NCBI GenBank assembly: GCA_020850695.1
Contig: JADZEF010000019.1
Location: 1 to 64,000, forward strand
DNA from: Planctomycetaceae bacterium
GTDB taxonomy: Bacteria; Planctomycetota; Planctomycetia; Planctomycetales; Planctomycetaceae
Reading direction: 5' to 3'
Length of the DNA: 64,000 bases
Part shown: positions 1-64,000 of the stretch, one piece after another
Numbering within the stretch: position 1 is the stretch's first letter
How the letters are laid out: each line of letters opens with the position of its first letter
Translations under genes and position numbers: made by a program
The notes under the pieces: model-generated
What the model saw: the letters and a program-made list of their open reading frames with translations, nothing else
Databases searched by the model: none
What the model was told of the DNA's origin: nothing

Positions 1-2
1 AT

Positions 3-926
3 CAACCAGCCGTCCGTCACACAGAGGAGTCTTTGACTCGCCTCACCTCGATGCTGCTTGTGGGGGCACCGCCCGCCGATGTCCGTCGAAATTATCGAGC
101 GTTCAGTGAAAACTGGCGGGATTTGCAACAGACCCTCGCCAAGGAGACTCGGGATGACATCGTGCTGACCCGCCTGCGGATTGACGCGGATCGCCTCGCC
201 CGACGCCTCGATCTCTCAGTTCGCGTGTCCGGCCCTCTCTATGATCGTCTCACCGTCACGGCGCTCGCGCGGCAGTTGGTGACCACGACCGATCACCTCG
301 CCGACCAGTTCGCGATGGAAGGCACGCGGCCCCTCGTCGCCCTGCTGAGGCCGGCGGCCGAACGCGTGGAGCGCAAGGCGCTGGCCTTCGCGGCAGCCGT
401 CGAAACCGATGCTCCGTTTCACGAAGTCATTGCCCACTATCAAGCATTCGATGAAGAATGGAACGCGCTCGTTGCCAAGGCTGATCCCAACCCCGATGTC
501 GGCCCGCAGCTGAGACTCGCGGGGCAGATGGTCTGGCAAATCGAGCGGCGTCTTCATGAAACTCTCCTCGTCACTCCGCCGGTCTGGACCGACTTCGAGC
601 GTTATGCCGCGCGTGTCGCCCTGCTGCGGCGTGAGGCGGCGGCGCTGGCCGTGGCCATTCAATCGGTCTCGAACCCCCCGCGGCCGGGCCTCCCTGCCGA
701 CGAAGCCGAGCGTTTCTGGTGGAATATCCGCGAGTTCGAAAAGTCTCTCACCGGCAGCGACGCTTCCGAAATACAGCGGACGCGATGGAACGCTGTCCGA
801 TCGGCGTGGAACGACCTTCGTCCGAAACTCGCCGCCGTTCCACAGTCCACGATTTCAGCGGATGCCATCGTCAAGGAAATCGAAGGCCACCTGGGCACGC
901 TGGGGCAGCAGGCTTCGTCTCGCTGA
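3..926 (+). CDS. hypothetical helical repeat protein, 5' end outside window
   Basis: The reading frame is open to the left window edge, so the true start probably lies upstream. An in-frame TTG at 33 is the first possible start seen here. The visible 300 or so residues are charged, rich in Ala/Leu/Arg and predicted helical, with no signal peptide or membrane segment. A loose motif with aromatic-x-x-Phe followed by Trp-x-x-Leu recurs three times: NYRAFSENW, HYQAFDEEW, and near the C-terminus NIREFEKSL followed by SAWNDL. This suggests an internally duplicated helical bundle. I do not recognise the family and assign no function. The downstream neighbour is an unrelated small membrane protein on the same strand, 230 bp away. 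Confidence 0.6.
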   Translation, partial: QPAVRHTEESLTRLTSMLLVGAPPADVRRNYRAFSENWRDLQQTLAKETRDDIVLTRLRIDADRLARRLDLSVRVSGPLYDRLTVTALARQLVTTTDHLADQFAMEGTRPLVALLRPAAERVERKALAFAAAVETDAPFHEVIAHYQAFDEEWNALVAKADPNPDVGPQLRLAGQMVWQIERRLHETLLVTPPVWTDFERYAARVALLRREAAALAVAIQSVSNPPRPGLPADEAERFWWNIREFEKSLTGSDASEIQRTRWNAVRSAWNDLRPKLAAVPQSTISADAIVKEIEGHLGTLGQQASSR

Positions 927-1155
927 ACATGACGACGAAATCTGCTCTCGAGGCCATCCGTCACGATCTGCCGCGGGTACTTTGATCCGGCAAGGCCGCA
1001 ATCAGGCGACCAGAACTCAAGACGAACCGCGGCAGGATGCTTCTCGCGACGTCGGGTGTGGGATGATCCACTCATGACCGTTGAGCGTCGGAGTTGACCT
1101 GCCGTCAAATGGCCAATCACCATCCCGACGAAGACCCATATTCCGAGGACGCTCA

Positions 1156-1641
1156 ATGGTTATCGCAAGCCAGGCGATGAAGGGGGCCGTCGCGGGACTT
1201 GCCGCCACCGGCTTCATGACAGCGGCCATGGTCCTGGGGCGGCGGTTCCTTCCCAGGAACCAGCGTCAGACTCTTCCGCCGCAGGAGATCACTCAGTCGA
1301 TGCTTCGGAGAACAGGCTTGGCGCCGGCTCTCGACGGACAGCAGGAAATGGCGACCACGGCGGCTCTGCATCTCGGATACGGGGCGGCAGCCGGAAGTCT
1401 GTACGCCGGGTTGCCGCAGTCTGCCTCACAGAATGGAATTGCGAGCGGGATGGCTTACGGAGCGGCGGTCTGGGCCGCCAGTTACCTTGGATGGCTCCCC
1501 GCCCTCGGACTCCCTCCCGCCGCCCCGCGTGAGTCGGCATCGCGAAATCTGCTGCTGATCGCCTCTCATCTGGTCTATGGAGCAGCCTTGGGTGCGATCC
1601 TTTCTCACGGAGTTCCGAACTCCCCCGAACGCGAGCCGTAA
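1156..1641 (+). CDS. small multi-helix membrane protein (DUF1440/YagU-like)
   Basis: I chose the ATG at 1156 because a GAGGA box (1145-1149) lies six bases upstream. The longer frame from 1081 would add 25 polar residues with no initiation signal. The 161-residue protein has about four hydrophobic Gly/Ala-rich segments (roughly residues 5-25, 70-90, 93-110 and 132-152), so it should be an inner-membrane protein. Short motifs such as ALHLGYGAAAGSLYAGL resemble YagU/DUF1440-type proteins, whose function is poorly known. The family assignment is by pattern only. It stands alone, convergent with recQ. Confidence 0.65.
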   Translation: MVIASQAMKGAVAGLAATGFMTAAMVLGRRFLPRNQRQTLPPQEITQSMLRRTGLAPALDGQQEMATTAALHLGYGAAAGSLYAGLPQSASQNGIASGMAYGAAVWAASYLGWLPALGLPPAAPRESASRNLLLIASHLVYGAALGAILSHGVPNSPEREP

Positions 1642-1810
1642 CGGTTTCAGCACAGGGATGCCGCACCGCGTTGACTCGCATCGGATTTCACGCGTCGCAT
1701 GAGTTGTACTCACCCAGGTTCTACCGATGTGCCGCAGGGACTGAGATCGAGTGCAAGGGGGCGGGACTGAAGGACTCTTTCTCGCCACGCCTTCGTTCGC
1801 GTCCCAACGC

Positions 1811-3277
1811 TCACGGACCGGCGCCGCAACGGTCGCAATGTCCGCAGCGCTCTTCAGGGAGTTCCTGCCGGTCGAAATAGTCGAGCAGACGCCGCCATCG
1901 GCAGCCCGGGCCTTCCGCATACTCGATCATCTGCTGCAGACGAATCTGGTCCCGTTCACCGCGTTCCTTGTACGACCTTCCGACACGTTCCAACTGGTCG
2001 CGCGTCAGTCCGGTGTCGGCGAGTCGATAGCGAGTCCGCTTTTCACGGACGACGATCCCGCGATTCTCGAAGAGCGCGAGGCAGATCTTCGTCCGGGTTT
2101 TCGAGAGAGGGGAGATGGCCTGGATCTCGTCAAAGGTCGGCGTCGAACCGCGTTCCGAGAGACTCTTGAGCGCGTGGTAAGCGTTGACCAGATCGGAATC
2201 GTCCGGATATCGCTTGCCTTGGAAAAACCGCTGCAGTCGCCGGTCCTCGGGATCGTAGAGGAGCGTACAGACCGACGGATTGCCGTCGCGCCCTGCCCGT
2301 CCGATCTCCTGATAGTACGGCTCAACCGCTCCGGGGAATTGATAGTGGATGACATACCGGATATCGGGCTTGTCGATCCCGAGGCCGAACGCGTTGGTTG
2401 CCACAATCGTCGTGAGCCGCCCTTCCATGAAGGCATCCTGTGCGGCATGCCGGGCGCGGGCTCCCAACTGTCCGTGGTAGAGTGCCGCTTCGAAGCCGTT
2501 CGATTGGAGAAATTCGGCAATTCGCTTGACGGCCGCCACCGTGGCCGCATACACGATTCCCGAACCTTCGGAACGACGCAAGGTCTCCAGAAGCAGCGGT
2601 TGCTTCCGTTGGTCTCCCGGCGACTCCTGAACGGCGACGCGAAGGTTCGGCCGGTAGAAGCCGGTATGAACAATCTCTGCATCGCGCATCTTGAGCTGTG
2701 CCAGGATGTCGTCGATGACATCGGGCGTCGCGCTGGCCGTGAGGGCCAGGATCGGTGGACGTCCGAGATCCTCGATGGCCACGCCCAGGGACAGAAACTC
2801 CGGGCGGAAGTCATGTCCCCATTGGCTCACGCAATGCGCTTCGTCGACTACGAACAGGTCGATCGTCCGTCCCCGCAACAGGTCGCGAAAGGCGGGGTCG
2901 GCCATCCGCTCGGGCGTTGAGTAAACAAATTGTGCAGTTCCATCGCGGACCGCCGACTCCGATTCCGTCCATTCCGCCTGACTGACGCTGCTGTTGAACA
3001 CGGCGACCTGTTGACCCATTTCCCGCAGCCGGTCCGCCTGATCCTTCATCAGGGCAATCAGCGGACTGACCACGACCGTCATTCCTTCCAGCGCCAGTCC
3101 CGGCAGCTGAAAGCAAAGGCTCTTGCCCGAACCCGTGGGCATGATGACCAGCGTGTCGGCGCCTTCCAGTGTCGCGGCGATCGCTTCTGCCTGCCCCGGT
3201 CGAAACTGACGAAATCCGAAGTGTTCCCGCAACTGCGATCGGAGTTCGCGTCGAACGCGGGGAGCAAGAGCCGACAT
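1811..3277 (-). CDS. recQ: RecQ-family ATP-dependent DNA helicase
   Basis: A 3'-5' DNA helicase acting in recombination and replication-fork repair. With the start at 3277 the protein has 488 residues. Superfamily 2 motifs are clear: Walker A PTGSGKS (47-53), SPLIALMKDQ (71-80), DEAH (145-148) with the RecQ aromatic loop SQWGHDF just after it, ALTASAT (178-184), and motif VI QEIGRAGRDG (323-332). C-terminal cysteines (C459, then CGHCDRC at 478-484) match the RecQ zinc-binding site. The zinc cluster ends the protein, with a winged-helix-like stretch (about 375-425) before it, and there is no HRDC domain. E. coli RecQ has zinc site, winged helix, then HRDC. The longer upstream frame to 3385 lacks conserved sequence. 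No Shine-Dalgarno is visible. Confidence 0.93.
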   Translation of the reverse strand: MSALAPRVRRELRSQLREHFGFRQFRPGQAEAIAATLEGADTLVIMPTGSGKSLCFQLPGLALEGMTVVVSPLIALMKDQADRLREMGQQVAVFNSSVSQAEWTESESAVRDGTAQFVYSTPERMADPAFRDLLRGRTIDLFVVDEAHCVSQWGHDFRPEFLSLGVAIEDLGRPPILALTASATPDVIDDILAQLKMRDAEIVHTGFYRPNLRVAVQESPGDQRKQPLLLETLRRSEGSGIVYAATVAAVKRIAEFLQSNGFEAALYHGQLGARARHAAQDAFMEGRLTTIVATNAFGLGIDKPDIRYVIHYQFPGAVEPYYQEIGRAGRDGNPSVCTLLYDPEDRRLQRFFQGKRYPDDSDLVNAYHALKSLSERGSTPTFDEIQAISPLSKTRTKICLALFENRGIVVREKRTRYRLADTGLTRDQLERVGRSYKERGERDQIRLQQMIEYAEGPGCRWRRLLDYFDRQELPEERCGHCDRCGAGP

Positions 3278-3381
3278 GGCGGCGGAGTCCAATAGAGACA
3301 GTCTGAAGCGAAGACTCGCCGCGACCGCCGGGGGCGGACCGCGGCGAGTCCTGTGAGAAACACTGCGGAGAAGCCGTCGGA

Positions 3382-3888
3382 TCACTCGTCTTCCGACTGC
3401 CCCACCGCTTCAAAGTTGATCTGCTCGGCGAGGCTCGTCAGCTTCTGGTCGGTTTCCTTTTCCTCTTCGAGCGTCTGCTCCAGCAGGTCGGCCGCCTGAT
3501 CCATTCCCAGCTGGCGTGCGTAAGCCACGAGCGTGCCGTACGCACAGATCTCGTAGTGCTCCACTTTCTGGGCACAGGCGATGAGACCGGCATCCATGGC
3601 CGGCGACTCCAGCTCGCCTTCTTCCATCAGCTCCGTTCCTTCTTCGATCAACCCTTCCATCCCGACGCACCGCTTGGCGCGGGGCGACTTCTCCAGCATG
3701 GCGAAAACCTGCTCGATGCGTTCGACTTGCTCCTCGGTCTGCTGCCGGTGTTCCTCGAACGCGGCCTGCAGTTCCTCCGACTCGGTCGCCTTCGCCATTT
3801 TCGGCAGCGCCTTCAGAATCTGTTTCTCGGCGTGCAGGATGTCACGGAGTTCCTGCTGAAAAAGATCTTCGAGGGTCTTGAGGCTCAT
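3382..3888 (-). CDS. DUF892 (YciE/YciF-type) ferritin-like stress protein
   Basis: A four-helix ferritin-like protein of the DUF892/YciE family, induced by osmotic or oxidative stress in other bacteria. The 168-residue product opens with the typical TLEDLFQQELRDILHAEKQ, contains EEHRQQTEEQVERIEQVF, and carries the second half-site EHYEICAYGTL with a late EEEKETDQKL helix. These Glu/His positions are the usual di-metal ligands. The start at 3888 is supported by GGAG eight bases upstream; the longer frame adds 14 unrelated residues. It lies just 5' of recQ on the same strand (104-bp gap), with other stress-type genes following on the other side. Confidence 0.88.
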   Translation of the reverse strand: MSLKTLEDLFQQELRDILHAEKQILKALPKMAKATESEELQAAFEEHRQQTEEQVERIEQVFAMLEKSPRAKRCVGMEGLIEEGTELMEEGELESPAMDAGLIACAQKVEHYEICAYGTLVAYARQLGMDQAADLLEQTLEEEKETDQKLTSLAEQINFEAVGQSEDE

Positions 3889-4268
3889 GGTGTCGACTCC
3901 TGTGGGAAATACGAGAACCCTTCCGGACAATCCGTTCGGACCTGCAAGCGGCGTGCCGCATCCTCATCGCGTGCGAGAGATCGAGAGCCCCGGAAATGGC
4001 ACCATGAATCCCTTCAGGGCGTCGGACGCCATCGCGCGGATGTTGCACAAGCTGGTCGAACAGTGGCCGGGAGATCGCTTCGCGAGAAGGAGCGCGACAT
4101 CGGACATCGCCGCTCATTGACGGCGGCGCGGACAAAAACACTCCCTTCGCCTGGCGTTTGACCCGGGACGGTCCGGAATTTTCTCTCGGATTCCTCCGCC
4201 TGAGAGGCAATCGATGACATCCCAGACACCTTCGATCGCATTCCTCAATTTCGATCTCATCCCTCAAT
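3889..4268. other. divergent intergenic region, no gene seen
   Basis: 380 bp between the divergent DUF892 gene and the ImmA-like gene. Short open frames here have no conserved sequence or ribosome site. It must hold the promoters of both flanking genes, but I cannot point to a convincing -35/-10 pair. Confidence 0.5.
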
Positions 4269-4850
4269 ATGACCTCCCATCAGCAGCTGATCGCGCGACT
4301 GGAAACCTGGGCGGCGGACCACGGCATTCACGTCTCGAAACGCGAGATGACGATCGACAAAGCGGGCGAATTCGACGGCCTGCAAATTGTCCTGAACCGC
4401 GATTACGGAGTGGAAGAGCGGGCGTACTATCTGGCCCATTCGTTGGGGAGCATTCTCGGATGGTGCCTCGACCGGGACCGGGTCCAACAGATGTTTGATG
4501 AACTAGAGGCCGTCAAGGAGCCGCAAAACCGAGAATCCGCGCGGCTGGAGTCGGCGATTGATGCCTATCGACAATTCGAGACGATGACATCCGAGTTCGC
4601 GGTTCAATTGCTCGTCGAACTCGGGTTCCGCGAGCTGGTGCCCGGCTACTCCAACTTCTTCCGTGCGGACATCGAGGCAATGACCGTCTTCCACCGGACC
4701 GGCGTGGCTCCGGTGTGGCGGGAGTTCTTTCGAAGGTGGAATGACGGCGTTCGCCAGGGTGAGCGCAACGTCATACTCTTTGCTCCTCGGCCGATTCCGT
4801 CATTCCAGCCGATCCGAATCGAGACGCAGGAAGTGCTCCAGCAGCAATAG
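4269..4850 (+). CDS. ImmA/IrrE-like protein with a degenerate metal site
   Basis: The 193-residue protein shows the layout of ImmA/IrrE-type metallopeptidases, but the zinc motif is damaged. The helix ERAYYLAHSLGSILGW lines up with the usual LAHELGH, so the catalytic Glu is Ser and the second His is Ser. A following helix, FETMTSEFAVQLLVELGF, corresponds to the family segment ANEFAAELLMP and keeps the Glu. The peptidase chemistry should therefore be lost while the fold may persist as a binding module. No helix-turn-helix is attached. The start is the first ATG in frame; no strong Shine-Dalgarno is visible. The family match is inferred from motif spacing only. It sits within a cluster of stress-type genes. 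Confidence 0.6.
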   Translation: MTSHQQLIARLETWAADHGIHVSKREMTIDKAGEFDGLQIVLNRDYGVEERAYYLAHSLGSILGWCLDRDRVQQMFDELEAVKEPQNRESARLESAIDAYRQFETMTSEFAVQLLVELGFRELVPGYSNFFRADIEAMTVFHRTGVAPVWREFFRRWNDGVRQGERNVILFAPRPIPSFQPIRIETQEVLQQQ

Positions 4851-5024
4851 AACCCTGCGACCCGGCCGTCGCCCGGTTTGTTCACCACGGGAAGACCCGG
4901 CAATGCCACCGGCGGAGTTGCGATCCGGCGCCGACGTTCTACTGCCTGTAGAAGATGAAGTAGGAAATAGAAAGGGGCGACGACTGACGTCGTCGCCCCA
5001 AGCCTGCAAACCGACTCCCACTCG

Positions 5025-5543
5025 TTACGGCGCGGTCTTGCCCGTCAGCGGCTTCGTCCGGCCACCGCACGCGGTCAGGATGCGACGGGCTTCCGCCTGC
5101 CGGTCATCGGAGGTCACGGTGACGAGCGTTCGGCCCGACTTCAGTTCCGTTTCGTATTCGCGGGCGTCGTTCTCCGGAATCCCCATTCCGATCATTGCTC
5201 CGGTCAGGCCGGCAACCGCTGCTCCGGCTCCGGCGTTCGACAGGATGACGCCGAGCGTTCCTGCGGCAAGGGCCGGCCCGATCACGGGAATCGCGCCGGA
5301 GAGGACTCCCAAACCGACCAGGGCTCCGACGCCGGCACCGATGGCAGCACCCGCGACTCCCCCTTCCTCGGCTTCGGTTTCGTCCGCTGCTTCCTTGTGG
5401 ACCTTTCCCGTCTCCGCGTCGCGCCCGACGATTCCGATCTCACTGTTGCTGAAGTTCGCTCGCTGCAGCTCCTCAACAGCCCGGACGGCGGCGTCCCGAG
5501 TCTCGAAGATTGCGCCGGTCGTCGTATGCGTCATGGTGGCCAT
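5025..5543 (-). CDS. general-stress 17M-like protein with glycine-zipper membrane segment
   Basis: The N-terminal part (GAIFETRDAAVRAVEELQRANFSNSEIGIVGRD) matches the 17M/YflT-type domain found in general-stress proteins. It is followed by an acidic linker (about residues 54-60) and a long Gly/Ala-rich hydrophobic stretch (about 62-125), likely a membrane-inserting glycine zipper. The C-terminus (YETELKSGRTLVTVTSDDRQAEARRIL) repeats the ferredoxin-like half seen in the family. I chose the ATG at 5543 because GGGGAG lies seven bases upstream; an ATG at 5558 is the alternative. The frame upstream of that is non-conserved. It is 100 bp downstream of the DUF883-type gene on the same strand. Confidence 0.8.
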   Translation of the reverse strand: MATMTHTTTGAIFETRDAAVRAVEELQRANFSNSEIGIVGRDAETGKVHKEAADETEAEEGGVAGAAIGAGVGALVGLGVLSGAIPVIGPALAAGTLGVILSNAGAGAAVAGLTGAMIGMGIPENDAREYETELKSGRTLVTVTSDDRQAEARRILTACGGRTKPLTGKTAP

Positions 5544-5644
5544 CGTCTCTCTCCCCATCGAAAGTCCAACCGTTCCATGCAACCGAAGGAAACGCTCTCC
5601 GGTCGCGTCAAGACGTCGACTGCTTGCGGTTTCCAGCCGCGAAA

Positions 5645-5989
5645 TCACCGGGATCCGAACAGGAGGCGGCCCACCATGAACCCCGCCGCAACGCCGATAC
5701 CCATCGACCAGGCCATGGACTGCCATGGATTCTGCTCGATCGTCTGTTGTCCTTCCCGACCGAGAGCTTTCAACCGGTTCAGCGAGGACGTGCAACCTTC
5801 AACGGCGCCTTCCACGAAATGGGAAACTTCGCCCAGATCGCGTCCGGTCTTTCGCTGAACGACTCCCACGAGTTCGGGAATGCTGTTTCCCGCCGCATGG
5901 AGATCCTGCAAGTTCACCAGGCCCCATTGCCGGACAATGCGCTGGCGAACCTGATCCCAGTCGGTGCCTGCCATGAGTTGCGAGCTCAT
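5645..5989 (-). CDS. CsbD/DUF883 (ElaB/YqjD)-type membrane-anchored protein
   Basis: A 114-residue protein. The N-terminal segment DWDQVRQRIVRQWG resembles CsbD stress proteins. The middle is a charged helix. The C-terminus ENP-WQSMAWSMGIGVAAGF ends in a transmembrane helix and Arg, exactly the tail layout of ElaB/YqjD/DUF883 proteins, which bind ribosomes or the membrane in enterobacteria. The start is well set: AAGGAG lies six bases before the ATG at 5989. With the glycine-zipper gene downstream it forms a probable small stress transcription unit. Confidence 0.78.
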   Translation of the reverse strand: MSSQLMAGTDWDQVRQRIVRQWGLVNLQDLHAAGNSIPELVGVVQRKTGRDLGEVSHFVEGAVEGCTSSLNRLKALGREGQQTIEQNPWQSMAWSMGIGVAAGFMVGRLLFGSR

Positions 5990-6004
5990 CAGATGCTCCT
6001 TTCG

Positions 6005-6283
6005 TTACACGTGCGGCTCTGTGGTGGCGATCGAATTCGCTCCGCAGTACGCCGCACGATCAAGTGTTGTGAAACAGTCGTGGTCCTGCTCGTCCGCTGC
6101 CGCGACCGCATCAAAGTCAATCCGATTCATGCACTGCTCGTCCGTTTCCTCTTCATCCCGCGTTCCTTCCAGACGATCCGCCGTGTCTCCCAGTCCGGGC
6201 ATCGTCAGCCAGGGAGACCGTTCAAGAGGCAGTCCGGGCAATCGCATCATCATCCCGTAAGCAACTGCCATGCCGGGCGACAC
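6005..6283 (-). CDS. possible small acidic hypothetical protein
   Basis: A 92-residue frame (GTG at 6283, or ATG at 6271 giving 88 residues) that fits in the gap between the hydrolase gene and the DUF883-type gene, all on one strand. It has an acidic centre (EGTRDEEETDEQ) and no recognisable domain. It is kept only because it fills the operon-like gap with correct orientation and spacing (15 bp to the next start). Codon bias is unremarkable and no Shine-Dalgarno is clear, so it could be a chance frame. Confidence 0.28.
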   Translation of the reverse strand: MSPGMAVAYGMMMRLPGLPLERSPWLTMPGLGDTADRLEGTRDEEETDEQCMNRIDFDAVAAADEQDHDCFTTLDRAAYCGANSIATTEPHV

Positions 6284-6304
6284 CAGGTTCGTTGCAGCGA
6301 TGGC

Positions 6305-7564
6305 TCAGGCCGAGACCCGTTGGCCGGCAGGAACGTCGGTCGCGACGACAGTGCTGAGGAGCGCCGAGAAGTCCTGGTTCCGCTCCATCAGACCGAGGTG
6401 CCGGGCGGGAGCCAGGGTCTCAAGACGGGCTGACGGGATCCTGGATGCCATGAACTGGCTCGCTTCAGGCAGACACACAGGGTCGCTCTCCGCAGCGATC
6501 ACTTGGACGGGAATGGTGAGACGGGTGAGCGCGTCCTGCGCGTCGTAGCGCAGCATGCCCAGCGCTCCGCGGGCCAGCACGGCAGGAGATGTCTGGACGG
6601 TATAACTCGACGCCAAGTTGAGTTGTCCCCGCGTTTCCGTTCCTGCGAACGATTGACGCGCTGTCGATCGATGGGCCGACCCGTTGAGGTAGCTCAGCCA
6701 GTTCATCAGCCAGACCACGGGGGACAGCCAGATGGTCAAATGCAGGAGAGGTTCGATCAGCGGCTTCTGCAGTGCCGAGTAGAGCCCGCTCATCGACATG
6801 GTGCGCAGCGGATTCGTGTAGGTCGTATGGACCAGGACAGCAGAGGCGACGCGGCTCCCCAGAAGTTCTGGAAACAGCCGACAGAGAGTCAGGACCGTCA
6901 TGCCTCCAAGGCTGTGTCCCACGAGCGTGACGGGTTGCGTCGCCGTGGCCTCGATCACGGCGCGGAGATCCGATGCCAGACGCTCAGTCCCGTAGTCGTT
7001 GTTGACGGCCGGCGACGAGCGTCCGTGTCCCGGCAGATCCCAGAAGACGAGGCGAAATTTCGGCCCGAGTTGCTGTTTCACGTAGTAGAACGCATCGGAA
7101 TCATTTCCCCAGCCATGGGTGAGAACGAGCGCCGGAGCGTCTGCCGGGCCGATGATCTGGACCTCGAGCGTCGTGCCGTCCGGGCGTACAATCTGTCGAA
7201 TCTCGCCCTGACGATCGGCGTGCGGCTCGTCACTTCCCGAGCGACGAAAGAGGAGCGGGGAAGTCACGAACCGCCCCAGCGTGCCCACGATGGTCAACAA
7301 GAGGGCCCCGGCGAGGAAGGCCGTGGGGCGATCCCAACCGGGCCGCCAATGCGAGAGACGCTCACCAAAAGATGCTGGCGATCGACGAGGCAATTCGCTC
7401 TGGACCGGAATCTGGCGAGGGTCCGACTCGGAGACCACCGGCGCGACCGGCTCCGGTAGCTCCCGAGCCCATCGAGCGAAGAAGTAGACACTTCCTCCAA
7501 GGATCGCGACGGCGACCAGGCCGCGGAACCACATGCCCAGAATCGCTGAGGGCAGAAAAGGCAT
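6305..7564 (-). CDS. membrane-anchored alpha/beta-hydrolase
   Basis: A 419-residue hydrolase anchored by two N-terminal membrane helices (about residues 12-30 and 81-105) separated by a Pro-rich loop. The catalytic domain starts near 120: oxyanion HGWG (150-153), nucleophile elbow GHSLGG with Ser218, acid Asp361 in AAESDP, and His389 in ARHLGLME. The class is that of esterase, lipase or haloperoxidase-like enzymes; the substrate cannot be told. AAAGGA six bases upstream supports the ATG at 7564. It heads a minus-strand run with the DUF883 and 17M-type genes, suggesting an envelope-stress role. Confidence 0.85.
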   Translation of the reverse strand: MPFLPSAILGMWFRGLVAVAILGGSVYFFARWARELPEPVAPVVSESDPRQIPVQSELPRRSPASFGERLSHWRPGWDRPTAFLAGALLLTIVGTLGRFVTSPLLFRRSGSDEPHADRQGEIRQIVRPDGTTLEVQIIGPADAPALVLTHGWGNDSDAFYYVKQQLGPKFRLVFWDLPGHGRSSPAVNNDYGTERLASDLRAVIEATATQPVTLVGHSLGGMTVLTLCRLFPELLGSRVASAVLVHTTYTNPLRTMSMSGLYSALQKPLIEPLLHLTIWLSPVVWLMNWLSYLNGSAHRSTARQSFAGTETRGQLNLASSYTVQTSPAVLARGALGMLRYDAQDALTRLTIPVQVIAAESDPVCLPEASQFMASRIPSARLETLAPARHLGLMERNQDFSALLSTVVATDVPAGQRVSA

Positions 7565-8128
7565 TTCGAGTCCTTTCTATTGTTCTCTTGTACGGCTGAT
7601 GGATCCGGATTGCGCAATATGAAGAGTGAACCGCCAGGGGACGGCTGCATTGGGCAGGCGACGTCTTGAATGGCCCCTTGCGCGACTGCGCAAGCACATC
7701 GCATGCCCCGGAGCCTCGGATTGGTTATGGGCTCTGTCGAACCCGGCGCGAGTTCTGCCGAGGGGACGCGCACCGAACAATTCGGTCTCTGATCACCTCT
7801 CGAAGGACTCGAGGATGGCGGCACTGACGGAAGTAGTTCGCGGTGCCGCATCTCGCCGATGAGTCTGCCGTTGATTCCTCAACGCGCAGTGTGACCATTT
7901 CCGCCCCGTCCGATCTGCCGTCCGGCGAAATGGTCTCGTGCCCGACGTCGACACATCCCGGTAGGCGTCTCAGTCATGGGCTGAGGCGGCGGCCGTTTCC
8001 GTCCAGTCGTGGAGACAAATCGTATCCCCTGTGGGCGATCGTCCCGAATGGAACAGGAACTGCGAAACGAACGGCGGAGTTCAACTCGTCGTTCGAGCAT
8101 TTCGCCACGACCTCACGGATATCGACAC
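7565..8128. other. 564-bp divergent intergenic region with one imperfect palindrome
   Basis: No open frame here has conserved sequence or a convincing start. The one structure I see is an inverted repeat with arms GACCATTTC (7893-7901) and GAAATGGTC (7926-7934), extended by CGCC/GGCG with one bulge. It could be an operator for the divergent genes or a stem in a leader. Confidence 0.4.
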
Positions 8129-8614
8129 ATGGAATCGCAACGAATGTCGACTGCGGTTGGGACGGTAGAACCCCGCACGAGCCACGCGGCGGATGCCCGA
8201 TTGCTTCCCAACCTTCGGAGGGATATCGACGACGGATTGCCGACGGAACCGTCTCCGCGGGCGGCACGAATGGCACGAGCCCTCGGCTGGTTCAGCATTG
8301 GTCTGGGACTCGCCGAGGTTCTCGCACCACGCGCCATGGCGCGAATCATCGGCCTGGGCGAGGACTACCCACGACTCATGCCGCTGATGGGTGTCCGAGA
8401 GATTGCCACCGGCTGTGGCATTCTAGCCAGCACCAATCCTGCCCCCTAGCTTTGGATGCGGGTCGTCGGAGATGCCGTCGACCTTTCTCTGCTGGGCGCG
8501 GCCATGACCGACGACGACGCGCGGCTCGGCTGCGTTCAGCGCACCACCGCAGCCGTCGCAGGAGTCACGGCGCTCGACGTCCTGTCCGCCGTCCAGCACA
8601 GCGCTGGTGAATGA
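8129..8614 (+). pseudogene. small cyclase/dehydrase-type membrane protein interrupted by in-frame TAG
   Basis: The frame from ATG 8129 encodes a helical membrane protein (ALGWFSIGLGLAEVLAPRAM, then MGVREIATGCGILASTNPAP) that stops at a TAG at 8447-8449. The same frame continues without any shift: LWMRVVGDAVDLSLLGAA, then AAVAGVTALDVLSAVQ, ending with TGA at 8612-8614. Relatives of this small membrane-domain family read through this point with Trp-Leu-Trp, so TAG most simply reflects one G-to-A change of a TGG codon. Everything after the stop still looks protein-like, so the mutation is recent, or the stop is read through. The next gene starts 71 bp downstream on the same strand. Confidence 0.75.
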
Positions 8615-8685
8615 GCGGCATACCGGCTTCTCCTTGGTGCCACCCGCACCCGAGATCATTCCACACGCTCCGCAGGAGTCTGGCG

Positions 8686-9858
8686 ATGAAGGCGCTTTGC
8701 TGGCATGGAACGGAAGATGTCCGGATCGACAATGTCGATGATCCCAGGATTCAGGATCCCCGCGATGCCATCATTCGCGTGACATCGACCGCCATCTGCG
8801 GTTCGGACCTGCATCTCTATGATGGCTTCATGCCCACCATGGAAAAGGGGGACATTCTGGGGCACGAGCCGATGGGCATCGTTGAGGAAGTCGGGAGCGC
8901 GGTGAAGAACCTGAAGAAAGGGGATCGCGTCGTCGTCCCCTTCGACCTCGCTTGCGGCGACTGCTTCTTCTGCAAGAAGCAGATGTTCTCGTTGTGCGAC
9001 ACGTCGAATCCGAACGCAGAGATGGCCCGGAAGGTCATGGGACATTCTCCCGCTGGCCTTCTCGGCTACTCACATCTCCTTGGCGGATTCCCCGGCGGAC
9101 AGGCGGAGTATCTGCGGGTTCCCTTTGCGGATGTCGGGCCGCTCAAGATCGAGTCGGACCTTCCGGATGAGAAGGTGCTGTTCCTGTCCGACATCTTTCC
9201 CACCGGCTACATGGCCGCGGAAAACGCCGAGATCGAGAAAGGCGATACGGTGGCTGTGTGGGGATGCGGGCCGGTGGCTCAATTCGCCATCCAGAGCGCC
9301 TGGATGTTCGGAGCAGGCCGTGTCATTGCCATCGACCGCGTGCCGGAACGCCTGGAGATGGCGAGAAAGCACGGCAAGGCCGAGACGATCAACTTCGATG
9401 AGGTAAAGGTCTACGACCGGTTGATGGAGATGACGAAGGGGCGCGGTCCCGACCGGTGCATCGATGCCGTCGGCGCAGAGGCCCACGCCACCGGATCGCT
9501 GGATGCGATCTACGACAAGGTCAAGACCGCGGTCTCCATGGGGACCGACCGCGTTCACGCGCTGCGGGAAGCCATTTTCTGCTGCCGCAAGGGGGGAACG
9601 CTGTCGGTCCCCGGCGTCTACATCGGCTTCCCCGACAAGCTTCCCTTCGGGGCTCTCATGAACAAAGGGCTGACGGTCAAGACCGGACAGACCCACGTCC
9701 AGAAGTATCACCGCGACCTGCTGAAGAAGGTCGAGGACGGAACCATCGATCCCTCGTTCGTAATTACTCATCGCCTCAAGCTCGAAGACGGTCCGCAAGC
9801 CTACAAAACCTTCCGTGACAAGAAGGACGGCTGCATCAAGGTCGTGCTCAAGCCGTGA
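8686..9858 (+). CDS. zinc-dependent alcohol dehydrogenase, glutathione-dependent formaldehyde dehydrogenase type
   Basis: A 390-residue medium-chain dehydrogenase. Catalytic zinc ligands Cys38 (ICGSD) and His60 (GHE) are present. Structural zinc cysteines are C90, C93, C96 and C104. The Rossmann glycine motif WGCGPVA is at 192-198. The long insert after the structural zinc site (about 105-150, [19 protein letters not shown]) is typical of the FdhA/glutathione-dependent formaldehyde dehydrogenase-like subgroup, which oxidises formaldehyde adducts or dismutates aldehydes with tightly bound NAD. AGGAG (8674-8678) seven bases upstream fixes the start. It lies at the edge of the stress cluster, consistent with aldehyde detoxification; the exact substrate is inferred. 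Confidence 0.88.
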
Positions 9859-10276
9859 GCGGCGGGCCTGGCGACGCAGCCGAAAACCGGACAACTGCGG
9901 GCCTGTGGGCCTCTGTCAACGAGCGTGACCTGCCCGCAGTGTTGCGACGGCGGCGTGCTGGCGCCGCTCTTGTCATGCGTTCGGCAAGCGATTGCCGGAT
10001 GAGACTGATGAGAGGTAATCCCATGCCCACCGCAATCCTGCCGAGGAGCATCTCCGTGCCGATTTCCGGGGTGCGATTTGCATGAGGCATCACGACCCAG
10101 GCTTCCGACGATGTCAGAGCCCCAATGCAGATCTCCCTCGAAATGCGATCCGTTGCCGGAAGCACTTCGAGGGAGATGAGCTATCGGTCAGCCGTCCTCA
10201 AGCGGATCACGCCTGAGGTCGGTGGATGGGGCGTCCGCGCGAAGTTGCGGTTCGAGTCTGACGCGGTCCGAGATGC
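9859..10276. other. 418-bp intergenic region
   Basis: It separates two convergent genes. No frame here is convincing. It contains a 12-bp perfect inverted repeat, listed separately. No U-tract follows the hairpin, so a terminator role is uncertain. Confidence 0.4.
10131..10177. repeat. 12-bp perfect inverted repeat, 23-nt loop
   Basis: Arms ATCTCCCTCGAA (10131-10142) and TTCGAGGGAGAT (10166-10177) are exact reverse complements. It is positioned between convergent genes; it could act as a terminator, operator or part of a decayed repeat element. Confidence 0.6.
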
Positions 10277-10993
10277 TCAACGAGGAGCCTGGCGGCTGAA
10301 TCGCTGAAGGGCTTCGGGCGATTCGACGGCGGCGGGTGGAGCAACTTCCGCCGGCTTCGAGTAGCTGACGGGGACGGCGCCGGTCCGCGGGCCGGGGATC
10401 GACACCGGAGCAGTGCGGTAAGTGACCGCGGAAGCTGCCGGGCGACGGTAGTTCGTCAGGGGCTGGCTCATTGCGGCGTTCTGGCGGTGGCGATGCCAGA
10501 ACTGGTGCGAATAGGGCATCGTGGGCTGCATGCCCCAGCCGCCGGCGGCCTGCGACTGCGGCATCACATGCTTGTAGTTGTAGGGGCGGAAGTAAACGAA
10601 GCCGCCGTACGCCGGCATTTCCTGGAAGTAGCCGTGCATCCACGGATACTGCGAGTCATAGGGATAGAGGGGCTCGTTGCCGGGGAAGGCGTTGCCGCCA
10701 TTTCCGCCGTAGCCGGCGAATGTCCCGCCGCCGTCATAGGACGGGCCTCCCATGTCGTAACCGCCGGCGTAGCCACCGGAGAAACCGCCGTCGTAAGACG
10801 CGCCGGCCGAGCAGCCGCCGTTGCAGCCGGCCGGGCTGACGGGTCCCTTGGCGCCGGTGTAGGGCGCCTGGGTGACAGCGCCCGAAGAGAACATGCCGCG
10901 TTGCGGGGCGGCCCCTTGAGCCGGACCGCCGGGGTAGGCGGGGTTGGCTCCCAGCGCGGCGGCGAGTGCCACGCTGTAGACGCTGATCATCAT
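10277..10993 (-). CDS. Gly/Tyr-rich exported protein
   Basis: A 238-residue protein starting at ATG 10993, with AAGGAG six bases upstream. The N-terminus MMISVYSVALAAALGANPAY looks like a short signal peptide. A Gly-rich low-complexity region with two cysteines (GCNGGC, about residues 57-62) follows. Then comes a more conserved aromatic block, YPWMHGYFQEMPAYGGF through RPYNYKHV, and a Pro/Arg-rich tail. Similar short exported proteins of unknown role recur in planctomycete genomes; a cell-surface or wall component is a guess. The 449-bp region upstream is shared with a divergent Pro-rich secreted protein. Confidence 0.72.
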   Translation of the reverse strand: MMISVYSVALAAALGANPAYPGGPAQGAAPQRGMFSSGAVTQAPYTGAKGPVSPAGCNGGCSAGASYDGGFSGGYAGGYDMGGPSYDGGGTFAGYGGNGGNAFPGNEPLYPYDSQYPWMHGYFQEMPAYGGFVYFRPYNYKHVMPQSQAAGGWGMQPTMPYSHQFWHRHRQNAAMSQPLTNYRRPAASAVTYRTAPVSIPGPRTGAVPVSYSKPAEVAPPAAVESPEALQRFSRQAPR

Positions 10994-11442
10994 GGGGAAC
11001 TCCTTTTCCCGGACCGGTCCGGTCGGCACTGGAGCCGACGAATCGGACGGGCGAATCGTGTGTCGGCGAGGTCGTACGTCGGGGGAGCCGAGCCGTCAAA
11101 GTCAACGCAGCCTGCAAGGGCGCATCGCTTCGACCCGGCCGCGGACGATATTCCTCTCTCGTATCGGCGGGCGGACCGCTCTTTCTGCTTCCATTGCGGC
11201 AATTCACACGATCCCAATCGCCGGAATGACCCGTCTCGTCGGAGTCAGGAAAGCTTGGGAATCTGTTCCGTCGCGAAATTGCCACCGCGTCTCGAAAAAT
11301 CATCCTCTATATTTGTCGCAGTTTCCGGCGCCGTCCCCAAGGGTTGCGGTGTCGTCGAGCGGACCGGCCGTCGATCTCCCTCCGACGTCCGCGACCCTCC
11401 CCGTTGTCCATCCCTTCCGAGGGAAAGCCGTTGCGTGCCCAC
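10994..11442. other. 449-bp divergent intergenic region
   Basis: It lies between two divergent genes for exported proteins. An AT-rich spot at 11306-11313 (TCTATATT) could be a -10 element for the rightward gene, but no matching -35 is seen. No coding frame is supported. Confidence 0.4.
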
Positions 11443-12042
11443 ATGCCCCGCATTTCGTGGTTGATCGTGGCGATTCTCGGCGTGTGCATCGCCGTCGACG
11501 TCCTGGCTCAGGACTCGGGCCTTCCCATCGTTCCGCCACTTCCGGCTCCGGAAACCGGCCCGGCGCGTCCCATCCTGCGGAACCCGCAAACTCCGGCCCT
11601 TGCCCCGCAATCGGGCGCTCCACGCCCCGCGTTCACCGTTCCGTCGACCGGCGTCCCGACGATCCCCTCGCAACCGGCCCAGTCACAGGTCGCACCTCCG
11701 CCGACGCCGTTTCACGGTACCGAGTACCGCGGAACTCTGCCGCGGGCGACGTCGCCCGCTCCTTACACCCCTACCGCTCCCTATTTCGGCAGCACAACCC
11801 CCTACGTCCCCCAGCGCATCGCGTCCGGCTACCAGCCTGACCAGGGGGTCGACCCGTCGCTCTATTACAACGACGTCGCCCCGTATGGGGGACGCTACCC
11901 GGATCCAGTCGGCCAGCCCTACTACTGGGGCAATGCCGGCGGCATGGGGGGCCACATCCGCTATCCGTACTACAGCTATCGCCGCCCGTGGTACAACCCG
12001 GGCCCCGCCGTATATGTCTTCGACACGAACATCCACTGGTAA
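11443..12042 (+). CDS. Pro/Tyr-rich secreted protein
   Basis: I chose ATG 11443 because it begins a clean signal peptide (MPRISWLIVAILGVCIAVDVLAQ, cleavage likely after ALAQ-like VLA). The longer frame from 11344 adds 33 Arg/Ser-rich residues with no export signal. The mature 175 or so residues are rich in Pro, Thr and Tyr. An aromatic C-terminus with YYW, RYPYYSY and RRPWYNPG repeats suggests an extended surface or wall protein. No known domain. A strong terminator-like hairpin follows 57 bp after the stop. Confidence 0.7.
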   Translation: MPRISWLIVAILGVCIAVDVLAQDSGLPIVPPLPAPETGPARPILRNPQTPALAPQSGAPRPAFTVPSTGVPTIPSQPAQSQVAPPPTPFHGTEYRGTLPRATSPAPYTPTAPYFGSTTPYVPQRIASGYQPDQGVDPSLYYNDVAPYGGRYPDPVGQPYYWGNAGGMGGHIRYPYYSYRRPWYNPGPAVYVFDTNIHW

Positions 12043-12099
12043 ATGCATCGGATCGACGGCCACACGCTCAAATCCAACCGGAATCTCCGAATCGAACGG

Positions 12100-12136
12100 C
12101 CCTCTGCGGAGCAATCTGCAGAGGGTTGTTTCGTTT
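12100..12136 (+). terminator. rho-independent terminator-like hairpin
   Basis: A perfect 8-bp stem (CCCTCTGC at 12100-12107 with GCAGAGGG at 12118-12125) and 10-nt loop, followed by TTGTTTCGTTTT. It is placed to end transcription of the Pro-rich secreted protein gene. Confidence 0.72.
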
Positions 12137-12282
12137 TGATGGTCGTCCTTCGCTCCGCAGAAGCACGTTGCGTCCGCCGAGCCGTTCTCGTGAGGCCTTC
12201 AATGCCGCCTTCTGCGCTCGCGTTCTTTCGGAGCGAAAGACGACCATTGGCTCGCCGCGGAGTTTGATGGCGACGCGAAAGG

Positions 12283-13077
12283 CTACCTGGCTCCAACGAA
12301 CTTCAGTGGCGAGTAGTCTTCAAAGTAGTGGTAGTTCTTCATGGTGAGCGGGGCCGTGGCCGACAGCTCGGGCTCCTTGAAACCGACCGCGTAGTCGTAG
12401 CGGCAGAGAGTGAATTTCCATTCGTCGCCAGCCCGCGGAGCGCCGCCCGTCGGGGCGAAGTCGGTCCAGGGGATTCGTCCTTCCACCGACCATCCCGTGT
12501 CCCGGTCGTCCCGCTTGTTGAGGGTGCCCTTCGTGACCACCTTCGTTTCCCATTGGAACTCCCGATCCTTGAACCACTTGGCGAACTCGGTGTAGTTGCG
12601 CATCGGGACGAACATGTCGAAGTGGGTGTTCCGTGGCGTCACTTCGAACTCGTAGTACGGGCTCGCCTTGTCGCTCGGCTTGAAGAAGAGCTCGAACACG
12701 TCGTTGTTCCAGCACTCGCCATCCTGCTCGGTCACGTCGGCGAACAGGTCGGCATCTTCCATCTCGGCGTGAAAGTAGAGGTACTTGTCGTCCCACAGGA
12801 GGCGGGCCGTCGTATTGGTGTACGGCTTCCTCAAAGGAGCATTCTTGGTCTTGAGCCAATATGGGACGAAATTGTCGCAGACTTCGGCGTTCTTCCACGC
12901 GGACTCATCCGCTTTGCCGTCAAGCGTGATCGGGCCGGAAGCGCGGCGGCATTCGAACGACTCCCTGGGTTCCGGAGCGGGAACGTCCTTGCGTCCGGGG
13001 GCGTCGGCCGCGAATGCACAGGGAAGTGAGAGCGTCAGAGCAATGGCTCCACGGGCGTACGCAGATGCGATCCGCAT
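12283..13077 (-). CDS. exported CBM9-like (DOMON-type) carbohydrate-binding domain protein
   Basis: A 264-residue protein with a signal peptide (about residues 1-25, ending CAFAAD). The rest is one family-9-like carbohydrate-binding domain: GPITLDGKADESAWKNAEV, then TTARLLWDDKYLYFHAEMED, NNDVFELFFKPSD, YYEFEVTPRNTHFDM, TGWSVEGRIPW and a C-terminal WKFTLCRYDY. These are the standard strands of the sugar- or heme-binding beta-sandwich. Planctomycetes use such modules in polysaccharide degradation; no catalytic domain is attached here. The frame can be extended far upstream, but only as antisense of the Gfo/Idh/MocA gene. ATG 13077 is the first before the signal peptide. Confidence 0.85.
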   Translation of the reverse strand: MRIASAYARGAIALTLSLPCAFAADAPGRKDVPAPEPRESFECRRASGPITLDGKADESAWKNAEVCDNFVPYWLKTKNAPLRKPYTNTTARLLWDDKYLYFHAEMEDADLFADVTEQDGECWNNDVFELFFKPSDKASPYYEFEVTPRNTHFDMFVPMRNYTEFAKWFKDREFQWETKVVTKGTLNKRDDRDTGWSVEGRIPWTDFAPTGGAPRAGDEWKFTLCRYDYAVGFKEPELSATAPLTMKNYHYFEDYSPLKFVGAR

Positions 13078-13350
13078 GCCGGCGATCCTGAATGGGAATA
13101 GAAGGCGGCGTCGACCCGGCGGTGGCCGGTGCGGGGAGTGTACCAAGGTGCTGTTGGCAAGCGGAGCGTCGACGGTTGCCTTTCGCTCTTCGAAATGATG
13201 CGAGCGAAGGTCTCCGCGTGATGGTATGACCGCGTTCCCTGTCGTTCGACTTGCGATGCGTGCCGGCAGCGATACGATGACCGACATCGTGGTCTGGCCC
13301 GGCACGCCGAGTCGCGTGCCTCGTTGAGAATTCCTCGCCGGGAGTCTCCG

Positions 13351-14658
13351 ATGTCCGCGCTCAATCGCCGTTCGTTCCTTCAGACCGGCCTCGCCGCCGC
13401 CAGCGTGGCGGCCCTCGAATCGTCCGCTTCGCAGGTCTTTGCGTCGGTCAACGAGAAGGTGAACGTCGCGGTGATGGGGGCCGGCCGCGGGGCGGGGCTG
13501 GCCAACGCGTTCGCCCGCCTGAGCGACAGCCAGGTCGTCGCCATCTGCGAAACCGACGAAGCCCGCGGCAAGAAGCTGGCTGACCAGATCGGCGAGATCC
13601 AGGGGAAGCGGCCGCCGGTGGTGAGCGACTTCCGCACGCTGCTCGACAAGAGCGACGTCGACGCCCTCGCCATCGCCACTCCCGACCATTGGCACGCCCC
13701 AGCCACCATCATGGGGTGCGTCGCCGGGAAGGACGTCTACGTCGAGAAGCCTGCCGCCCACAACATCGCCGAAGGGCGGATCGCCATCAACGCGGCCCGC
13801 AAGCACAAGCGGATCGTGCAGCATGGAACCAACCTGCGGTCGGCCCCGCACTACAAGGAAGCCTGGAAGCTGATCAAGGACGGAGTGATCGGCACGCCGA
13901 TGGTCGTGAAGGCGATCAACAACCAGAAGCGCGGCCGCATCGCCGTCGCTCAGGACGAACCGACGCCCGCGGGCGTCAACTATGATCTCTGGCTCGGCCC
14001 CGCACCCGAGCGTCCCTTCAACCGCAATCATTTCCACTACGCCTGGCATTGGCGATGGGAATACGGGACGGGGGACATCGGCAACGACGGCGTCCACCAG
14101 ATCGACCTCGGACGCTGGGCCCTGGGACTCAAGGCGCCGAAAGCCGTCAGTTGCTCGGGGGCCAAGCTCGGCTCGAAAGGAGACGCCCAGCAGACGCCCG
14201 ACACGATGGTCGTCACGTGGGAGTACGACGATCTGCTCTACGTGTACGAGCAGCGTGACTTTGCTCCGTACCAGATGCAGGGGCATCGCAACGAAAATGA
14301 TAACATCATCTACGGGGACAAGGGGTACATGCTCATCGATCGCGACGGCTACCGCGTCTTCTTCCGCGGCAACGAGGCCGGACCGAAGTTGGACAAGAAG
14401 TACGCCGACTCGACGCCAGCCCACGCCCAGAACTTCGTCGACTGCATCAAGAGCCGGAAGTCGGAGAACCTGATCGCCGACATCGAGGAAGGGCACTACT
14501 CGTCGCTGCTGGTCCACGTCGCCAACATCTCTTACCGCACCGGAAAGCGGCTGCAGTTCGACGGAGAAAAAGAGAAGTTCATCGGCGACGGCGCTCAGGA
14601 AGCGAACGCGCTGCTCGGCCGCGAATACCGCAAGGGCTACGAGCTTCCGACGGTGTAA
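13351..14658 (+). CDS. Tat-exported Gfo/Idh/MocA-family oxidoreductase
   Basis: A 435-residue NAD(P)-dependent dehydrogenase-like protein. A twin-arginine signal (NRRSFLQTGLAAASVAAL, residues 5-22) predicts export. The Rossmann motif VAVMGAGRGAG follows at about 40-50, ATPDHWH at about 109-115, and the family EKPAAHN motif at about 132-138. The long C-terminal substrate domain includes WRWEYGTGDIGNDGVHQID. This subgroup is greatly expanded in planctomycetes and tied to sugar and polyol metabolism; the substrate here is unknown. GGGAG (13340-13344) sits six bases before the ATG. It is divergent from the CBM9-like gene with 273 bp between, so the two may share regulation. Confidence 0.9.
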   Translation: MSALNRRSFLQTGLAAASVAALESSASQVFASVNEKVNVAVMGAGRGAGLANAFARLSDSQVVAICETDEARGKKLADQIGEIQGKRPPVVSDFRTLLDKSDVDALAIATPDHWHAPATIMGCVAGKDVYVEKPAAHNIAEGRIAINAARKHKRIVQHGTNLRSAPHYKEAWKLIKDGVIGTPMVVKAINNQKRGRIAVAQDEPTPAGVNYDLWLGPAPERPFNRNHFHYAWHWRWEYGTGDIGNDGVHQIDLGRWALGLKAPKAVSCSGAKLGSKGDAQQTPDTMVVTWEYDDLLYVYEQRDFAPYQMQGHRNENDNIIYGDKGYMLIDRDGYRVFFRGNEAGPKLDKKYADSTPAHAQNFVDCIKSRKSENLIADIEEGHYSSLLVHVANISYRTGKRLQFDGEKEKFIGDGAQEANALLGREYRKGYELPTV

Positions 14659-14765
14659 ACCGACGTCACGGAGAGGCCTTTCCGATCAATTCTCTTCGGG
14701 CTGAAGACCCGTCACAGTATATCCTGGGCAAGCGAAGCTCCGCCCAGGCGATCGCCTTCCAATCC

Positions 14766-15263
14766 TCACTGCGGCATTTCCGAAAACCCGAAGATTCGCT
14801 CCGGCACCGCGACGCTCAGATAGTCCGACACCTTTAGAATGATCGAGTCGGTCAGCATTCCCGCATTGAAGGCGATCCGCTCGTTCTCCCGCAGCGCCGA
14901 GTCGAGATAGAGCGGATAGGGCATCACCGGCGTGCCGAAGGGCGGAACGGACCCAGGCACCAGTCCCGTCAATTCATGTAACTCCTCGCGCGTGGCGAAC
15001 CGCATCTTCCTGATGCCAAGCTCACGGCGGATGGCCCCGGAGTCGACCTTACGATCGGCTGGCAATACGAAGAGCCGAAACGCCCCGTCCGCGTTCATCA
15101 GCAGCGCTTTTCCGCCGATCCGCAGGTCCTCGCCGCGAGCGCGGGCGGCGTCCTCGGACGTGAGCGTCGGCTCGTGGTGCTTCTCTCGGAACTCGATTCC
15201 GCGATCCGTTAATAAGGTGCGTATCGCTTGCAGGATGGCCGGGTTGCCGAGAGAGTCCGTCAC
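14766..15263 (-). CDS. YbaK/ProX-type aminoacyl-tRNA deacylase domain protein
   Basis: A single-domain deacylase of the YbaK/EbsC/ProX family, which hydrolyses mischarged aminoacyl-tRNAs such as Cys- or Ala-tRNAPro. The 165-residue product shows the typical order: FREKHHEPTLTSEDAARARG, then GGKALLMN, FRLFVLPADRKVD, LGIRKMRFATREELHELTG, GSVPPFG and FNAGMLTDSI. The start is uncertain. I prefer the GTG at 15263, which gives the usual domain length and has GGAG ten bases upstream. The next ATG (15485) would add 74 non-conserved residues reaching almost to the divergent propeller gene. Confidence 0.82.
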   Translation of the reverse strand: MTDSLGNPAILQAIRTLLTDRGIEFREKHHEPTLTSEDAARARGEDLRIGGKALLMNADGAFRLFVLPADRKVDSGAIRRELGIRKMRFATREELHELTGLVPGSVPPFGTPVMPYPLYLDSALRENERIAFNAGMLTDSIILKVSDYLSVAVPERIFGFSEMPQ

Positions 15264-15502
15264 CGGAATCGCGCTCCAGAAGCGGTGCGAAGAAGTTGCT
15301 CCTCGCGCAGCATACCCGATTGCGCGTCCGGAAGAGTCCCGTTCCTCGGCGCTGCCACTTTGTTCAACCCGCCCGTTGACCCCGTTCAGCGGGGGCGGCA
15401 GAATACACTTCCGTCTGCACATACTCCCAGCTGAACCTCTCCAGGTCAGGCCTTGCGACCGGGCCTCTTGCGACAGGACCAGCACTGACTGGGGCGCACG
15501 TT

Positions 15503-16564
15503 ATGGCCTGGACGCGGACGACTCTCAGCCACTTTCGAATCGCATTTGGCCTGCTGATCGCATTTTCGGGTGCGTTCGCCGTCGCCCAGGAGGACGGATC
15601 GCTCCCCCCGCCGGTCCCCAGCCTGAACGACTTGCCCACGGAGACCCCCGAGTCGCCGACGCCGGCTCGCGATGAGTTCCATCGGCACGACCCGATCGAC
15701 CTCGACGCCCGACCGATCATCGCCCGCTCGAAAGTCTCCTTCGTCCGTCCGCGACGCATTCTGGTGGAGCCCGATGGCCAGCTGATCGTGGCCGACTGGG
15801 GGGCCGGCACCCTCCTGCGGATTTCGCCCGATGACAAAACGACCGTCCTCGCGAACGGCCTCAACGAACCGGCCGGACTCGCCCGCGACACGCAGGGCAA
15901 CATCTACGTCAGTTCGCATGCGGGCGGAGTCGTCCACGCGGGAACGATCGTGAAGATCAGCGCGATGGGCGAACAGTCGATCGTGGCCGAAGGGCTCACC
16001 GGTCCGACGGCCCTTGCCTTCGACCCGAGCGGATACCTCTGTGTCGCCCACTTCCACAATGATGAAGTGCTGCGGATCTCGCCGACGGGCCAGGTGAACG
16101 TCCTCGTCGGCGACATCCCTGCACCGTCGGCGCTTGTCTTCGACGCCTCTGGAACGCTCTATATCGCCAGCTCCACCGAAGGCGTCGTCTATCAGTTGCC
16201 CGCGATGGGCGGCATGGGCGGGCTTTCGGTGTTCGCCCGCGGCCTGCAGGTTCCCTCCGATCTTGCGATCGATCCGGAAGGCCACCTCATTGCAGCGAAC
16301 TTCGCCGGAAACGAGCTTTCGTACCTCGACGGAAAAAACGCGCCGACGCTGTTCGCCGTCGTCCCCAAAGGAACGATCGCCCAGGCCTTCGACCTGGCGG
16401 GCAATCTCGTGCTGGTCAACTGGGACTTCCAGTTGCTGATGCGCGTGACGATGCAGCTCAGCGTCCCCTGCCCGCACTGCGGCAAACCGATCCCGTTGCG
16501 TTTCCGCCCGCGTCAGACCGACGTGAAGCCGGCCAAGCCCGAGAAAAAGTCGCCGGTGATCTGA
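15503..16564 (+). CDS. exported NHL/SMP-30-like beta-propeller with C-terminal zinc ribbon
   Basis: A 353-residue protein. The signal peptide (about 1-28, ending AFAVAQ) is followed by a Pro-rich linker and then a beta-propeller of NHL/SMP-30 type. Blades recur as VEPDGQLIVADWGAGTLLRI, TQGNIYVSSHAGG, FDPSGYLCVAHFHNDEVLRI, FDASGTLYIASSTEG and IDPEGHLIAANFAGN. The final 25 or so residues carry CPHCGKPIPL, a short CxxC zinc-knuckle-like motif, followed by a basic tail. An exported propeller ending in a ribbon-like motif is unusual. A ligand-binding or enzymatic role cannot be told. Confidence 0.8.
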   Translation: MAWTRTTLSHFRIAFGLLIAFSGAFAVAQEDGSLPPPVPSLNDLPTETPESPTPARDEFHRHDPIDLDARPIIARSKVSFVRPRRILVEPDGQLIVADWGAGTLLRISPDDKTTVLANGLNEPAGLARDTQGNIYVSSHAGGVVHAGTIVKISAMGEQSIVAEGLTGPTALAFDPSGYLCVAHFHNDEVLRISPTGQVNVLVGDIPAPSALVFDASGTLYIASSTEGVVYQLPAMGGMGGLSVFARGLQVPSDLAIDPEGHLIAANFAGNELSYLDGKNAPTLFAVVPKGTIAQAFDLAGNLVLVNWDFQLLMRVTMQLSVPCPHCGKPIPLRFRPRQTDVKPAKPEKKSPVI

Positions 16565-16926
16565 GGGTTGGAAGGCGAACCGCGTCTCGATTGTGAGGCC
16601 CCGCGCCCGCCTGGCGTCGTGCGGAGGCTGTCTCGCGCGGCGGCCGCGTTCAGATCCGCCGCTTCTTGACCGGCGATCCGTAGCATTCGGCGCCACGTCG
16701 ACTTTGGCGCCTCGCTCGCTTAGGGCCGTGCCCGAGGTGCGGGCATTGCGCCCCCACTGTGAAAACACCTCCGGATTGAATACGATCGGAGATGAAGACA
16801 CCGTCATGCCGCGCATCCTTCGCCATCGGGACATTTCCGGCGTAAGGCCCGGCAAAGTTCGAAATCCGCCGGCGTGCGGACCTCATATTCGAAGACTCAT
16901 CGAACACCACCTGGAAAGCGGAGCCT
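16565..16926. other. 362-bp intergenic region
   Basis: The upstream region of the SEC-C/TPR gene. It is GC-rich with no conserved open frame. The segment around 16775-16790 (GATTGAATACGATC) is the only AT-richer spot and may lie near the promoter. Confidence 0.35.
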
Positions 16927-19080
16927 ATGGCGTCGACACTGGATGTTTATCAGCCCTGTCCGTGCGGAAGCGGAAAGAAGATCAAGTTCTGCTGTCAGAA
17001 CATTCTGGCCGACATGGAGAAGGTGAGAAAGCTGGTCGACGGGAAGCAGCACCGGGCCGCCCTTCATTCTCTGGAATCGATCGAAAAGAAGTCGCCCAAC
17101 AACCCGTGGGTCCTGATCACCAAGGCCCAGATGCTGCTGGCCGAAGGGGAGCCGGCGCCCGCGAAGCAGGTGCTTGAGACGCTCCTGCAAGGCCACCCCG
17201 AGCATTCCGATGCCGCGGTCCTCTACGCCAACTGTTGCTACGTCGTCGACGGCTACGAAGCGGCGCTGCCGGCCATCCAGCGGGCGCTGCCGCGGGCCAA
17301 CACCGCTCCAGACCTCGCCGCGCTGCTAGTGATGAGAATCAGCGAGGAGCAGGCGGCGTCGGGAAAGTATCTTTCGGCCCGCCAATACCTCACGCTCGGC
17401 CTGCGCTGGGTTCCCGAAGAGCTGCGCCAGGGAGTCTTCTCGCGGCTGGTCGAAATGGAGCAGGACGCGTCGGTCTTCTACCCGCTCCGCAGCGTCCATC
17501 ACCTGCAGCAGTGGACCGGAGCCGAGGACGAAAACAAGGACTTCGCCAAGGCCTCCCGACTGGCCATGCTGGGCTGCTGGGATGCCGCCGCACGCCACTT
17601 CGGCAACCTCGCCGAGAAACACCCCGATTCGGCGGCGCTGTGGCACAACGCCGCCCTCTGCCTCGCCTGGGTTGGCAAAGAAACGCAGGCGGCGGAGGCC
17701 TTCCACAAGTCCGCGAAGGCCCAGTCGGTCCATGAGGACGCCGTCGAAGCCGAGACGCTGGCTCAGCTTCTTGACCATCTCAACGGCCCCGACCGCGTCA
17801 GTCTGAAGGCCAAGCTCTTCACCGCACCGTCGGTCTCGCGGCTCCTGACCAGGATGGTCGAAGCCCCGCAACTCGCCCGCGACGAACTGGCAACCGAAGA
17901 AGAGCAGGCCGACGACGAAGGACGTCCCTTCACCGCCGAGTTCGACGTGCTTGACCGGGCGGTGATGCCCCCCGAAGAAATCGAGCGGGCCTCGGTTCAG
18001 GATCTCCCGAAGCTGCTGGGGACGGTCGCCGTCTTTGACGCGGTGCCCGAAAAGGACCTGAAGTCTCAGATTGTGCTGCAGGCATCGGAGCTGACGTTCG
18101 AAGCAGCCGAAATCGCGCTGCAAGCCGCCGCAGGGACCGAGATCGAGGTGCAGTCGGACGTTCAGCCGATGGGCCCCGGCATCTCGAAAGAGCTTGCGAA
18201 TCTCGACCGTTTCTTCTGGCTGCCGGTCGAAGGGCTCGTCCTCTCGGCCCGCCGTCGCCTGGCCGCCGACCGTTGGAGCTGGCTCATCGACGACCTGTGG
18301 GCCAACGCCCCGCAGCGCGCCCTCGGCGGCAAGTCGCCGCGCGACGCGGCAGGCGACCCGGCTCTGGTCGTGCCTCTCAAGGCGGCGATCCTTGTCCTTG
18401 ACGCGTGGGCTATCCAGCGGGAACACATCATCGATGTGCCGGCTCTCTGCCAGGCCTATAAGGTCCCTGCCCCGGAGACGATCCACCCGGCGCCCGACAA
18501 GGAAATCCAAAGCTTCTCGGCCATTCAGCTCAACCGCGTCGCCGTGGACGAACTGAGCGACGAGCAACTCGCCAGCACGCTCAACCGCGCCATGCTGCTC
18601 GGCCATCGCCGGTTCCTCTATGACGTGCTGAAGGCGGTCGCCAACCGCACTGCCCTCCACGCCAGCGTCAACATGGAGCGCGTTTACACGAGCCTCGTCG
18701 GCATCTGCCGGGCCCTCGGCAAGAAGGAAGAAGCCCTCGAGTGGGTCCGCCGCGGGCAGGAATCGACCAAGGGGGCGCAGAACGCCTTCGAGGCGCAGAT
18801 GAGCTGGGAGATGACCGAGCTGTCGACGCGTGCCGAAGACCCCAGCGATCCCGCGATCGCGGCGTTGCTGCGTCGGTTCTACCAGTATTACGGCCGCAAG
18901 ATCCCGCAGATCGTTCCCGTCATCGAACGCCTGTGTGCGACCTTCGGCATCGACGTCCCGGATGACTTTCAAGACTCGACGGGTGGATTGGTCGGAGCGG
19001 GATCGACCTCGGCCGGCGGTGTCTGGACTCCCGGAAGCACGACCGAAGCTCCGAAGAAACTGTGGCTCCCGGGACAGTGA
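16927..19080 (+). CDS. SEC-C zinc motif protein with tetratricopeptide repeats
   Basis: A 717-residue cytosolic protein. It opens with a SEC-C motif, CPCGSGKKIKFCC (C11, C13, C22, C23), the zinc element known from the SecA C-terminus that binds SecB or ribosomes. TPR-like helical pairs follow (about 30-130 and 195-270), e.g. KQHRAALHSLESIEKKSPNN and PDSAALWHNAALCLAWVGKE. The middle is acidic and Ala-rich, and the C-terminal part is helical. A scaffold or chaperone-like role at the ribosome or translocon is inferred from the domains; nothing in the context specifies it. Confidence 0.8.
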   Translation: MASTLDVYQPCPCGSGKKIKFCCQNILADMEKVRKLVDGKQHRAALHSLESIEKKSPNNPWVLITKAQMLLAEGEPAPAKQVLETLLQGHPEHSDAAVLYANCCYVVDGYEAALPAIQRALPRANTAPDLAALLVMRISEEQAASGKYLSARQYLTLGLRWVPEELRQGVFSRLVEMEQDASVFYPLRSVHHLQQWTGAEDENKDFAKASRLAMLGCWDAAARHFGNLAEKHPDSAALWHNAALCLAWVGKETQAAEAFHKSAKAQSVHEDAVEAETLAQLLDHLNGPDRVSLKAKLFTAPSVSRLLTRMVEAPQLARDELATEEEQADDEGRPFTAEFDVLDRAVMPPEEIERASVQDLPKLLGTVAVFDAVPEKDLKSQIVLQASELTFEAAEIALQAAAGTEIEVQSDVQPMGPGISKELANLDRFFWLPVEGLVLSARRRLAADRWSWLIDDLWANAPQRALGGKSPRDAAGDPALVVPLKAAILVLDAWAIQREHIIDVPALCQAYKVPAPETIHPAPDKEIQSFSAIQLNRVAVDELSDEQLASTLNRAMLLGHRRFLYDVLKAVANRTALHASVNMERVYTSLVGICRALGKKEEALEWVRRGQESTKGAQNAFEAQMSWEMTELSTRAEDPSDPAIAALLRRFYQYYGRKIPQIVPVIERLCATFGIDVPDDFQDSTGGLVGAGSTSAGGVWTPGSTTEAPKKLWLPGQ

Positions 19081-19182
19081 TCGATCCGATGAAATGCATC
19101 GCGATGCGGCGCTGGAGGACCGCTTTCCTGAAGAACTCCTGATTTTTTCGGAGAACACAATCGCCGGGCAACGCAGCGGTTC

Positions 19183-19254
19183 GTAGCACGGGCACTCATG
19201 CCCGTGCGAAAATCGTGTTCTCGTGGGGTGCACGGGCATGAGTGCCCGTGCTAC
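19183..19254. repeat. palindromic element, 25-bp perfect arms (family 1)
   Basis: The left arm 19183-19207 (core CACGGGCACTCATGCCCGTG) is exactly repeated in reverse complement at 19230-19254. The 22-nt spacer contains AATCGTGTTCTC. A diverged copy lies at 20842-20917 and a half copy at 61401-61425. It is positioned upstream of the DUF1501 gene. Confidence 0.88.
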
Positions 19255-19327
19255 GTCCCGACATCATTTTCCATCAAAGACTGGATCTGCTTTCGTCGCG
19301 TCCCGACATGACGCGTTGGACATTCGC

Positions 19328-20806
19328 ATGGCTTCCCCGCACCAATGCACCGGTTACGAACCAACCGCCCACTTGACGCGGCGTCAGTGCCTGAACCGTG
19401 TCGGGCTCGGACTCGGCGGGATCGCGCTGGCTGAATTGCTGAGCGGCGGGAGCCGGGCCGATGAATCCGGTTCGCCGGCAAGTGCGGCATCCGCCGATGC
19501 CGCCACGATCGGCGCTCATTTCGCTCCCAAGGCGAAGCGTGTCATCTACCTGTTCCAGTCGGGCGGTCCCTCGCACCTCGATCTCTATGACCACAAGCCG
19601 CTTCTCAACGAGCGGCACGGCCAGCAGATTCCCGATTCGGTGCGAGGCCAGCAGCGGCTGACGGGGATGTCGGCCAACCAGAGTTCCATCCCGCTCGCGG
19701 GCTCGCCCTTCCAGTTCATCCGGCATGGCAAGTCTGGCCAGTCCCTCAGCGAGATGCTCCCGCACCTCGGCGGCGTCGCCGACGACCTGTGCGTGATCCG
19801 CTCGATGTACACCGAGTCGATCAATCACGGCCCGGGCGTGACGTTCATGCAGACCGGATCGCAGATCCCCGGCCGTCCCAGCCTCGGAGCATGGATGGAC
19901 TACGGGCTCGGCGGCGAGAACCAGAATCTTCCATCGTTCGTCGTGCTGATCACCAAGAACAAAGGGGGCCAGCCCCTCATGTCGCACCTCTGGGGCGCGG
20001 GTTTCCTCCCGGCACGCCACCAGGGAGTGCGGTTCCGATCGGGGGGCGATCCCGTCCTCTACCTCGGCAATCCCGCCGGCGTCTCGCCCGAGAGCCGACG
20101 CCTCGCGCTCGACGGCCTGAAGGCCCTCCACGAGCATCAGCTCGAATCGATTCCCGATACCGAAATCAGCGCCCGGATCGCCAACTACGAGATGGCCTTC
20201 CGCATGCAGTCGAGCGTTCCGGAAGTGACCGACTTCCGCGACGAGCCGGCGCACGTCTTCGACCTCTACGGAGCCGACTCGCGCGATCCGGGAACCTTCG
20301 CCGCGAACTGCTTGCTCGCCCGGCGACTGGCCGAGCGCGGCGTGAAGTTCATCCAACTGTACCACCAGGACTGGGACCATCACGGCGGGCTTCCCGCCGC
20401 TATCCGCAATGAAACGAAGCAGACCGATCAGGCTGCCGCCGCCCTCATCACCGACCTCAAGCGCCGCGGCCTCCTGGACGAAACTCTGGTCGTGTGGGGA
20501 GGCGAATTCGGCCGCACCTCGTACTGCCAGGGAACGCTGTCGACCAACGGTTTCGGCCGCGACCACCATCCGCGATGCTTCACTGTCTGGATGGCCGGCG
20601 GCGGCGTGAAACCGGGGACGTCCTGGGGCGAGACCTGTGAATTCGGCTACAACATCGCCCGCGACCCCGTCCACATCCACGACCTGCACGCGACCATTCT
20701 CCACCTGCTCGGCATTGACCACGAGCGTCTCACCTACAAGTTCCAGGGGCGGCGCTATCGCCTGACCGACGTCCACGGGAAAGTCGTGCAGGGCATCCTC
20801 GCCTGA
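19328..20806 (+). CDS. DUF1501 family exported protein
   Basis: A 492-residue member of DUF1501, an alkaline-phosphatase/sulfatase-fold family abundant in planctomycetes. A Tat-like signal LTRRQCLNRVGLGLGGIAL opens the protein (about residues 18-36). Family blocks are present: RVIYLFQSGGPSHLDLYDHKP, GPGVTFMQTGSQIPGRPSLGAWMDYGLG, NCLLARRLAERGVKFIQLYH, WGGEFGRT, GRDHHPRCFTVWMAGGG and the C-terminal DLHATILHLLGIDH. The Asp/His motifs match phosphatase-type metal ligands, but activity is unproven. It usually pairs with a DUF1549/DUF1553 cytochrome-like gene; none is adjacent here. I chose ATG 19328 because the upstream frame runs through the palindromic repeat. Confidence 0.9.
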   Translation: MASPHQCTGYEPTAHLTRRQCLNRVGLGLGGIALAELLSGGSRADESGSPASAASADAATIGAHFAPKAKRVIYLFQSGGPSHLDLYDHKPLLNERHGQQIPDSVRGQQRLTGMSANQSSIPLAGSPFQFIRHGKSGQSLSEMLPHLGGVADDLCVIRSMYTESINHGPGVTFMQTGSQIPGRPSLGAWMDYGLGGENQNLPSFVVLITKNKGGQPLMSHLWGAGFLPARHQGVRFRSGGDPVLYLGNPAGVSPESRRLALDGLKALHEHQLESIPDTEISARIANYEMAFRMQSSVPEVTDFRDEPAHVFDLYGADSRDPGTFAANCLLARRLAERGVKFIQLYHQDWDHHGGLPAAIRNETKQTDQAAAALITDLKRRGLLDETLVVWGGEFGRTSYCQGTLSTNGFGRDHHPRCFTVWMAGGGVKPGTSWGETCEFGYNIARDPVHIHDLHATILHLLGIDHERLTYKFQGRRYRLTDVHGKVVQGILA

Positions 20807-20841
20807 CTCAATTCACCGGGCGTTGCCGGAAAACCGTGCGG

Positions 20842-20917
20842 GAGCGTAGCAAGGGCACTCATGCCCGTGCGAGAATCGCGTTCTCATCGGACACACGGGC
20901 AAGAGTGTCCGTGCTCC
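20842..20917. repeat. diverged copy of family-1 palindromic element
   Basis: The left arm (20842-20870, containing GGGCACTCATGCCCGTGC) and right arm (20893-20917, containing ACACGGGCAAGAGTGTCCGT) are related to the perfect element at 19183. The spacer is similar too (GAATCGCGTTCTC). It lies between the DUF1501 gene and proC. Confidence 0.75.
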
Positions 20918-21013
20918 CAATCGGCGGATGGCTCCGCGCTCGGATTTTCTGACAACACCTTGTTTATTCGGCCTCAATGTCTTCGGGGCCGCTCCCTTCT
21001 TTCCGATCATTCC

Positions 21014-21838
21014 ATGACCGCTCAATCGAATGCATGGCTGGCGGGCTTTATCGGGGCCGGCCAGATGGCGACCGCCCTCGCCCGCGGGTTTGTGAAGTCC
21101 GGTTTCCTCCCCGCCGAGCGGATCGTGGCGTCCGACCCCATCGCCGAAATCCGCACCCGCTTCATCGAAGAGACCGGGGGACGCTGTGTGGCGTCCAATG
21201 CGGACGTCGCCCGCGAAGCCGACGTGCTGTTCCTGGCGGTCAAGCCGCAACAGATGCCCGCGGTGCTTGAGGAACTTTCGGGCGTCGTCACCGCACGGCA
21301 TCTCGTCGTGTCGATCGCCGCGGGCGTTCCGCTGAAGGCCATGACGCGGCTCGGCGCGTCCGCGCGGCTCGTGCGGGTAATGCCCAACACTCCCTGCCTG
21401 CTGGGAGAGGGAGCCTCAGCCTTCGCCCTGGGAGGCGGAGCAAACGACGATGACGGGCGCCTCGTCGAGCAAATGCTCTCGACCGTCGGACTGGCGGCCC
21501 GTGTGCCCGAAAAGCTGCTCGACGCCGTGACCGGTTTGTCGGGGAGCGGTCCTGCCTATGCCTACCTGATGATCGAAGCGCTGAGCGACGGCGGAGTGCG
21601 AATGGGCTTGCCGCGCGACGTCGCCACGCGCTTGGCCGCTCAGACGTTGCTGGGAGCCGCACGCATGGTCCTGGAGACCGGCAAGCATCCCGGGGCGTTG
21701 AAGGACGCGGTCACCAGCCCCGGCGGCACCACGATCGCCGGACTGCACGAACTGGAGCGCGGCGGCCTGCGCGGTTGCCTGATGAACGCCGTCGAAGCTG
21801 CGACGCTGCGGGCGACCGAGCTCGCCGGCCCGACGTGA
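21014..21838 (+). CDS. proC: pyrroline-5-carboxylate reductase
   Basis: It catalyses the last step of proline synthesis, NAD(P)H-dependent reduction of pyrroline-5-carboxylate. The 274-residue product has the Rossmann motif GFIGAGQMA (11-19), then VKPQQ, RVMPNTPCLLGEGASAF, and the C-terminal dimerisation and substrate region GLSGSGPAYAYLMIEAL. The family signature ALKDAVTSPGGTTIAGLHEL is present near the end. I chose ATG 21014; the upstream frame reads through the palindromic repeat and is not conserved. It is a free-standing gene here, not in an operon with proA or proB. Confidence 0.95.
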   Translation: MTAQSNAWLAGFIGAGQMATALARGFVKSGFLPAERIVASDPIAEIRTRFIEETGGRCVASNADVAREADVLFLAVKPQQMPAVLEELSGVVTARHLVVSIAAGVPLKAMTRLGASARLVRVMPNTPCLLGEGASAFALGGGANDDDGRLVEQMLSTVGLAARVPEKLLDAVTGLSGSGPAYAYLMIEALSDGGVRMGLPRDVATRLAAQTLLGAARMVLETGKHPGALKDAVTSPGGTTIAGLHELERGGLRGCLMNAVEAATLRATELAGPT

Positions 21839-22080
21839 ATCCTCGATTGCACGGAACTTTCCGCCGGCATTCTGTCCGGAGTGCGACGCAGGCGCGCACG
21901 ACAAACCGTTATTTCGCGCGGGACATCCACGGGCTGACGCTGGCAACGAGATTCGCCGCAAGTGGAAAGCCGATTCGGTCTTGCCGTGCGGGGCGGGGTT
22001 CGTCACCATCACCGGCGTGAGGTCGGAGCGGCTGGCCCGCGAACTCCCCTCTGGACCGTCTCAGGACAAGGATTTCCGCA

Positions 22081-23076
22081 ATGTCAGCTGCCGATTCGAC
22101 CGGTCCGGCTCCCGCGGCGCCCCGCCGCTCGCTCGTTCGCGGCGCGTTGTTCGCCGGAGGCCTCAGCGTGTCCCTGATCGTCGGCGCCAACTCGTTGCGA
22201 TCAGAAACGAAATCGCCCGAGATGCCGTTCGACGCCGAACGGGCCTATGGCTATCTGGTGAAGATCTGCCGCATCGGCTCGCGGATGAGCGGTTCGACCG
22301 GCATGTCCGAGCAGCTGAAGCTCGTTTCCGAGCACTTTCAGAAGCTGGGGGCCGAAGTCAAGTTTCAGTCGTTCGACGCCCCCCACCCGCTGACGGGTGA
22401 TCCGGTGCGGATGCACAACATCCTCGTGGCCTGGCAGCCGCAAGCCAAGGAGCGAGTCCTGATCGCCTGCCACTACGACACCCGCCCCTTCCCGGACATG
22501 GACCGCACCAATCCCCGGGGACCGTTCGTTGGGGCCAACGATGGAGCCAGCGGCGTGGCCCTATTCATGGAGATGGGCAACCACATGGCGAAGATCAAGC
22601 CGACGCTGGGAGTCGACTTCATCCTGTTCGACGGCGAAGAGCTCGTCTACGACCGCACCGGAAAGTATTTCCTCGGCTCCGAGCACTTCGCGAAGCAGTA
22701 CCGCGATCACCCGCCGGCCCACACGTATCGCTACGGCATCGTCGTCGACATGATCGGGGACAAGAACCTGCGAATCGCCCAGGAAAAGAACAGCGTCAAG
22801 CTGGCGCCCGAGCCGACGAAGAGCCTGTGGGCCGCCGCGAAGGCGCTCGACGTCAAGGAGTTCGTCCCGAAGGTGGAATACGAGGTTCAGGACGATCACC
22901 TGCCACTCAACGACGTCGCGAAGATTCCCACCTGCGACGTGATCGACTTCGACTATCCCTACTGGCACACGACGCAGGACGTGCCGCAGAACTGTGACGG
23001 CAAAAGCCTGGCCAAAGTGGCTCGCGTTCTGACGTACTGGATCCAGAACGTCCCTGAGTCAAAGCGGCGACGGTAG
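22081..23076 (+). CDS. M28-family zinc peptidase, glutaminyl-cyclase-like
   Basis: A 331-residue exported or membrane-tethered M28 protein. The N-terminus (RRSLVRGALFAGGLSVSLIV, residues 15-34) could be a Tat signal or membrane anchor. Metal ligands in order: His131 (CHYDTRP), Asp154 (GANDGASG), the Glu pair at 186-187 (FDGEEL), Asp in VVDMIGD, and a late His in YWHTTQD. The spacing and the short uninterrupted domain match the glutaminyl-peptide cyclotransferase-like branch of M28, which cyclises N-terminal Gln or cleaves short peptides. Which of the two cannot be told from sequence alone. Confidence 0.86.
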   Translation: MSAADSTGPAPAAPRRSLVRGALFAGGLSVSLIVGANSLRSETKSPEMPFDAERAYGYLVKICRIGSRMSGSTGMSEQLKLVSEHFQKLGAEVKFQSFDAPHPLTGDPVRMHNILVAWQPQAKERVLIACHYDTRPFPDMDRTNPRGPFVGANDGASGVALFMEMGNHMAKIKPTLGVDFILFDGEELVYDRTGKYFLGSEHFAKQYRDHPPAHTYRYGIVVDMIGDKNLRIAQEKNSVKLAPEPTKSLWAAAKALDVKEFVPKVEYEVQDDHLPLNDVAKIPTCDVIDFDYPYWHTTQDVPQNCDGKSLAKVARVLTYWIQNVPESKRRR

Positions 23077-23090
23077 TAATTCGGGTTCTT

Positions 23091-23124
23091 TATTCGCGAT
23101 GATTCGCGTCATTCGCGGGCCGCT
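23091..23124. repeat. intergenic repeat with ATTCGCG units (family 2)
   Basis: ATTCGCG occurs twice and GATTCGCG once within 34 bp, ending in GGGCCG. Nearly the same string recurs at 61453-61485, and an inverted shorter copy lies around 28469-28491. Confidence 0.6.
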
Positions 23125-23174
23125 CTTTTCGCCCTCTTTCCCGCCTGCAACTCGCACCAGGGCGTCGACGCTCC

Positions 23175-23555
23175 ATGCTCCCCTTCGATTTCAGCGGTGA
23201 TTCCGCGCCCTCGGGTTCGTTGGTCGTGACGATCCCTGCCGGCATCCGGCGGAAGCGAGCCCTCCTGGGGATCCTGGCCCGCGAGTTGTACTTCCCGGGG
23301 TATTTCGGCTGGAACTGGGACGCGCTGTCCGATTGCCTGCGCGATCTCCACTGGGTCCAGCCACCACGCCCCGTGGTGCTGCAGCATCGCGACGTCCCAT
23401 TCGCCCCCGAGACCTCGATGCGAGCGATCTATCTCGACATACTTCGCGAGGCCGCCGCCTCGTGGAAGGAAGACGATTCGCCACGGCTCGTGGTGCAGTT
23501 TCCGGCCGCCGCGCGGGACGACCTCACGGCAGCCCTCAATGCTCCCCATCCCTGA
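23175..23555 (+). CDS. barstar-family protein, no partner nearby
   Basis: A 126-residue barstar-like protein. The barstar core is recognisable: ARELYFPGYFGWNWDALSDCLRDL (about residues 36-59), followed by a strand RPVVLQHRD, a helix and the edge strand PRLVVQF. Barstar inhibits barnase by placing acidic residues into its active site. No barnase-type or other ribonuclease gene lies in this window, so the target is unknown. It is convergent with the metal permease gene (22-bp gap). Many bacteria carry barstar-fold proteins without an obvious toxin, so immunity function is only one option. Confidence 0.8.
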   Translation: MLPFDFSGDSAPSGSLVVTIPAGIRRKRALLGILARELYFPGYFGWNWDALSDCLRDLHWVQPPRPVVLQHRDVPFAPETSMRAIYLDILREAAASWKEDDSPRLVVQFPAAARDDLTAALNAPHP

Positions 23556-23577
23556 CGCCCGGGCTGGTCTGCCCCCC

Positions 23578-25011
23578 CTAAGTCGATCCTCGCTCTTTGC
23601 GGTCCGGCGTCGCCTGCGCTGCGGTCGAGCTCGTCGATGCAGCCGCCTCGGGAATTGACGAGCCATGCGGGTCGATGGGCGGCTGCTGAAGCTCGTCGGC
23701 GATCTCCTGTTGCAGCGACGAGTCGAGATAGTGTTCGACGCGTTCCGCCGGCTGGTGCAGATGATCGCCCGCAAGGGGAAAGTGCCGTGCGAGGTAGCTC
23801 TCCCAGAGTCGATGCGCCCTCACCAGATCCCTTGCGGACGACCGTCCCTGCTCGGTCAACCGCAGTCCTTCCACGCCGGCCTTGATGTCTCCCCGGCTGC
23901 GCAGCATTGCAAGGGCGACGCGGGTGAAAATGGGGCCGCCGGTCGCCAGCATCTTCAGCAGGTCGACGCGGGGACAGCCCGACCCCGGGTGCCTCTCGTC
24001 GAGACGATAGAGCAATCCCAGCACATCTTCCCGGACGATTCGCAATCCCAGGCGCGCCTGCTGCCATGCCTGGCTGACGATGCCGCGGCGCGGGGCGAAG
24101 ATCATGGCGGCCACGAAGAGCATCCCGCTGGCGAATGCCATCATTCCGGCCGTGCTGGCGTCTTGAACGTCGGGAAACCCGAGCGGTCCGAAAATGATCG
24201 CCGGCAGCGTGATCGCCAGCGCGTGACCGAGGACCGCCCCGGACGCCGCAAGAATCAAGGCGATGATCAGCACCCCGGCGAGCGATTCGCTCAGCAGCGT
24301 GGCCGTCGCTGCCGGAACGATCAGCATCGCAATGACCAGGATGCTGCCGACGCTTTCAAACGCGGCGGTGAGCGTCGCGGCCGTCACAGCCATGAGAAGA
24401 TAGTTGACCAGCCGGGCATTGATGCCGAGCGTGTTCGCGAGGGACGGGTCGAAGGTCGTCACCCGCAGTTCCTTGAAGAATGCAGCCGTCAGCAGCAGGT
24501 TGACCGCCAGCATTCCTCCGTTGACGAGCGTCGCCCGCGGGATCCCTTCTTCTCCAAGCGACACCGCCTCAATCATTCCGTAGAGGACGCAGTCCGGATC
24601 AATGTGGACGCTGTCTGCCACGGCGCGGATCAGCAGCAGGCCGAGCGCAAAAAGCGTCGTGAACACCACACCGAGGGCGGCGCTGCTTTCGACACGGCCG
24701 GCATTCTGGACTGCTTCCGTCAGCACGGACGACAGAATGCCCACGACAATGGCGCCGACGAACATCGCCGCGTGCGGGGTTCCATGCGCCGCGCCGATCC
24801 ATCCGAGCCGTTGCAGCCACCCCGTCGCCAGGTAGGCTCCGACGATTCCCAGCAGCACGGTGTGGCTCAGCGCATCGCCGATCAGGCTTTGACGTCTCAG
24901 GACGAGGAAAACGCCGGGCACCGCACACGCCATTGCGGCGAGCGCCCCGGTCACGGCGATCCAGGTGTCGAGGAGTTCCCAACTCGAAATCCGCACGACA
25001 AATTCGGACAT
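23578..25011 (-). CDS. metal ABC transporter permease fused to a DtxR-like domain
   Basis: A 477-residue fusion. Residues 15-310 form an ABC-3 type permease (ZnuB/MntB family, zinc/manganese/iron import) with about eight or nine membrane helices and conserved LRRQSLIGDALSHTVLLG, LNG-like LGINARLVNYLL and VGSILVIAMLIVPAATA. Residues 380-457 are a soluble domain matching the metal-binding/dimerisation half of DtxR/MntR repressors: LTEQGRSSARDLVRAHRLWE, AERVEHYLD and DPHGSSIP. A DNA-binding-like segment (about 345-385) precedes it. This suggests metal sensing built into the permease. The ATPase and binding protein are not adjacent. The start at 25011 is the first before the membrane domain; the gene follows the kinase by 25 bp. 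Confidence 0.87.
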   Translation of the reverse strand: MSEFVVRISSWELLDTWIAVTGALAAMACAVPGVFLVLRRQSLIGDALSHTVLLGIVGAYLATGWLQRLGWIGAAHGTPHAAMFVGAIVVGILSSVLTEAVQNAGRVESSAALGVVFTTLFALGLLLIRAVADSVHIDPDCVLYGMIEAVSLGEEGIPRATLVNGGMLAVNLLLTAAFFKELRVTTFDPSLANTLGINARLVNYLLMAVTAATLTAAFESVGSILVIAMLIVPAATATLLSESLAGVLIIALILAASGAVLGHALAITLPAIIFGPLGFPDVQDASTAGMMAFASGMLFVAAMIFAPRRGIVSQAWQQARLGLRIVREDVLGLLYRLDERHPGSGCPRVDLLKMLATGGPIFTRVALAMLRSRGDIKAGVEGLRLTEQGRSSARDLVRAHRLWESYLARHFPLAGDHLHQPAERVEHYLDSSLQQEIADELQQPPIDPHGSSIPEAAASTSSTAAQATPDRKERGST

Positions 25012-25036
25012 GCAGTACGACCGATTCCGAAATGTG

Positions 25037-26830
25037 TCAGGTGTCGCCGACCCTGGTCTGGCCGTCGAGGCTGCGATGATCCTCGTCCAGCCGCGGCCAA
25101 GAGAGGACGAATCGCGAGCCCGACCCGGGGCGGCTCTCCACGGTGATTTCGCCTCCGTGCTCGCGGAGAATCTTCTGGCTGACGGCAAGTCCCAGGCCTG
25201 TGCCGCGGGCTCCCTTGGTCGACTCGAAAATATTGAAGAGCCGCGGCAATTGCTCCGGAGCGATTCCCGGCCCATTGTCGCTGACCGCGACGTATACGTG
25301 GTCGGTCCCCTGCATTTGCCCCGTCCGAACCAGCACCTGCCCCTCGGGCATCCCTTCCACGGCATCGATCGCGTTCGTCACGATGTTCAGGACCGCCCGG
25401 TGGATGTTCTCCGCATCGAACATCGCCGGGGGAAGCACCTGCGACAGGTCAGCCGTCAGAATCACTCCGCATTCCTCCGCCCGCGATTGCATCAGCTCGC
25501 AGACGTCGGCGACCGTGGCATTCAGGTCGGCCGCCTGCATCACCGGCTTTCGTTCCTTGCTGAACGTCAGCATGTCCATCACGAGGTGGTAGATCTTGTT
25601 CTGGTTTTTCTCGACGATGGCCCATCCCTTGCGCAGCAGATCCTCCTTGTGATCGCGCAGGCCCATGTCGATGAGGTAGCTGCCGCCGCGGACCCCTTGC
25701 AGAATGTTCTTGATGTGATGGCTGAGGACGGCAATGGTCTGCCCCATGGCCGCGAGTCGTTCGGCCTTGACGAGGGCCTGTTGGTAGCGGCTGCTTTCGA
25801 CGGCGAGCGCGGACTGCCGGCCGATGGCAAGCAGCAATCGGAGGTGAGCGTCGGTAAAGCGGTGCGGGGCGCTGGGATCGAGCAGCACTTTCTCGGAGGG
25901 CGTGGTGGTGTCGAGATAGAGGACGCCAAGCAGGTCGACGCGGCCCTGCAGCGGGACGCAGATGGCTTCGCGAATCCCCGCCTGCACAATGCTCTGGCCG
26001 GGCTCGAATCGCTGATCGGTCCTGGCATCGCTGGTTCGGACGCCGGTGCCGTTCTGCATGACGTAATCGACGATGCTGCGGGAGACGGGCATGCGGTCGT
26101 CCGAGCCGCGGCCGCCCCTCGCCCCGAAGGCCCATGGGACGAGGTGTCCGTTGGGGTCCTTGAGCAACAGGCACCCCCGGTCGGCCGCGATCGCCTCGAT
26201 GCTGAGGTCGAGAATCCGCCGCATCAGGTCGTCGAGGGACGCATACGGGCTCGCCGCCTCTTCGGAAATCCGATAGAGCGTTTGCAGGCTCGCGAGCGAC
26301 TGGGCGACGTCCGAACGTTCGGCGGGTGCTGTCCGGTCCAGCAGCGTCTGGGCCGACATTCCATCGACCGCCGCGATGATGTGCGATCGATCATCCGGAT
26401 GATCGGGAGCAAGGAAGCTGACGCGGTTGGAAGCGGGTTCCGCCGCTCGCGGTTCGTCGGTCGTCGTAAACAGGAAGACCGTTCGTCCGACCTGGATCTG
26501 ATCTCCGTGTTTGAGCTCGCACAGCCGCGTCTGCTGACCATTCACGAAGGTTCCGTTGGCGCTGTTGCGGTCCGACAGCATCCAGCGGCCATTTTCATTG
26601 CGGATGAGAGCGTGCTGGCGTGAGACTTCGGTGTCGAGGACTCGGATTTCGTTTCGTACGCCGCGTCCCACGCTGACGGCGGGAGGGCCGGGCACGCCGG
26701 TAGCGGGATCCGGGCCGAGCTCGAAACGGCTCCCCTGATCGACTCCCTGAATGACGAGTAACGTCGCCTGTGCCACGAAATCGTCTCGCGTGCCGGACAC
26801 CGGTTCCCGTGACGAACGCCCCGGTATCAT
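25037..26830 (-). CDS. FHA-GAF sensor histidine kinase
   Basis: A 597-residue cytosolic kinase. An FHA domain (about 22-122: VSVGRG, SRQHALI, NSANGTFVNG) reads phosphothreonine. A GAF domain follows (about 200-360: DLMRRILDLSIEAIAADRGC to GVLYLDT). The phosphoacceptor region has LSHHIKNILQGVRGG with the acceptor His near 371-372, then the ATPase: N box NIVTNAIDAV (about 488), DNGPGI (about 517), and FESTKGARGTGLGLA. It has no transmembrane segment. No receiver-domain partner is next to it; a sigma-54 activator with FHA and GAF lies 2 kb away. ATG 26830 was chosen since the upstream frame is not conserved. It is probably co-transcribed with the metal permease. Confidence 0.9.
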   Translation of the reverse strand: MIPGRSSREPVSGTRDDFVAQATLLVIQGVDQGSRFELGPDPATGVPGPPAVSVGRGVRNEIRVLDTEVSRQHALIRNENGRWMLSDRNSANGTFVNGQQTRLCELKHGDQIQVGRTVFLFTTTDEPRAAEPASNRVSFLAPDHPDDRSHIIAAVDGMSAQTLLDRTAPAERSDVAQSLASLQTLYRISEEAASPYASLDDLMRRILDLSIEAIAADRGCLLLKDPNGHLVPWAFGARGGRGSDDRMPVSRSIVDYVMQNGTGVRTSDARTDQRFEPGQSIVQAGIREAICVPLQGRVDLLGVLYLDTTTPSEKVLLDPSAPHRFTDAHLRLLLAIGRQSALAVESSRYQQALVKAERLAAMGQTIAVLSHHIKNILQGVRGGSYLIDMGLRDHKEDLLRKGWAIVEKNQNKIYHLVMDMLTFSKERKPVMQAADLNATVADVCELMQSRAEECGVILTADLSQVLPPAMFDAENIHRAVLNIVTNAIDAVEGMPEGQVLVRTGQMQGTDHVYVAVSDNGPGIAPEQLPRLFNIFESTKGARGTGLGLAVSQKILREHGGEITVESRPGSGSRFVLSWPRLDEDHRSLDGQTRVGDT

Positions 26831-26911
26831 AGCAGCCTCGGGGGAACAATGACGAACGTCGCGTCTCTCAATCGAGATCTGCGGACGAGCTGTTCGTCCC
26901 TTCAAGGCGAT

Positions 26912-27574
26912 TCAAGGCCGATGTTCCACGCGGACATTTGCCCAGCTGACAGGAATCTCGGGCTGGAGATCCGGGATTCGGCGAAGGATGTCTTCGGCTT
27001 CGGTGAAGCGCTTCTGCTGGGCCAGCACAAATCCGAGTCCCACGAGCGCATCGCGATGATCGGAACGACGGTTCAAGACTTGGTGATATCGCGTTTCCGC
27101 GTCGCTCCACCGTTCCAGCTTCTTGAGAAGCTCTGCCCACCGAAAGAGAGTTTCCACATCGTCCGGCCGCAGCAACGACGCGCGGCGCCGCCACGGTTCG
27201 GCATCCTGGAGCCGTCCCTGTGATTCGAGCAAAGCGGCCAGGTTGCAAACGGCATCAAGATACTCGGGATTCGCGCTGAGGCTGGCCCGAAAGGCACGCT
27301 CGGCATCGTTGTGACGCCCCGCGGCGCGATACCCCACACCGAGGTTGTTCCACGCGTCGAAGAGGGCGGGATGATCGGCGACGAGTCCTTCGAGCAGCGC
27401 GAGACTCTCGGCGACCCGCCCCGCCTGCAGCAGACAGCTGCCATGGAGCAGCCGGGACGAAGGATTCGACATGCCGGCGGCCGCGATGCGTGCGTAGTGG
27501 CGATCGGCCGCGGCAAAGTCGCCGGCGCGGTGTCGTTCCATGGCGGCCGCCAGTTCGTCGTCGATTGAAGACAC
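26912..27574 (-). CDS. tetratricopeptide-repeat protein
   Basis: A 220-residue soluble protein made of about six TPR units, e.g. GDFAAADRHYARIAAAG, FDAWNNLGVGYRAAGRHNDAERAF, LDAVCNLAALLESQGRLQDA and DALVGLGFVLAQQKRFTEAE. The start is a GTG at 27574 with AGGAG six bases upstream. TPRs bind partner proteins; no partner is identifiable. It lies 81 bp upstream of the FHA-GAF kinase on the same strand and may be the first gene of a TPR-kinase-permease unit. Confidence 0.82.
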   Translation of the reverse strand: MSSIDDELAAAMERHRAGDFAAADRHYARIAAAGMSNPSSRLLHGSCLLQAGRVAESLALLEGLVADHPALFDAWNNLGVGYRAAGRHNDAERAFRASLSANPEYLDAVCNLAALLESQGRLQDAEPWRRRASLLRPDDVETLFRWAELLKKLERWSDAETRYHQVLNRRSDHRDALVGLGFVLAQQKRFTEAEDILRRIPDLQPEIPVSWANVRVEHRP

Positions 27575-27623
27575 GCGCCGCTCCTGACCGCCACGAAGGT
27601 TTCCGCAGATCCTCCGATGCTAT

Positions 27624-27658
27624 AAAGAAAGGCGGCCCGCCGAAACCGGAGGGCCGCC
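27624..27658 (-). terminator. rho-independent terminator (minus strand)
   Basis: Read on the minus strand: an 8-bp perfect stem (GGCGGCCC/GGGCCGCC, 27658-27651 with 27638-27631), a 12-nt loop, and a run TTTCTTTATAG after it. It ends the transcript of the Cys-rich gene at 27773-28144 and insulates the TPR gene. Confidence 0.78.
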
Positions 27659-27772
27659 TGGGGGCATCCTTGCAGGAATGACGAAAGTGCCTGGCGACCG
27701 GGCGGGGATCAGCGACGATCCTTGTCACTGACAATGAGCCCGCCGGCTTTCCGACCCTTCGATCTCATGCGC

Positions 27773-28144
27773 TCAGTAAGTTGGAAGCGACTGCAGCGGA
27801 GCCATCGCCGTCTGTGCGAAGCTCGGCCCCATGGCGACCGGCGCAGGGAACGCTGGACCGCTCGAAGCGGTCATCGTGTCCATCGGCCCGAAGTTCGCAC
27901 CCTGCGGGCCGTAGACCGGAGCGCCGACGCCGCAGTTACCACTCGGACAGCCGCCGCCGTACGGGGCAGCATAGCCGGTGCCGCAGCTATTGCACGGACT
28001 GGGAGCGTAGCCGTACGACGGAGTGCAGCAGCCGCCGCCGCTGGGGGCGTAGCTGCAGCAGCCGCCGTGGCCGAGGCCACAGCAGCAGCCCGTTGATCCC
28101 GCCGCCAATACGGCAGCGAGAATCGCATAGGCGAGGGTCTTCAT
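27773..28144 (-). CDS. small Cys/Gly-rich exported protein, possible lipoprotein
   Basis: A 123-residue protein from ATG 28144, with AAGGA six bases upstream. The signal peptide MKTLAYAILAAVLAAGSTGC leads to a cluster of cysteines (CCCGLGHGGCC, GGGCC, CNSCG, GGGCPSGNCG). The cysteine at residue 20 could be lipidated, although the -3 position is Ser rather than Leu. The remainder is Gly/Pro/Ala-rich. Short Cys-rich exported proteins of this style are common in planctomycetes, which have a disulfide-rich proteinaceous envelope; a structural role is inferred only from composition. A clear terminator follows. Confidence 0.72.
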   Translation of the reverse strand: MKTLAYAILAAVLAAGSTGCCCGLGHGGCCSYAPSGGGCCTPSYGYAPSPCNSCGTGYAAPYGGGCPSGNCGVGAPVYGPQGANFGPMDTMTASSGPAFPAPVAMGPSFAQTAMAPLQSLPTY

Positions 28145-28825
28145 GGAAAGTCCTTTCCGTTCGAGAGGATGGAGGCGAGGGAATCGCCGGGAGGGGTCGG
28201 ATGGGGGATGGTCTGAACGGTTGGAAAACCGCGCCCGGGGAAGGGCTCCGCCAAAGGAATTGACGGTCGCCGCAGGCAAGGCCCGCCTGCGGATTGAGAG
28301 GGGAGGCCGCGTCCGCCCGCACGGAAACCGTGCTCTCGGCAGCGACTGTCGGAAACTTAAGTGGATTTCGAAAATCGGTCAACAGGAATTCGCGCAACGG
28401 CCATCCGCCCAGCCGCCGCGCGCAAACGGCGTTGACGCGAGAGCATAGGGAAGCCTCGCCGGCAAATGTCGCGAATCATCGCGAATGAAGGCGGGGCCGA
28501 ATGAGTCGGCACACGTTCCCGCCCAACGAGCCTTGGCGAAACGATCCCACTCCATTCCCAACTCTGATCCTGCTTCAATTCGCGGGCAAGTTCTTGTCTA
28601 TTTCAGTTTCTGCGACACGGCGCAGTGTGACACGCCGCAGACAGAGCAGGCCAGACAGGACGAATGTCTCTCCGCGGAACGCTCGTCTGCCATGCGCTGG
28701 CTTGCACGACAAATCCCTTGCCGCTTGCGTTCTATGTGGCGTATGCTGAAAACACCGGCTTCGACGGGCCATCGGAGCCCGTGCCGCCGCGTTCCATTCC
28801 GTTCCCGCTGACTGCGTCACACCGC
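28145..28825. other. 681-bp intergenic region
   Basis: It lies between the Cys-rich gene and the divergent sigma-54 activator. No conserved frame is present. It holds an inverted copy of the ATTCGCG repeat family (about 28469-28491). A possible promoter for the activator is TTGCCG (28718-28723), 18 bp, TATGCT (28742-28747), which is weakly supported. Confidence 0.4.
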
Positions 28826-30871
28826 ATGGATTCCGAGCGTTCTCGCGACGGAAAAACCAGCGGAGAGCGAGCCGTGTACCTCGTTCTTCGCGAGGGAAAT
28901 TCCTGGCGCGACGTCTTCCGACTCACCCCAGGGCAGGTGACGACGCTCGGCCGCGCGCCGACGAACCGCATCGTCATCCGCGACGACGTCTGCAGCCGGA
29001 ACCACTGCGAGATCTTTCAGACAGGCCTCGGCTGGACCCTTCGCGACCTGGGGAGCCGCAACGGAACGGTCGTCAACGGAAAACGGATCATTTCCGATTG
29101 GGAAATGGACGAAGGGGACATCGTCCAGATCGGTAAGACGCAGCTCGGCTTCACCCGCGATATCTCGAAGCCGCTCCCGCAGTTCGGCAACGCGGAATCG
29201 ACCGTCGGCGACACGGCGACCGACATCGCGACGATCAATCCCGACGAACCGCCCAGCGCCGATTCGTCCGGCGAAATCGACGCGGTGGACGCTCGCGAAC
29301 CGGACATTCTCCATCGGACGCGGGAGACGCGTTACAACGCGATCGACGGCGCTCCGGACCGCGAGAATATGGTCGAGGACTTGCGCAAGCTTTACCGCCT
29401 CGCCATCGACATGGGCGCCTGCAAAGACTGCAAGTCCCTCTGCGACACGGTGCTGACGGGCCTCCTCGATGCGGTCTCGGCCGATATCGGCGCAATCCTG
29501 CTCCTCCCGGTTAAAGCGACGACGAACCCCTCTCCCGACCGTCTGCAGGTGGTGGCTTACCGCCTGAAATCGAACCAGCCCTACGAACGTGTCTCCGACA
29601 CGCTCTCCCGGATCGCGCTCGTGAATCGCGAAGCGATCCTGGCCAACGTCTGCGACGACCACCGCCTGTCGACACGCGACAGCCTCGGCCTGATGCAGGC
29701 CCGCACTGTCATTTGTGCTCCGATCCGCCGACAGGATGCCATCCACGGACTCGTTCACCTTTACAGCACCAACACGGACAACCCGCTTGACCGCTCGGAT
29801 CTCGAGTTCACGCTGGCCGTCGCCGACCAGCTCGCCCTGGCTCTCGACAACCTCCAGGAACGCGAAAGCCTGCAGGTCGGACTCGCCCGTATCGAAGATG
29901 AAAACCTGAACCTGCGGCGGCAGCTCGAGCTGGGCGACCGGATTGTCGGCGACAGCCCCAGCGTTCAGAAGCTCCGTCAGACGATTGCCCGCGTCGCGCC
30001 GACGTCGGCCACCGCCTTGATCCGCGGCGAAAGCGGAGTCGGAAAGGAGCTCGTCGCCCGCGCCATTCACAATGGCAGCGACCGGGCGGACGGGCCGTTC
30101 GTCTGCATGAACTGCGCCGCTCTCAGCGAGAGCCTGCTCGAAAGCGAGCTGTTCGGCCACGAGAAAGGCTCGTTCACGGGGGCCGTGGGCCGCAAGATCG
30201 GAAAGTTCGAGCAGGCCCATCGGGGAACGTTGTTCCTCGACGAAGTCGGCGAGATGAGCCAGTCGATCCAGGCGAAGTTCCTGCGCGTGCTGGAAGGGCA
30301 TCCCTTCGAGCGCGTCGGCGGCGGCACCCCGGTGCTCGTCGATGTCCGCGTGGTGGCCGCCACGAACCGCGACCTCGAACACGCCGTGACCGACTCGACC
30401 TTCCGCCGCGACCTCTACTTCCGCCTGCATGTGCTGGAACTTGTGGTCGACCCGCTGCGGAAACGCAAATCCGACATCCCGCTCCTGGCCAACCACTTCC
30501 TTGAACGTTTTGCCCGCAAGACAAACAAGCCTCCGAAGCGGCTCTCGCGCGAATCGCTGGATGCGCTGCTTGCGTACGACTGGCCGGGGAACATCCGCGA
30601 ACTTCAGAACGTCGTCGAGCGGGCGTGCATTCTGAGCAACGACGGCGAGTGGATCGATGAGCAGGACATCCAGCTCTCCACGCTTGGCCGCCCGCAGGAG
30701 ACCGGCTATCGCGAAGTGACGCTCGACCTGCTGGAACAGCAGCATATCCTGGCGACGCTCGAAAAGACGCACTGGAACAAGTCGCGTGCGGCACAGATTC
30801 TGGGCATCGAACGCTCGACGCTCGACCGGAAGCTCAAGCGATACAACGTCGACCGCCCCGGCGAGGAATAG
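28826..30871 (+). CDS. FHA-GAF sigma-54-dependent transcriptional activator
   Basis: A 681-residue bacterial enhancer-binding protein. Order: FHA domain (about 17-115: [33 protein letters not shown]), GAF (about 185-350), AAA+ sigma-54 interaction domain (GESGVGKE near 401-408, sigma-54 loop GSFTGA near 449-454 instead of the usual GAFTGA, Walker [11 protein letters not shown], arginine-finger region [10 protein letters not shown]), and a Fis-type helix-turn-helix at the end ([20 protein letters not shown]). FHA takes the place of the usual receiver domain, so phosphothreonine binding probably gates it. ATG 28826 was chosen; the upstream frame is not conserved. Confidence 0.92.
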
Positions 30872-30936
30872 CGACCGAGCGAGAATACGCTCAATCGAAC
30901 GGGATCGTCACTTCGAGAGACACGTGCAGGGTGCGT

Positions 30937-31518
30937 TCAGCCTCGCCCCGCCGCTTCCACGGAATAGGTCGGATCGTCCTCGCTCCAGCGGATATCGCCG
31001 GACGGTCCGTAGATCGGCGGCACCACCGGGACATCGGCCATCCGCAACCACGTCTGCACCTGCGTTCGATGATGGCAGGTGTGAAGTACCCGCCGCCAGA
31101 ACGTCCAGATCCGCTGGCGTCGCAGGCCGCCGAAGAACGGCATCTCAGTCATCCACCAGTCGGTCGTCGCTTCGGCCAATTGCGGCAGCCGCGCCTTCGC
31201 AAACTGGACATAGCGCTCGACATAGTCCGCCGTAGCGGGGGCTTCCCCCGGCGGCAACAGGCTTTCGGCCGACGGCTCGCTCAAGCCGACGAACTGAGCG
31301 AAGAACCGCCGCTCGGACAGAATCTGGTGAACCAGGATCGTGCGGATCGTGTTGACGCGCGGGTGCGGCTTGAAGTCGAGCAGCGCATCGGGCACCGCTT
31401 CCCAGACGGTGACGGTCTTGTTGGTCTCGCTGGCGTAGGTCGTCAGGAGATGCTGAAAGACGGGCTCGCGGGCCGTGGGAATCGCATCGTCCGGAATCGC
31501 GATGTGAGAGTATCGCAT
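30937..31518 (-). CDS. DinB-family four-helix protein
   Basis: A 193-residue protein of the DinB/YfiT-like superfamily: LVHQILSERRFFAQFVGL carries the first metal-binding His, and VLHTCHHRTQVQTWLRM the second and third. Such proteins are metal-dependent thiol transferases (bacillithiol or mycothiol S-transferases) or damage-inducible proteins of unknown role. The start is firm: a strong GGAGGT lies six bases upstream of ATG 31518. It lies 29 bp downstream of the PhzF-like gene on the same strand, so co-transcription is likely. Confidence 0.82.
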   Translation of the reverse strand: MRYSHIAIPDDAIPTAREPVFQHLLTTYASETNKTVTVWEAVPDALLDFKPHPRVNTIRTILVHQILSERRFFAQFVGLSEPSAESLLPPGEAPATADYVERYVQFAKARLPQLAEATTDWWMTEMPFFGGLRRQRIWTFWRRVLHTCHHRTQVQTWLRMADVPVVPPIYGPSGDIRWSEDDPTYSVEAAGRG

Positions 31519-31547
31519 CGTTCCACCTCCTCGATCGCTGTTCGACC

Positions 31548-32366
31548 CTACAAGAGCTCGCCCTTCCAGACGGTCACCGCCCGTCCTCCCAGCACCACGC
31601 GATCCCCCTTCAGTTCCAGCCGCAGCACGCCGCCGCGGGCCGAGGCCTGATACGCCATCAGTTTCGTCTTTCCCAGGCGATCCGCCCAGTAAGGCGTCAG
31701 GCAGCAATGGGCCGACCCGCACACCGGATCCTCGTTCACTCCGCAATTCGGCGCGAAAAACCGCGACACGAAGTCGTACTTCGGATCGTCCGAGGGAGCG
31801 GTGGCGATGACGCCCCGTACGGGAATCCGCGCCAATTGGACATAGTCCGGCTGAAGGCTTCGCACATCGTGTGCGGTCTCGAACACCGTCAGCAGGTCGA
31901 ACCGCGAGCGGCCGACGAACATCGGACGGGCTCCCAGCGAATCACAAAGCAGGTCCGACGATTCCGCCGGTCCGGGAGGGGTCGCGGGAAAATCAAGCTC
32001 GATGAAGTCTCCGTCCCGCCTGCAGGTCAGCCAGCCGCTCTTCGTCTGAAACCGCAGCACTTCCGCCCGGGGAACGGTTCCCGAATGCCAGAGCGCGTGA
32101 GCCGCCGCCAGCGTCGCATGCCCGCACAGGTCGACTTCGATCGTCGGCGTGAACCATCGCAGTTCGAGTCCCGCTTCCAACGGCCGAACGAACGCGGTCT
32201 CGGAGAGGTTCATCTCCGCCGCGACCGCCTGCATCCACGCGGGATCCGCTTCGGCGTCAAGCCAGCAGACCGCCGCCGGGTTTCCGCCGAAGGGACGGTC
32301 CGTGAAGGCATCCACCTGCCAGCACCGGATGGGACCTTGAGACGATTTCAACTTTTGACTCCTCAT
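31548..32366 (-). CDS. PhzF-family isomerase/epimerase
   Basis: A 272-residue diaminopimelate-epimerase-fold protein of the PhzF family. Diagnostic parts: WQVDAFTDRPFGGNPAAVCWL at the N-terminus, catalytic Glu in AAEMNLSETAFV (about 50-61), LRWFTPTIEVDLCGHATLAAAHAL, and FAPNCGVNEDPVCGSAHCCL in the second half. PhzF itself isomerises a phenazine precursor, but most family members have unknown substrates, and no phenazine genes are near. ATG 32366 gives the standard N-terminus; the longer frame is rejected. The DinB-like gene follows closely. Confidence 0.9.
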   Translation of the reverse strand: MRSQKLKSSQGPIRCWQVDAFTDRPFGGNPAAVCWLDAEADPAWMQAVAAEMNLSETAFVRPLEAGLELRWFTPTIEVDLCGHATLAAAHALWHSGTVPRAEVLRFQTKSGWLTCRRDGDFIELDFPATPPGPAESSDLLCDSLGARPMFVGRSRFDLLTVFETAHDVRSLQPDYVQLARIPVRGVIATAPSDDPKYDFVSRFFAPNCGVNEDPVCGSAHCCLTPYWADRLGKTKLMAYQASARGGVLRLELKGDRVVLGGRAVTVWKGELL

Positions 32367-32481
32367 GTCCTGCCGACGTCGGCACAAGATCGCGACGGGA
32401 CGGCTCTCCGTGAACGACGACGCCCGGCTCTGGACGAGCCGGGCGTCGAATTCAACAGTCGATCCACGCGTCCCGCCGGGC

Positions 32482-32724
32482 TCAGTTCGCGCCGCCGCCC
32501 GCCTTCGACTTGGTCTCCGATCCCGCTTCCGGGTCGGCTTGGTCGGCCGGCTTCGGGTCGGCGGGCTTGGCATCGCCCGGCTTGGCTTCGGGCGTGGCGG
32601 GCTTCGTGTCGGTCTTCGGCGTCGGTGGCTTCGGCGGGGCCGAATCGCAACCGGCAAGGACGACGGCCAGACCCAGAACCGCAAAGCCCGCGATCGCGCG
32701 GACCGAGTTGATCAGCTTCGACAT
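32482..32724 (-). CDS. short Pro/Lys-rich lipoprotein
   Basis: An 80-residue protein. Signal peptide and lipobox MSKLINSVRAIAGFAVLGLA followed by VVLAGC give acylation at about Cys26. The mature part is only a PKP/PADPKPAD/PEAK-type repeat tail, likely extended and disordered, perhaps spanning the wall or periplasm. GAGGA eight bases upstream supports ATG 32724; the longer frame lacks an export signal. It sits alone between the PhzF-like gene and uvrA. Confidence 0.75.
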   Translation of the reverse strand: MSKLINSVRAIAGFAVLGLAVVLAGCDSAPPKPPTPKTDTKPATPEAKPGDAKPADPKPADQADPEAGSETKSKAGGGAN

Positions 32725-32934
32725 GAACCCATTCCTCTTCGAAAAGTGAACGCGAAAACCCTGGCGGAGTGCGGCAGGAATTCCCCGATTAGAAGTTTGA
32801 AAGAATCGGATTGCAACCGACCGGCGCGGCAGCCATGGGCATTTTTTGTGTTTCCGCCGTCCGAATCCGGAAGACTTCGCCATGAGTTCCCGACTTGATC
32901 GAAAGTCCCCTGGAACATTGCCGTGTCAGTCCTG

Positions 32935-35900
32935 TCACTCCAGCTCGGATGCGCGGAACAGCTTCCTCTGATTCCCCTCAGGCCCCGTCAACGAAGCGTA
33001 TGACGCGACCGCCTTCGCCACGAAGTCTCGAAACGCGGGCGTGTCGATCTCCTTTCTCCAGTGCACGGTGATCGTCACTTCCTGCCACGCTCCGCCGAGA
33101 TTCTTCACTCGGACGCGATCGACGCGCCCATAGATCGGCAGTTCGTCCAGGTCATCAATCTGCTTCAGGCCGAGCTTTTCTGCCAGAGCTTCTTCCTTGA
33201 ACGTGTTCCTCCGGCAGCGGAACTTCAGCGTGAGCAGCCACTCGTCGCCGGCGAGAGCGTGCAGGAACCAGTTGTCCGCTCCCGGCACGGCGGCCTCGAC
33301 GATGGACTGACTGTTCCAGTTGAGGGGGCCGACCCGATCTTCGCCTTCCAGAAGGTCGGCCACGAATTCCAGCGCGCCCGCTTCCCAACGGCAAGCCGCC
33401 CCTTTCAGGCTGAGGTGCTGGGTCAGGTGCCAGTGCCGGCCGTCGATCTGCCAGGGCATCTTCTGATCGCGGCCGATCTGCGCAATGTCGACGTCCCCCT
33501 TCCGCTTCTTCGAGACGTCTTCGACGCGGAAGACGTCCCGTTCCGCGCGGGGCTCGGCCGTGAGGATCGGAGCGAGAAGCTCGGCCGTCCACGAGCGGAA
33601 CGCCGGTTGAGGGTTGAACATTGAGGGTTGAGCGGCAGCATCGACATTGCCATTCGCGCCCGGCGACGTCGGGCGCTTGTTGCGGGCGACGGCGGCCGCT
33701 TGCGGGTTCGCAGTGCCTTTCGTCTTACTCTTGCCCTCAACCCTCGACCCTCCACCCTCAACCCCCGCACCAAACCGCGCCACGACGTCTTCCGGCGTCC
33801 CCTCCGCGACGATCCATCCCCCGTCGATACCGGCTTCCGGCCCGAGATCGATGATCCAGTCGGCCGTCTTGATGACGTCGAGGTTGTGCTCGATCACCAC
33901 CACCGTGTTTCCCTTCTCGACGAGGCTGTTGAGAACCTTCAAGAGCTTCGCGATGTCGTCGAAGTGCAGCCCTGTGGTCGGCTCGTCGAGGATGTAGAGC
34001 GTGCGGCCGGTGTCGGGTCGCGAGAGTTCGGCGGCAAGCTTCACGCGCTGTGCTTCTCCCCCCGAGAGCGTCGGGGCGGGTTGTCCCAGCGTGAGGTAAT
34101 CGAGGCCGATGGCGCTGAGCGTCGCCAGCACGCTGCGGATCTTGGGAACGTTGCTGAACAGTTCGAGTGCCTCGCCGATCGGCATATCGAGAACATCGGC
34201 GATCGACTTCCCCTTGTACGTGACGGCCAGCGTCTCCTGGTTGTAACGCTTCCCGCGGCACGTTTCGCACTCGACCCACACATCGGGAAGGAAGTGCATC
34301 TCGATCCGCTTCTGACCGTTTCCTTCGCAATCTTCGCACCGGCCGCCGGGGCGGTTGAAGCTGAAACGGGCGGGGCGGAACCCTCGCAGCTTCGCCTCGG
34401 GCAGGCGCGTGAAGAGCTCGCGCATCAGCTCGAACACGCCGGTGTACGTGGCGGGATTCGAGGCGGGCGTGCTGCCGAGCGGCTGCTGGTCGACGGTGAT
34501 CGCCTTGTCGATGTATTGCAGTCCGCGAAGCTCGTCGTGCGGGGCGGGGGTTTCATTCGCGCGATGCAGCCTGCGCGCGACCGCCTTGGCCAGAGTATCC
34601 TCGATGAGCGAACTCTTACCGGAGCCGCTGACACCCGTGATGCACGTGAACGTCCCCAGCGGGATCCTCAGATCGACGTCCCGCAGGTTGTTGTGCCGAC
34701 AGCCGAGCAGTTCCAGCCAGCGGGTGGGACGGGGAGGTTGATTGTTGATGGTCGATGGTCGATGGTCCGCAGCCGCTGGAGTCGGCCGCTTCACGCGCGC
34801 CACGCTTTTCGCTTGCGGGTTCGCATTGCCCCGCTTCCTGGGGGATTGCGGACCAACCGACGCAGTCGCTGCGTTGGCAGAATCATCTGTGTCGGCGACA
34901 TCCGCTTTCGGCCCCGCAACGCTTAGCTCAATCCGGCGCCTGAGCGGAATCGGGATGCTGCGACGGCCGGAGAGGTAGTCCCCGGTCAATGAAGTCTTCA
35001 CCTGCTCAAGTTGTCGCGGGGTTCCCTCGCCCGTGACGGTGCCGCCCAGCCGGCCCGAGCCGGGGCCGAAGTCATAGACGCGGTCGGCGGCTTCGATCAC
35101 TTCACGGTCATGCTCGACCAGGATCAACGTGTTGCCCAGGTCGCGGAGCTTTTTCAGCGCTTCGAGCAGGCGGCCGTTGTCACGCGGATGCAGGCCGATC
35201 GTCGGCTCGTCGAGGATGTAGAGCACGCCGGTGAGGGCGCGGCCGATCTGTCCCGCCAGACGGATTCGCTGCATCTCGCCGCCGGACAGCGTCGGCAGCG
35301 TGCGGGCCAGCGTCAGATAGTGCAGCCCGACCTCCACGAGGAACGACAGTCGACTCGTCGCCTCGCGCAGGAGATCGCCGCCGACCTTCTTCCCGTCCGC
35401 CTTGAGCTTGATCCCCTTCAGCCATTGGAGTGCCTCCCCCAACGGCAGCGCGCAGAGTTCGCCCAGCGTGCGGCCCTCGAATCGACCCGCCGCCGCATCG
35501 TCGCGCAACCGGCTTCCACGGCACGCCGGGCAAGCGACTTCCCCAATGAGGTCCTGAAGAGCCATGCGGTACGCGAACGACACCCGCGACGCTTCTTCCA
35601 GTGCCGGATACAGCCCCTTGTACTGGAACTTGAACGTCGCCGGCCCGGACGGCGTCGCGGCGGTTTCGTACCAGCGGTCGCCGGTGCCGTAGAGAATCTG
35701 TTGCTGCTGCTGAGGGTCGAGGCGGGCGTATGGCACATCGAGCGGCAGCCGGAGCTCCGTGCTGATCGCCTTCAGCATAGCGGCGAACATCGGACTTTCG
35801 CTTGGCTTCGGCCATGCCGCGATGGCCCCTTCGTTGAGCGTGCGTTTCGTGTCGAGCAGTGCGGCGAGATTGGTGCCCTGGGCGACGCCAAGCCCTTCGC

Positions 35901-38900
35901 AGCTGGAACACCAGCCGAGCGGGCTGTTGAACGAGAAGTTGTGCGGAGTGAGCGTCTCGAAGCTTCGCCCGCACTTCTGGCAGGCAAAGTGCATGCTGAA
36001 ACGATCGACCCGCCATTCGGTTTCGGGGCGGTCTTCTTCGACGTGCGCCGCATGCAGCATCCCACGGCCGAGGTCGAGTCCCGATTCGACTGACTGGGCC
36101 AGCCGCGACCGCTTGTCGCCGATGGTCACGCGGTCGACGACCACCTCGACCTGGTGCTTCCGCTTGCGGTCCATCGCCGGAATGTCTTCCAGCCGATACG
36201 TCGTGCCGTTGATGCGGACTCGCACGAACCCGGCCTCTTTCAGCCGCGACCAGAGGACGTCGTACTTCTGTCCCACTTCAACTTCCTGCGGGGCCAGCAG
36301 CAGCAGCTTCGTCCCCTTCGGCAGCGATTGCAGCTTGTCGATGACCTGATCGGTCGTCTGTGTTTCGACCGGGATTTCGCACTCGGGACAGTGCAAGGTG
36401 CCGAGCCGCGTCCAGAGGATGCGAAGGTAGTCGTAGATTTCGGTCACCGTGCCGACCGTCGACCGCGGCGTGTTCCCGACGGTCTTCTGCTCGATGGCGA
36501 TGGCGGGCGACAAGCCGTGGACGTGCTCGACCTTCGGTTTCGGCATCTGCCCGAGGAACTGCCGTGCGTAGGCGGTCAGCGATTCGACGTATCGCCGCTG
36601 TCCGTCCGCATACAGCGTGTCCATGGCCAGCGATGTTTTGCCGCTGCCGCTCGGACCGCAGAAGACGCTCATCTGCTCGCGCGGAATCGTCAGGTCGATG
36701 TGCTGCAGGTTGTGCTGAGAGGCGCCCCGGATGGTGATGTCGGCGGTGGCGGGAGAAGGTTGAGGGTTGAGGGTTGAAGGTTGAGGGCGAGAAGTCGCTC
36801 GCGACGTAGCGGACTTTCTAGCTTTCGCTTCTGCCTGCTGGCCCTCAACCCTCGACCCATGACCCTCCACCTCGCCCAGCACGGCGCGCAGAGCCCTCCC
36901 TGTGTGCGAGGCTTCGCAGCGCGCGACCTCTTCAGGTGTTCCGACCGTGACGATCGTTCCGCCGCCGCTTCCGCCTTCGGGGCCGAGATCGATCACCCAG
37001 TCGGCTGTCTTGATGACGTCGAGATTGTGCTCGACGACCAGCACCGTGTTCCCCTGGTCGGCGAAACTGTGCAGGACTTCGAGGAGCTTATGGACGTCGG
37101 CGAAGTGCAGGCCCGTCGTCGGTTCATCGAGCAGGTAGATCGTGCGGCCGGTCGAGCGTTTGCCGAGTTCACGGGCGAGCTTGATCCGTTGAGCCTCGCC
37201 GCCGGAGAGGGTCGGTGACGGCTGCCCGAGCTTGATGTAATCGAGGCCGACGTCGTGCAGCGTCTGCAGAATGCGGCTGATCTGCGGGTGGTCGGCGAAA
37301 TGGACCAGCGCCTCCTGCACATCCATGTTGAGGACGTCGGTGATGCTCTTTCCCTTGTAGTGGACTTCGAGCGTCTCACGATTGAATCGCCGCCCCTCGC
37401 ACACTGGACACGTCACCCAGACATCCGCCAGAAAATCCATTTCGAGCTTGTTGGCTCCGTGCCCCTCGCACGCCTCGCACCGCCCCCCTTCGACGTTGAA
37501 GCTGAACCGCCCCGGCTTGTAGCCGCGGACACGCGACTCGGGGAGCTGCGTGAAGAAATCGCGGATGAGATCGAACAGCTTGGTATACGTCGCGGGGTTC
37601 GACCGCGGGGTGCGGCCGATCGGAGACTGGTCGATGTCGATGGCCTTGTCGATGTTCTCCAGCCCTTCGACGGCATCGAACGCGCCGGGATGACCGATCC
37701 CTTCGTTGATGTCGCGATTGAGAATCTCCCACAGGATGTCGTTGACCAGCGAACTCTTGCCCGACCCGCTGACCCCCGTCACGCAGATGAGCGTGCCCAG
37801 CGGACACGAGACGTTGACGTTGCGCAGGTTGTTGTGCCGAGCGCCGCGGAGGGTGAGGGCAGGCGCGGAGGGTTGAGGGTTGAGGGTTGAAAGTTGAGGG
37901 TCAGCGGCTGGGTGCGCCTCGTCCGTGGGCAATAACGAACCTTTCCTGCGGGCAACGCTCGCCGCTTCCGGGTTCGCGTTGCCTTTCTTCTTCCTGGATG
38001 ATTGCGAACCCGCAAGCGTCCTGGGAAGGCTTTCTGGAGCACCCGCCCGCGCATCATCCGCCCTGCCCTCAACCCTCAACCCTCGACCGTCAACTCGCCG
38101 GCGCTTCGGCACCTCGATCCGCACCTTGCCCGACAGGTACTGCGCCGTCAGGCTCCGTGGATTCTCGCGAATCTCGTCGAGCGTGCCCTCGGCCACCACT
38201 TCGCCGCCGCGCACGCCGGGTCCCGGGCCGAAGTCGACGATATGGTCCGCCGCACGCATCGTCTCTTCGTCGTGTTCGACGACGATGACCGTGTTCCCCT
38301 GATCCCGCAGCGAACAGAGCGACTCCAGGAGCATCGTGTTGTCGCGCGGATGCAGCCCGATCGACGGCTCATCGAGAATGTAGACAACGCCCACCAGTCC
38401 ACAGCCGATCTGGCTCGCGAGCCGGATCCGCTGACTCTCGCCGCCGGAGAGCGTCGGGGCGGTGCGGTCGAGCGTCAGGTAGTCGAGCCCGCATTTCAGC
38501 AGGAAGCCCAATCGCCCGCGGATTTCCTTGAGGACCTCTTCCGCAATGAACTGCTGCGTTGGTTCGAGTGCGAGCGATTCAAAGAAGGCATGCGCCTCGG
38601 CGATGCTCAGCCCGCAGACGTCCGGCAGGCCAAGCGATGTGGACGCCAGAGAAGTAGCGGTGTCACTCCGTGACACGAAGCTGCCGTTATTGTCCTGGGA
38701 TTGCGAGAGTTGCTCGGGAGATTGGGAGTCGCTCGAACCGTTCCGCTTCCGGTCGCGGAGCGACCGGGCTACCTTTTTTGGCGTCGGTGCTCCATTCTCG
38801 GACGGAGGTGCGGACATCGATCCGTTCGCCGAGCGAGCGCGCAACTGCCGGTATTGATCGCTCGTCGTGGTCAGCTTGACGTGCGCCGCCTGACGGTTGA

Positions 38901-40374
38901 GACGCGAGCCCCCGCACGACGCGCAGACGGTCTCCTCCATGTACTTTTCGAGCTGCTTCCGCCGCATCGGGTTGGAAGCCTTGCGGTAGCTCTCCAGGAG
39001 CTCGGGAACGATTCCCGGCCACGTTCCGCCGTGCTTCCATACCCCGCCGCGGTGCTTCCAGGTGAACGTGATGTTGCGGGGACCGAGGCCGTACAGAAAC
39101 TGCTTTCGGGCGGCTGCGGGCAGGTCGCGCCACGGCGTCTTGAGGAACGTCCCTTCCTCGATGTCGTGCTCGCGTTCGAGGACAGCCGCGACCCCTTCAA
39201 AGAGGTGCTTCTTCCAGCGGCCAAGTTCCTTCCACGAGCCGACGAGGTCCATGCAGCCCTTGGCGAACGACAGCGAGTCGTCGGGGATGAGGCGGCTCAG
39301 GATAAAGTCGTGCCGCATTCCGAGGCCGGTGCAGTCGAGGCACATCCCCAGCGGGCTGTTGAAGCTGAAGAGCTGCGGGCTCGGCGGCTCATAGCTGATC
39401 TGGCAGTGGGTGCAGGCGTAGTGGGCGGAGTAGAGACGGTCGGCCGTGGAGGGTTGAGGGTTCCGGGTTGAGGGTTCAGGGTTGGCGGATGCTTCAGCCG
39501 TTTTGCCCTTGCGGCGCTTTGCGGCCACTTGCGGCGTCGCGGGGCTTTCGGCAAATCCTTGCGAACCCGCAAGCGACGTGGGCGCGTCAGTGGAACTTCC
39601 GTCGCCGGAACTCTCGTCGGCGTCCAACCCCTCAACCCTCAACCCATGACCCTCAACCTCCGCCGCGACAATCAAACGGCCGCCGCCCACCCGCAGCGCC
39701 GACTCGACCGCCTCGGCCAGCCGCGCTCGACTCGCCTTGCCGGCCACCAGTCGATCGATGACGACTTCGATCGTGTGCTTCATGTGCCGGTCGAGCGAGA
39801 GGTCGTCGCTCAACTGCACAACCTCGCCGTTGACCCGCGCCCGGAGATACCCCTGCTTCAGCAGGTCTTCGAACAGGTCGCGATATTCCCCCTTCTGCTG
39901 CTGGACGACGGGGGCGAGCACGCTGAATCGCGTTCCCGGTTCGAGCGCGGCGATCGAGTCGATGATCTGGTCGGACGTCTGGGCGGCGATCGGGCGATCG
40001 CACTCCGGGCAATATCCCTTGCCGACGCGGGCAAACAGCACCCGCAGATAGTCGTAGACCTCGGTGATCGTGCCGACGGTGCTGCGGGGATTGCGTCCGC
40101 TCGTCTTCTGTTGAATGGAGATCGACGGCGCCAGCCCGGTGACCGAGTCGACCTCGGGCTTCGCCATCTGCCCGAGAAACTGGCGGGCGTAACTGGACAG
40201 CGATTCGACGTAGCGTCGCTGGCCTTCGGCGTAGAGCGTGTCGAATGCGAGCGAGCTTTTCCCGGAGCCGCTCACCCCGGTCATGCAGATCAATTTATTG
40301 CGGGGGAGCCGCAAGTCGACGTTGCGAAGATTATGCTCCCGGGCCCCGCGGATCACGATGTCGGCTTGAGTCAT
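32935..40374 (-). CDS. uvrA: tandem (double) UvrA excinuclease subunit with repeat-derived inserts
   Basis: A DNA-damage recognition ATPase of nucleotide excision repair. At 2479 residues it contains two complete UvrA copies in one chain. Four P-loops: GVSGSGKS near 33-40, GVSGSGKS near 868, GPSGSGKT near 1241, GVSGSGKS near 1916. Four ABC signatures LSGGE follow near 645, 1058, 1700 and 2103. Both copies keep their zinc-site cysteine pairs (CTHC...CLDC, CEAC...CPVC; CQKC...CSSC, CEDC...CETC). A C-terminal extension of about 230 residues has no match I know. Chlamydial UvrA is also double length, so the tandem form is known in the PVC group. Low-complexity inserts interrupt the domains and are listed separately. 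ATG 40374 starts the conserved sequence. Confidence 0.95.
33605..33767. repeat. in-frame insert E6 in uvrA (heptamer-bounded element)
   Basis: GGTTGAG-type heptamers (33605-33634) on one side and CCCTCAA/CCCTCGA-type (33731-33767) on the other form loose inverted ends. Inside, the 15-mer GCTTGCGGGTTCGCA occupies 33698-33712. It encodes a linker containing [17 protein letters not shown] and lies between the second UvrA copy and the C-terminal extension. Confidence 0.8.
34738..34930. repeat. in-frame insert E5 in uvrA (degenerate copy)
   Basis: It has the exact 15-mer GCTTGCGGGTTCGCA at 34811-34825. Heptamer ends are degenerate (TTGATTGTTGATGGTCGATG near 34740). It encodes [19 protein letters not shown] and TINNQPP, between the two halves of the second UvrA copy. 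Confidence 0.72.
36758..36877. repeat. in-frame insert E4 in uvrA (short copy)
   Basis: A short form of about 120 bp: GGTTGAGGGTTGAGGGTTGA-type array at 36758-36788 and CCCTCAACCCTCGACCC-type array at about 36840-36875, without the 15-mer core. It joins the first and second UvrA copies and encodes [10 protein letters not shown]...[11 protein letters not shown]. Confidence 0.78.
37868..38100. repeat. in-frame insert E3 in uvrA (fullest copy)
   Basis: Heptamer arrays at 37868-37901 and 38063-38095 in opposite orientation. Inside are two inverted 15-mers: GCTTCCGGGTTCGCG (37964-37978) and TGCGAACCCGCAAGC (38003-38017), 13 of 15 complementary. It encodes [11 protein letters not shown]...[17 protein letters not shown]...LSTLNPQPS between the two halves of the first UvrA copy. 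Confidence 0.82.
38640..38860. repeat. in-frame insert in uvrA, different type
   Basis: About 70 extra residues ([15 protein letters not shown] to VSRSDTATS) interrupt the region before the [11 protein letters not shown] helix of the first copy. The DNA contains short palindromes (CGGTCGCGGAGCGACCG around 38751-38767 and GTGTCACTCCGTGACAC around 38663-38679) but not the heptamer arrays. Confidence 0.65.
39448..39663. repeat. in-frame insert E1 in uvrA
   Basis: GGTTGAGGGTTCCGGGTTGA-type array at 39448-39485, inverted CCCTCAACCCTCAACCC-type array at 39627-39663, and the 15-mer in reverse orientation TGCGAACCCGCAAGC at 39560-39574. It encodes [10 protein letters not shown]...SLAGSQG...STRNPQPST, directly before the first zinc site (YACTHC). 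Confidence 0.82.
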
Positions 40375-40431
40375 GCCGGGATTGTAGGACGGAATGGACT
40401 GAGGGACGAGTGTGCGGGTCGCCGCGAAAAC

Positions 40432-40537
40432 GGGCCACGGAAACGACGGAGCGGACGGAGTTCCGCGGACGTGTGCTTCCCATTCGAGTCGATTGATCCT
40501 TCCGTGGTCTCCGTCCCGTCCGTCGTTTCCGTGGCCC
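40432..40537. repeat. long inverted repeat, 29-nt arms (family 4)
   Basis: The left arm 40432-40460 (starting GGGCCACGGAAACGACGGAG) pairs with 40509-40537 (ending CGTCGTTTCCGTGGCCC) with 27 of 29 positions complementary. CCTTTTTCTC follows on the plus strand. It occupies the gap between the phosphoesterase gene and uvrA; a related pair bounds 46792-47276. Confidence 0.85.
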
Positions 40538-40547
40538 TGCCTTTTTC

Positions 40548-41285
40548 TCACTCCGCAGAGGGAGTCGACGCCTCCGGCGTGCGGGCTGATTCGGGCATGC
40601 GGCCGCCGGTGCGGAGGGCTGACTCGGCGACGGCCAGTGTTTCCTCGTCGAGGCCGCAGTTTCGCATCTGACGGAGCGTCGCGTCGATGTCGTACTTGAC
40701 GCGCTTCAGTTCGACCCGCCCGTCCTCGATGATCGCGTAGGCGGCTCGCGGGTCGCCGTCGCGCGGCTGGCCGACACTGCCCGGGTTGATGACCTGGGTG
40801 CGATCGAGCTTCAGGTGGAACGGCAGGTGGGTGTGCCCGACGCACACGAAGTCGGCTTCCACCGATTCAAGCCGGGCGGCCCAGGCCTCGGCGTCGTCGG
40901 CCAGGTATTCGTCGAGCGGATCGCGCGGAGTGGCATGGACGAGGTGCAGCGTCGTCCCTTCCAGGCGGACGGTGCGGCTGACGGGCAGCCGCGCGAGGAA
41001 GAAGAGATCGGCCCGGCTCATCACGTTCCAGTGCAGGGGACGGGTGACGGCCGCCCATCCGCGATACCCCGAGCCTTGGCGTGGAATGACGCGCTGGGCC
41101 ACCGCGTGGTCGTGGTTGCCGCGGACGCCGACCGTCGCGTTGCGCCGGACCCAGTCCACGCAGGGGACGGGATCGGTGCCGTAGTCGACCAAATCGCCGA
41201 GGAACAGGCAGACGTCGTACCGCTCGCGAATGGCGACGAGAGCCGGCCAGTTCGAATGGATGTCGGCCACCAGAAGAATACGCAT
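40548..41285 (-). CDS. calcineurin-like metallophosphoesterase (YfcE/MJ0936-like)
   Basis: A 245-residue cytosolic phosphodiesterase. Metal ligands: DIH near the start ([14 protein letters not shown]8, H10), GDLVDYG (about 30-36), GNHDHA (about 56-61), a His in [11 protein letters not shown] and GHTHLPF near 150. Such enzymes hydrolyse phosphodiesters or nucleotide substrates with two metals. The C-terminal 50 residues are a charged tail. It starts at 41285 and is convergent to nothing; it is followed by the inverted repeat and then uvrA on the same strand. Confidence 0.88.
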
Positions 41286-41345
41286 GGGAGCATTCTTGGC
41301 AGGAATCCGGAACCTGTGAAGTCGTCAGGCAAAAAAGCCCGCCTG

Positions 41346-42725
41346 TCAGATGTTCGCGAGCTTCCGGTAGACGAACCCGCCGAGCGAGAACTGCACCGCC
41401 CCACCCCGCTCCACGTCGAAATGGACTCGCTCTCCCGCCCCGCGCCCCTTCGCCACGCGAAAGTGGAGCGACCCGCTCTCCGGCTCGGCCTTCAGCGTCG
41501 CCGGGACGTGCAGGAGATAATCATTGATGGCCGACTTCTCGAATCGCAGTTCTCCCTGCCGCCACACGACGCACAGCGGAACCCCCGGCCGAGCCACATA
41601 TGTGCCAAGCAGCGGGCGGTATGTCTCAGGCATTTCGACCGCGGACGGCCGGGGAGCGGGCTGCGCTTCGATCGCATCGATGAGCGTATCGAGGATCTCG
41701 GTGGTCAGGGGGAGGACCCCCGGGTGCGGCCAGACGTTGGTCAGGCAGATCGCGCCGACACGGTGCATCTTGGAGAATGAAATCTGCGAGGCGAACCCGT
41801 GGATACCGCCGCCATGACCGTGGTAGACACGATTCCCCGACCGCACGGCGCGCCACCCCAGGCAGTATCCGACCGACCAGTCCGGCTCGAGGAACTGCGG
41901 GCGGTGCATCTCTTCGAGCGTCTGCCCGCACAACACGCTTGTTCCTTCGCCGGTGCGGAACTGGAGCGAAATCCAGCGGGCAAGGTCGTGCGGAGAGGAA
42001 TGCAACTGACCGCAGGGGCCAATCGCGTTCAGCCGGATGTCTGGAGCCGGATCCCAGCCGTCCGAATAGAGGGACGGCAGGTAACCCACGGCGAACTTCC
42101 GACGCGACTCGGCGTCGAGTTCGAACACGCTCGAATTCATTCCGAGCGGCGCCAGCAGCGTCGACTTGAGGAAGTCGAAGTAGGGCTGACCGGAGATACG
42201 GGCGACGACCTCGCCCAGCAGCCCATATGCGAGGTTGGAGTACTTGAAAGCGGAGTCCTGCGGGATGACGACTTCCATCTGGGGAAACGACTTGAGCAAC
42301 TCGTCCCGCCGGGGAAACTCGAGGGCATCCCAGCAGGGGAGCGGCGCTTCGGTCTCGATCCCCGCATGGTGGCACATGAGGCGACGCAGCGTGACTCCTT
42401 CGACGCTTCCCGCACGCGGCTTGACGGCCTTGTATTCGGGAAGGAACCGGACCAGCGGGTCATCAAGATTCAGTTTTCCTGCATCCCGCAGGTGCAGGAT
42501 GCAACCCGCCGTCAGCGTCTTGGTGATCGATGCGATGCGGAAGAGCGTGTGCTCATCAGGAACGCGTTTCGCCGCGACATCGGCGAAGCCGAATCCATGG
42601 AACCACGCCAGTTTCTGGTCCAGGACGATGCCGACCGCCAGCCCGGGCATCCTCTGCGTTTGAACGGCCTTTTCCAACCGCTCGGTCAGTCTTGGAGTGA
42701 TCGACACGAGAGCATCGGCGGACAT
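41346..42725 (-). CDS. serine beta-lactamase/DD-peptidase-family (class C type) protein
   Basis: A 459-residue penicillin-binding-fold hydrolase. Catalytic motifs: SITK (Ser67-Lys70), YSN (162-164) and HGG in YHGHGGGIHGF (about 325). The C-terminal 120 residues form an extra beta-domain (PLLGTYVARPGVPLCVVW). No signal peptide is evident from the chosen start, so it may be a cytosolic esterase or peptidase rather than a true beta-lactamase. ATG 42725 is preferred, with ATG 42752 possible; the longer frame to 42866 is not conserved. Confidence 0.85.
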   Translation of the reverse strand: MSADALVSITPRLTERLEKAVQTQRMPGLAVGIVLDQKLAWFHGFGFADVAAKRVPDEHTLFRIASITKTLTAGCILHLRDAGKLNLDDPLVRFLPEYKAVKPRAGSVEGVTLRRLMCHHAGIETEAPLPCWDALEFPRRDELLKSFPQMEVVIPQDSAFKYSNLAYGLLGEVVARISGQPYFDFLKSTLLAPLGMNSSVFELDAESRRKFAVGYLPSLYSDGWDPAPDIRLNAIGPCGQLHSSPHDLARWISLQFRTGEGTSVLCGQTLEEMHRPQFLEPDWSVGYCLGWRAVRSGNRVYHGHGGGIHGFASQISFSKMHRVGAICLTNVWPHPGVLPLTTEILDTLIDAIEAQPAPRPSAVEMPETYRPLLGTYVARPGVPLCVVWRQGELRFEKSAINDYLLHVPATLKAEPESGSLHFRVAKGRGAGERVHFDVERGGAVQFSLGGFVYRKLANI

Positions 42726-43061
42726 GGAAGTTCTTTCGGTTGGCAGATCCATAGAGGCGTCTGATCGTCTTTCGCTCCACGCAGCAGACTTCATCCTGCG
42801 GCGGTGGCAGGGCCGGCTGTGGACTGTGTCGTTGAGTGGTGGCGGGGTTGGTGCAAGGTTCGCCAAACCAGGCTACCCTTGACCTGCCGGCACGTAGCCT
42901 ACGCGACATCTGGCTTTTGCACGAGATCTTCCGCGCAATCACAGCCGGCCGCAAGGATCTCTGCGGCCGGTTGTTCGCCGGTTCCATCGCTGCGTCGTGG
43001 CGTCGTCCGGAGACGTCAGAAACCATTACGGTCCGACAGCCTCGCCGCTTAGAATGAAGGC
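42726..43061. other. 336-bp divergent region with a strong hairpin
   Basis: No conserved frame. A perfect 9-bp stem (CCGGCCGCA 42945-42953, TGCGGCCGG 42962-42970) with an 8-nt loop is followed by TTGTTCG. No gene ends just upstream on the plus strand, so it may end a short unannotated transcript or be a leader structure of the ABC exporter gene. Confidence 0.45.
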
Positions 43062-45104
43062 ATGCACGCTCCTTCGCCTCATTCGACCGCTCCCGCCTCC
43101 CCCAGTTCGTCGGCTTCCTCAGACAACGGTCATTCCGCCACCGCCGAGTCCGCGCCCGAACGCCCACCCGAGGCCAGCCGGCGGCGGTTTGAACTGTATC
43201 GCGGCAAAGTCCGGCGAAAGGAACTTCCGCAAGGGGGCGGGTTCCATTCGTCAGGGAACAGCCGGAGCCCCAAGGATCGTGTCCGCAGCGCCTGGCAACT
43301 GGTCGGAGAGTTCCTGCAATTGCTGCGGCCATTCCGGATGCAGATTTTCTGGATCCTGGTCTCGGTCACGGCGTCGACGCTGATTGGGCTGCTCCCACCT
43401 GCGGGGACCAAGTTCGTCATTGACTACGGACTCAGCGGAAAGGAGCCCCCCGCCGCGCTGACGTCCCGGTGGCCGTGGCTTGTGAATCCGAAGCTGCTGC
43501 TGCTCGCGACGGTCGTCGCGGTGTCGCTCGTTTCCCTCGCGAAGATCCTCATCCACGTCTACGGACGCTGGTACGCCACCCGCATTACGAAGCAGATTCA
43601 ACTGAATATCCGCCGGAAGGTCTTCGAACATGCCGTCCGGTTGCCCCTGCATCGCATTCAGGAGATTCGCTCGGGGGGCGTCGCCTCGATTCTCCGCGAA
43701 GACGGCGGCAGCGTTGGCGAGTTGATGTTCGGGCTGATCTACAACCCGTGGCGTGCGATCATCCAGTTGATCGGCAGCCTGGTCGTGCTGGCATGGGTCG
43801 ACTGGACGCTGCTCCTCGGCGGGCTCGTCCTCATTCCGTCGGTCTTCCTGACGCACCGTGCGTGGATCAACAGCATCCGCCCGCAGTTTCGCGTCATCCG
43901 CAAGCAGCGCGAGCAGATCGACGCCGGCGCGACCGAAGCGTTTGCCGGGATGCGGATTGTGCGGGCTTTCAGCCGGCAGAAGCGCGAGGCGGGGCGGTTC
44001 GTCACCGAGAACAACTTGATGGCCCGGCAGGAGCTGTATGCCTGGTGGTGGATGCGAATCGTCGAAATGGTGTGGGAGGCCCTCATTCCGATGGCCAGCG
44101 CCGCCTTGCTCTTCTATGGCGGATGGCGCGTGCTCGAAGGGCACATGACAATCGGCGATCTGATGATGTTCCTGGTGTACCTGCTGATGCTGCTCGAGCC
44201 GCTGGCGACGCTCGCGTCGAGCGCCACGCAGTTCCAGAACAGCCTGAGCGGGCTCGATCGGGTGCTCGACATTTTGAACGAGCCGCGTGAAATGCCCGAT
44301 GTTCCCGGCGCGGTGAAGGCCGACCGGGAGGCGGTCCGCGGGGAGATTGCGTTCGAGGCGGTCACCTTCACGTATCCCGGAGCGAAGTCGCCGGCCCTCG
44401 ACGATGTCAATCTGCATGTCAGACCGGGGCAGACCGTCGCGTTGGTCGGGCCAAGCGGCGCCGGCAAGACGACGCTCAGCAACCTCGTGGCGCGATTTTA
44501 CGACCCGGAGAGAGGGCGGGTGACGCTCGATGGCCGCGACCTGCGCGAGTATGAAGTGGAATCGTTTCGTTCGCTCCTTGGAGTTGTGGAGCAGGACGTC
44601 TTTCTGTTTGACGGGACGATCGGTCAGAACATCGCCTATGCCCGTCGTGACGCCACTCGGGAGGAGATCCGGGCGGCGGCCGATGCGGCGAACGCCAGCG
44701 AGTTCATCGATCGCACTCCTCATGGGCTCGAGACGGTCATCGGCGAGCGGGGCGTGAAGTTGAGCGGCGGCCAGCGGCAGCGGCTGGCGATTGCCCGCGC
44801 CATCCTGGCCGACCCGAAACTGCTGATTCTCGATGAAGCGACGAGCAACCTGGACACCGACAGCGAGCGGCTGATTCAACAGAGCCTGACCCGGCTGATG
44901 CGGGGCCGCACGAGCTTCGTCATCGCCCACCGCCTGAGCACGATCGCGGGGGCCGATCTGATCGTGGTCATCGAGAATGGCCGCATCAGCCAGACGGGAA
45001 CTCACGCCGAGCTGATGGAGCAAGGGGGCAGGTATCGAACGATGGTCGAGCAGCAGATTCGCATGACGCTGGGCAGTGTCGCCACTCCGACGCACGCGGA
45101 CTGA
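43062..45104 (+). CDS. MsbA-like ABC exporter (fused permease and ATPase)
   Basis: A 680-residue half-transporter. A charged Ser/Pro-rich N-terminal segment of about 85 residues precedes six membrane helices (about 90-375: QIFWILVSVTASTLIGLL, LLLLATVVAVSLVSLAKIL, IIQLIGSLVVLAWVDWTLLL and others). The ATPase domain has Walker A GPSGAGKTT (about 463-471), Q-loop VVEQDVFLF, signature LSGGQRQR (about 567), Walker B LLILDEAT and a switch His in IAHRLST. It should form a homodimer exporting a lipid or hydrophobic compound. The neighbours give no substrate hint. Confidence 0.92.
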   Translation: MHAPSPHSTAPASPSSSASSDNGHSATAESAPERPPEASRRRFELYRGKVRRKELPQGGGFHSSGNSRSPKDRVRSAWQLVGEFLQLLRPFRMQIFWILVSVTASTLIGLLPPAGTKFVIDYGLSGKEPPAALTSRWPWLVNPKLLLLATVVAVSLVSLAKILIHVYGRWYATRITKQIQLNIRRKVFEHAVRLPLHRIQEIRSGGVASILREDGGSVGELMFGLIYNPWRAIIQLIGSLVVLAWVDWTLLLGGLVLIPSVFLTHRAWINSIRPQFRVIRKQREQIDAGATEAFAGMRIVRAFSRQKREAGRFVTENNLMARQELYAWWWMRIVEMVWEALIPMASAALLFYGGWRVLEGHMTIGDLMMFLVYLLMLLEPLATLASSATQFQNSLSGLDRVLDILNEPREMPDVPGAVKADREAVRGEIAFEAVTFTYPGAKSPALDDVNLHVRPGQTVALVGPSGAGKTTLSNLVARFYDPERGRVTLDGRDLREYEVESFRSLLGVVEQDVFLFDGTIGQNIAYARRDATREEIRAAADAANASEFIDRTPHGLETVIGERGVKLSGGQRQRLAIARAILADPKLLILDEATSNLDTDSERLIQQSLTRLMRGRTSFVIAHRLSTIAGADLIVVIENGRISQTGTHAELMEQGGRYRTMVEQQIRMTLGSVATPTHAD

Positions 45105-45311
45105 GCCTGGAGTCCACGGCACGCGCCGGAACGCTCAACGGTCATGCTGTCTGGACGGCAACCTTTCCACACCGCAATATCGCATTTCGATCCCGCGACC
45201 TCATGGAAATGTCGTCCGCATTCGTCCAGAATTCGAGAGGACTCTCCCTTCGTTCGGAACGAGCTGATCCGGCGACGTGGAGAAGCAGCCATTTTGCGGA
45301 GCGAGACGCCC

Positions 45312-46736
45312 ATGCACGTTCCCTCGCCAGCCATGACCGAGATTCAACGCCGCACCTTCCTCGCCCGCGCGGGTGTCGGACTGGGGGCGGCGGCCTTTTC
45401 CATGCTCGCCGCCCGTCATTCCGCGGCCGCGGCGCCGCTCCGGCTTCCGGGACTTCCCCACCACGCGCCCCGGATCAAGCGGGTCATCTACCTCTACATG
45501 TCGGGCGGGCCGACGCAGTTCGAGACGCTGGACTACAAGCCGATGCTGGCGAAACTCGACGGCCAGCCGATGCCCGAGTCGTTCACGAAGGGGCAGCCGA
45601 TCGCCCAGCTTCAGGGGAAAGAGCTGAAGGTGCAGGGGCCGATGATCGGATTCAAGAAGTACGGCGAGAACGGCCAGGAGATCAGCGACTTCCTTCCCTG
45701 GCTGGGCAAGGTCGCGGACGACATCTGCATCATCCGCTCGATGGTGACCGAACAGATCAACCACGATCCCGCCCACACCTTCATGAACACCGGGACGGCC
45801 CTCAACGGCCGCCCGTCGATGGGCTCGTGGATCAACTACGGCCTCGGCAGCGAGGCCGACGACCTCCCCGGCTTCGTGGTCCTCAGCAGCTTTGGCGGCC
45901 GCAACCCGCAACCCATCTCCAGCCGCATGTGGTCGGCCGGATTCCTTCCCGCCCAGCACCAGGGGGTCCACTTCGAATCGACCGGCGTGCCGGTCCACTA
46001 CCTCGAGAATCCCTCCGGCACGACCTTCGCCCAGCAGCGGCAGCTGGTCGATGCGGTCCGTGAACTCGACCGGCATCGGAACGAAGCGATCCGCGATCCC
46101 GAAGTCGAGGCGCGGCTCTCCGCTTACGAGATGGCCTTCCGCATGCAGACGTCGGTCCCCGAACTGACCGACCTCTCGAAGGAGCCGAAGCACAGTCAGG
46201 AGATGTACGGGGCGCAGCCTGGGGACGGCTCGTTCGCGTCCAACTGCCTGCTGGCCCGCCGCCTGGCCGAGCGGGGCGTCCGGTTCATCCAACTCTATCA
46301 CAAGGACTGGGACCACCACGGAGACCTCGTCAAATATATGACGACGTGTTGCGGGCTGACCGACAAGCCGATCTGGGCGCTGATGAACGATCTGCGACAA
46401 CGCGGGATGCTCGAAGACACGTTGCTGCTATGGGGTGGAGAATTCGGCCGCACGCCCATGTTCCAGGGCAAAGGAGGTCCGGGGCGCGACCACCACATGA
46501 AGAGCTTCTCGATGTGGGTCGCCGGCGGGGGCATCAAGCGGGGCATCACGCACGGGGCGACCGACGAGCTCGGCTACAATTCGGTCGAGAACGTCGTCCA
46601 CGTCCGTGACCTGCACGCCACGATGCTCCACCTGCTGGGCATCGATCACACCCGCTTCAGCGTGAAGCACCAGGGTCTCGACGTCCGCCTGACCGGCGTC
46701 GAACCCGCCCGCGTCGTGACCGAGATCCTGGCGTGA
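45312..46736 (+). CDS. DUF1501 family exported protein
   Basis: A 474-residue second DUF1501 protein. A twin-arginine signal IQRRTFLARAGVGLGAAAFS comes first, then RVIYLYMSGGPTQFETLDYKP, HTFMNTGTALNGRPSMGSWINYGLG, NCLLARRLAERGVRFIQLYH, LLWGGEFGRTPMFQG, GRDHHMKSFSMWVAGGG and DLHATMLHLLGIDH. The conserved Asp/His pattern is that of the alkaline-phosphatase superfamily. ATG 45312 or 45333 are both possible; a GGAG precedes the first. It converges with the DUF1552-DUF1592 pair across a complex repeat region. Its partner DUF1549/DUF1553 gene is not adjacent. Confidence 0.9.
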   Translation: MHVPSPAMTEIQRRTFLARAGVGLGAAAFSMLAARHSAAAAPLRLPGLPHHAPRIKRVIYLYMSGGPTQFETLDYKPMLAKLDGQPMPESFTKGQPIAQLQGKELKVQGPMIGFKKYGENGQEISDFLPWLGKVADDICIIRSMVTEQINHDPAHTFMNTGTALNGRPSMGSWINYGLGSEADDLPGFVVLSSFGGRNPQPISSRMWSAGFLPAQHQGVHFESTGVPVHYLENPSGTTFAQQRQLVDAVRELDRHRNEAIRDPEVEARLSAYEMAFRMQTSVPELTDLSKEPKHSQEMYGAQPGDGSFASNCLLARRLAERGVRFIQLYHKDWDHHGDLVKYMTTCCGLTDKPIWALMNDLRQRGMLEDTLLLWGGEFGRTPMFQGKGGPGRDHHMKSFSMWVAGGGIKRGITHGATDELGYNSVENVVHVRDLHATMLHLLGIDHTRFSVKHQGLDVRLTGVEPARVVTEILA

Positions 46737-46791
46737 GGAAAGCGGCCCTTGCGCATGGGGAGTCGCTCGAACGAGAACCGTCCCGCAGAGA

Positions 46792-47276
46792 GGCCACGGA
46801 AACGACGGATGGGACGGATTTCCCAGCGCGGGAGACCCGCAACCAAAGCAAAGGCATCTGACGCAAAGGCGCAAAGTCCGCCAAGGAATGCACGCAAAGC
46901 AAACGCCAGAGATGAGCGGGTGTCAGGAGCTTCTTCATCCCCTCCGAAAAGACAAAGCCGCAAAGGCAGTCTTCGCGCCACTCAAAGATTCACTGCGTGC
47001 ACAACGGACCCAAACCAGGAAGAGTGATGAATGAGGAACCCAGGAAGGCAGGAACAAGACAGGAGATCAAAGAGAAGCCTCGTGAAGTCCCTGTGCAAGC
47101 TTCCATTTTCTACTGCGTTCCTGAGTTTTTTCCTGCCTTCCTGGGTTCCTCATTCAACCCCTCAGACGACAGTATTTGAGGGTACCCCCCGGCAAACTCA
47201 TCGGTCATGCGCTCATCCACGGGGTTGCGGGTCTCCCGCGCTGGGTCTTTCCGTCGAATCCGTCGTCTCTGTGGCC
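46792..47276. repeat. nested inverted-repeat element between convergent genes
   Basis: The outer arms, 46792-46844 and 47223-47276, are about 53 bp and mostly complementary (sharing CAGCGCGGGAGACCCGCAAC). Inside lie CGCAAAG-type repeats (46845-46990) and a perfect 26-bp inverted repeat, 47029-47054 with 47130-47155 (core GAACCCAGGAAGGCAGGAA). It fills nearly the whole 565-bp gap and has no coding frame. It could act as a bidirectional terminator. Confidence 0.85.
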
Positions 47277-47301
47277 CCTGAGTGCGACTCTTGAGCGCCG
47301 C

Positions 47302-48636
47302 TCAGACTTCCGCCAGCGGGCTCGTCGCGTCACCGAATTTGTCTATCTTCAGCCCCGTTTTCTGCATCATCGACAGGAACAGCCGGCACATCTGGCGGTC
47401 GGGCTTGTCGCTGTAGTCGAGGACGCGGCCCCCTTTGATCTGGCCGCCCCCTCCGCCGACGACCACCACCGGCAACCGCGTCGCGTCGTGGTGGCCGGTC
47501 ATCATGCTCGAGCAGTACATGAGCTGCGTGTTGTCGAGCGCCGTCCGCTCCCCTTCCTGAATGGCGTCGAGCTTCCGCGCGATGTAGGCCACCTGCTCGA
47601 CGAAGAAGCGGTTGACCTTGAGCCAGTCGTCCCCGTCCGAATGCGACAGGAGATGGTGGATCATGTAGTCGACGTTGAGATTGGGGAACCGTAGCGACGA
47701 GTGGTCGTTGTTGAGCTTCAGCGTGCAGACGCGGGTGGTGTCGGTCTGGAATGCCAGCACGAGGATGTCGCACATCAGCCGCATGTGCTCGGCGATGTCC
47801 TGCGGGATGCCGTCGCCCGGCCGCGGGATATTCGGCTTGTCGAGCGTCGGCCGCCACCCCTGAAGCTCGCCGCGCTGGCCGGCTTGCTCAATCCGCTGTT
47901 CGACGCCGCGGACCGAATCGAGATACTCGTCGAGCTTCTTCTGGTCGAGGGCGCTGATCTGCTTCCGCAGGTCCTTCGCGTCTCCCAGCACCGCGTCGAG
48001 GACACTTCGATCGCCGCGCTGCACGTCGTCCTTGAACAGGCGGTCGAATGCGAGCGACGGATACAGCTCCAGCGGCGTCGGAGACGTCGGAGACGTCCAT
48101 GAGATATGCGAGCTGTAGAGCATCGAATAGTTCTTGTGCACAGACGGGTTCGACTTCTCGCACGCCAGCACGAGGCTCGGCACTTTCGTCCGTCCGCCGA
48201 GATGCTGGGCGATGAGCTGGTCGAAGCTCGTCCCCGAGCGGATCTCCCCGCCGGAAGCCAGAGGCGCCCCCGACAGCAGGTTGCCCGTCTGCGAACTGTG
48301 GATGTTTCCCTTCAGCGCCTGCTCGTTGTAGAGGCCACGGATGAAGAGGGTGCGGGTGCGGAAATCGGTCAGCGGCTCGAGCACGCGGCCGAACTGCATC
48401 GACTCGCCTTCCCCTTTGGCCCACCATTCCTTGCTGTGAAAGCCGTTGCCGGAAAAGAGGACCGCGGTCCGGATCGGGGCTCCGCCGCGCGGGCCTTCTC
48501 CTGTTCCGGTGGCGACAGACCTGGACGGTTCGTCCCCCCAGGCGCTCAGCGACTCCATCCAGGGGAGCGCCATCGTCACGCCGAGTCCGCGCAGCAAGGT
48601 TCGACGGGAGAAGGGGAGTGATTGGAAATGCTTCAT
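47302..48636 (-). CDS. DUF1552 family Tat-exported protein
   Basis: A 444-residue member of DUF1552, found next to DUF1592-type cytochrome-like proteins in planctomycetes and related bacteria. Twin-arginine signal FSRRTLLRGLGVTMALPWME (residues 9-28). Family blocks: VLFSGNGFHSKEWWAKGEG, GNIHSSQTGNLLSGAP, SLVLACEKSN, LDEYLDSVRGVEQRIEQA, LNNDHSSLRFP and MTGHHDATRLPVVVVGGGGG. The biochemical activity is unknown. Its ATG overlaps the stop of the DUF1592 gene as ATGA (48636-48633), so the two are probably translationally coupled and the products likely work together outside the cytoplasm. Confidence 0.92.
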   Translation of the reverse strand: MKHFQSLPFSRRTLLRGLGVTMALPWMESLSAWGDEPSRSVATGTGEGPRGGAPIRTAVLFSGNGFHSKEWWAKGEGESMQFGRVLEPLTDFRTRTLFIRGLYNEQALKGNIHSSQTGNLLSGAPLASGGEIRSGTSFDQLIAQHLGGRTKVPSLVLACEKSNPSVHKNYSMLYSSHISWTSPTSPTPLELYPSLAFDRLFKDDVQRGDRSVLDAVLGDAKDLRKQISALDQKKLDEYLDSVRGVEQRIEQAGQRGELQGWRPTLDKPNIPRPGDGIPQDIAEHMRLMCDILVLAFQTDTTRVCTLKLNNDHSSLRFPNLNVDYMIHHLLSHSDGDDWLKVNRFFVEQVAYIARKLDAIQEGERTALDNTQLMYCSSMMTGHHDATRLPVVVVGGGGGQIKGGRVLDYSDKPDRQMCRLFLSMMQKTGLKIDKFGDATSPLAEV

Positions 48637-51600
48637 GGCTGGCCTCCGGTCTTTGCGACCGTGGATGCGCGGATGCTGCGGAACTGCTGACTCTGGATGA
48701 TCGCCTCAATGGCAATGCTGACGCGAAAGCCGTTCGACTTCAACTGCGAATGAATCTCCTCGAGCAGCGGCTCGTCCGAAAGCTGCACTCCTCGGCCCAG
48801 GGCGTAGCCCAGCAGCTTGCGGCAGAACTGGCGGACGAACTCGTCGCGGCGTGCGGTGAGCAGGTTCGATCGCAAGCCGTCGAGTCCGTCGATCTCCGTA
48901 CCGTCCGCAAGCTTCGTCTTCGTGTCGATTTTCGGAAGGTCTGCCGCCGAGCGACGGTCGCGGCCGATGGCGTCGAAGCCTTCCAGCGAGAAACCGATGG
49001 GATCGATGCTGGCGTGGCACTTGGCGCAGGCGGCCACCGAGCTGTGTTTCTCGATGAGCTGCCGCTCGGTCAGACCGGCGGGGACGGTGTCGGGCAAAAC
49101 CGGAACGCCCTTCGGCGGACGCGGGAGTCTTTCACCCAGCAGGACTTCGCACACCCAGTTGCCGCGGAGGATCGGGCTCGTTCGCGACGCTCCCGACTGC
49201 TTCGACAGCGTGGCCGCCATTCCCAGTACGCCGCCGCGGCCGAGCTTCTTGATACCGTCGACGCGCCGCCATTCGGGCCCCGTCACCCCGGCAATGCCAT
49301 AGTGCTTCGCCAGGTCCTCGTTCACGAAGGTGTGGTCGGCATCCAGGAGTTCGAGGATCGAGCCGTCGCGCTGGATCAGGTCGGTCATGAAGCGGATCGG
49401 CTCTTCGTACATCGCCCCGCGCAGGGCGTTGAACGTCGGGAAGGCAGCTTCACTTTTTTCGTCGTGAGTATCGAACTCATAGACGTGGAGCCACTGGCAG
49501 CCGAACTCCGTCGCCATCCGCCGCACCCGCGCGTCCTTCAACAGACGACGTGTCTGCCCGGCAAGGAAGGCGTCGGTGGATTTGCGTGAGGCGGTATCGA
49601 CGTCGGCAGCCGCTTTTCGCAGTTCGTCATCGGGCAGCGACGACCATAGGAAGAAGCTGAGGCGCGTGGCGAGTTCGTTCGCCGTGACGGGGCGCGTCGT
49701 TGCGGGGACGTCCGGAAGGGCCGCCTCGGACGGCGGAACGAGCTTTTCGCTTCCGATGGGGGTCTCCTGCCGCTCGGCGCGATACAGGAACCCCGGGGCA
49801 GCGACGATGCGAGTCAGCAGCAGCCGGATGCTCTCTTCGTGCGGGAGTTCCTCTTTCCGGAAGGTTGCATACAACTCCCTCAGTCCGGACTTCTCGGCAT
49901 CGGTCAGGGGCCGCCGCCACGCCCGCGACGCGAATTCCAGCACCGCGTTCACGTGCTTCGGCTCGGCGTCGAGCATCTGCTTACGGAAGGCGGCGGCGCG
50001 GTCGTGGATCGGCTTGCGGAGCGGCTCGAAGACCTTGGGATCGGCGTCCTGGGTCGCGTACTGCCACAATTGCTCGTAGGCGTCGACCAGCGTCAGGGCG
50101 TCCTGGCTGATGAAGTGGAGTTCGTTCCAGAGCCGATTGAGACGTGCGGTCTCATCGTCGCTCAACATCAGCCGCCGCAGGGCATCGTCCTCGCGGTGAT
50201 AGAGCGTCAACGTGACGACCTCATCGACGGGCACGATCTTGCGATAGCACAGGGCGGCGGGGAACCAGCGGCGGTAGTCATCGAAAGCGGCTTCGAACCG
50301 CCGCCTCGCATCGCTTCCGTCCGCGACGATGATCGGCGCGGCATGCGACAGTCGACGATTGTTCGCCGTCCATGCCCCGTTGGCGTTGCTCTCGGTGACG
50401 TCCGTCGCCTTCAGTCCGGCAGCCGCCTCGGGCTTCGTCGTGAGAACCTGGAGCTGCACGCTTCCTTCTTTGGCCGAAGGGTGCAGCAGGCCCGAAGTCA
50501 CGAACTCGGCCCCCGCGACAAGTTCGGCCGGAAGCCGCACTTCAATGACCGACGGAGCCCGCACGCAGAGGCTTGCAGGCTCCACCGCCGTGCCGTCAGG
50601 ATGCTTGCCGAAGGCGGTCGGGTCGAGGCCGTAGTTTGACGGGAGGCTGGCGGAGAGGCCTTGCGAGCCCCCAGCGCGCTCCGCGGGGGGCTCACTTCGT
50701 TCGACCCCGGCCACCCTCGCGGCCGCCAGCAACGGGCCACCGAGCGAGTTGAGCTGTTGATGGAGCACCCGGTCCGGCGAATCCTTCGGCAGCTTCGCGA
50801 GCGTGTCGGGATCGGCAGTCAGCAATCGCTGCAACTCTTCCGCGAGGTTCGGCTTTTCAGACTCCGTCGCCGTCTGCCACTTCGAAAGCAGCGACCCCTG
50901 TGGGATGACATGTCCTGCCGTCGCGGCGGCCGGTTCGCTGTCGAAATGCCACACCGCGGAGTTGCCGTGCGAGTCGGCGTGAGGATTCGCCGCCAGGATG
51001 TCGGCTGAAACGTCCTTCGCGAGGTTCCAGCGGCGTGTTCCATCATTCAGCGTGAGGTCGATGCCCGTCAGGTCGCACGAGTGGTTGCCATCGCGCGGAC
51101 CGATCGTGAGCGACACGAAATCACCCGCCCGCACCGTCACCTTGTCCAGCGGGCCGATTGCGACCTTGTTGGGACCGTTGCTTCGCCCATTCGCCAGGGG
51201 CTGCCGTGTCGAGCCGCGGCGCAGCTCAAGCGACCAGACGATCCCGTTTCCGCACTCGGGGTGGGCGTGCTGCACCATGCCTTCGATGCGAAGCGTGGCC
51301 GCCGCGGGGGCCTTCCATCCAACGGCCACCTGCAGCGTCGGCGAAGGATGGACGGCGACGCTGTGCGGGGGCATGTGGCCGGGAACGCGGACCGCCTGAT
51401 CCGACGAATTCGCCAGCACACTCAGGGCATCCGCGCCGGTCCAGCCCTTAATGAAATCATATCCCGAGGCGCTGGCGGTCTTGCCCGTGATGGGATTGCC
51501 ATTCTTTGCGGGACCGGCCGCCAGACCGAGGTACTCAAACCAGGCGCCAAGGGCCGCTTCGTCCACCGCATATTTCTTCGCCAGCGTCGCGAGCGGAATC

Positions 51601-53060
51601 GTTTCCATCGAGGCACTGGCTTCCGCCGCGGCCGCCAGAGCTTTCGACGTTCGCGCAAAGAGTTCGCCGCGCCGGCGGACCAGCTGGGCCGTCACCTGCC
51701 GGAGATCGCGCAACATCAATTCCGGGCGTCCCGGCGCCACCAGACGTGGACGCTCCCAGACTGCAAAGTCCTGAGCGTTGCCATCTCCCGCATCCCCCGC
51801 GGTGAGATAGAGCACGACTTCGTTCGAAGCGTTCGCTTCCGGCTTGTCTCCCGCAGGCGTGGTGGTGACCGGTTCGGGCAGCTTGATTCGCACGTCCTGT
51901 CGCGCTGCCAGCGGGTTGACCGGCTCCATCCAGGCCTTTGGGCCTCCCGCTTTGCCGATATGGCCGACACTGCTGAATTTCCATAGTGCCCGCTGCCAGC
52001 GCGCGATCTGAGCCGTCAGTTGAGGGACATCCTCGACCTTGGCCGTCCGCCACGACAATCTCAGCCCTTCGAGCAGCAATGAGGGGCTGACTCGGCTCGT
52101 CGATTCCTTGGACGGTACTGCATTTCCGGCCCCGGGATTGAAAGAGTCCGCATTCAACACGCTCCAAAGTCCGCCGAGATACTTCGGGCTCAAGCCGCGC
52201 GCCCGGGCGACCGCCGGGATGGTCGTACGACCGCTTGTCAGCGCGTCGCGCTCGGCAATCAGCGCTTCGAGATATTGCTCGACCGGCAGTCGACCGCCGC
52301 CATTGGTGTCAAACACGATCCCCTGCAGGTTGACCTTCGTCCCTCCCTGCGAGCCGCTGTAGAGGTCGTAGATTTTGCGGATTTCCGCCAGCGTTTCCTC
52401 GGTCGCGTCGCGGCGCGTGGTCGAGGGGGAAAAGCGAATGCCCTCGGGAAGCAGCACCGCGTGAGCGGCGACCGCCTTGCCCGCATCGACGTATTTCACA
52501 AGGAGCGACGGCGACATCACGAGCCCTGCGCCGGCGTTGGTAAAGCCTTCGCCCGCCGCACCGTCGACGGGGAACTCCCGTGCGGGGGAGAGTGTTGGTA
52601 TCCCGGTCAAGTCGCGCAGCACATACGTGTATTCGGCGTTGCTCAGGCGTCGCAGCACCACCGGCCCCGGATCTCCCGCATGACGCCGAGCCTCCACTTT
52701 CAGGACTTCCCGCAGCCAGCCACGCAGCAGGGCCCGCTCGGTGTCCGTCGGCTGCGTCGCCTCTTTCGGCGGCATCTGGCCGCCATCGAGCATCTCGGCG
52801 ACTTTCTGCCAGACGGGAATCTGCCGGCGGACATCGGGCAACGTCGCAAAGACGGTGAGATCAATCTCGGCTTCCGCGCGGTCCTTGGAGTGGCATTCTC
52901 CGCACAGACGGATGATGACCGGCCGCACCTCCGCCCCGAAGGCCTTGCCGAGATTGCCTGGTTCACTCGCGGAGGACGCTGGACCTTGCGTCGAGACGAC
53001 CAGCAACGCCGCAACAGCGCAAGCACGAACAACGAAGGCGCGTCGGCATCGTTTCGGCAT
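48633..53060 (-). CDS. large planctomycete-type cytochrome-like protein (DUF1587/DUF1592/DUF1588/DUF1585)
   Basis: A 1475-residue exported protein. The signal peptide (about 1-32) is followed by an N-terminal heme-type motif CGECH (53-57), a DUF1587-like region (VVLRRLSNAEYTYVLRDLTG, about 115-180), a long middle with carbohydrate-binding-like beta segments, then DUF1595/DUF1592 (RAWRRPLTDAEKSGLRELY, RLSFFLWSSLPDDELRKAA), DUF1588 with CAKCH (about 1342-1346), and a DUF1585 C-terminus (FCRKLLGYALGRGVQLSDEP). Two CxxCH motifs suggest c-type heme. The role is probably extracellular electron transfer or polymer oxidation, unproven. ATG 53060 was chosen; the frame upstream is antisense-like. A palindromic insert lies at 50659-50705. 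Confidence 0.93.
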   Translation of the reverse strand: MPKRCRRAFVVRACAVAALLVVSTQGPASSASEPGNLGKAFGAEVRPVIIRLCGECHSKDRAEAEIDLTVFATLPDVRRQIPVWQKVAEMLDGGQMPPKEATQPTDTERALLRGWLREVLKVEARRHAGDPGPVVLRRLSNAEYTYVLRDLTGIPTLSPAREFPVDGAAGEGFTNAGAGLVMSPSLLVKYVDAGKAVAAHAVLLPEGIRFSPSTTRRDATEETLAEIRKIYDLYSGSQGGTKVNLQGIVFDTNGGGRLPVEQYLEALIAERDALTSGRTTIPAVARARGLSPKYLGGLWSVLNADSFNPGAGNAVPSKESTSRVSPSLLLEGLRLSWRTAKVEDVPQLTAQIARWQRALWKFSSVGHIGKAGGPKAWMEPVNPLAARQDVRIKLPEPVTTTPAGDKPEANASNEVVLYLTAGDAGDGNAQDFAVWERPRLVAPGRPELMLRDLRQVTAQLVRRRGELFARTSKALAAAAEASASMETIPLATLAKKYAVDEAALGAWFEYLGLAAGPAKNGNPITGKTASASGYDFIKGWTGADALSVLANSSDQAVRVPGHMPPHSVAVHPSPTLQVAVGWKAPAAATLRIEGMVQHAHPECGNGIVWSLELRRGSTRQPLANGRSNGPNKVAIGPLDKVTVRAGDFVSLTIGPRDGNHSCDLTGIDLTLNDGTRRWNLAKDVSADILAANPHADSHGNSAVWHFDSEPAAATAGHVIPQGSLLSKWQTATESEKPNLAEELQRLLTADPDTLAKLPKDSPDRVLHQQLNSLGGPLLAAARVAGVERSEPPAERAGGSQGLSASLPSNYGLDPTAFGKHPDGTAVEPASLCVRAPSVIEVRLPAELVAGAEFVTSGLLHPSAKEGSVQLQVLTTKPEAAAGLKATDVTESNANGAWTANNRRLSHAAPIIVADGSDARRRFEAAFDDYRRWFPAALCYRKIVPVDEVVTLTLYHREDDALRRLMLSDDETARLNRLWNELHFISQDALTLVDAYEQLWQYATQDADPKVFEPLRKPIHDRAAAFRKQMLDAEPKHVNAVLEFASRAWRRPLTDAEKSGLRELYATFRKEELPHEESIRLLLTRIVAAPGFLYRAERQETPIGSEKLVPPSEAALPDVPATTRPVTANELATRLSFFLWSSLPDDELRKAAADVDTASRKSTDAFLAGQTRRLLKDARVRRMATEFGCQWLHVYEFDTHDEKSEAAFPTFNALRGAMYEEPIRFMTDLIQRDGSILELLDADHTFVNEDLAKHYGIAGVTGPEWRRVDGIKKLGRGGVLGMAATLSKQSGASRTSPILRGNWVCEVLLGERLPRPPKGVPVLPDTVPAGLTERQLIEKHSSVAACAKCHASIDPIGFSLEGFDAIGRDRRSAADLPKIDTKTKLADGTEIDGLDGLRSNLLTARRDEFVRQFCRKLLGYALGRGVQLSDEPLLEEIHSQLKSNGFRVSIAIEAIIQSQQFRSIRASTVAKTGGQP
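50659..50705. repeat. palindromic repeat inserted in frame in the DUF1592 gene
   Basis: Arms GAGCCCCC (50665-50672) and GGGGGCTC (50686-50693) surround CGCGCTCCGCG-like sequence; the outer parts CTTGCGAG and CTCACTTCG extend the element. On the coding strand it reads GVERSEPPAERAGGSQGLS, which does not resemble the flanking domain. Confidence 0.65.
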
Positions 53061-53469
53061 GACGTGAGAATTCCGCAGTACGAGATCCGCATGAGAGGTC
53101 GGCGACGTCGGCGACTTACGATGGCTCTCACGATACGAGCCCCGCGTTCGAGCTGTCAAACTGCGGAACGGTCTTGCGGATGGGCCGAAAGGCCGTGGCC
53201 CTGCGGTGGGTGGCGATTGCTGGAGTCCATTTTGCGACTGCGGGTCTCCGGGGGCCGACTCCTTCAAACGGACCGACTTGTGCCATGGAGTGGCTTCTTC
53301 AGCCACCCGGAATCGGGCGCGGTTGACGGACGATCCGTGTCGTGAGAGTCTGTCTGAAGAGTCGTCGAGACGACTTCCTGCGATGTATTTCGCAGCATGC
53401 CGTCGAGCGGTGACAAGCTCGACGATGAATTGTCGACGGCAACGTCCCCGCAAAATATTCGGCGGTCTG
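53061..53469. other. 409-bp divergent intergenic region
   Basis: The shared upstream region of the DUF1592 and Sufu-like genes. No conserved frame. Several GC-rich short repeats are visible, but no clear promoter boxes. Confidence 0.4.
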
Positions 53470-54318
53470 ATGATCTCGTTTCGTTGCGACCGTTGCGGGC
53501 AATTGTACCGGGTGCGACCGGAGATGGCCGGAGTCGCCGGGACATGCCGGCGTTGCGGGGCGGAGCTGACGACGCCCGCAATGAGCGATGTGGCGGCCGG
53601 CGACACGGACTCGACGCGAACGTTGGGAACATCGTCCCTCCTTCCCATCCTTTCGCAGGGTGCTCCCCCAGTCGACGCGCCCGACGAGATTCCGTCCGAG
53701 GCGGTGTTGCAGTATCTCGAAGAACGGCTGGGGCCAATCGCCGGGACGTTTCGGGACTCGACGCCGCGTGCCGGTTCGATCGACGTGGTGCAGATTCCTC
53801 CCACCGAGAAACGTCCGTGGAGGGCTCTCGTCACTGTGGGAATGAGTCGCCGTCCGATGGCTGTTCCTGCCGAAGTTGCGGCATCACCGCACCTGGAATT
53901 GCTTTTTGCGCTGCCTGCCGACTGGCCTGCGGAAGAAAGTGAATTCCAGCGACCGGCAAACTTCTGGCCGGTTCAAGTGCTGAGAGCGCTCGCACGATTG
54001 CCGCATGATGCGGGAAGCTGGCTGGCGTCGGGACATGTTGTCCCGAACGGTGATCCTCCGCGGCCGTACCTTGAGGGTTCGCCATTCTGCGCAGCGGTTC
54101 TGCTGCCGCCGCTGAGCGTGGAGGGAGGGCTTTCCGGATTTCCGATTCCGGGTCGCCGGATGGAGGTCCTCGCCGTCGTGCCCCTGCACCTCGATGAATG
54201 GCAATTCAGCCTCGACCGGGGAGTCTCCCTGCTGCTCAAGCGGCTCGACAGAGCGGCCGTCACGGATGTCCTGGACCCGAAACGCGGCTCGGCCATCGGC
54301 CGCCGGTGGTTCCGCTAG
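53470..54318 (+). CDS. Suppressor-of-fused-family protein with N-terminal zinc ribbon
   Basis: A 282-residue protein. The first 35 residues hold a zinc ribbon: CDRCGQLYRV and CRRCG (cysteines about 6, 9, 26, 29). An acidic linker follows, and from about 80 the protein resembles the bacterial Sufu-domain family: DVVQIPPTEKRPWRALVTVG, LLFALPADWP, WPVQVLRALARLPHDAGSWL, PFCAAVLLPPL, RRMEVLAVVPLHLDEW and LLLKRLDRAAVTDVLDPKR. Bacterial Sufu proteins are of unknown function, often linked to polymorphic toxin immunity or membrane regulation. ATG 53470 starts the ribbon. It is divergent from the DUF1592 gene. Confidence 0.85.
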   Translation: MISFRCDRCGQLYRVRPEMAGVAGTCRRCGAELTTPAMSDVAAGDTDSTRTLGTSSLLPILSQGAPPVDAPDEIPSEAVLQYLEERLGPIAGTFRDSTPRAGSIDVVQIPPTEKRPWRALVTVGMSRRPMAVPAEVAASPHLELLFALPADWPAEESEFQRPANFWPVQVLRALARLPHDAGSWLASGHVVPNGDPPRPYLEGSPFCAAVLLPPLSVEGGLSGFPIPGRRMEVLAVVPLHLDEWQFSLDRGVSLLLKRLDRAAVTDVLDPKRGSAIGRRWFR

Positions 54319-54406
54319 GTGCGGGGACAGAACCGGAGACTCGCTCGACGGGGCTTCGCGGAAACCCGAAGCGCAGGGAGAGGGCGAATGATTGATTCGC
54401 TCCCCA

Positions 54407-55102
54407 TCAACGGATGGTCGCCCACCCGAGATTCGTGCTATCGACTTTCACGTCACCCGTCCGAAAATCCTTGATCCGATCGAAGACGCCTGGAGTTCCC
54501 GGCGTGTTCACCGGGCCGAGCGTGAAACGATCGATGCCGAGCCCACCCGTGATCATATCCTGACCCAGGCCTCCGTCGATCGTATCGTCTCCTGCTCCGG
54601 CATCGATGGTGTCCGCCCCGGGACCGCCGTTGATGGTATCCTTGCCATTCCCCCCCTGGATCGAGTCGTTTCCGCCGTTTCCGTTGATCACGTCGTCACC
54701 GTCTTCGCCTGCGATGACATCGTTGCTCGACCCGCCGTTCAGCGTGTCGTTGCCACGTCCGCCACGGATCGTGCATCGCAGGATGCAACCCGAGCAATTG
54801 ACGACGTCGTTTCCGGGGCCGCATTGAATGAAGACCGCCCGGACAGCGCCATTGCGGATGCTTCCCGTCGGAATCGGATTGACTCGGTTCCCATTGGCAA
54901 TGACGGTGACCTCGGCGCCCCCTTGCACGGTGATCGTCGTCGCCGACTGCAATCCCATGATTCGCAGGGTTCCCCCCCCATCGATAGTCGCCTTGACCGT
55001 GGCCCCGAACTGGGCGAAAGCATTCGCGGAAAGTCCTAACGTGACGAGCAGGACCGCCGTCGCGAAGCGCGCGCGGTCGGACCACCGGGAGGTGTGATCC
55101 AT
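54407..55102 (-). CDS. secreted RTX-type calcium-binding repeat protein
   Basis: A 231-residue protein. Signal peptide (about 10-30, ending SANAFAQ), then a beta-rich domain with two close cysteines (NCSGCILRC), followed by about seven RTX nonapeptides (GGRGNDTLN, GGSSNDVIA, GEDGDDVIN, GNGGNDSIQ, GGNGKDTIN, GGPGADTID, GAGDDTIDG). These should form a calcium-loaded beta-roll. It ends with a short DFRTGDVKVD strand. It resembles the Hint/RTX small exported proteins of planctomycetes; no type I secretion genes are adjacent and a normal signal peptide is present. ATG 55102 was selected as the start before the signal peptide. Confidence 0.87.
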   Translation of the reverse strand: MDHTSRWSDRARFATAVLLVTLGLSANAFAQFGATVKATIDGGGTLRIMGLQSATTITVQGGAEVTVIANGNRVNPIPTGSIRNGAVRAVFIQCGPGNDVVNCSGCILRCTIRGGRGNDTLNGGSSNDVIAGEDGDDVINGNGGNDSIQGGNGKDTINGGPGADTIDAGAGDDTIDGGLGQDMITGGLGIDRFTLGPVNTPGTPGVFDRIKDFRTGDVKVDSTNLGWATIR

Positions 55103-55877
55103 GAAGTCACCAGAATGTCGGTGGGAATGACGGTCCGGACCGAGAATGTGGTTCGGACGGAAACAGAATCTCATGAAATCGGCATGAAACCGAGATTCTG
55201 GCGACTGTACTGAGGCCCAACTTTTAAAGTCAACGAGAAATTTCGCGAAAACATGGTCAGTAAGTCAGGAAGGCATGGGGATTTCGCCTCCGAGGCGGAT
55301 GATGCTGTCTGGCGAGCTGCGCGGTGATTGCTTCCGGTCGCTACGCAGGTGGTTCTTTACCTGTGACCCGGCGTCCCAAGGGTCAGGTGCAAGATTGTCG
55401 TCCGGCCTTGGAAGGCCGGACTAAGGAGAACACGACGGTGCAGCGCCCTTAGGGCGACGGGGGAAGCGGCTCGCCAAGAATCCACAGCGCTGTGACGCGG
55501 GGACTTAGTCGCTATTCCTCCCCGCCCCGAATTTCTGCTTCTTTCGCACATCCGGGACAACGTCCAAGTTCACGGCGTCGGAGCCATCCGAAGCGAGAAT
55601 TCACGGCCATTGAAATTGCAATTCGCTCTCGTCTGCCCGACAATGGTCCCTTCGATAAGGCCCGCGGCGGGAAGAAAATTGACAGCGATTTCCGAACCTG
55701 CGGCTGTCGGCGCGGCTCTGGGTCGTTTTCCCCACCGATATCCTTGCCGCGTTCAAACTTTGTGACCTGCCGGCCGGCGGCTCCCGCGGTCTCCGTGGAA
55801 TCCGTCGGTCGTTCCCTTTGTGTCCAGTCGACAGGTCGTTTTCGCCCTCAGTTCCCGTTCTTCCGAGGATGGTTGCG
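55103..55877. other. 775-bp intergenic region
   Basis: A long gap upstream of argD. Around 55200-55260 it is AT-rich (ACTTTTAAAGTCAACGAGAA), a likely promoter zone for the minus-strand RTX gene. Two palindromes are present (55400-55421 and around 55445). No conserved coding frame. Confidence 0.45.
55400..55421. repeat. perfect REP-like palindrome
   Basis: GTCCGGCCTT (55400-55409) and AAGGCCGGAC (55412-55421) form a 10-bp perfect stem with a 2-nt loop. A second small palindrome, GCCCTTAGGGC, follows about 25 bp downstream. Confidence 0.8.
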
Positions 55878-57083
55878 ATGAGCACCGCCGCCACGGCCAG
55901 CAGTGCCGAGACGATCGAGCAGTTCAACCGGTATGTCATTCCGAACTATCGCCGCTATCCGGTCTGTCTCGTCCGCGGCGAAGGCTCGTTCGTGTGGGAC
56001 GCCGAGGGGAACCGCTATCTCGACCTGTTTCCCGGCTGGGGCTGCAACATTCTTGGATACTCGCCGGCTCCGGTCGTCCGGGCGATCCAGGAGCAGGCCG
56101 CCAAACTCATCCACGTTCCCAACACTTGGTACACGCAGGAGCAGGGGCAGTTCGCCGAGATGCTGTCGACGCGCGGCTTTGGCAAGGCCTTCTTCTGCAA
56201 CAGCGGAGCCGAGGCGATCGAAGGGGCCATCAAGCTGGCCCGCCTGCATAACCCGGAAGGGAAGCACAAGATCATCACGTTCGAGAACGGCTTCCACGGC
56301 CGGACGCTCGGTGCGGTGACGGCAACCGCCCAGCCGAAGTACCACGCGGGGCTTGGCCCGCTGGTGCCGGGGTTCAAGTACGCCCCCTACAACGACCTCG
56401 AAGCGGTCAAGAGCCTCGTCGACGATCAGACGGCCGCCATCCTCATCGAACCGGTCCAGGGGGAAGGGGGCGTCAATATCCCGGGCGAGGGCTTCCTGCA
56501 GGGGCTGCGGAAGCTGGCCGACGAGCGGAACTGCCTGCTGATCTTCGATGAAGTGCAGACCTGCATGGGCCGGCTGGGAACGTGGTACGGCTACCAGAAG
56601 TTCGACGTCCAGCCCGACATCATCACGATGGCGAAGGGGCTGGCGGCGGGCGTGGCCTGCGGGGCCTTCATGTGCACCGACGCCGTCGCACCGAGCCTGC
56701 GACCCGGGATGCACGCCAGCACCTTCGGCGGCAACCCGCTGGCCATGGCGGCCGGCATTGCGACGATCCAGATGATCGAGGATGAAGGGCTGCTCGAGAA
56801 CGTTGACACGATGTCGGCCCGCTTCAAGGGGCATTTCGAGAAGCTCAAGGCCGAGTTGCCGATCATCGGCGAGCTGCGCGTGTGCGGGATGATGATCGGG
56901 CTCGACCTGACGATCCCGGCGACGCCCGCCGTGCAGAAGTGCATGGAGCGCGGGATGCTGATCAACGCCACGCACGACACGGTGGTCCGATTGCTGCCGG
57001 CCCTGAACATCACGGCCGAGCAGGTCGACATGGCGTGCGAGACGGTCGCCGATGTCCTCCGCGAAATGGCCGAGCAGGCCTGA
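55878..57083 (+). CDS. argD: acetylornithine aminotransferase
   Basis: A class-III PLP aminotransferase of arginine synthesis, converting N-acetylglutamate semialdehyde to N-acetylornithine with glutamate. The 401-residue product has [21 protein letters not shown], the phosphate-binding [55 protein letters not shown], and the PLP lysine Lys253 in TMAKGLAAG. The overall pattern could also fit other omega-aminotransferases, but the following argF gene supports ArgD. AGGA eight bases upstream supports ATG 55878 over ATG 55869. Confidence 0.92.
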
Positions 57084-57143
57084 TCGGCGGCCGCTGCACG
57101 CGGGCCACCTGTGACGGCTGGTCCGATTTTTCAGTTGGTGTTG

Positions 57144-57167
57144 CAGCCGGGCCACAAAGCCCGGCTG
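57144..57167. repeat. 9-bp stem palindrome between argD and argF
   Basis: CAGCCGGGC (57144-57152), loop CACAAA, GCCCGGCTG (57159-57167). Pyrimidine-rich CCGCTTTTCCCC follows, so it might attenuate argF transcription, or be a REP-type repeat. Confidence 0.65.
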
Positions 57168-57356
57168 TAACCGCTTTTCCCCATTCCGAGCGCCTGCATT
57201 TCCAGTATCGTGAATCGTTGACGCTCAAGACATCGCCCAAGGGGTTGAAGAGTGCGAAGAGTTTGAAGAGTGCGAAACGCAGGACGGGACTTCGATGGTT
57301 CCCGGCACGGCTCTGCATTCTTTGACCGGCCGCACGGCCCCGGTTGGAGCTTCCTG

Positions 57357-58298
57357 ATGAAGCACCTGATTTCGCTGCTTGACTATTCCGCGGAAGAGAT
57401 CGAACAGATCCTCGCGATCGCTGCGGCCCTGAAGTCGAAGCTGAAAAGCGGCAAACGCCCCGCCCTGCTCAAACGCCGCATTCTCGTCCAGATCTTCGAG
57501 AAGCCGTCGCTTCGCACCCGCATCAGCTTCGAGGCGGCAATGATGCAGCTCGGCGGCAGCAGCGTGTTCCTCGCGGCGAAGGACGCCGGCCTCAACGGCC
57601 GCGAATCGCTGGCCGACGTCGCCCGCGTGCTGAGCGGCTACGCGGATGTCGTGGCGATGCGGACGTTTTCGCAGCAGCTCATCGGAGATTTCGCCGGCTA
57701 TGCCCGCTGCCCCGTCATCAACGCCCTGTCGGACGAGCTGCACCCCTGCCAGGCCCTCGCCGACATCTTCACGATGCGCGAAGTCTTCGGAAAAACCGAC
57801 GGCAAGCGAATCGTCTACGTCGGCGACGGCAACAACGTCGCGGCGTCCCTGGCGATCATCTCGGGGCACCTGGGCATCGGCATCACGGTCTGCACGCCGA
57901 AGGGCTACGAGTTGAAGCCCGCCTTCGTGAAGGACCTCAAGCAGCGGTTCCCGAAGCTCAAATTGTCAACGAGCCACGATCCCAAGAAGGCGGTGGCCGA
58001 TGCGGACGTCATTTATACCGACGTCTGGGCCAGCATGGGTCAGGAAGGGGAGGCGGACGAGCGCAAGCAGGTCTTCTCCCCATTCCAGGTCAACCGCCAT
58101 TTGATGGAACTGGCGCCCGCAGGCTGCAAGTTCATGCACTGCCTGCCCGCCAAGCGCGGAGGCGAGGTGACGGACGAAGTCATCGATGGCCCGAACAGCA
58201 TCGCCTTCCCGCAGGCCGAAAACCGGATGCATCTGGCGAAGGGACTTCTGACTTGGCTGCTTCGCGGTCCGCAGATTCTCGAGCGGTTGCAGGACTGA
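57357..58298 (+). CDS. argF: ornithine carbamoyltransferase
   Basis: It transfers the carbamoyl group to ornithine, giving citrulline, in the arginine pathway. The 313-residue product has the carbamoyl-phosphate motif SLRTR (51-55), HPCQ (129-132), the ornithine site DVWASMGQE and the catalytic HCLPA motif. GGAG seven bases upstream supports ATG 57357; the longer frame upstream is not conserved. It follows argD by 273 bp on the same strand, so arginine genes are partly clustered here. Confidence 0.96.
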   Translation: MKHLISLLDYSAEEIEQILAIAAALKSKLKSGKRPALLKRRILVQIFEKPSLRTRISFEAAMMQLGGSSVFLAAKDAGLNGRESLADVARVLSGYADVVAMRTFSQQLIGDFAGYARCPVINALSDELHPCQALADIFTMREVFGKTDGKRIVYVGDGNNVAASLAIISGHLGIGITVCTPKGYELKPAFVKDLKQRFPKLKLSTSHDPKKAVADADVIYTDVWASMGQEGEADERKQVFSPFQVNRHLMELAPAGCKFMHCLPAKRGGEVTDEVIDGPNSIAFPQAENRMHLAKGLLTWLLRGPQILERLQD

Positions 58299-58332
58299 TT
58301 CCTACGCTCGGCGGAAGGATGTGAAGAGTCTC

Positions 58333-58461
58333 AACGCAAAGACGCCAAGTGCGCAAAGTAACGCAAAGAAAGACAAGAGCGAGAAATCCTCTCCGGCCTT
58401 CGACCTCAAAAAGAGATTGAATTTCTTTGCGTACCTTTGCGGTTCTTCGCGTCATTGCGTT
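58333..58461. repeat. CGCAAAG-type long inverted repeat (family 3)
   Basis: The left arm 58333-58371 (starting AACGCAAAGACGCCAAG) is nearly complementary to 58422-58461 (ending CGCGTCATTGCGTT), with a 50-nt central spacer. The same CGCAAAG words occur at 46845-46990. Confidence 0.82.
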
Positions 58462-58513
58462 AAATGCTCTTTCACCTTCGGTCTGATCTTAGGAAGCGAG
58501 CACGGAACTCTCG

Positions 58514-59440
58514 ATGTCCGCTGAAACGACTTCGCCCCCGGCACTCCTGTCGCTTCATGGCATCGAAGTCGTCGACACGTTCGCCGAGGCCTTCCCGATC
58601 AAGGCCGCGCGGCTGATCATCACAGCGGCGAATGCGAAGTGGGCCGAGACGGCGGCGACCGTCCTGTGCGGGAACGCGACGAGCGTCATCGCGTGCGACG
58701 TCGAAGCGGCGATCGAACGAGTCATTCCGGCCGATGACACGCCCGACGGCCGGCCGGGGATTTCAGTCCTCGCCTTCGGTTTCAGCACGGACGGACTGGG
58801 CAAAGCCCTGCAGAACCGCGTGGGACAGTGCGTCCTCACCTGCCCCACGACCGCCTGCTACAACGGCATTTTCGACTGTCCGAAGGAGAAGCGGATCCGC
58901 ATCGGCGGCGGCATCCGGTTTTTCGGAGACACGTTCCAGAAGTCCAAGAAGCCCGACCGCGAGCGGTACTGGCGAATTCCGGTGATGGACGGCGAGTTCG
59001 TCTGCGAGGACTACTTCGGCACGGTGACCGGCGTCGCGGGCGGCAACCTGCTGATCTGCGGAAAGACGACCATGGCCGCGCTACACGCGGCCGAAGCGGC
59101 GGTGGCGGCCATGCGAGAAGGGACGGATATCGCGCTTCCCTTTCCCGGCGGCGTCGTTCGTTCCGGCAGCAAGGTGGGTTCGAAGTATGCCAAGCTGAAG
59201 GCGAGCACCAACGACGCCTACTGCCCGACGCTTCGAGGCGCGACGAAGACGGAACTCCCCGAGGGATGCAATGCGGTCTACGAGATCGTCATCGACGGGT
59301 TGAGCTTCGACGCGGTGAAGGGGGCCATGCAGCGCGGCCTGCATGCCGCTGCCCGGCAGCCCGGCGTGATCCGCATTACGGCGGGCAATTACGGCGGCAA
59401 GCTCGGCAAGCACCACTTCCATCTGCGGGACATCGTCTGA
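58514..59440 (+). CDS. ftr: formylmethanofuran-tetrahydromethanopterin formyltransferase
   Basis: Ftr (FhcD) moves a formyl group between tetrahydromethanopterin and methanofuran, in the pathway that oxidises formaldehyde in methylotrophs and planctomycetes and reduces CO2 in methanogens. The 308-residue product matches the family along its length: SVLAFGFSTDGLGKALQNRVGQCVLTCPTTACYNG, GGIRFFGDTFQKSKK, GTVTGVAGGNLLICG, GSKVGSKY and ITAGNYGGKLGKHHFHL. In many bacteria ftr sits with fhcA/B/C; here it stands alone after argF. Archaeal-type C1 genes in planctomycetes are established knowledge. Confidence 0.95.
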   Translation: MSAETTSPPALLSLHGIEVVDTFAEAFPIKAARLIITAANAKWAETAATVLCGNATSVIACDVEAAIERVIPADDTPDGRPGISVLAFGFSTDGLGKALQNRVGQCVLTCPTTACYNGIFDCPKEKRIRIGGGIRFFGDTFQKSKKPDRERYWRIPVMDGEFVCEDYFGTVTGVAGGNLLICGKTTMAALHAAEAAVAAMREGTDIALPFPGGVVRSGSKVGSKYAKLKASTNDAYCPTLRGATKTELPEGCNAVYEIVIDGLSFDAVKGAMQRGLHAAARQPGVIRITAGNYGGKLGKHHFHLRDIV

Positions 59441-59454
59441 CCGTTAAATCGAAC

Positions 59455-59496
59455 GTGCCACGGTTCTGAACCCCTCTGGGAACAGGACCGCGGCAC
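59455..59496. terminator. bidirectional terminator-like hairpin between ftr and rpsD
   Basis: The 14-nt arms GTGCCACGGTTCTG (59455-59468) and CAGGACCGCGGCAC (59483-59496) match at 12 of 14. It sits between two convergent genes; no U-run follows, so efficiency is uncertain. Confidence 0.6.
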
Positions 59497-59527
59497 GCGA
59501 ATGTCAACGACGTTCGAGGGCGGACGA

Positions 59528-60136
59528 TTACCGAGACAGGAACGTCGTCACGGAGCCGACGTCGACCTTGAGGCTGACGTCATCGTAGCCCGGAATCGAA
59601 GTCACCGTGGCCTTCAGGTTGCCCGGCTCGAAGTCGATCCAGTCGGCCGTCGGGGACGAACCCGCTTCGACCACGTTCTTGTAATATTCTGCCAGGTTGG
59701 GGCGGTTACGGACCGTGATGACGTCTCCCGCCCGGACGAGCATCGACGGGATGTCGACGGTGCGGCCGTTGAGCTGGAAGTGACGGTGCACGATTCCCTG
59801 ACGGGCCTGGAGGCGAGTCAGGGTGAAGCCCGCGCGGCGGACGACGTTGTCGAGCCGGCGCTCGCAGATCACCATCAGCAGTTCGCCGGTGTTGCCGCGG
59901 ATCTTGCGGGCGAGGTCGAAGTACCGGCGGAGCTGGCGTTCGCGAAGACCGTAGTAGTACTTGATCTTCTGCTTTTCCGCGAGACCCACGCCGAAGTTCG
60001 AGACCTTGCGGCGACGGCCGTGCATGCCGGGGGGGAAATCGCGCTTGTCGAGGGCCTTGATGGCTCCCGCATTCTCGAAGATCTGCGCCCCCAGCCGGCG
60101 GTTGATGCGACCCTTTGGTCCGGTATACCGACCCAT
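59528..60136 (-). CDS. rpsD: 30S ribosomal protein S4
   Basis: A primary 16S rRNA-binding protein of the small subunit. The 202-residue product begins MGRYTGPKGRINRRLG and contains KYYYGLRERQLRRYFDLARK, then an S4 RNA-binding domain (RRLDNVVRRAGFTLTRLQARQGIVHRHFQLNG, about 90-150). Zinc-binding cysteines at the N-terminus are absent, so it is a zinc-independent form. GGAGAGGG lies just upstream of ATG 60136. Unusually, it is not next to rpsK, rpsM or rpoA, so it sits outside the alpha operon. Confidence 0.97.
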   Translation of the reverse strand: MGRYTGPKGRINRRLGAQIFENAGAIKALDKRDFPPGMHGRRRKVSNFGVGLAEKQKIKYYYGLRERQLRRYFDLARKIRGNTGELLMVICERRLDNVVRRAGFTLTRLQARQGIVHRHFQLNGRTVDIPSMLVRAGDVITVRNRPNLAEYYKNVVEAGSSPTADWIDFEPGNLKATVTSIPGYDDVSLKVDVGSVTTFLSR

Positions 60137-60428
60137 GCAATCCCTCTCCTCGGCGGAAACTCTCGGGCAACTTGACACCCAAGGCCCGTCGACGAAACAC
60201 GAACGACGACACAAACTCAACAGGGACAGGGACTTGCTTACAAAAAGAGTCTCACTATCCCAAGGGAAGGGAAGAGTTTAGGGTTTGCGGGACACGTTTT
60301 CAAGCGCGCCACACTCGTTCTCCTGCTCCGCTTGTCAAATTGTTCCGGACGACCGACTCTGGTACACCGTGCTGATTCCCCTCCCGGAGTTTCGAGTGAC
60401 GACGCACCACCCGGCGGAAACGGTTGCC

Positions 60429-61388
60429 ATGTCGACTGCCTCGAACCCGGAGCCGCAGATGACCGTTCTCAACTCCGCATCGCTCCGTGACGTTCTGACG
60501 ATCCCCGCTGTCGCCGACCTTTCCCACGTGCCAGTGATCGGCGCGGCACAGGCCATGGAAGGGGTGGTCAATCTTCTTCAGGTCCGGGCGGAGCTCGAGC
60601 GAGCATCGGTCGAAGACATCGAACGGCTTCTGGACGAACCAATTGGCCGGTGGGCCCTGCGCCTCGATTCTCCGTCGGCGATTCATTCCGCAGCCAACTC
60701 GTCTGGACGTCCCGCCGTATGGATCGACAATCGCCTCTACGTCGATTGGTCGCTCGTCGAAGAAACGATCCGCCGCAGTGAGATCGACCCCGTCACGCAA
60801 TTGCCGGGACGGCGGACCTTCGAGCGGCGATTCGCCGACTTCGCCCGGGACTCGGCCCCGGGGCGAACGTCCCTGGTGCTGCTGCTGGTCGATCTCGATC
60901 AATTCAAGCCGGTCAACGAACGGTACGGGCACCTCGTCGGAGACGCCCTGCTCGCCCGCGTCGCTCGACATCTACGGGATGCCGTGCCGAGCGACGGTTT
61001 CGTCGGCCGTTTCGGCGGCGATGAGTACGTGCTGCTGCTTCGCGGAATGGATACGGACGCGACGGACGCCACAGTCTGTCGATTGCTTCAGGTCGCGACG
61101 GGTGACGAGGCGGATCCCTCAGCGCCGCACATCCGCTCACTTTCGATGGGTGCGGTCATTGTTCCGACCGGCGCTTCGGAGCACTCACCGCTGTCGCTCG
61201 TCATGCACGCAGACCAGTGTCTGCGGCTGGCCAAGCGGGCCGGCGGAGCGAGGGCCGTCATTGTCGAGATCGACGGAAAAGGCGAAGCCATCGGCGAGCG
61301 GCGCGAGATCCACGGAATGCCATCACTTTCAAAATCGCCGACCGATCAGGATGAGAGCGGAAACGGAATCAAACCGGCCGGCGACTGA
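60429..61388 (+). CDS. diguanylate cyclase (GGDEF domain)
   Basis: It makes cyclic di-GMP from two GTP. The 319-residue protein has an N-terminal helical region (about 15-100, with the segment VPVIGAAQAMEGVVNLLQVR) of unknown type, then a GGDEF domain: DPVTQLPGRRTFERRF, LLLVDLDQFKPVNERYGHLVGDALL and the active-site GGDEY (196-200). No RxxD inhibitory site is present just before it, so product feedback is unlikely. ATG 60429 was chosen; the upstream frame is not conserved. It is divergent from rpsD. Confidence 0.88.
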   Translation: MSTASNPEPQMTVLNSASLRDVLTIPAVADLSHVPVIGAAQAMEGVVNLLQVRAELERASVEDIERLLDEPIGRWALRLDSPSAIHSAANSSGRPAVWIDNRLYVDWSLVEETIRRSEIDPVTQLPGRRTFERRFADFARDSAPGRTSLVLLLVDLDQFKPVNERYGHLVGDALLARVARHLRDAVPSDGFVGRFGGDEYVLLLRGMDTDATDATVCRLLQVATGDEADPSAPHIRSLSMGAVIVPTGASEHSPLSLVMHADQCLRLAKRAGGARAVIVEIDGKGEAIGERREIHGMPSLSKSPTDQDESGNGIKPAGD

Positions 61389-61400
61389 CGCGAGTTGTCT

Positions 61401-61485
61401 CACGGGCATGAGTGCTCGTGCTACGTTCAGATGCGGTTCTCGGCCAAAGCCCATTCGCGCTGATTCGCGTCATTCGCGGGCCGGC
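61401..61485. repeat. partial family-1 and family-2 repeats side by side
   Basis: 61401-61425 has CACGGGCATGAGTGCTCGTG, a half copy of the 19183 palindrome. 61453-61485 has the ATTCGCG...ATTCGCGGGCCGG repeat like that at 23091. Both lie between the GGDEF gene and hemA. Confidence 0.7.
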
Positions 61486-61538
61486 TTTGCTTTCGTCTTG
61501 CTCGAGATTCGCAGGCCAATCCGCGGCGCGCAGCAACG

Positions 61539-62828
61539 TCAGTTCGACTTCTCGCCGAGCCCGAACAGCCGTCGCATCGCATCGATGAGCCCGTGCGGGG
61601 TGCCTTGCTGAGCTTCGTCACGCAGAGCTTCGAGGGGCGGATGGAGCAGTTTGTTGATGATCCGCTCGATCGATTTCTCGATCTCTTGACGGTCCTTGTC
61701 GGTCAGATTCGAGAGCTTGGCGAACAGACGCGAGACTTCCTGCTGGCGGATGTCGTGCCATTCCTCGCGAAGCCGCTTGATGACCGGCCCCGTCGCCCGA
61801 TGATAGACGTCGTGCAGAAAGCGGTTTGTCTCTTCCTCGATGATCAGGTTCGCCCGATCGATCTCCTTCACGCGGGCCTTGCGGTTCTGTTCGCAGGTCG
61901 CCTCGAGATCGTCGATGTCGTAGAGGAAGACGTTGTCGAAGGCGGTGTTGATCGCCGGATCGAAGTCGCGCGGCGCCCCGAGATCAAGAATGAAGACGGG
62001 CTTGGTGCCGGACGCCCTTCGGACCTTGGCGAAGCGTGCGACATCGACGATGGGCCGGTCGGCGCCCGTGGTGCTCACGATGACGTCCGCCTCGGCCAGC
62101 CACTGGTCGAGTTGATCGAACGGCTTGACCACTCCACCCCACTCAAGAGCCAGACGCTGAGCCCGCTCGACGCTGCGATTGCTGACGACGATTTCGCTGA
62201 CCCCTTCTTCCTTGAGGTAGCGGATCGTCTCTTCCGCCATTTCTCCCGCGCCGATGATCAGCACGCGCTTGTCGTCGAAGCGGTCGAAGATGCTGCGGGC
62301 GAAGTCGCCGACGGCGACGCTGGCGATCGACACGCGGCCTTCGGCCAGCTTCGTTTCGCTCCGCACGCGGGCCGAGACGCGGATCGCCCCCTGGAACAGC
62401 GTATTCGTCAGCCACCCGCACGCCTCATTTTCCTGGGCGAGGCGGTAAGCATCCTTCACCTGGCTGACGATCTGCGGCTCGCCCAGCACCATGCTGTCGA
62501 GGCTTGAGGCGACGCGGAACAGGTGCCGCACCGCCTCGGGTCCGTGAGCCTGCAACAGGTCATCGACGAAGTCGTCGACCGGGACGTGATGGAACTGGCT
62601 GAAGAACTCGGCAATCTGACGGTGCGTGGGAGCGTCCTGCGGGCTCTCCTGGGCCGTATAGACCTCGACCCGGTTGCACGTCGAGACGACGACCAGCTCG
62701 GATTGAGGAAATGTCGACCGCAATTCCTGGTAGGCCCGCGCAAGCTGATCGGGCGAGGAGAAGGCGAGCCTCTCGCGCACGTCGAGCTTCGCGGACTGAT
62801 GATTGCAGTAGACGACCTGAACGTTCAT
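61539..62828 (-). CDS. hemA: glutamyl-tRNA reductase
   Basis: First step of C5-pathway tetrapyrrole synthesis: reduction of glutamyl-tRNA to glutamate semialdehyde. The 429-residue product has catalytic Cys51 in VVVSTCNRVEVY, SSLDSMVLGEPQIVSQVK, the NADPH-binding RVLIIGAGEMAEETI, VVSNRS, FILDLGAPRDFDP and the C-terminal dimerisation helix. The gene follows the CcsA/HemX-type gene by 81 bp on the same strand, as in many bacteria where hemX precedes or follows hemA. Probably it is transcribed from the TATAAT promoter at 63900. Confidence 0.96.
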   Translation of the reverse strand: MNVQVVYCNHQSAKLDVRERLAFSSPDQLARAYQELRSTFPQSELVVVSTCNRVEVYTAQESPQDAPTHRQIAEFFSQFHHVPVDDFVDDLLQAHGPEAVRHLFRVASSLDSMVLGEPQIVSQVKDAYRLAQENEACGWLTNTLFQGAIRVSARVRSETKLAEGRVSIASVAVGDFARSIFDRFDDKRVLIIGAGEMAEETIRYLKEEGVSEIVVSNRSVERAQRLALEWGGVVKPFDQLDQWLAEADVIVSTTGADRPIVDVARFAKVRRASGTKPVFILDLGAPRDFDPAINTAFDNVFLYDIDDLEATCEQNRKARVKEIDRANLIIEEETNRFLHDVYHRATGPVIKRLREEWHDIRQQEVSRLFAKLSNLTDKDRQEIEKSIERIINKLLHPPLEALRDEAQQGTPHGLIDAMRRLFGLGEKSN

Positions 62829-62909
62829 CGGCAGGCGGGAGCGATCGATGGTTCGAGAAGGATAAAGTGGGATGCACCAGCGGGTACGAGGAGAGGTCGA
62901 ATCACGGCA

Positions 62910-63785
62910 TCAGGAACGCCAAGACTCGAAAGCCGGATGAACTCCTCCGGCGAGAACCTGCAGCCCGATCATCGTGACGATGACGAACGCACAAGACCAG
63001 AGCGTCAACCAGGCAATCTGCCGTGCGGGGGGACGTTCCGTCTTCACGAGCCACGCGAACAGTCCGACCATCAGCAGCCAGACCACCCCGTCCACCAGAA
63101 TGACCGGATCCGACAGATTCAGCGTTGGTCCATTGTCGCGAGTGTAAAGCGCGAGCCCCACCCCCGTCGCCATCCCCAAAGTGAGCAATGGCACGGAGAT
63201 GATGACCGACCAGCGGTTCCACCGGGCCAGCCGCTCGAGATTGGGAAACGCGAGCCCCTCGTGGCCGGGCTGCTTGTGTTTCAGGCGGCGATGCTGAACC
63301 AGATACATCATGCTGAGGACGAACGCCACGAGCATGCCGCCGTTGCCGAACACCAGCAGCGTGGCGTGCAGCATCGCCCAGTTCCGCACAACGTTTTTCA
63401 CTTCGCTCGGGTCGAACGCGACCCGCGGGTTGGGCGCGGCGCTCACGAACCAGGCCGACGCGATCAGCACCAGCACCACGGGCAAGATGAACAGCCCGAT
63501 CGGCAGATTGCGGTCGATACACGAGACGAACAGGTAGATCAGAATGCAGAGCCACGCCAGCACGAGCAGCCAGTCGTGGTTCGAACTGAGAAGCGGCGGG
63601 AGGTTTGTCTGACCGCTGCGGTTGAGAAGGTAAGCGGTCTGAGCGACGAACCCCGCACAGCCGAAAACGAGGATGATCGCGCGATTCAACGTGTTCAGCT
63701 TCACCAGCCGAGTCCATTCGAGGCCGAAGGCCACCGCGAAGCTCGCGAAAAAGCAGAACAGGTTGACGTGCGTCAGGAACGACAT
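62910..63785 (-). CDS. CcsA/HemX-type membrane protein
   Basis: A 291-residue integral membrane protein with about eight helices. It resembles the CcsA/HemX family involved in heme handling and cytochrome c maturation: LSSNHDWLLVLAWLCILIYL, RNWAMLHATLLVFGNGGML, VAFVLSMMYLVQHRRLK and a final pair of helices with TERPPARQIAW between. The tryptophan-rich WWD motif of true CcsA is not evident, so HemX-like is the safer name. It stands immediately upstream of hemA, whose product level HemX-type proteins affect in Bacillus. Regulation: the upstream TATAAT box at 63900-63905. Confidence 0.85.
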   Translation of the reverse strand: MSFLTHVNLFCFFASFAVAFGLEWTRLVKLNTLNRAIILVFGCAGFVAQTAYLLNRSGQTNLPPLLSSNHDWLLVLAWLCILIYLFVSCIDRNLPIGLFILPVVLVLIASAWFVSAAPNPRVAFDPSEVKNVVRNWAMLHATLLVFGNGGMLVAFVLSMMYLVQHRRLKHKQPGHEGLAFPNLERLARWNRWSVIISVPLLTLGMATGVGLALYTRDNGPTLNLSDPVILVDGVVWLLMVGLFAWLVKTERPPARQIAWLTLWSCAFVIVTMIGLQVLAGGVHPAFESWRS

Positions 63786-63899
63786 GAGAGATGGAGCGAC
63801 GGCGGGGAATCCGAGCGACAGTCCGCTTGCTTCGCGGGTGGGGAACGAAACCGGTCCTCGAGGGCAGGGTGCAAATTGTCACCCCAATGCAACGGGGGC

Positions 63900-63905
63900 A
63901 TTATA
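63900..63905 (-). promoter_or_regulatory. putative -10 box for the hemX-like/hemA unit
   Basis: On the minus strand, a perfect TATAAT hexamer occurs 115 bp before the start codon at 63785, in a short AT-rich window. A recognisable -35 (CTTCAG, 16 bp upstream) is weak. The remaining 63786-64000 segment shows no gene. Confidence 0.5.
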
Positions 63906-64000
63906 GCATGTCATATCGGGCCTGAAGTGAACGCACGGCTTGTGGTCCGAGTCGGTTCGCTCGATAATGCGGTCCGCAACGATTGCCGGCGTCGGATTCA

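Follow-up and report, generated by a model that had tools for sequence, protein, structure and literature searches.

The window analysed here, meaning the whole stretch of 64,000 nucleotides from a Planctomycetaceae bacterium, carries on its plus strand a reading frame at positions 8129-8614 in which 106 codons are followed by a TAG (8447-8449), and then by 54 further codons and a TGA at 8612-8614. The codons around the inner stop are CCC TAG CTT TGG ATG CGG. Inspection of the frame along 8129-8614 revealed no frameshift, and the TAG is the sole inner stop of the gene. A sequence-only reading of this DNA had reported a single in-frame TAG at these positions, with an unshifted frame and a downstream half that continues to the TGA, and all of this was confirmed in the sequence. 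The ATG at 8129 is one putative start among others; the frame stays open upstream as far back as a GTG at 8009, and the conserved domain starts near residue 44-48 (about 8258-8270). The features of the locus are listed below.

8129..8446, plus strand: first open part, 106 codons from the putative start; predicted helices 26-34 (low confidence), 43-65, 67-74, 81-100 and the first two residues of 105-125
8447..8449, plus strand: in-frame TAG, in a column that is TGG (Trp) in 72 of 82 relatives
8450..8614, plus strand: second open part, 54 codons and the TGA; remainder of predicted helix 105-125, and predicted helix 133-159
8456..8458, plus strand: ATG (Met110), a possible restart codon, 6 nt past the TAG
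8686..9858, plus strand: zinc-dependent alcohol dehydrogenase gene, directly downstream, 390 aa if the ATG at 8686 is the start

The locus belongs to contig C19. The genome totals 8,605,273 bases spread over 440 contigs, with a contamination estimate of 4.92. The interrupted protein has one match in its own genome at E 0.001 or better.

Protein family and alcohol dehydrogenase neighbour

The product is a small, predicted helical protein, with four long helices in the structure model and a distant likeness to the family DUF4267. The model has a mean pLDDT of 85.9 and gives the helices listed above; in it, the stop at residue 107 comes just as the third long helix begins. DUF4267 (PF14087) is the best Pfam match of the read-through protein, with scores (15.7 bits for the interrupted protein and 18.4 for its first part alone) that do not reach the gathering cut-off of 27.8. 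Within alignment A1, 44 of the 52 members match the same family at E 0.1 or better, the best at 1.9e-6. There was no NCBIfam match to the interrupted protein, a Foldseek comparison with solved structures returned nothing at E 0.001, and a literature search for the term DUF4267 found no mention of it. The highest 19-residue hydropathy value in the windows tried is 1.21. Since the usual cut-off for membrane segments is about 1.6, the product is not called a membrane protein outright.

At the interrupted gene, and in 76 of the 82 relatives, a zinc alcohol dehydrogenase gene adjoins on the same strand; among the relatives it lies upstream in 36 cases and downstream in 40 (two overlapping cases, L030 and L068, are counted as upstream); for the remaining six, no neighbouring zinc alcohol dehydrogenase was present in the DNA examined. 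Two of the downstream cases, L006 and L007, were tested for further domains, and both have a Polyketide_cyc domain next in the same frame. For example, the gene of Noviherbaspirillum massiliense (L007) joins the shared domain to a following Polyketide_cyc domain (PF03364) in one open reading frame of 343 aa. These relatives resemble the interrupted gene in their first domain and in the adjoining zinc alcohol dehydrogenase gene, whereas the interrupted gene ends before any Polyketide_cyc domain. A shorter arrangement is found in L028, L057, and L065, where the alcohol dehydrogenase match lies only 92-163 nt downstream, a gap that appears too short to hold such a domain. At the interrupted gene, the dehydrogenase likewise follows after a short gap.

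Relatives and conservation on either side of the stop

The relatives compared here are the best 80 of 395 from a scan of genome contigs, together with a few from searches of genomes of the same family, class, and phylum. Two copies of the interrupted locus itself, five duplicates, and one of the pair L065/L146 were left out, giving 82 non-redundant relatives. The resemblance exceeds what chance would give: the read-through frame aligns with them past the stop at 41-63% identity, with most alignments beginning at about residue 44-48, and among the relatives in the alignment listing there are no stops anywhere in the aligned part. The column that holds the TAG is Trp in 72 of the 82 (all encoded by TGG), Ala in seven, Gly in two, and Phe in one; none has a stop there. 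The earlier statement that relatives have Trp at this point thus holds for the large majority and fails for ten. The single change from TGG to TAG that had been offered as the origin of the stop is still the simplest path, although it is unproven because those ten carry another residue.

No relative from the same genus appears among the 58 listed in one genome search, and four of 170 genomes in the same family have a match, the interrupted gene's own genome included; one of the four matches is weak (E 3.6e-4) and has two TGA codons inside. A scan of viral contigs found no relative.

Divergence was compared with the 71 relatives in which a nearly complete alcohol dehydrogenase is present as well, with rank 1 as the most divergent. 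The interrupted protein ranks 32 of 72 overall, 33 for the part before the TAG and 27 for the part after it, and its divergence is ordinary; the partner alcohol dehydrogenase ranks 8 of 72. No excess divergence is seen, and recent loss would not show in this comparison because the best identities, at 56% (63% over one short stretch), are too low to reveal it. A closer view comes from the columns under strongest constraint. Apart from the stop column, 28 core columns reach at least 85% conservation, and the interrupted protein keeps 26 of them when set against the 71 relatives. The two that differ are both downstream of the stop and have conservation of 86% and 89%; no core column at 92% or above has changed, the stop column aside. 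Downstream of the stop, all eight core columns conserved at 93% or more are intact, so there has probably been little free change in the second half; as a rough estimate, the share of such sites that can have changed freely would be fewer than about 30%, and anything beyond that is unlikely. Read plainly, this pattern suggests that the gene has had little time to decay since the lesion arose, or little freedom to do so.

Little freedom for decay would be expected if the second half were still translated. One way for this to happen was left out of the sequence-only reading, namely a restart at the ATG just past the TAG. Translation would stop at the TAG and begin again 6 nt on, so that helices 1-2 and helices 3-4 would become two polypeptides that assemble with each other. 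Stopping and restarting at nearby start codons is described for archaea and bacteria in PMC6728339, and in the structure model the break falls at the N-end of helix 105-125. It is also suggestive that none of the 82 relatives has Met at the position of Met110, where Gly (31), Ser (25), Ala (23), and Thr (3) are found instead. However, in-frame starts close to this position are common, with ATG, GTG, or TTG within three codons in 20 of the 82 relatives and within ten codons in 49, and Met110 would itself fall inside the predicted helix. A second example of such a split was not found among the 82, and no Shine-Dalgarno-like stretch was seen by eye; Planctomycetes are listed in PMC6728339 among groups where the share of strong Shine-Dalgarno motifs is very low. 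Taken together, we consider two assembling polypeptides to be a rather improbable outcome, and we are similarly doubtful that a four-helix protein made as one chain has become a pair of coupled subunits, each of two helices, translated from one message. If it were true, we would be seeing gene fission at the moment of a single base change.

Meaning of the stop codon

A different possibility is that UAG is decoded as an amino acid, at a low or regulated level, either by readthrough or by reassignment of the codon. The conserved downstream half is compatible with this, as is the observation that the stop in the interrupted gene and those recovered in searches for kinase and ABC transporter domains are all TAG. 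There is also a signal in the predicted RNA fold, where the 100-nt stretch spanning the TAG (8417-8516) has a z-score of -2.29 and only five of 200 shuffled sequences were as stable. On the other hand, the 60 nt from the TAG onwards fold no better than shuffled sequences (z -0.46), and the translation machinery speaks against special decoding. Release factor 1 (RF1) is intact, with a model match of 455.9 bits (cut-off 423.25) and no inner stops. Of 242 open reading frame ends selected by a model in a 408,526-base sample, 181 are TGA, 42 are TAG, and 19 are TAA, which shows TAG to be a normal stop in this genome.

The sequence-only reading had raised the idea of an amber suppressor, and no tRNA with a CUA anticodon was found among the candidates scored (150 of 201 in one first-look search and 150 of 1663 in another). 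Among 73 tRNA matches, all but one were called by ARAGORN, none of these with CUA, and the one that was missed reads GUC in the alignment. Three more were found later: a tRNA-Sec, another tRNA for Ser, and a gene resembling allo-tRNAs whose anticodon is UAU. A pattern search for a CUA loop combined with a standard T loop, a demand that a pyrrolysine-type tRNA could escape, gave 10 hits against 28 in a backward control. These hits have at most three of five anticodon-stem pairs in that register, four of the 10 lie inside ordinary Glu or Arg tRNAs, and an Rfam search at the hit in L191 found nothing. Recoding of UAG in the interrupted gene is not supported, because RF1 is intact, no CUA tRNA was found, and TAG is used as a normal stop.

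The identity of the other stops can be weighed against the spectrum that single-base changes would produce. By the codon usage of the 408,526-base sample, 56.5% of the one-base paths to a stop lead to TAG, 22.8% to TAA, and 20.8% to TGA. Finding TAG tells us little, because it is the stop most easily reached by one base. Given this spectrum, three TAG codons out of three would arise by chance with a probability of about 0.18, and a fourth domain interrupted by a stop has TGA; a code change specific to TAG was dropped on these grounds. Readthrough or reassignment at the interrupted gene is accordingly very unlikely.

An inner stop is present in one of 66 kinase matches in this genome and in one of 70 matches from the ABC search, which scored 150 of 195 candidates; in both cases the domain spans the stop. 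Their positions are as follows.

L157, contig C254, 9557-9559: TAG immediately following LSGGQRQRL in an ABC transporter domain that is matched both before and after the stop
L158, contig C82, 9425-9427: TAG in a protein kinase domain that is matched both before and after the stop

When kinases were searched for in 12 relatives, the best-scoring matches were all without stops, and the TAG kinase of the interrupted gene's own genome scores below those. A scan for coding character across stops marked 10 places (five TGA, three TAG, and two TAA), with the ABC case included; this count is not a rate, because the TAG of the interrupted gene and the kinase case were both unflagged. Three other places from the scan were tested with Pfam. 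The domain continues across the stop in L166, the integrase domain of L163 ends ahead of its TAA, and L159 has no domain. The last of these (C267:45000-63524) has a TAG at 1684 with a coding-like frame on either side. Elsewhere, two adjoining pieces of an ABC domain at C311:21632-22107 lie in open frames that differ in length, an arrangement suggestive of a frameshift. The TAG cases have the appearance of nonsense lesions scattered through the genome, or of errors in this assembly.

This last point bears directly on whether the base itself is correct. If the TAG is a sequencing or consensus error, the organism would have an ordinary codon here and an intact gene. The lesion is single, all core columns at 92% conservation or above are kept, and the sequence is a draft; the other isolated in-frame stops within conserved domains could equally mean consensus errors in such an assembly of 440 contigs. 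Nothing speaks directly against an error. The TAG follows a run of five C, but a miscounted run would have put the frame out of register, and no shift is seen. An error of this kind is a real possibility, though we regard it as somewhat unlikely.

The explanation that we favour, with a probability of roughly 0.55, is a recent one-base nonsense lesion in the gene for a conserved small protein, at which RF1 would act as at any other stop. The gene shares with nonsense pseudogenes of bacteria a single in-frame stop in an otherwise intact frame, and differs from them in having no second lesion. A conserved helical-protein gene would have been hit recently by a one-base nonsense change; with RF1 terminating at the UAG, and with a start at 8129, the product would be 106 residues long. 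In the structure model this product would break off just as the third long helix begins, and the gene would then most likely be a young pseudogene. The sequence shows the TAG itself, conservation before and after it, the residues of the relatives, and an intact RF1 gene; we infer that the organism really carries the TAG, that it arose recently, and that its product is not working. Some observations count against a young pseudogene. The downstream half has no second lesion, as would also be expected of a consensus error or of a half that is still translated; the other in-frame stops of this draft could equally be consensus errors; and the nearby start codon, 6 nt past the TAG, would permit a product in two pieces.

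More broadly, it is likeliest that the lesion is an ordinary one, either a true mutation or a consensus error, with no special reading of the stop. Of the three options first proposed, a recent pseudogene and a sequencing error both remain, while readthrough has lost support from RF1, the tRNAs, and the fold. An ordinary lesion agrees with the conservation, the release factor, the tRNA set, and the spectrum of stops to be expected, and the case illustrates how far sequence alone can judge a single in-frame stop.

Selenoprotein candidate and unusual tRNA genes elsewhere in the genome

The stop in L166 (C21:1-20000) may be of a different kind. On the minus strand, an in-frame TGA (8245-8243) lies inside a Thioredoxin_7 domain that is followed by PDZ domains. 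Within the motif FRCER*PECFHWD, the TGA takes the place of the second Cys of a CxxC. Starting at the TGA, a stretch of 60 nt forms an 8-bp hairpin with a GGU loop at nt 30-32, and the overall stability is close to that of shuffled sequences (z -0.03). A GGU loop placed in this way suits a bacterial SECIS element. A tRNA-Sec gene with the anticodon TCA is present at C238:2-95 (73 bits). The TGA may possibly encode selenocysteine, which would make L166 a putative selenoprotein.

A further tRNA-Sec-like gene lies on the minus strand (246-156) of L180 (C305:9955-10045), where it scores 36.4 bits against an Rfam cut-off of 47 and is not called by ARAGORN. Its loop is CUUAUAA, with the anticodon UAU, and the sequence can be read as a 9-bp acceptor stem, a 3-bp T stem, and a long variable arm. 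This layout of stems and arm resembles that of allo-tRNAs as described in PMC7609411, where Clostridia, Proteobacteria, and Acidobacteria are named as hosts.

The genome also has clusters of tRNA genes, with 12 on C40 (9748-12259) and eight on C123 (3991-5062), corresponding to L119 and L120, and others on C242, C177, C72, and C174. The clustered tRNAs are mostly low-scoring, and many of their anticodons duplicate those found elsewhere in the genome. Perhaps they belong to a mobile element or to a second genome in the assembly.
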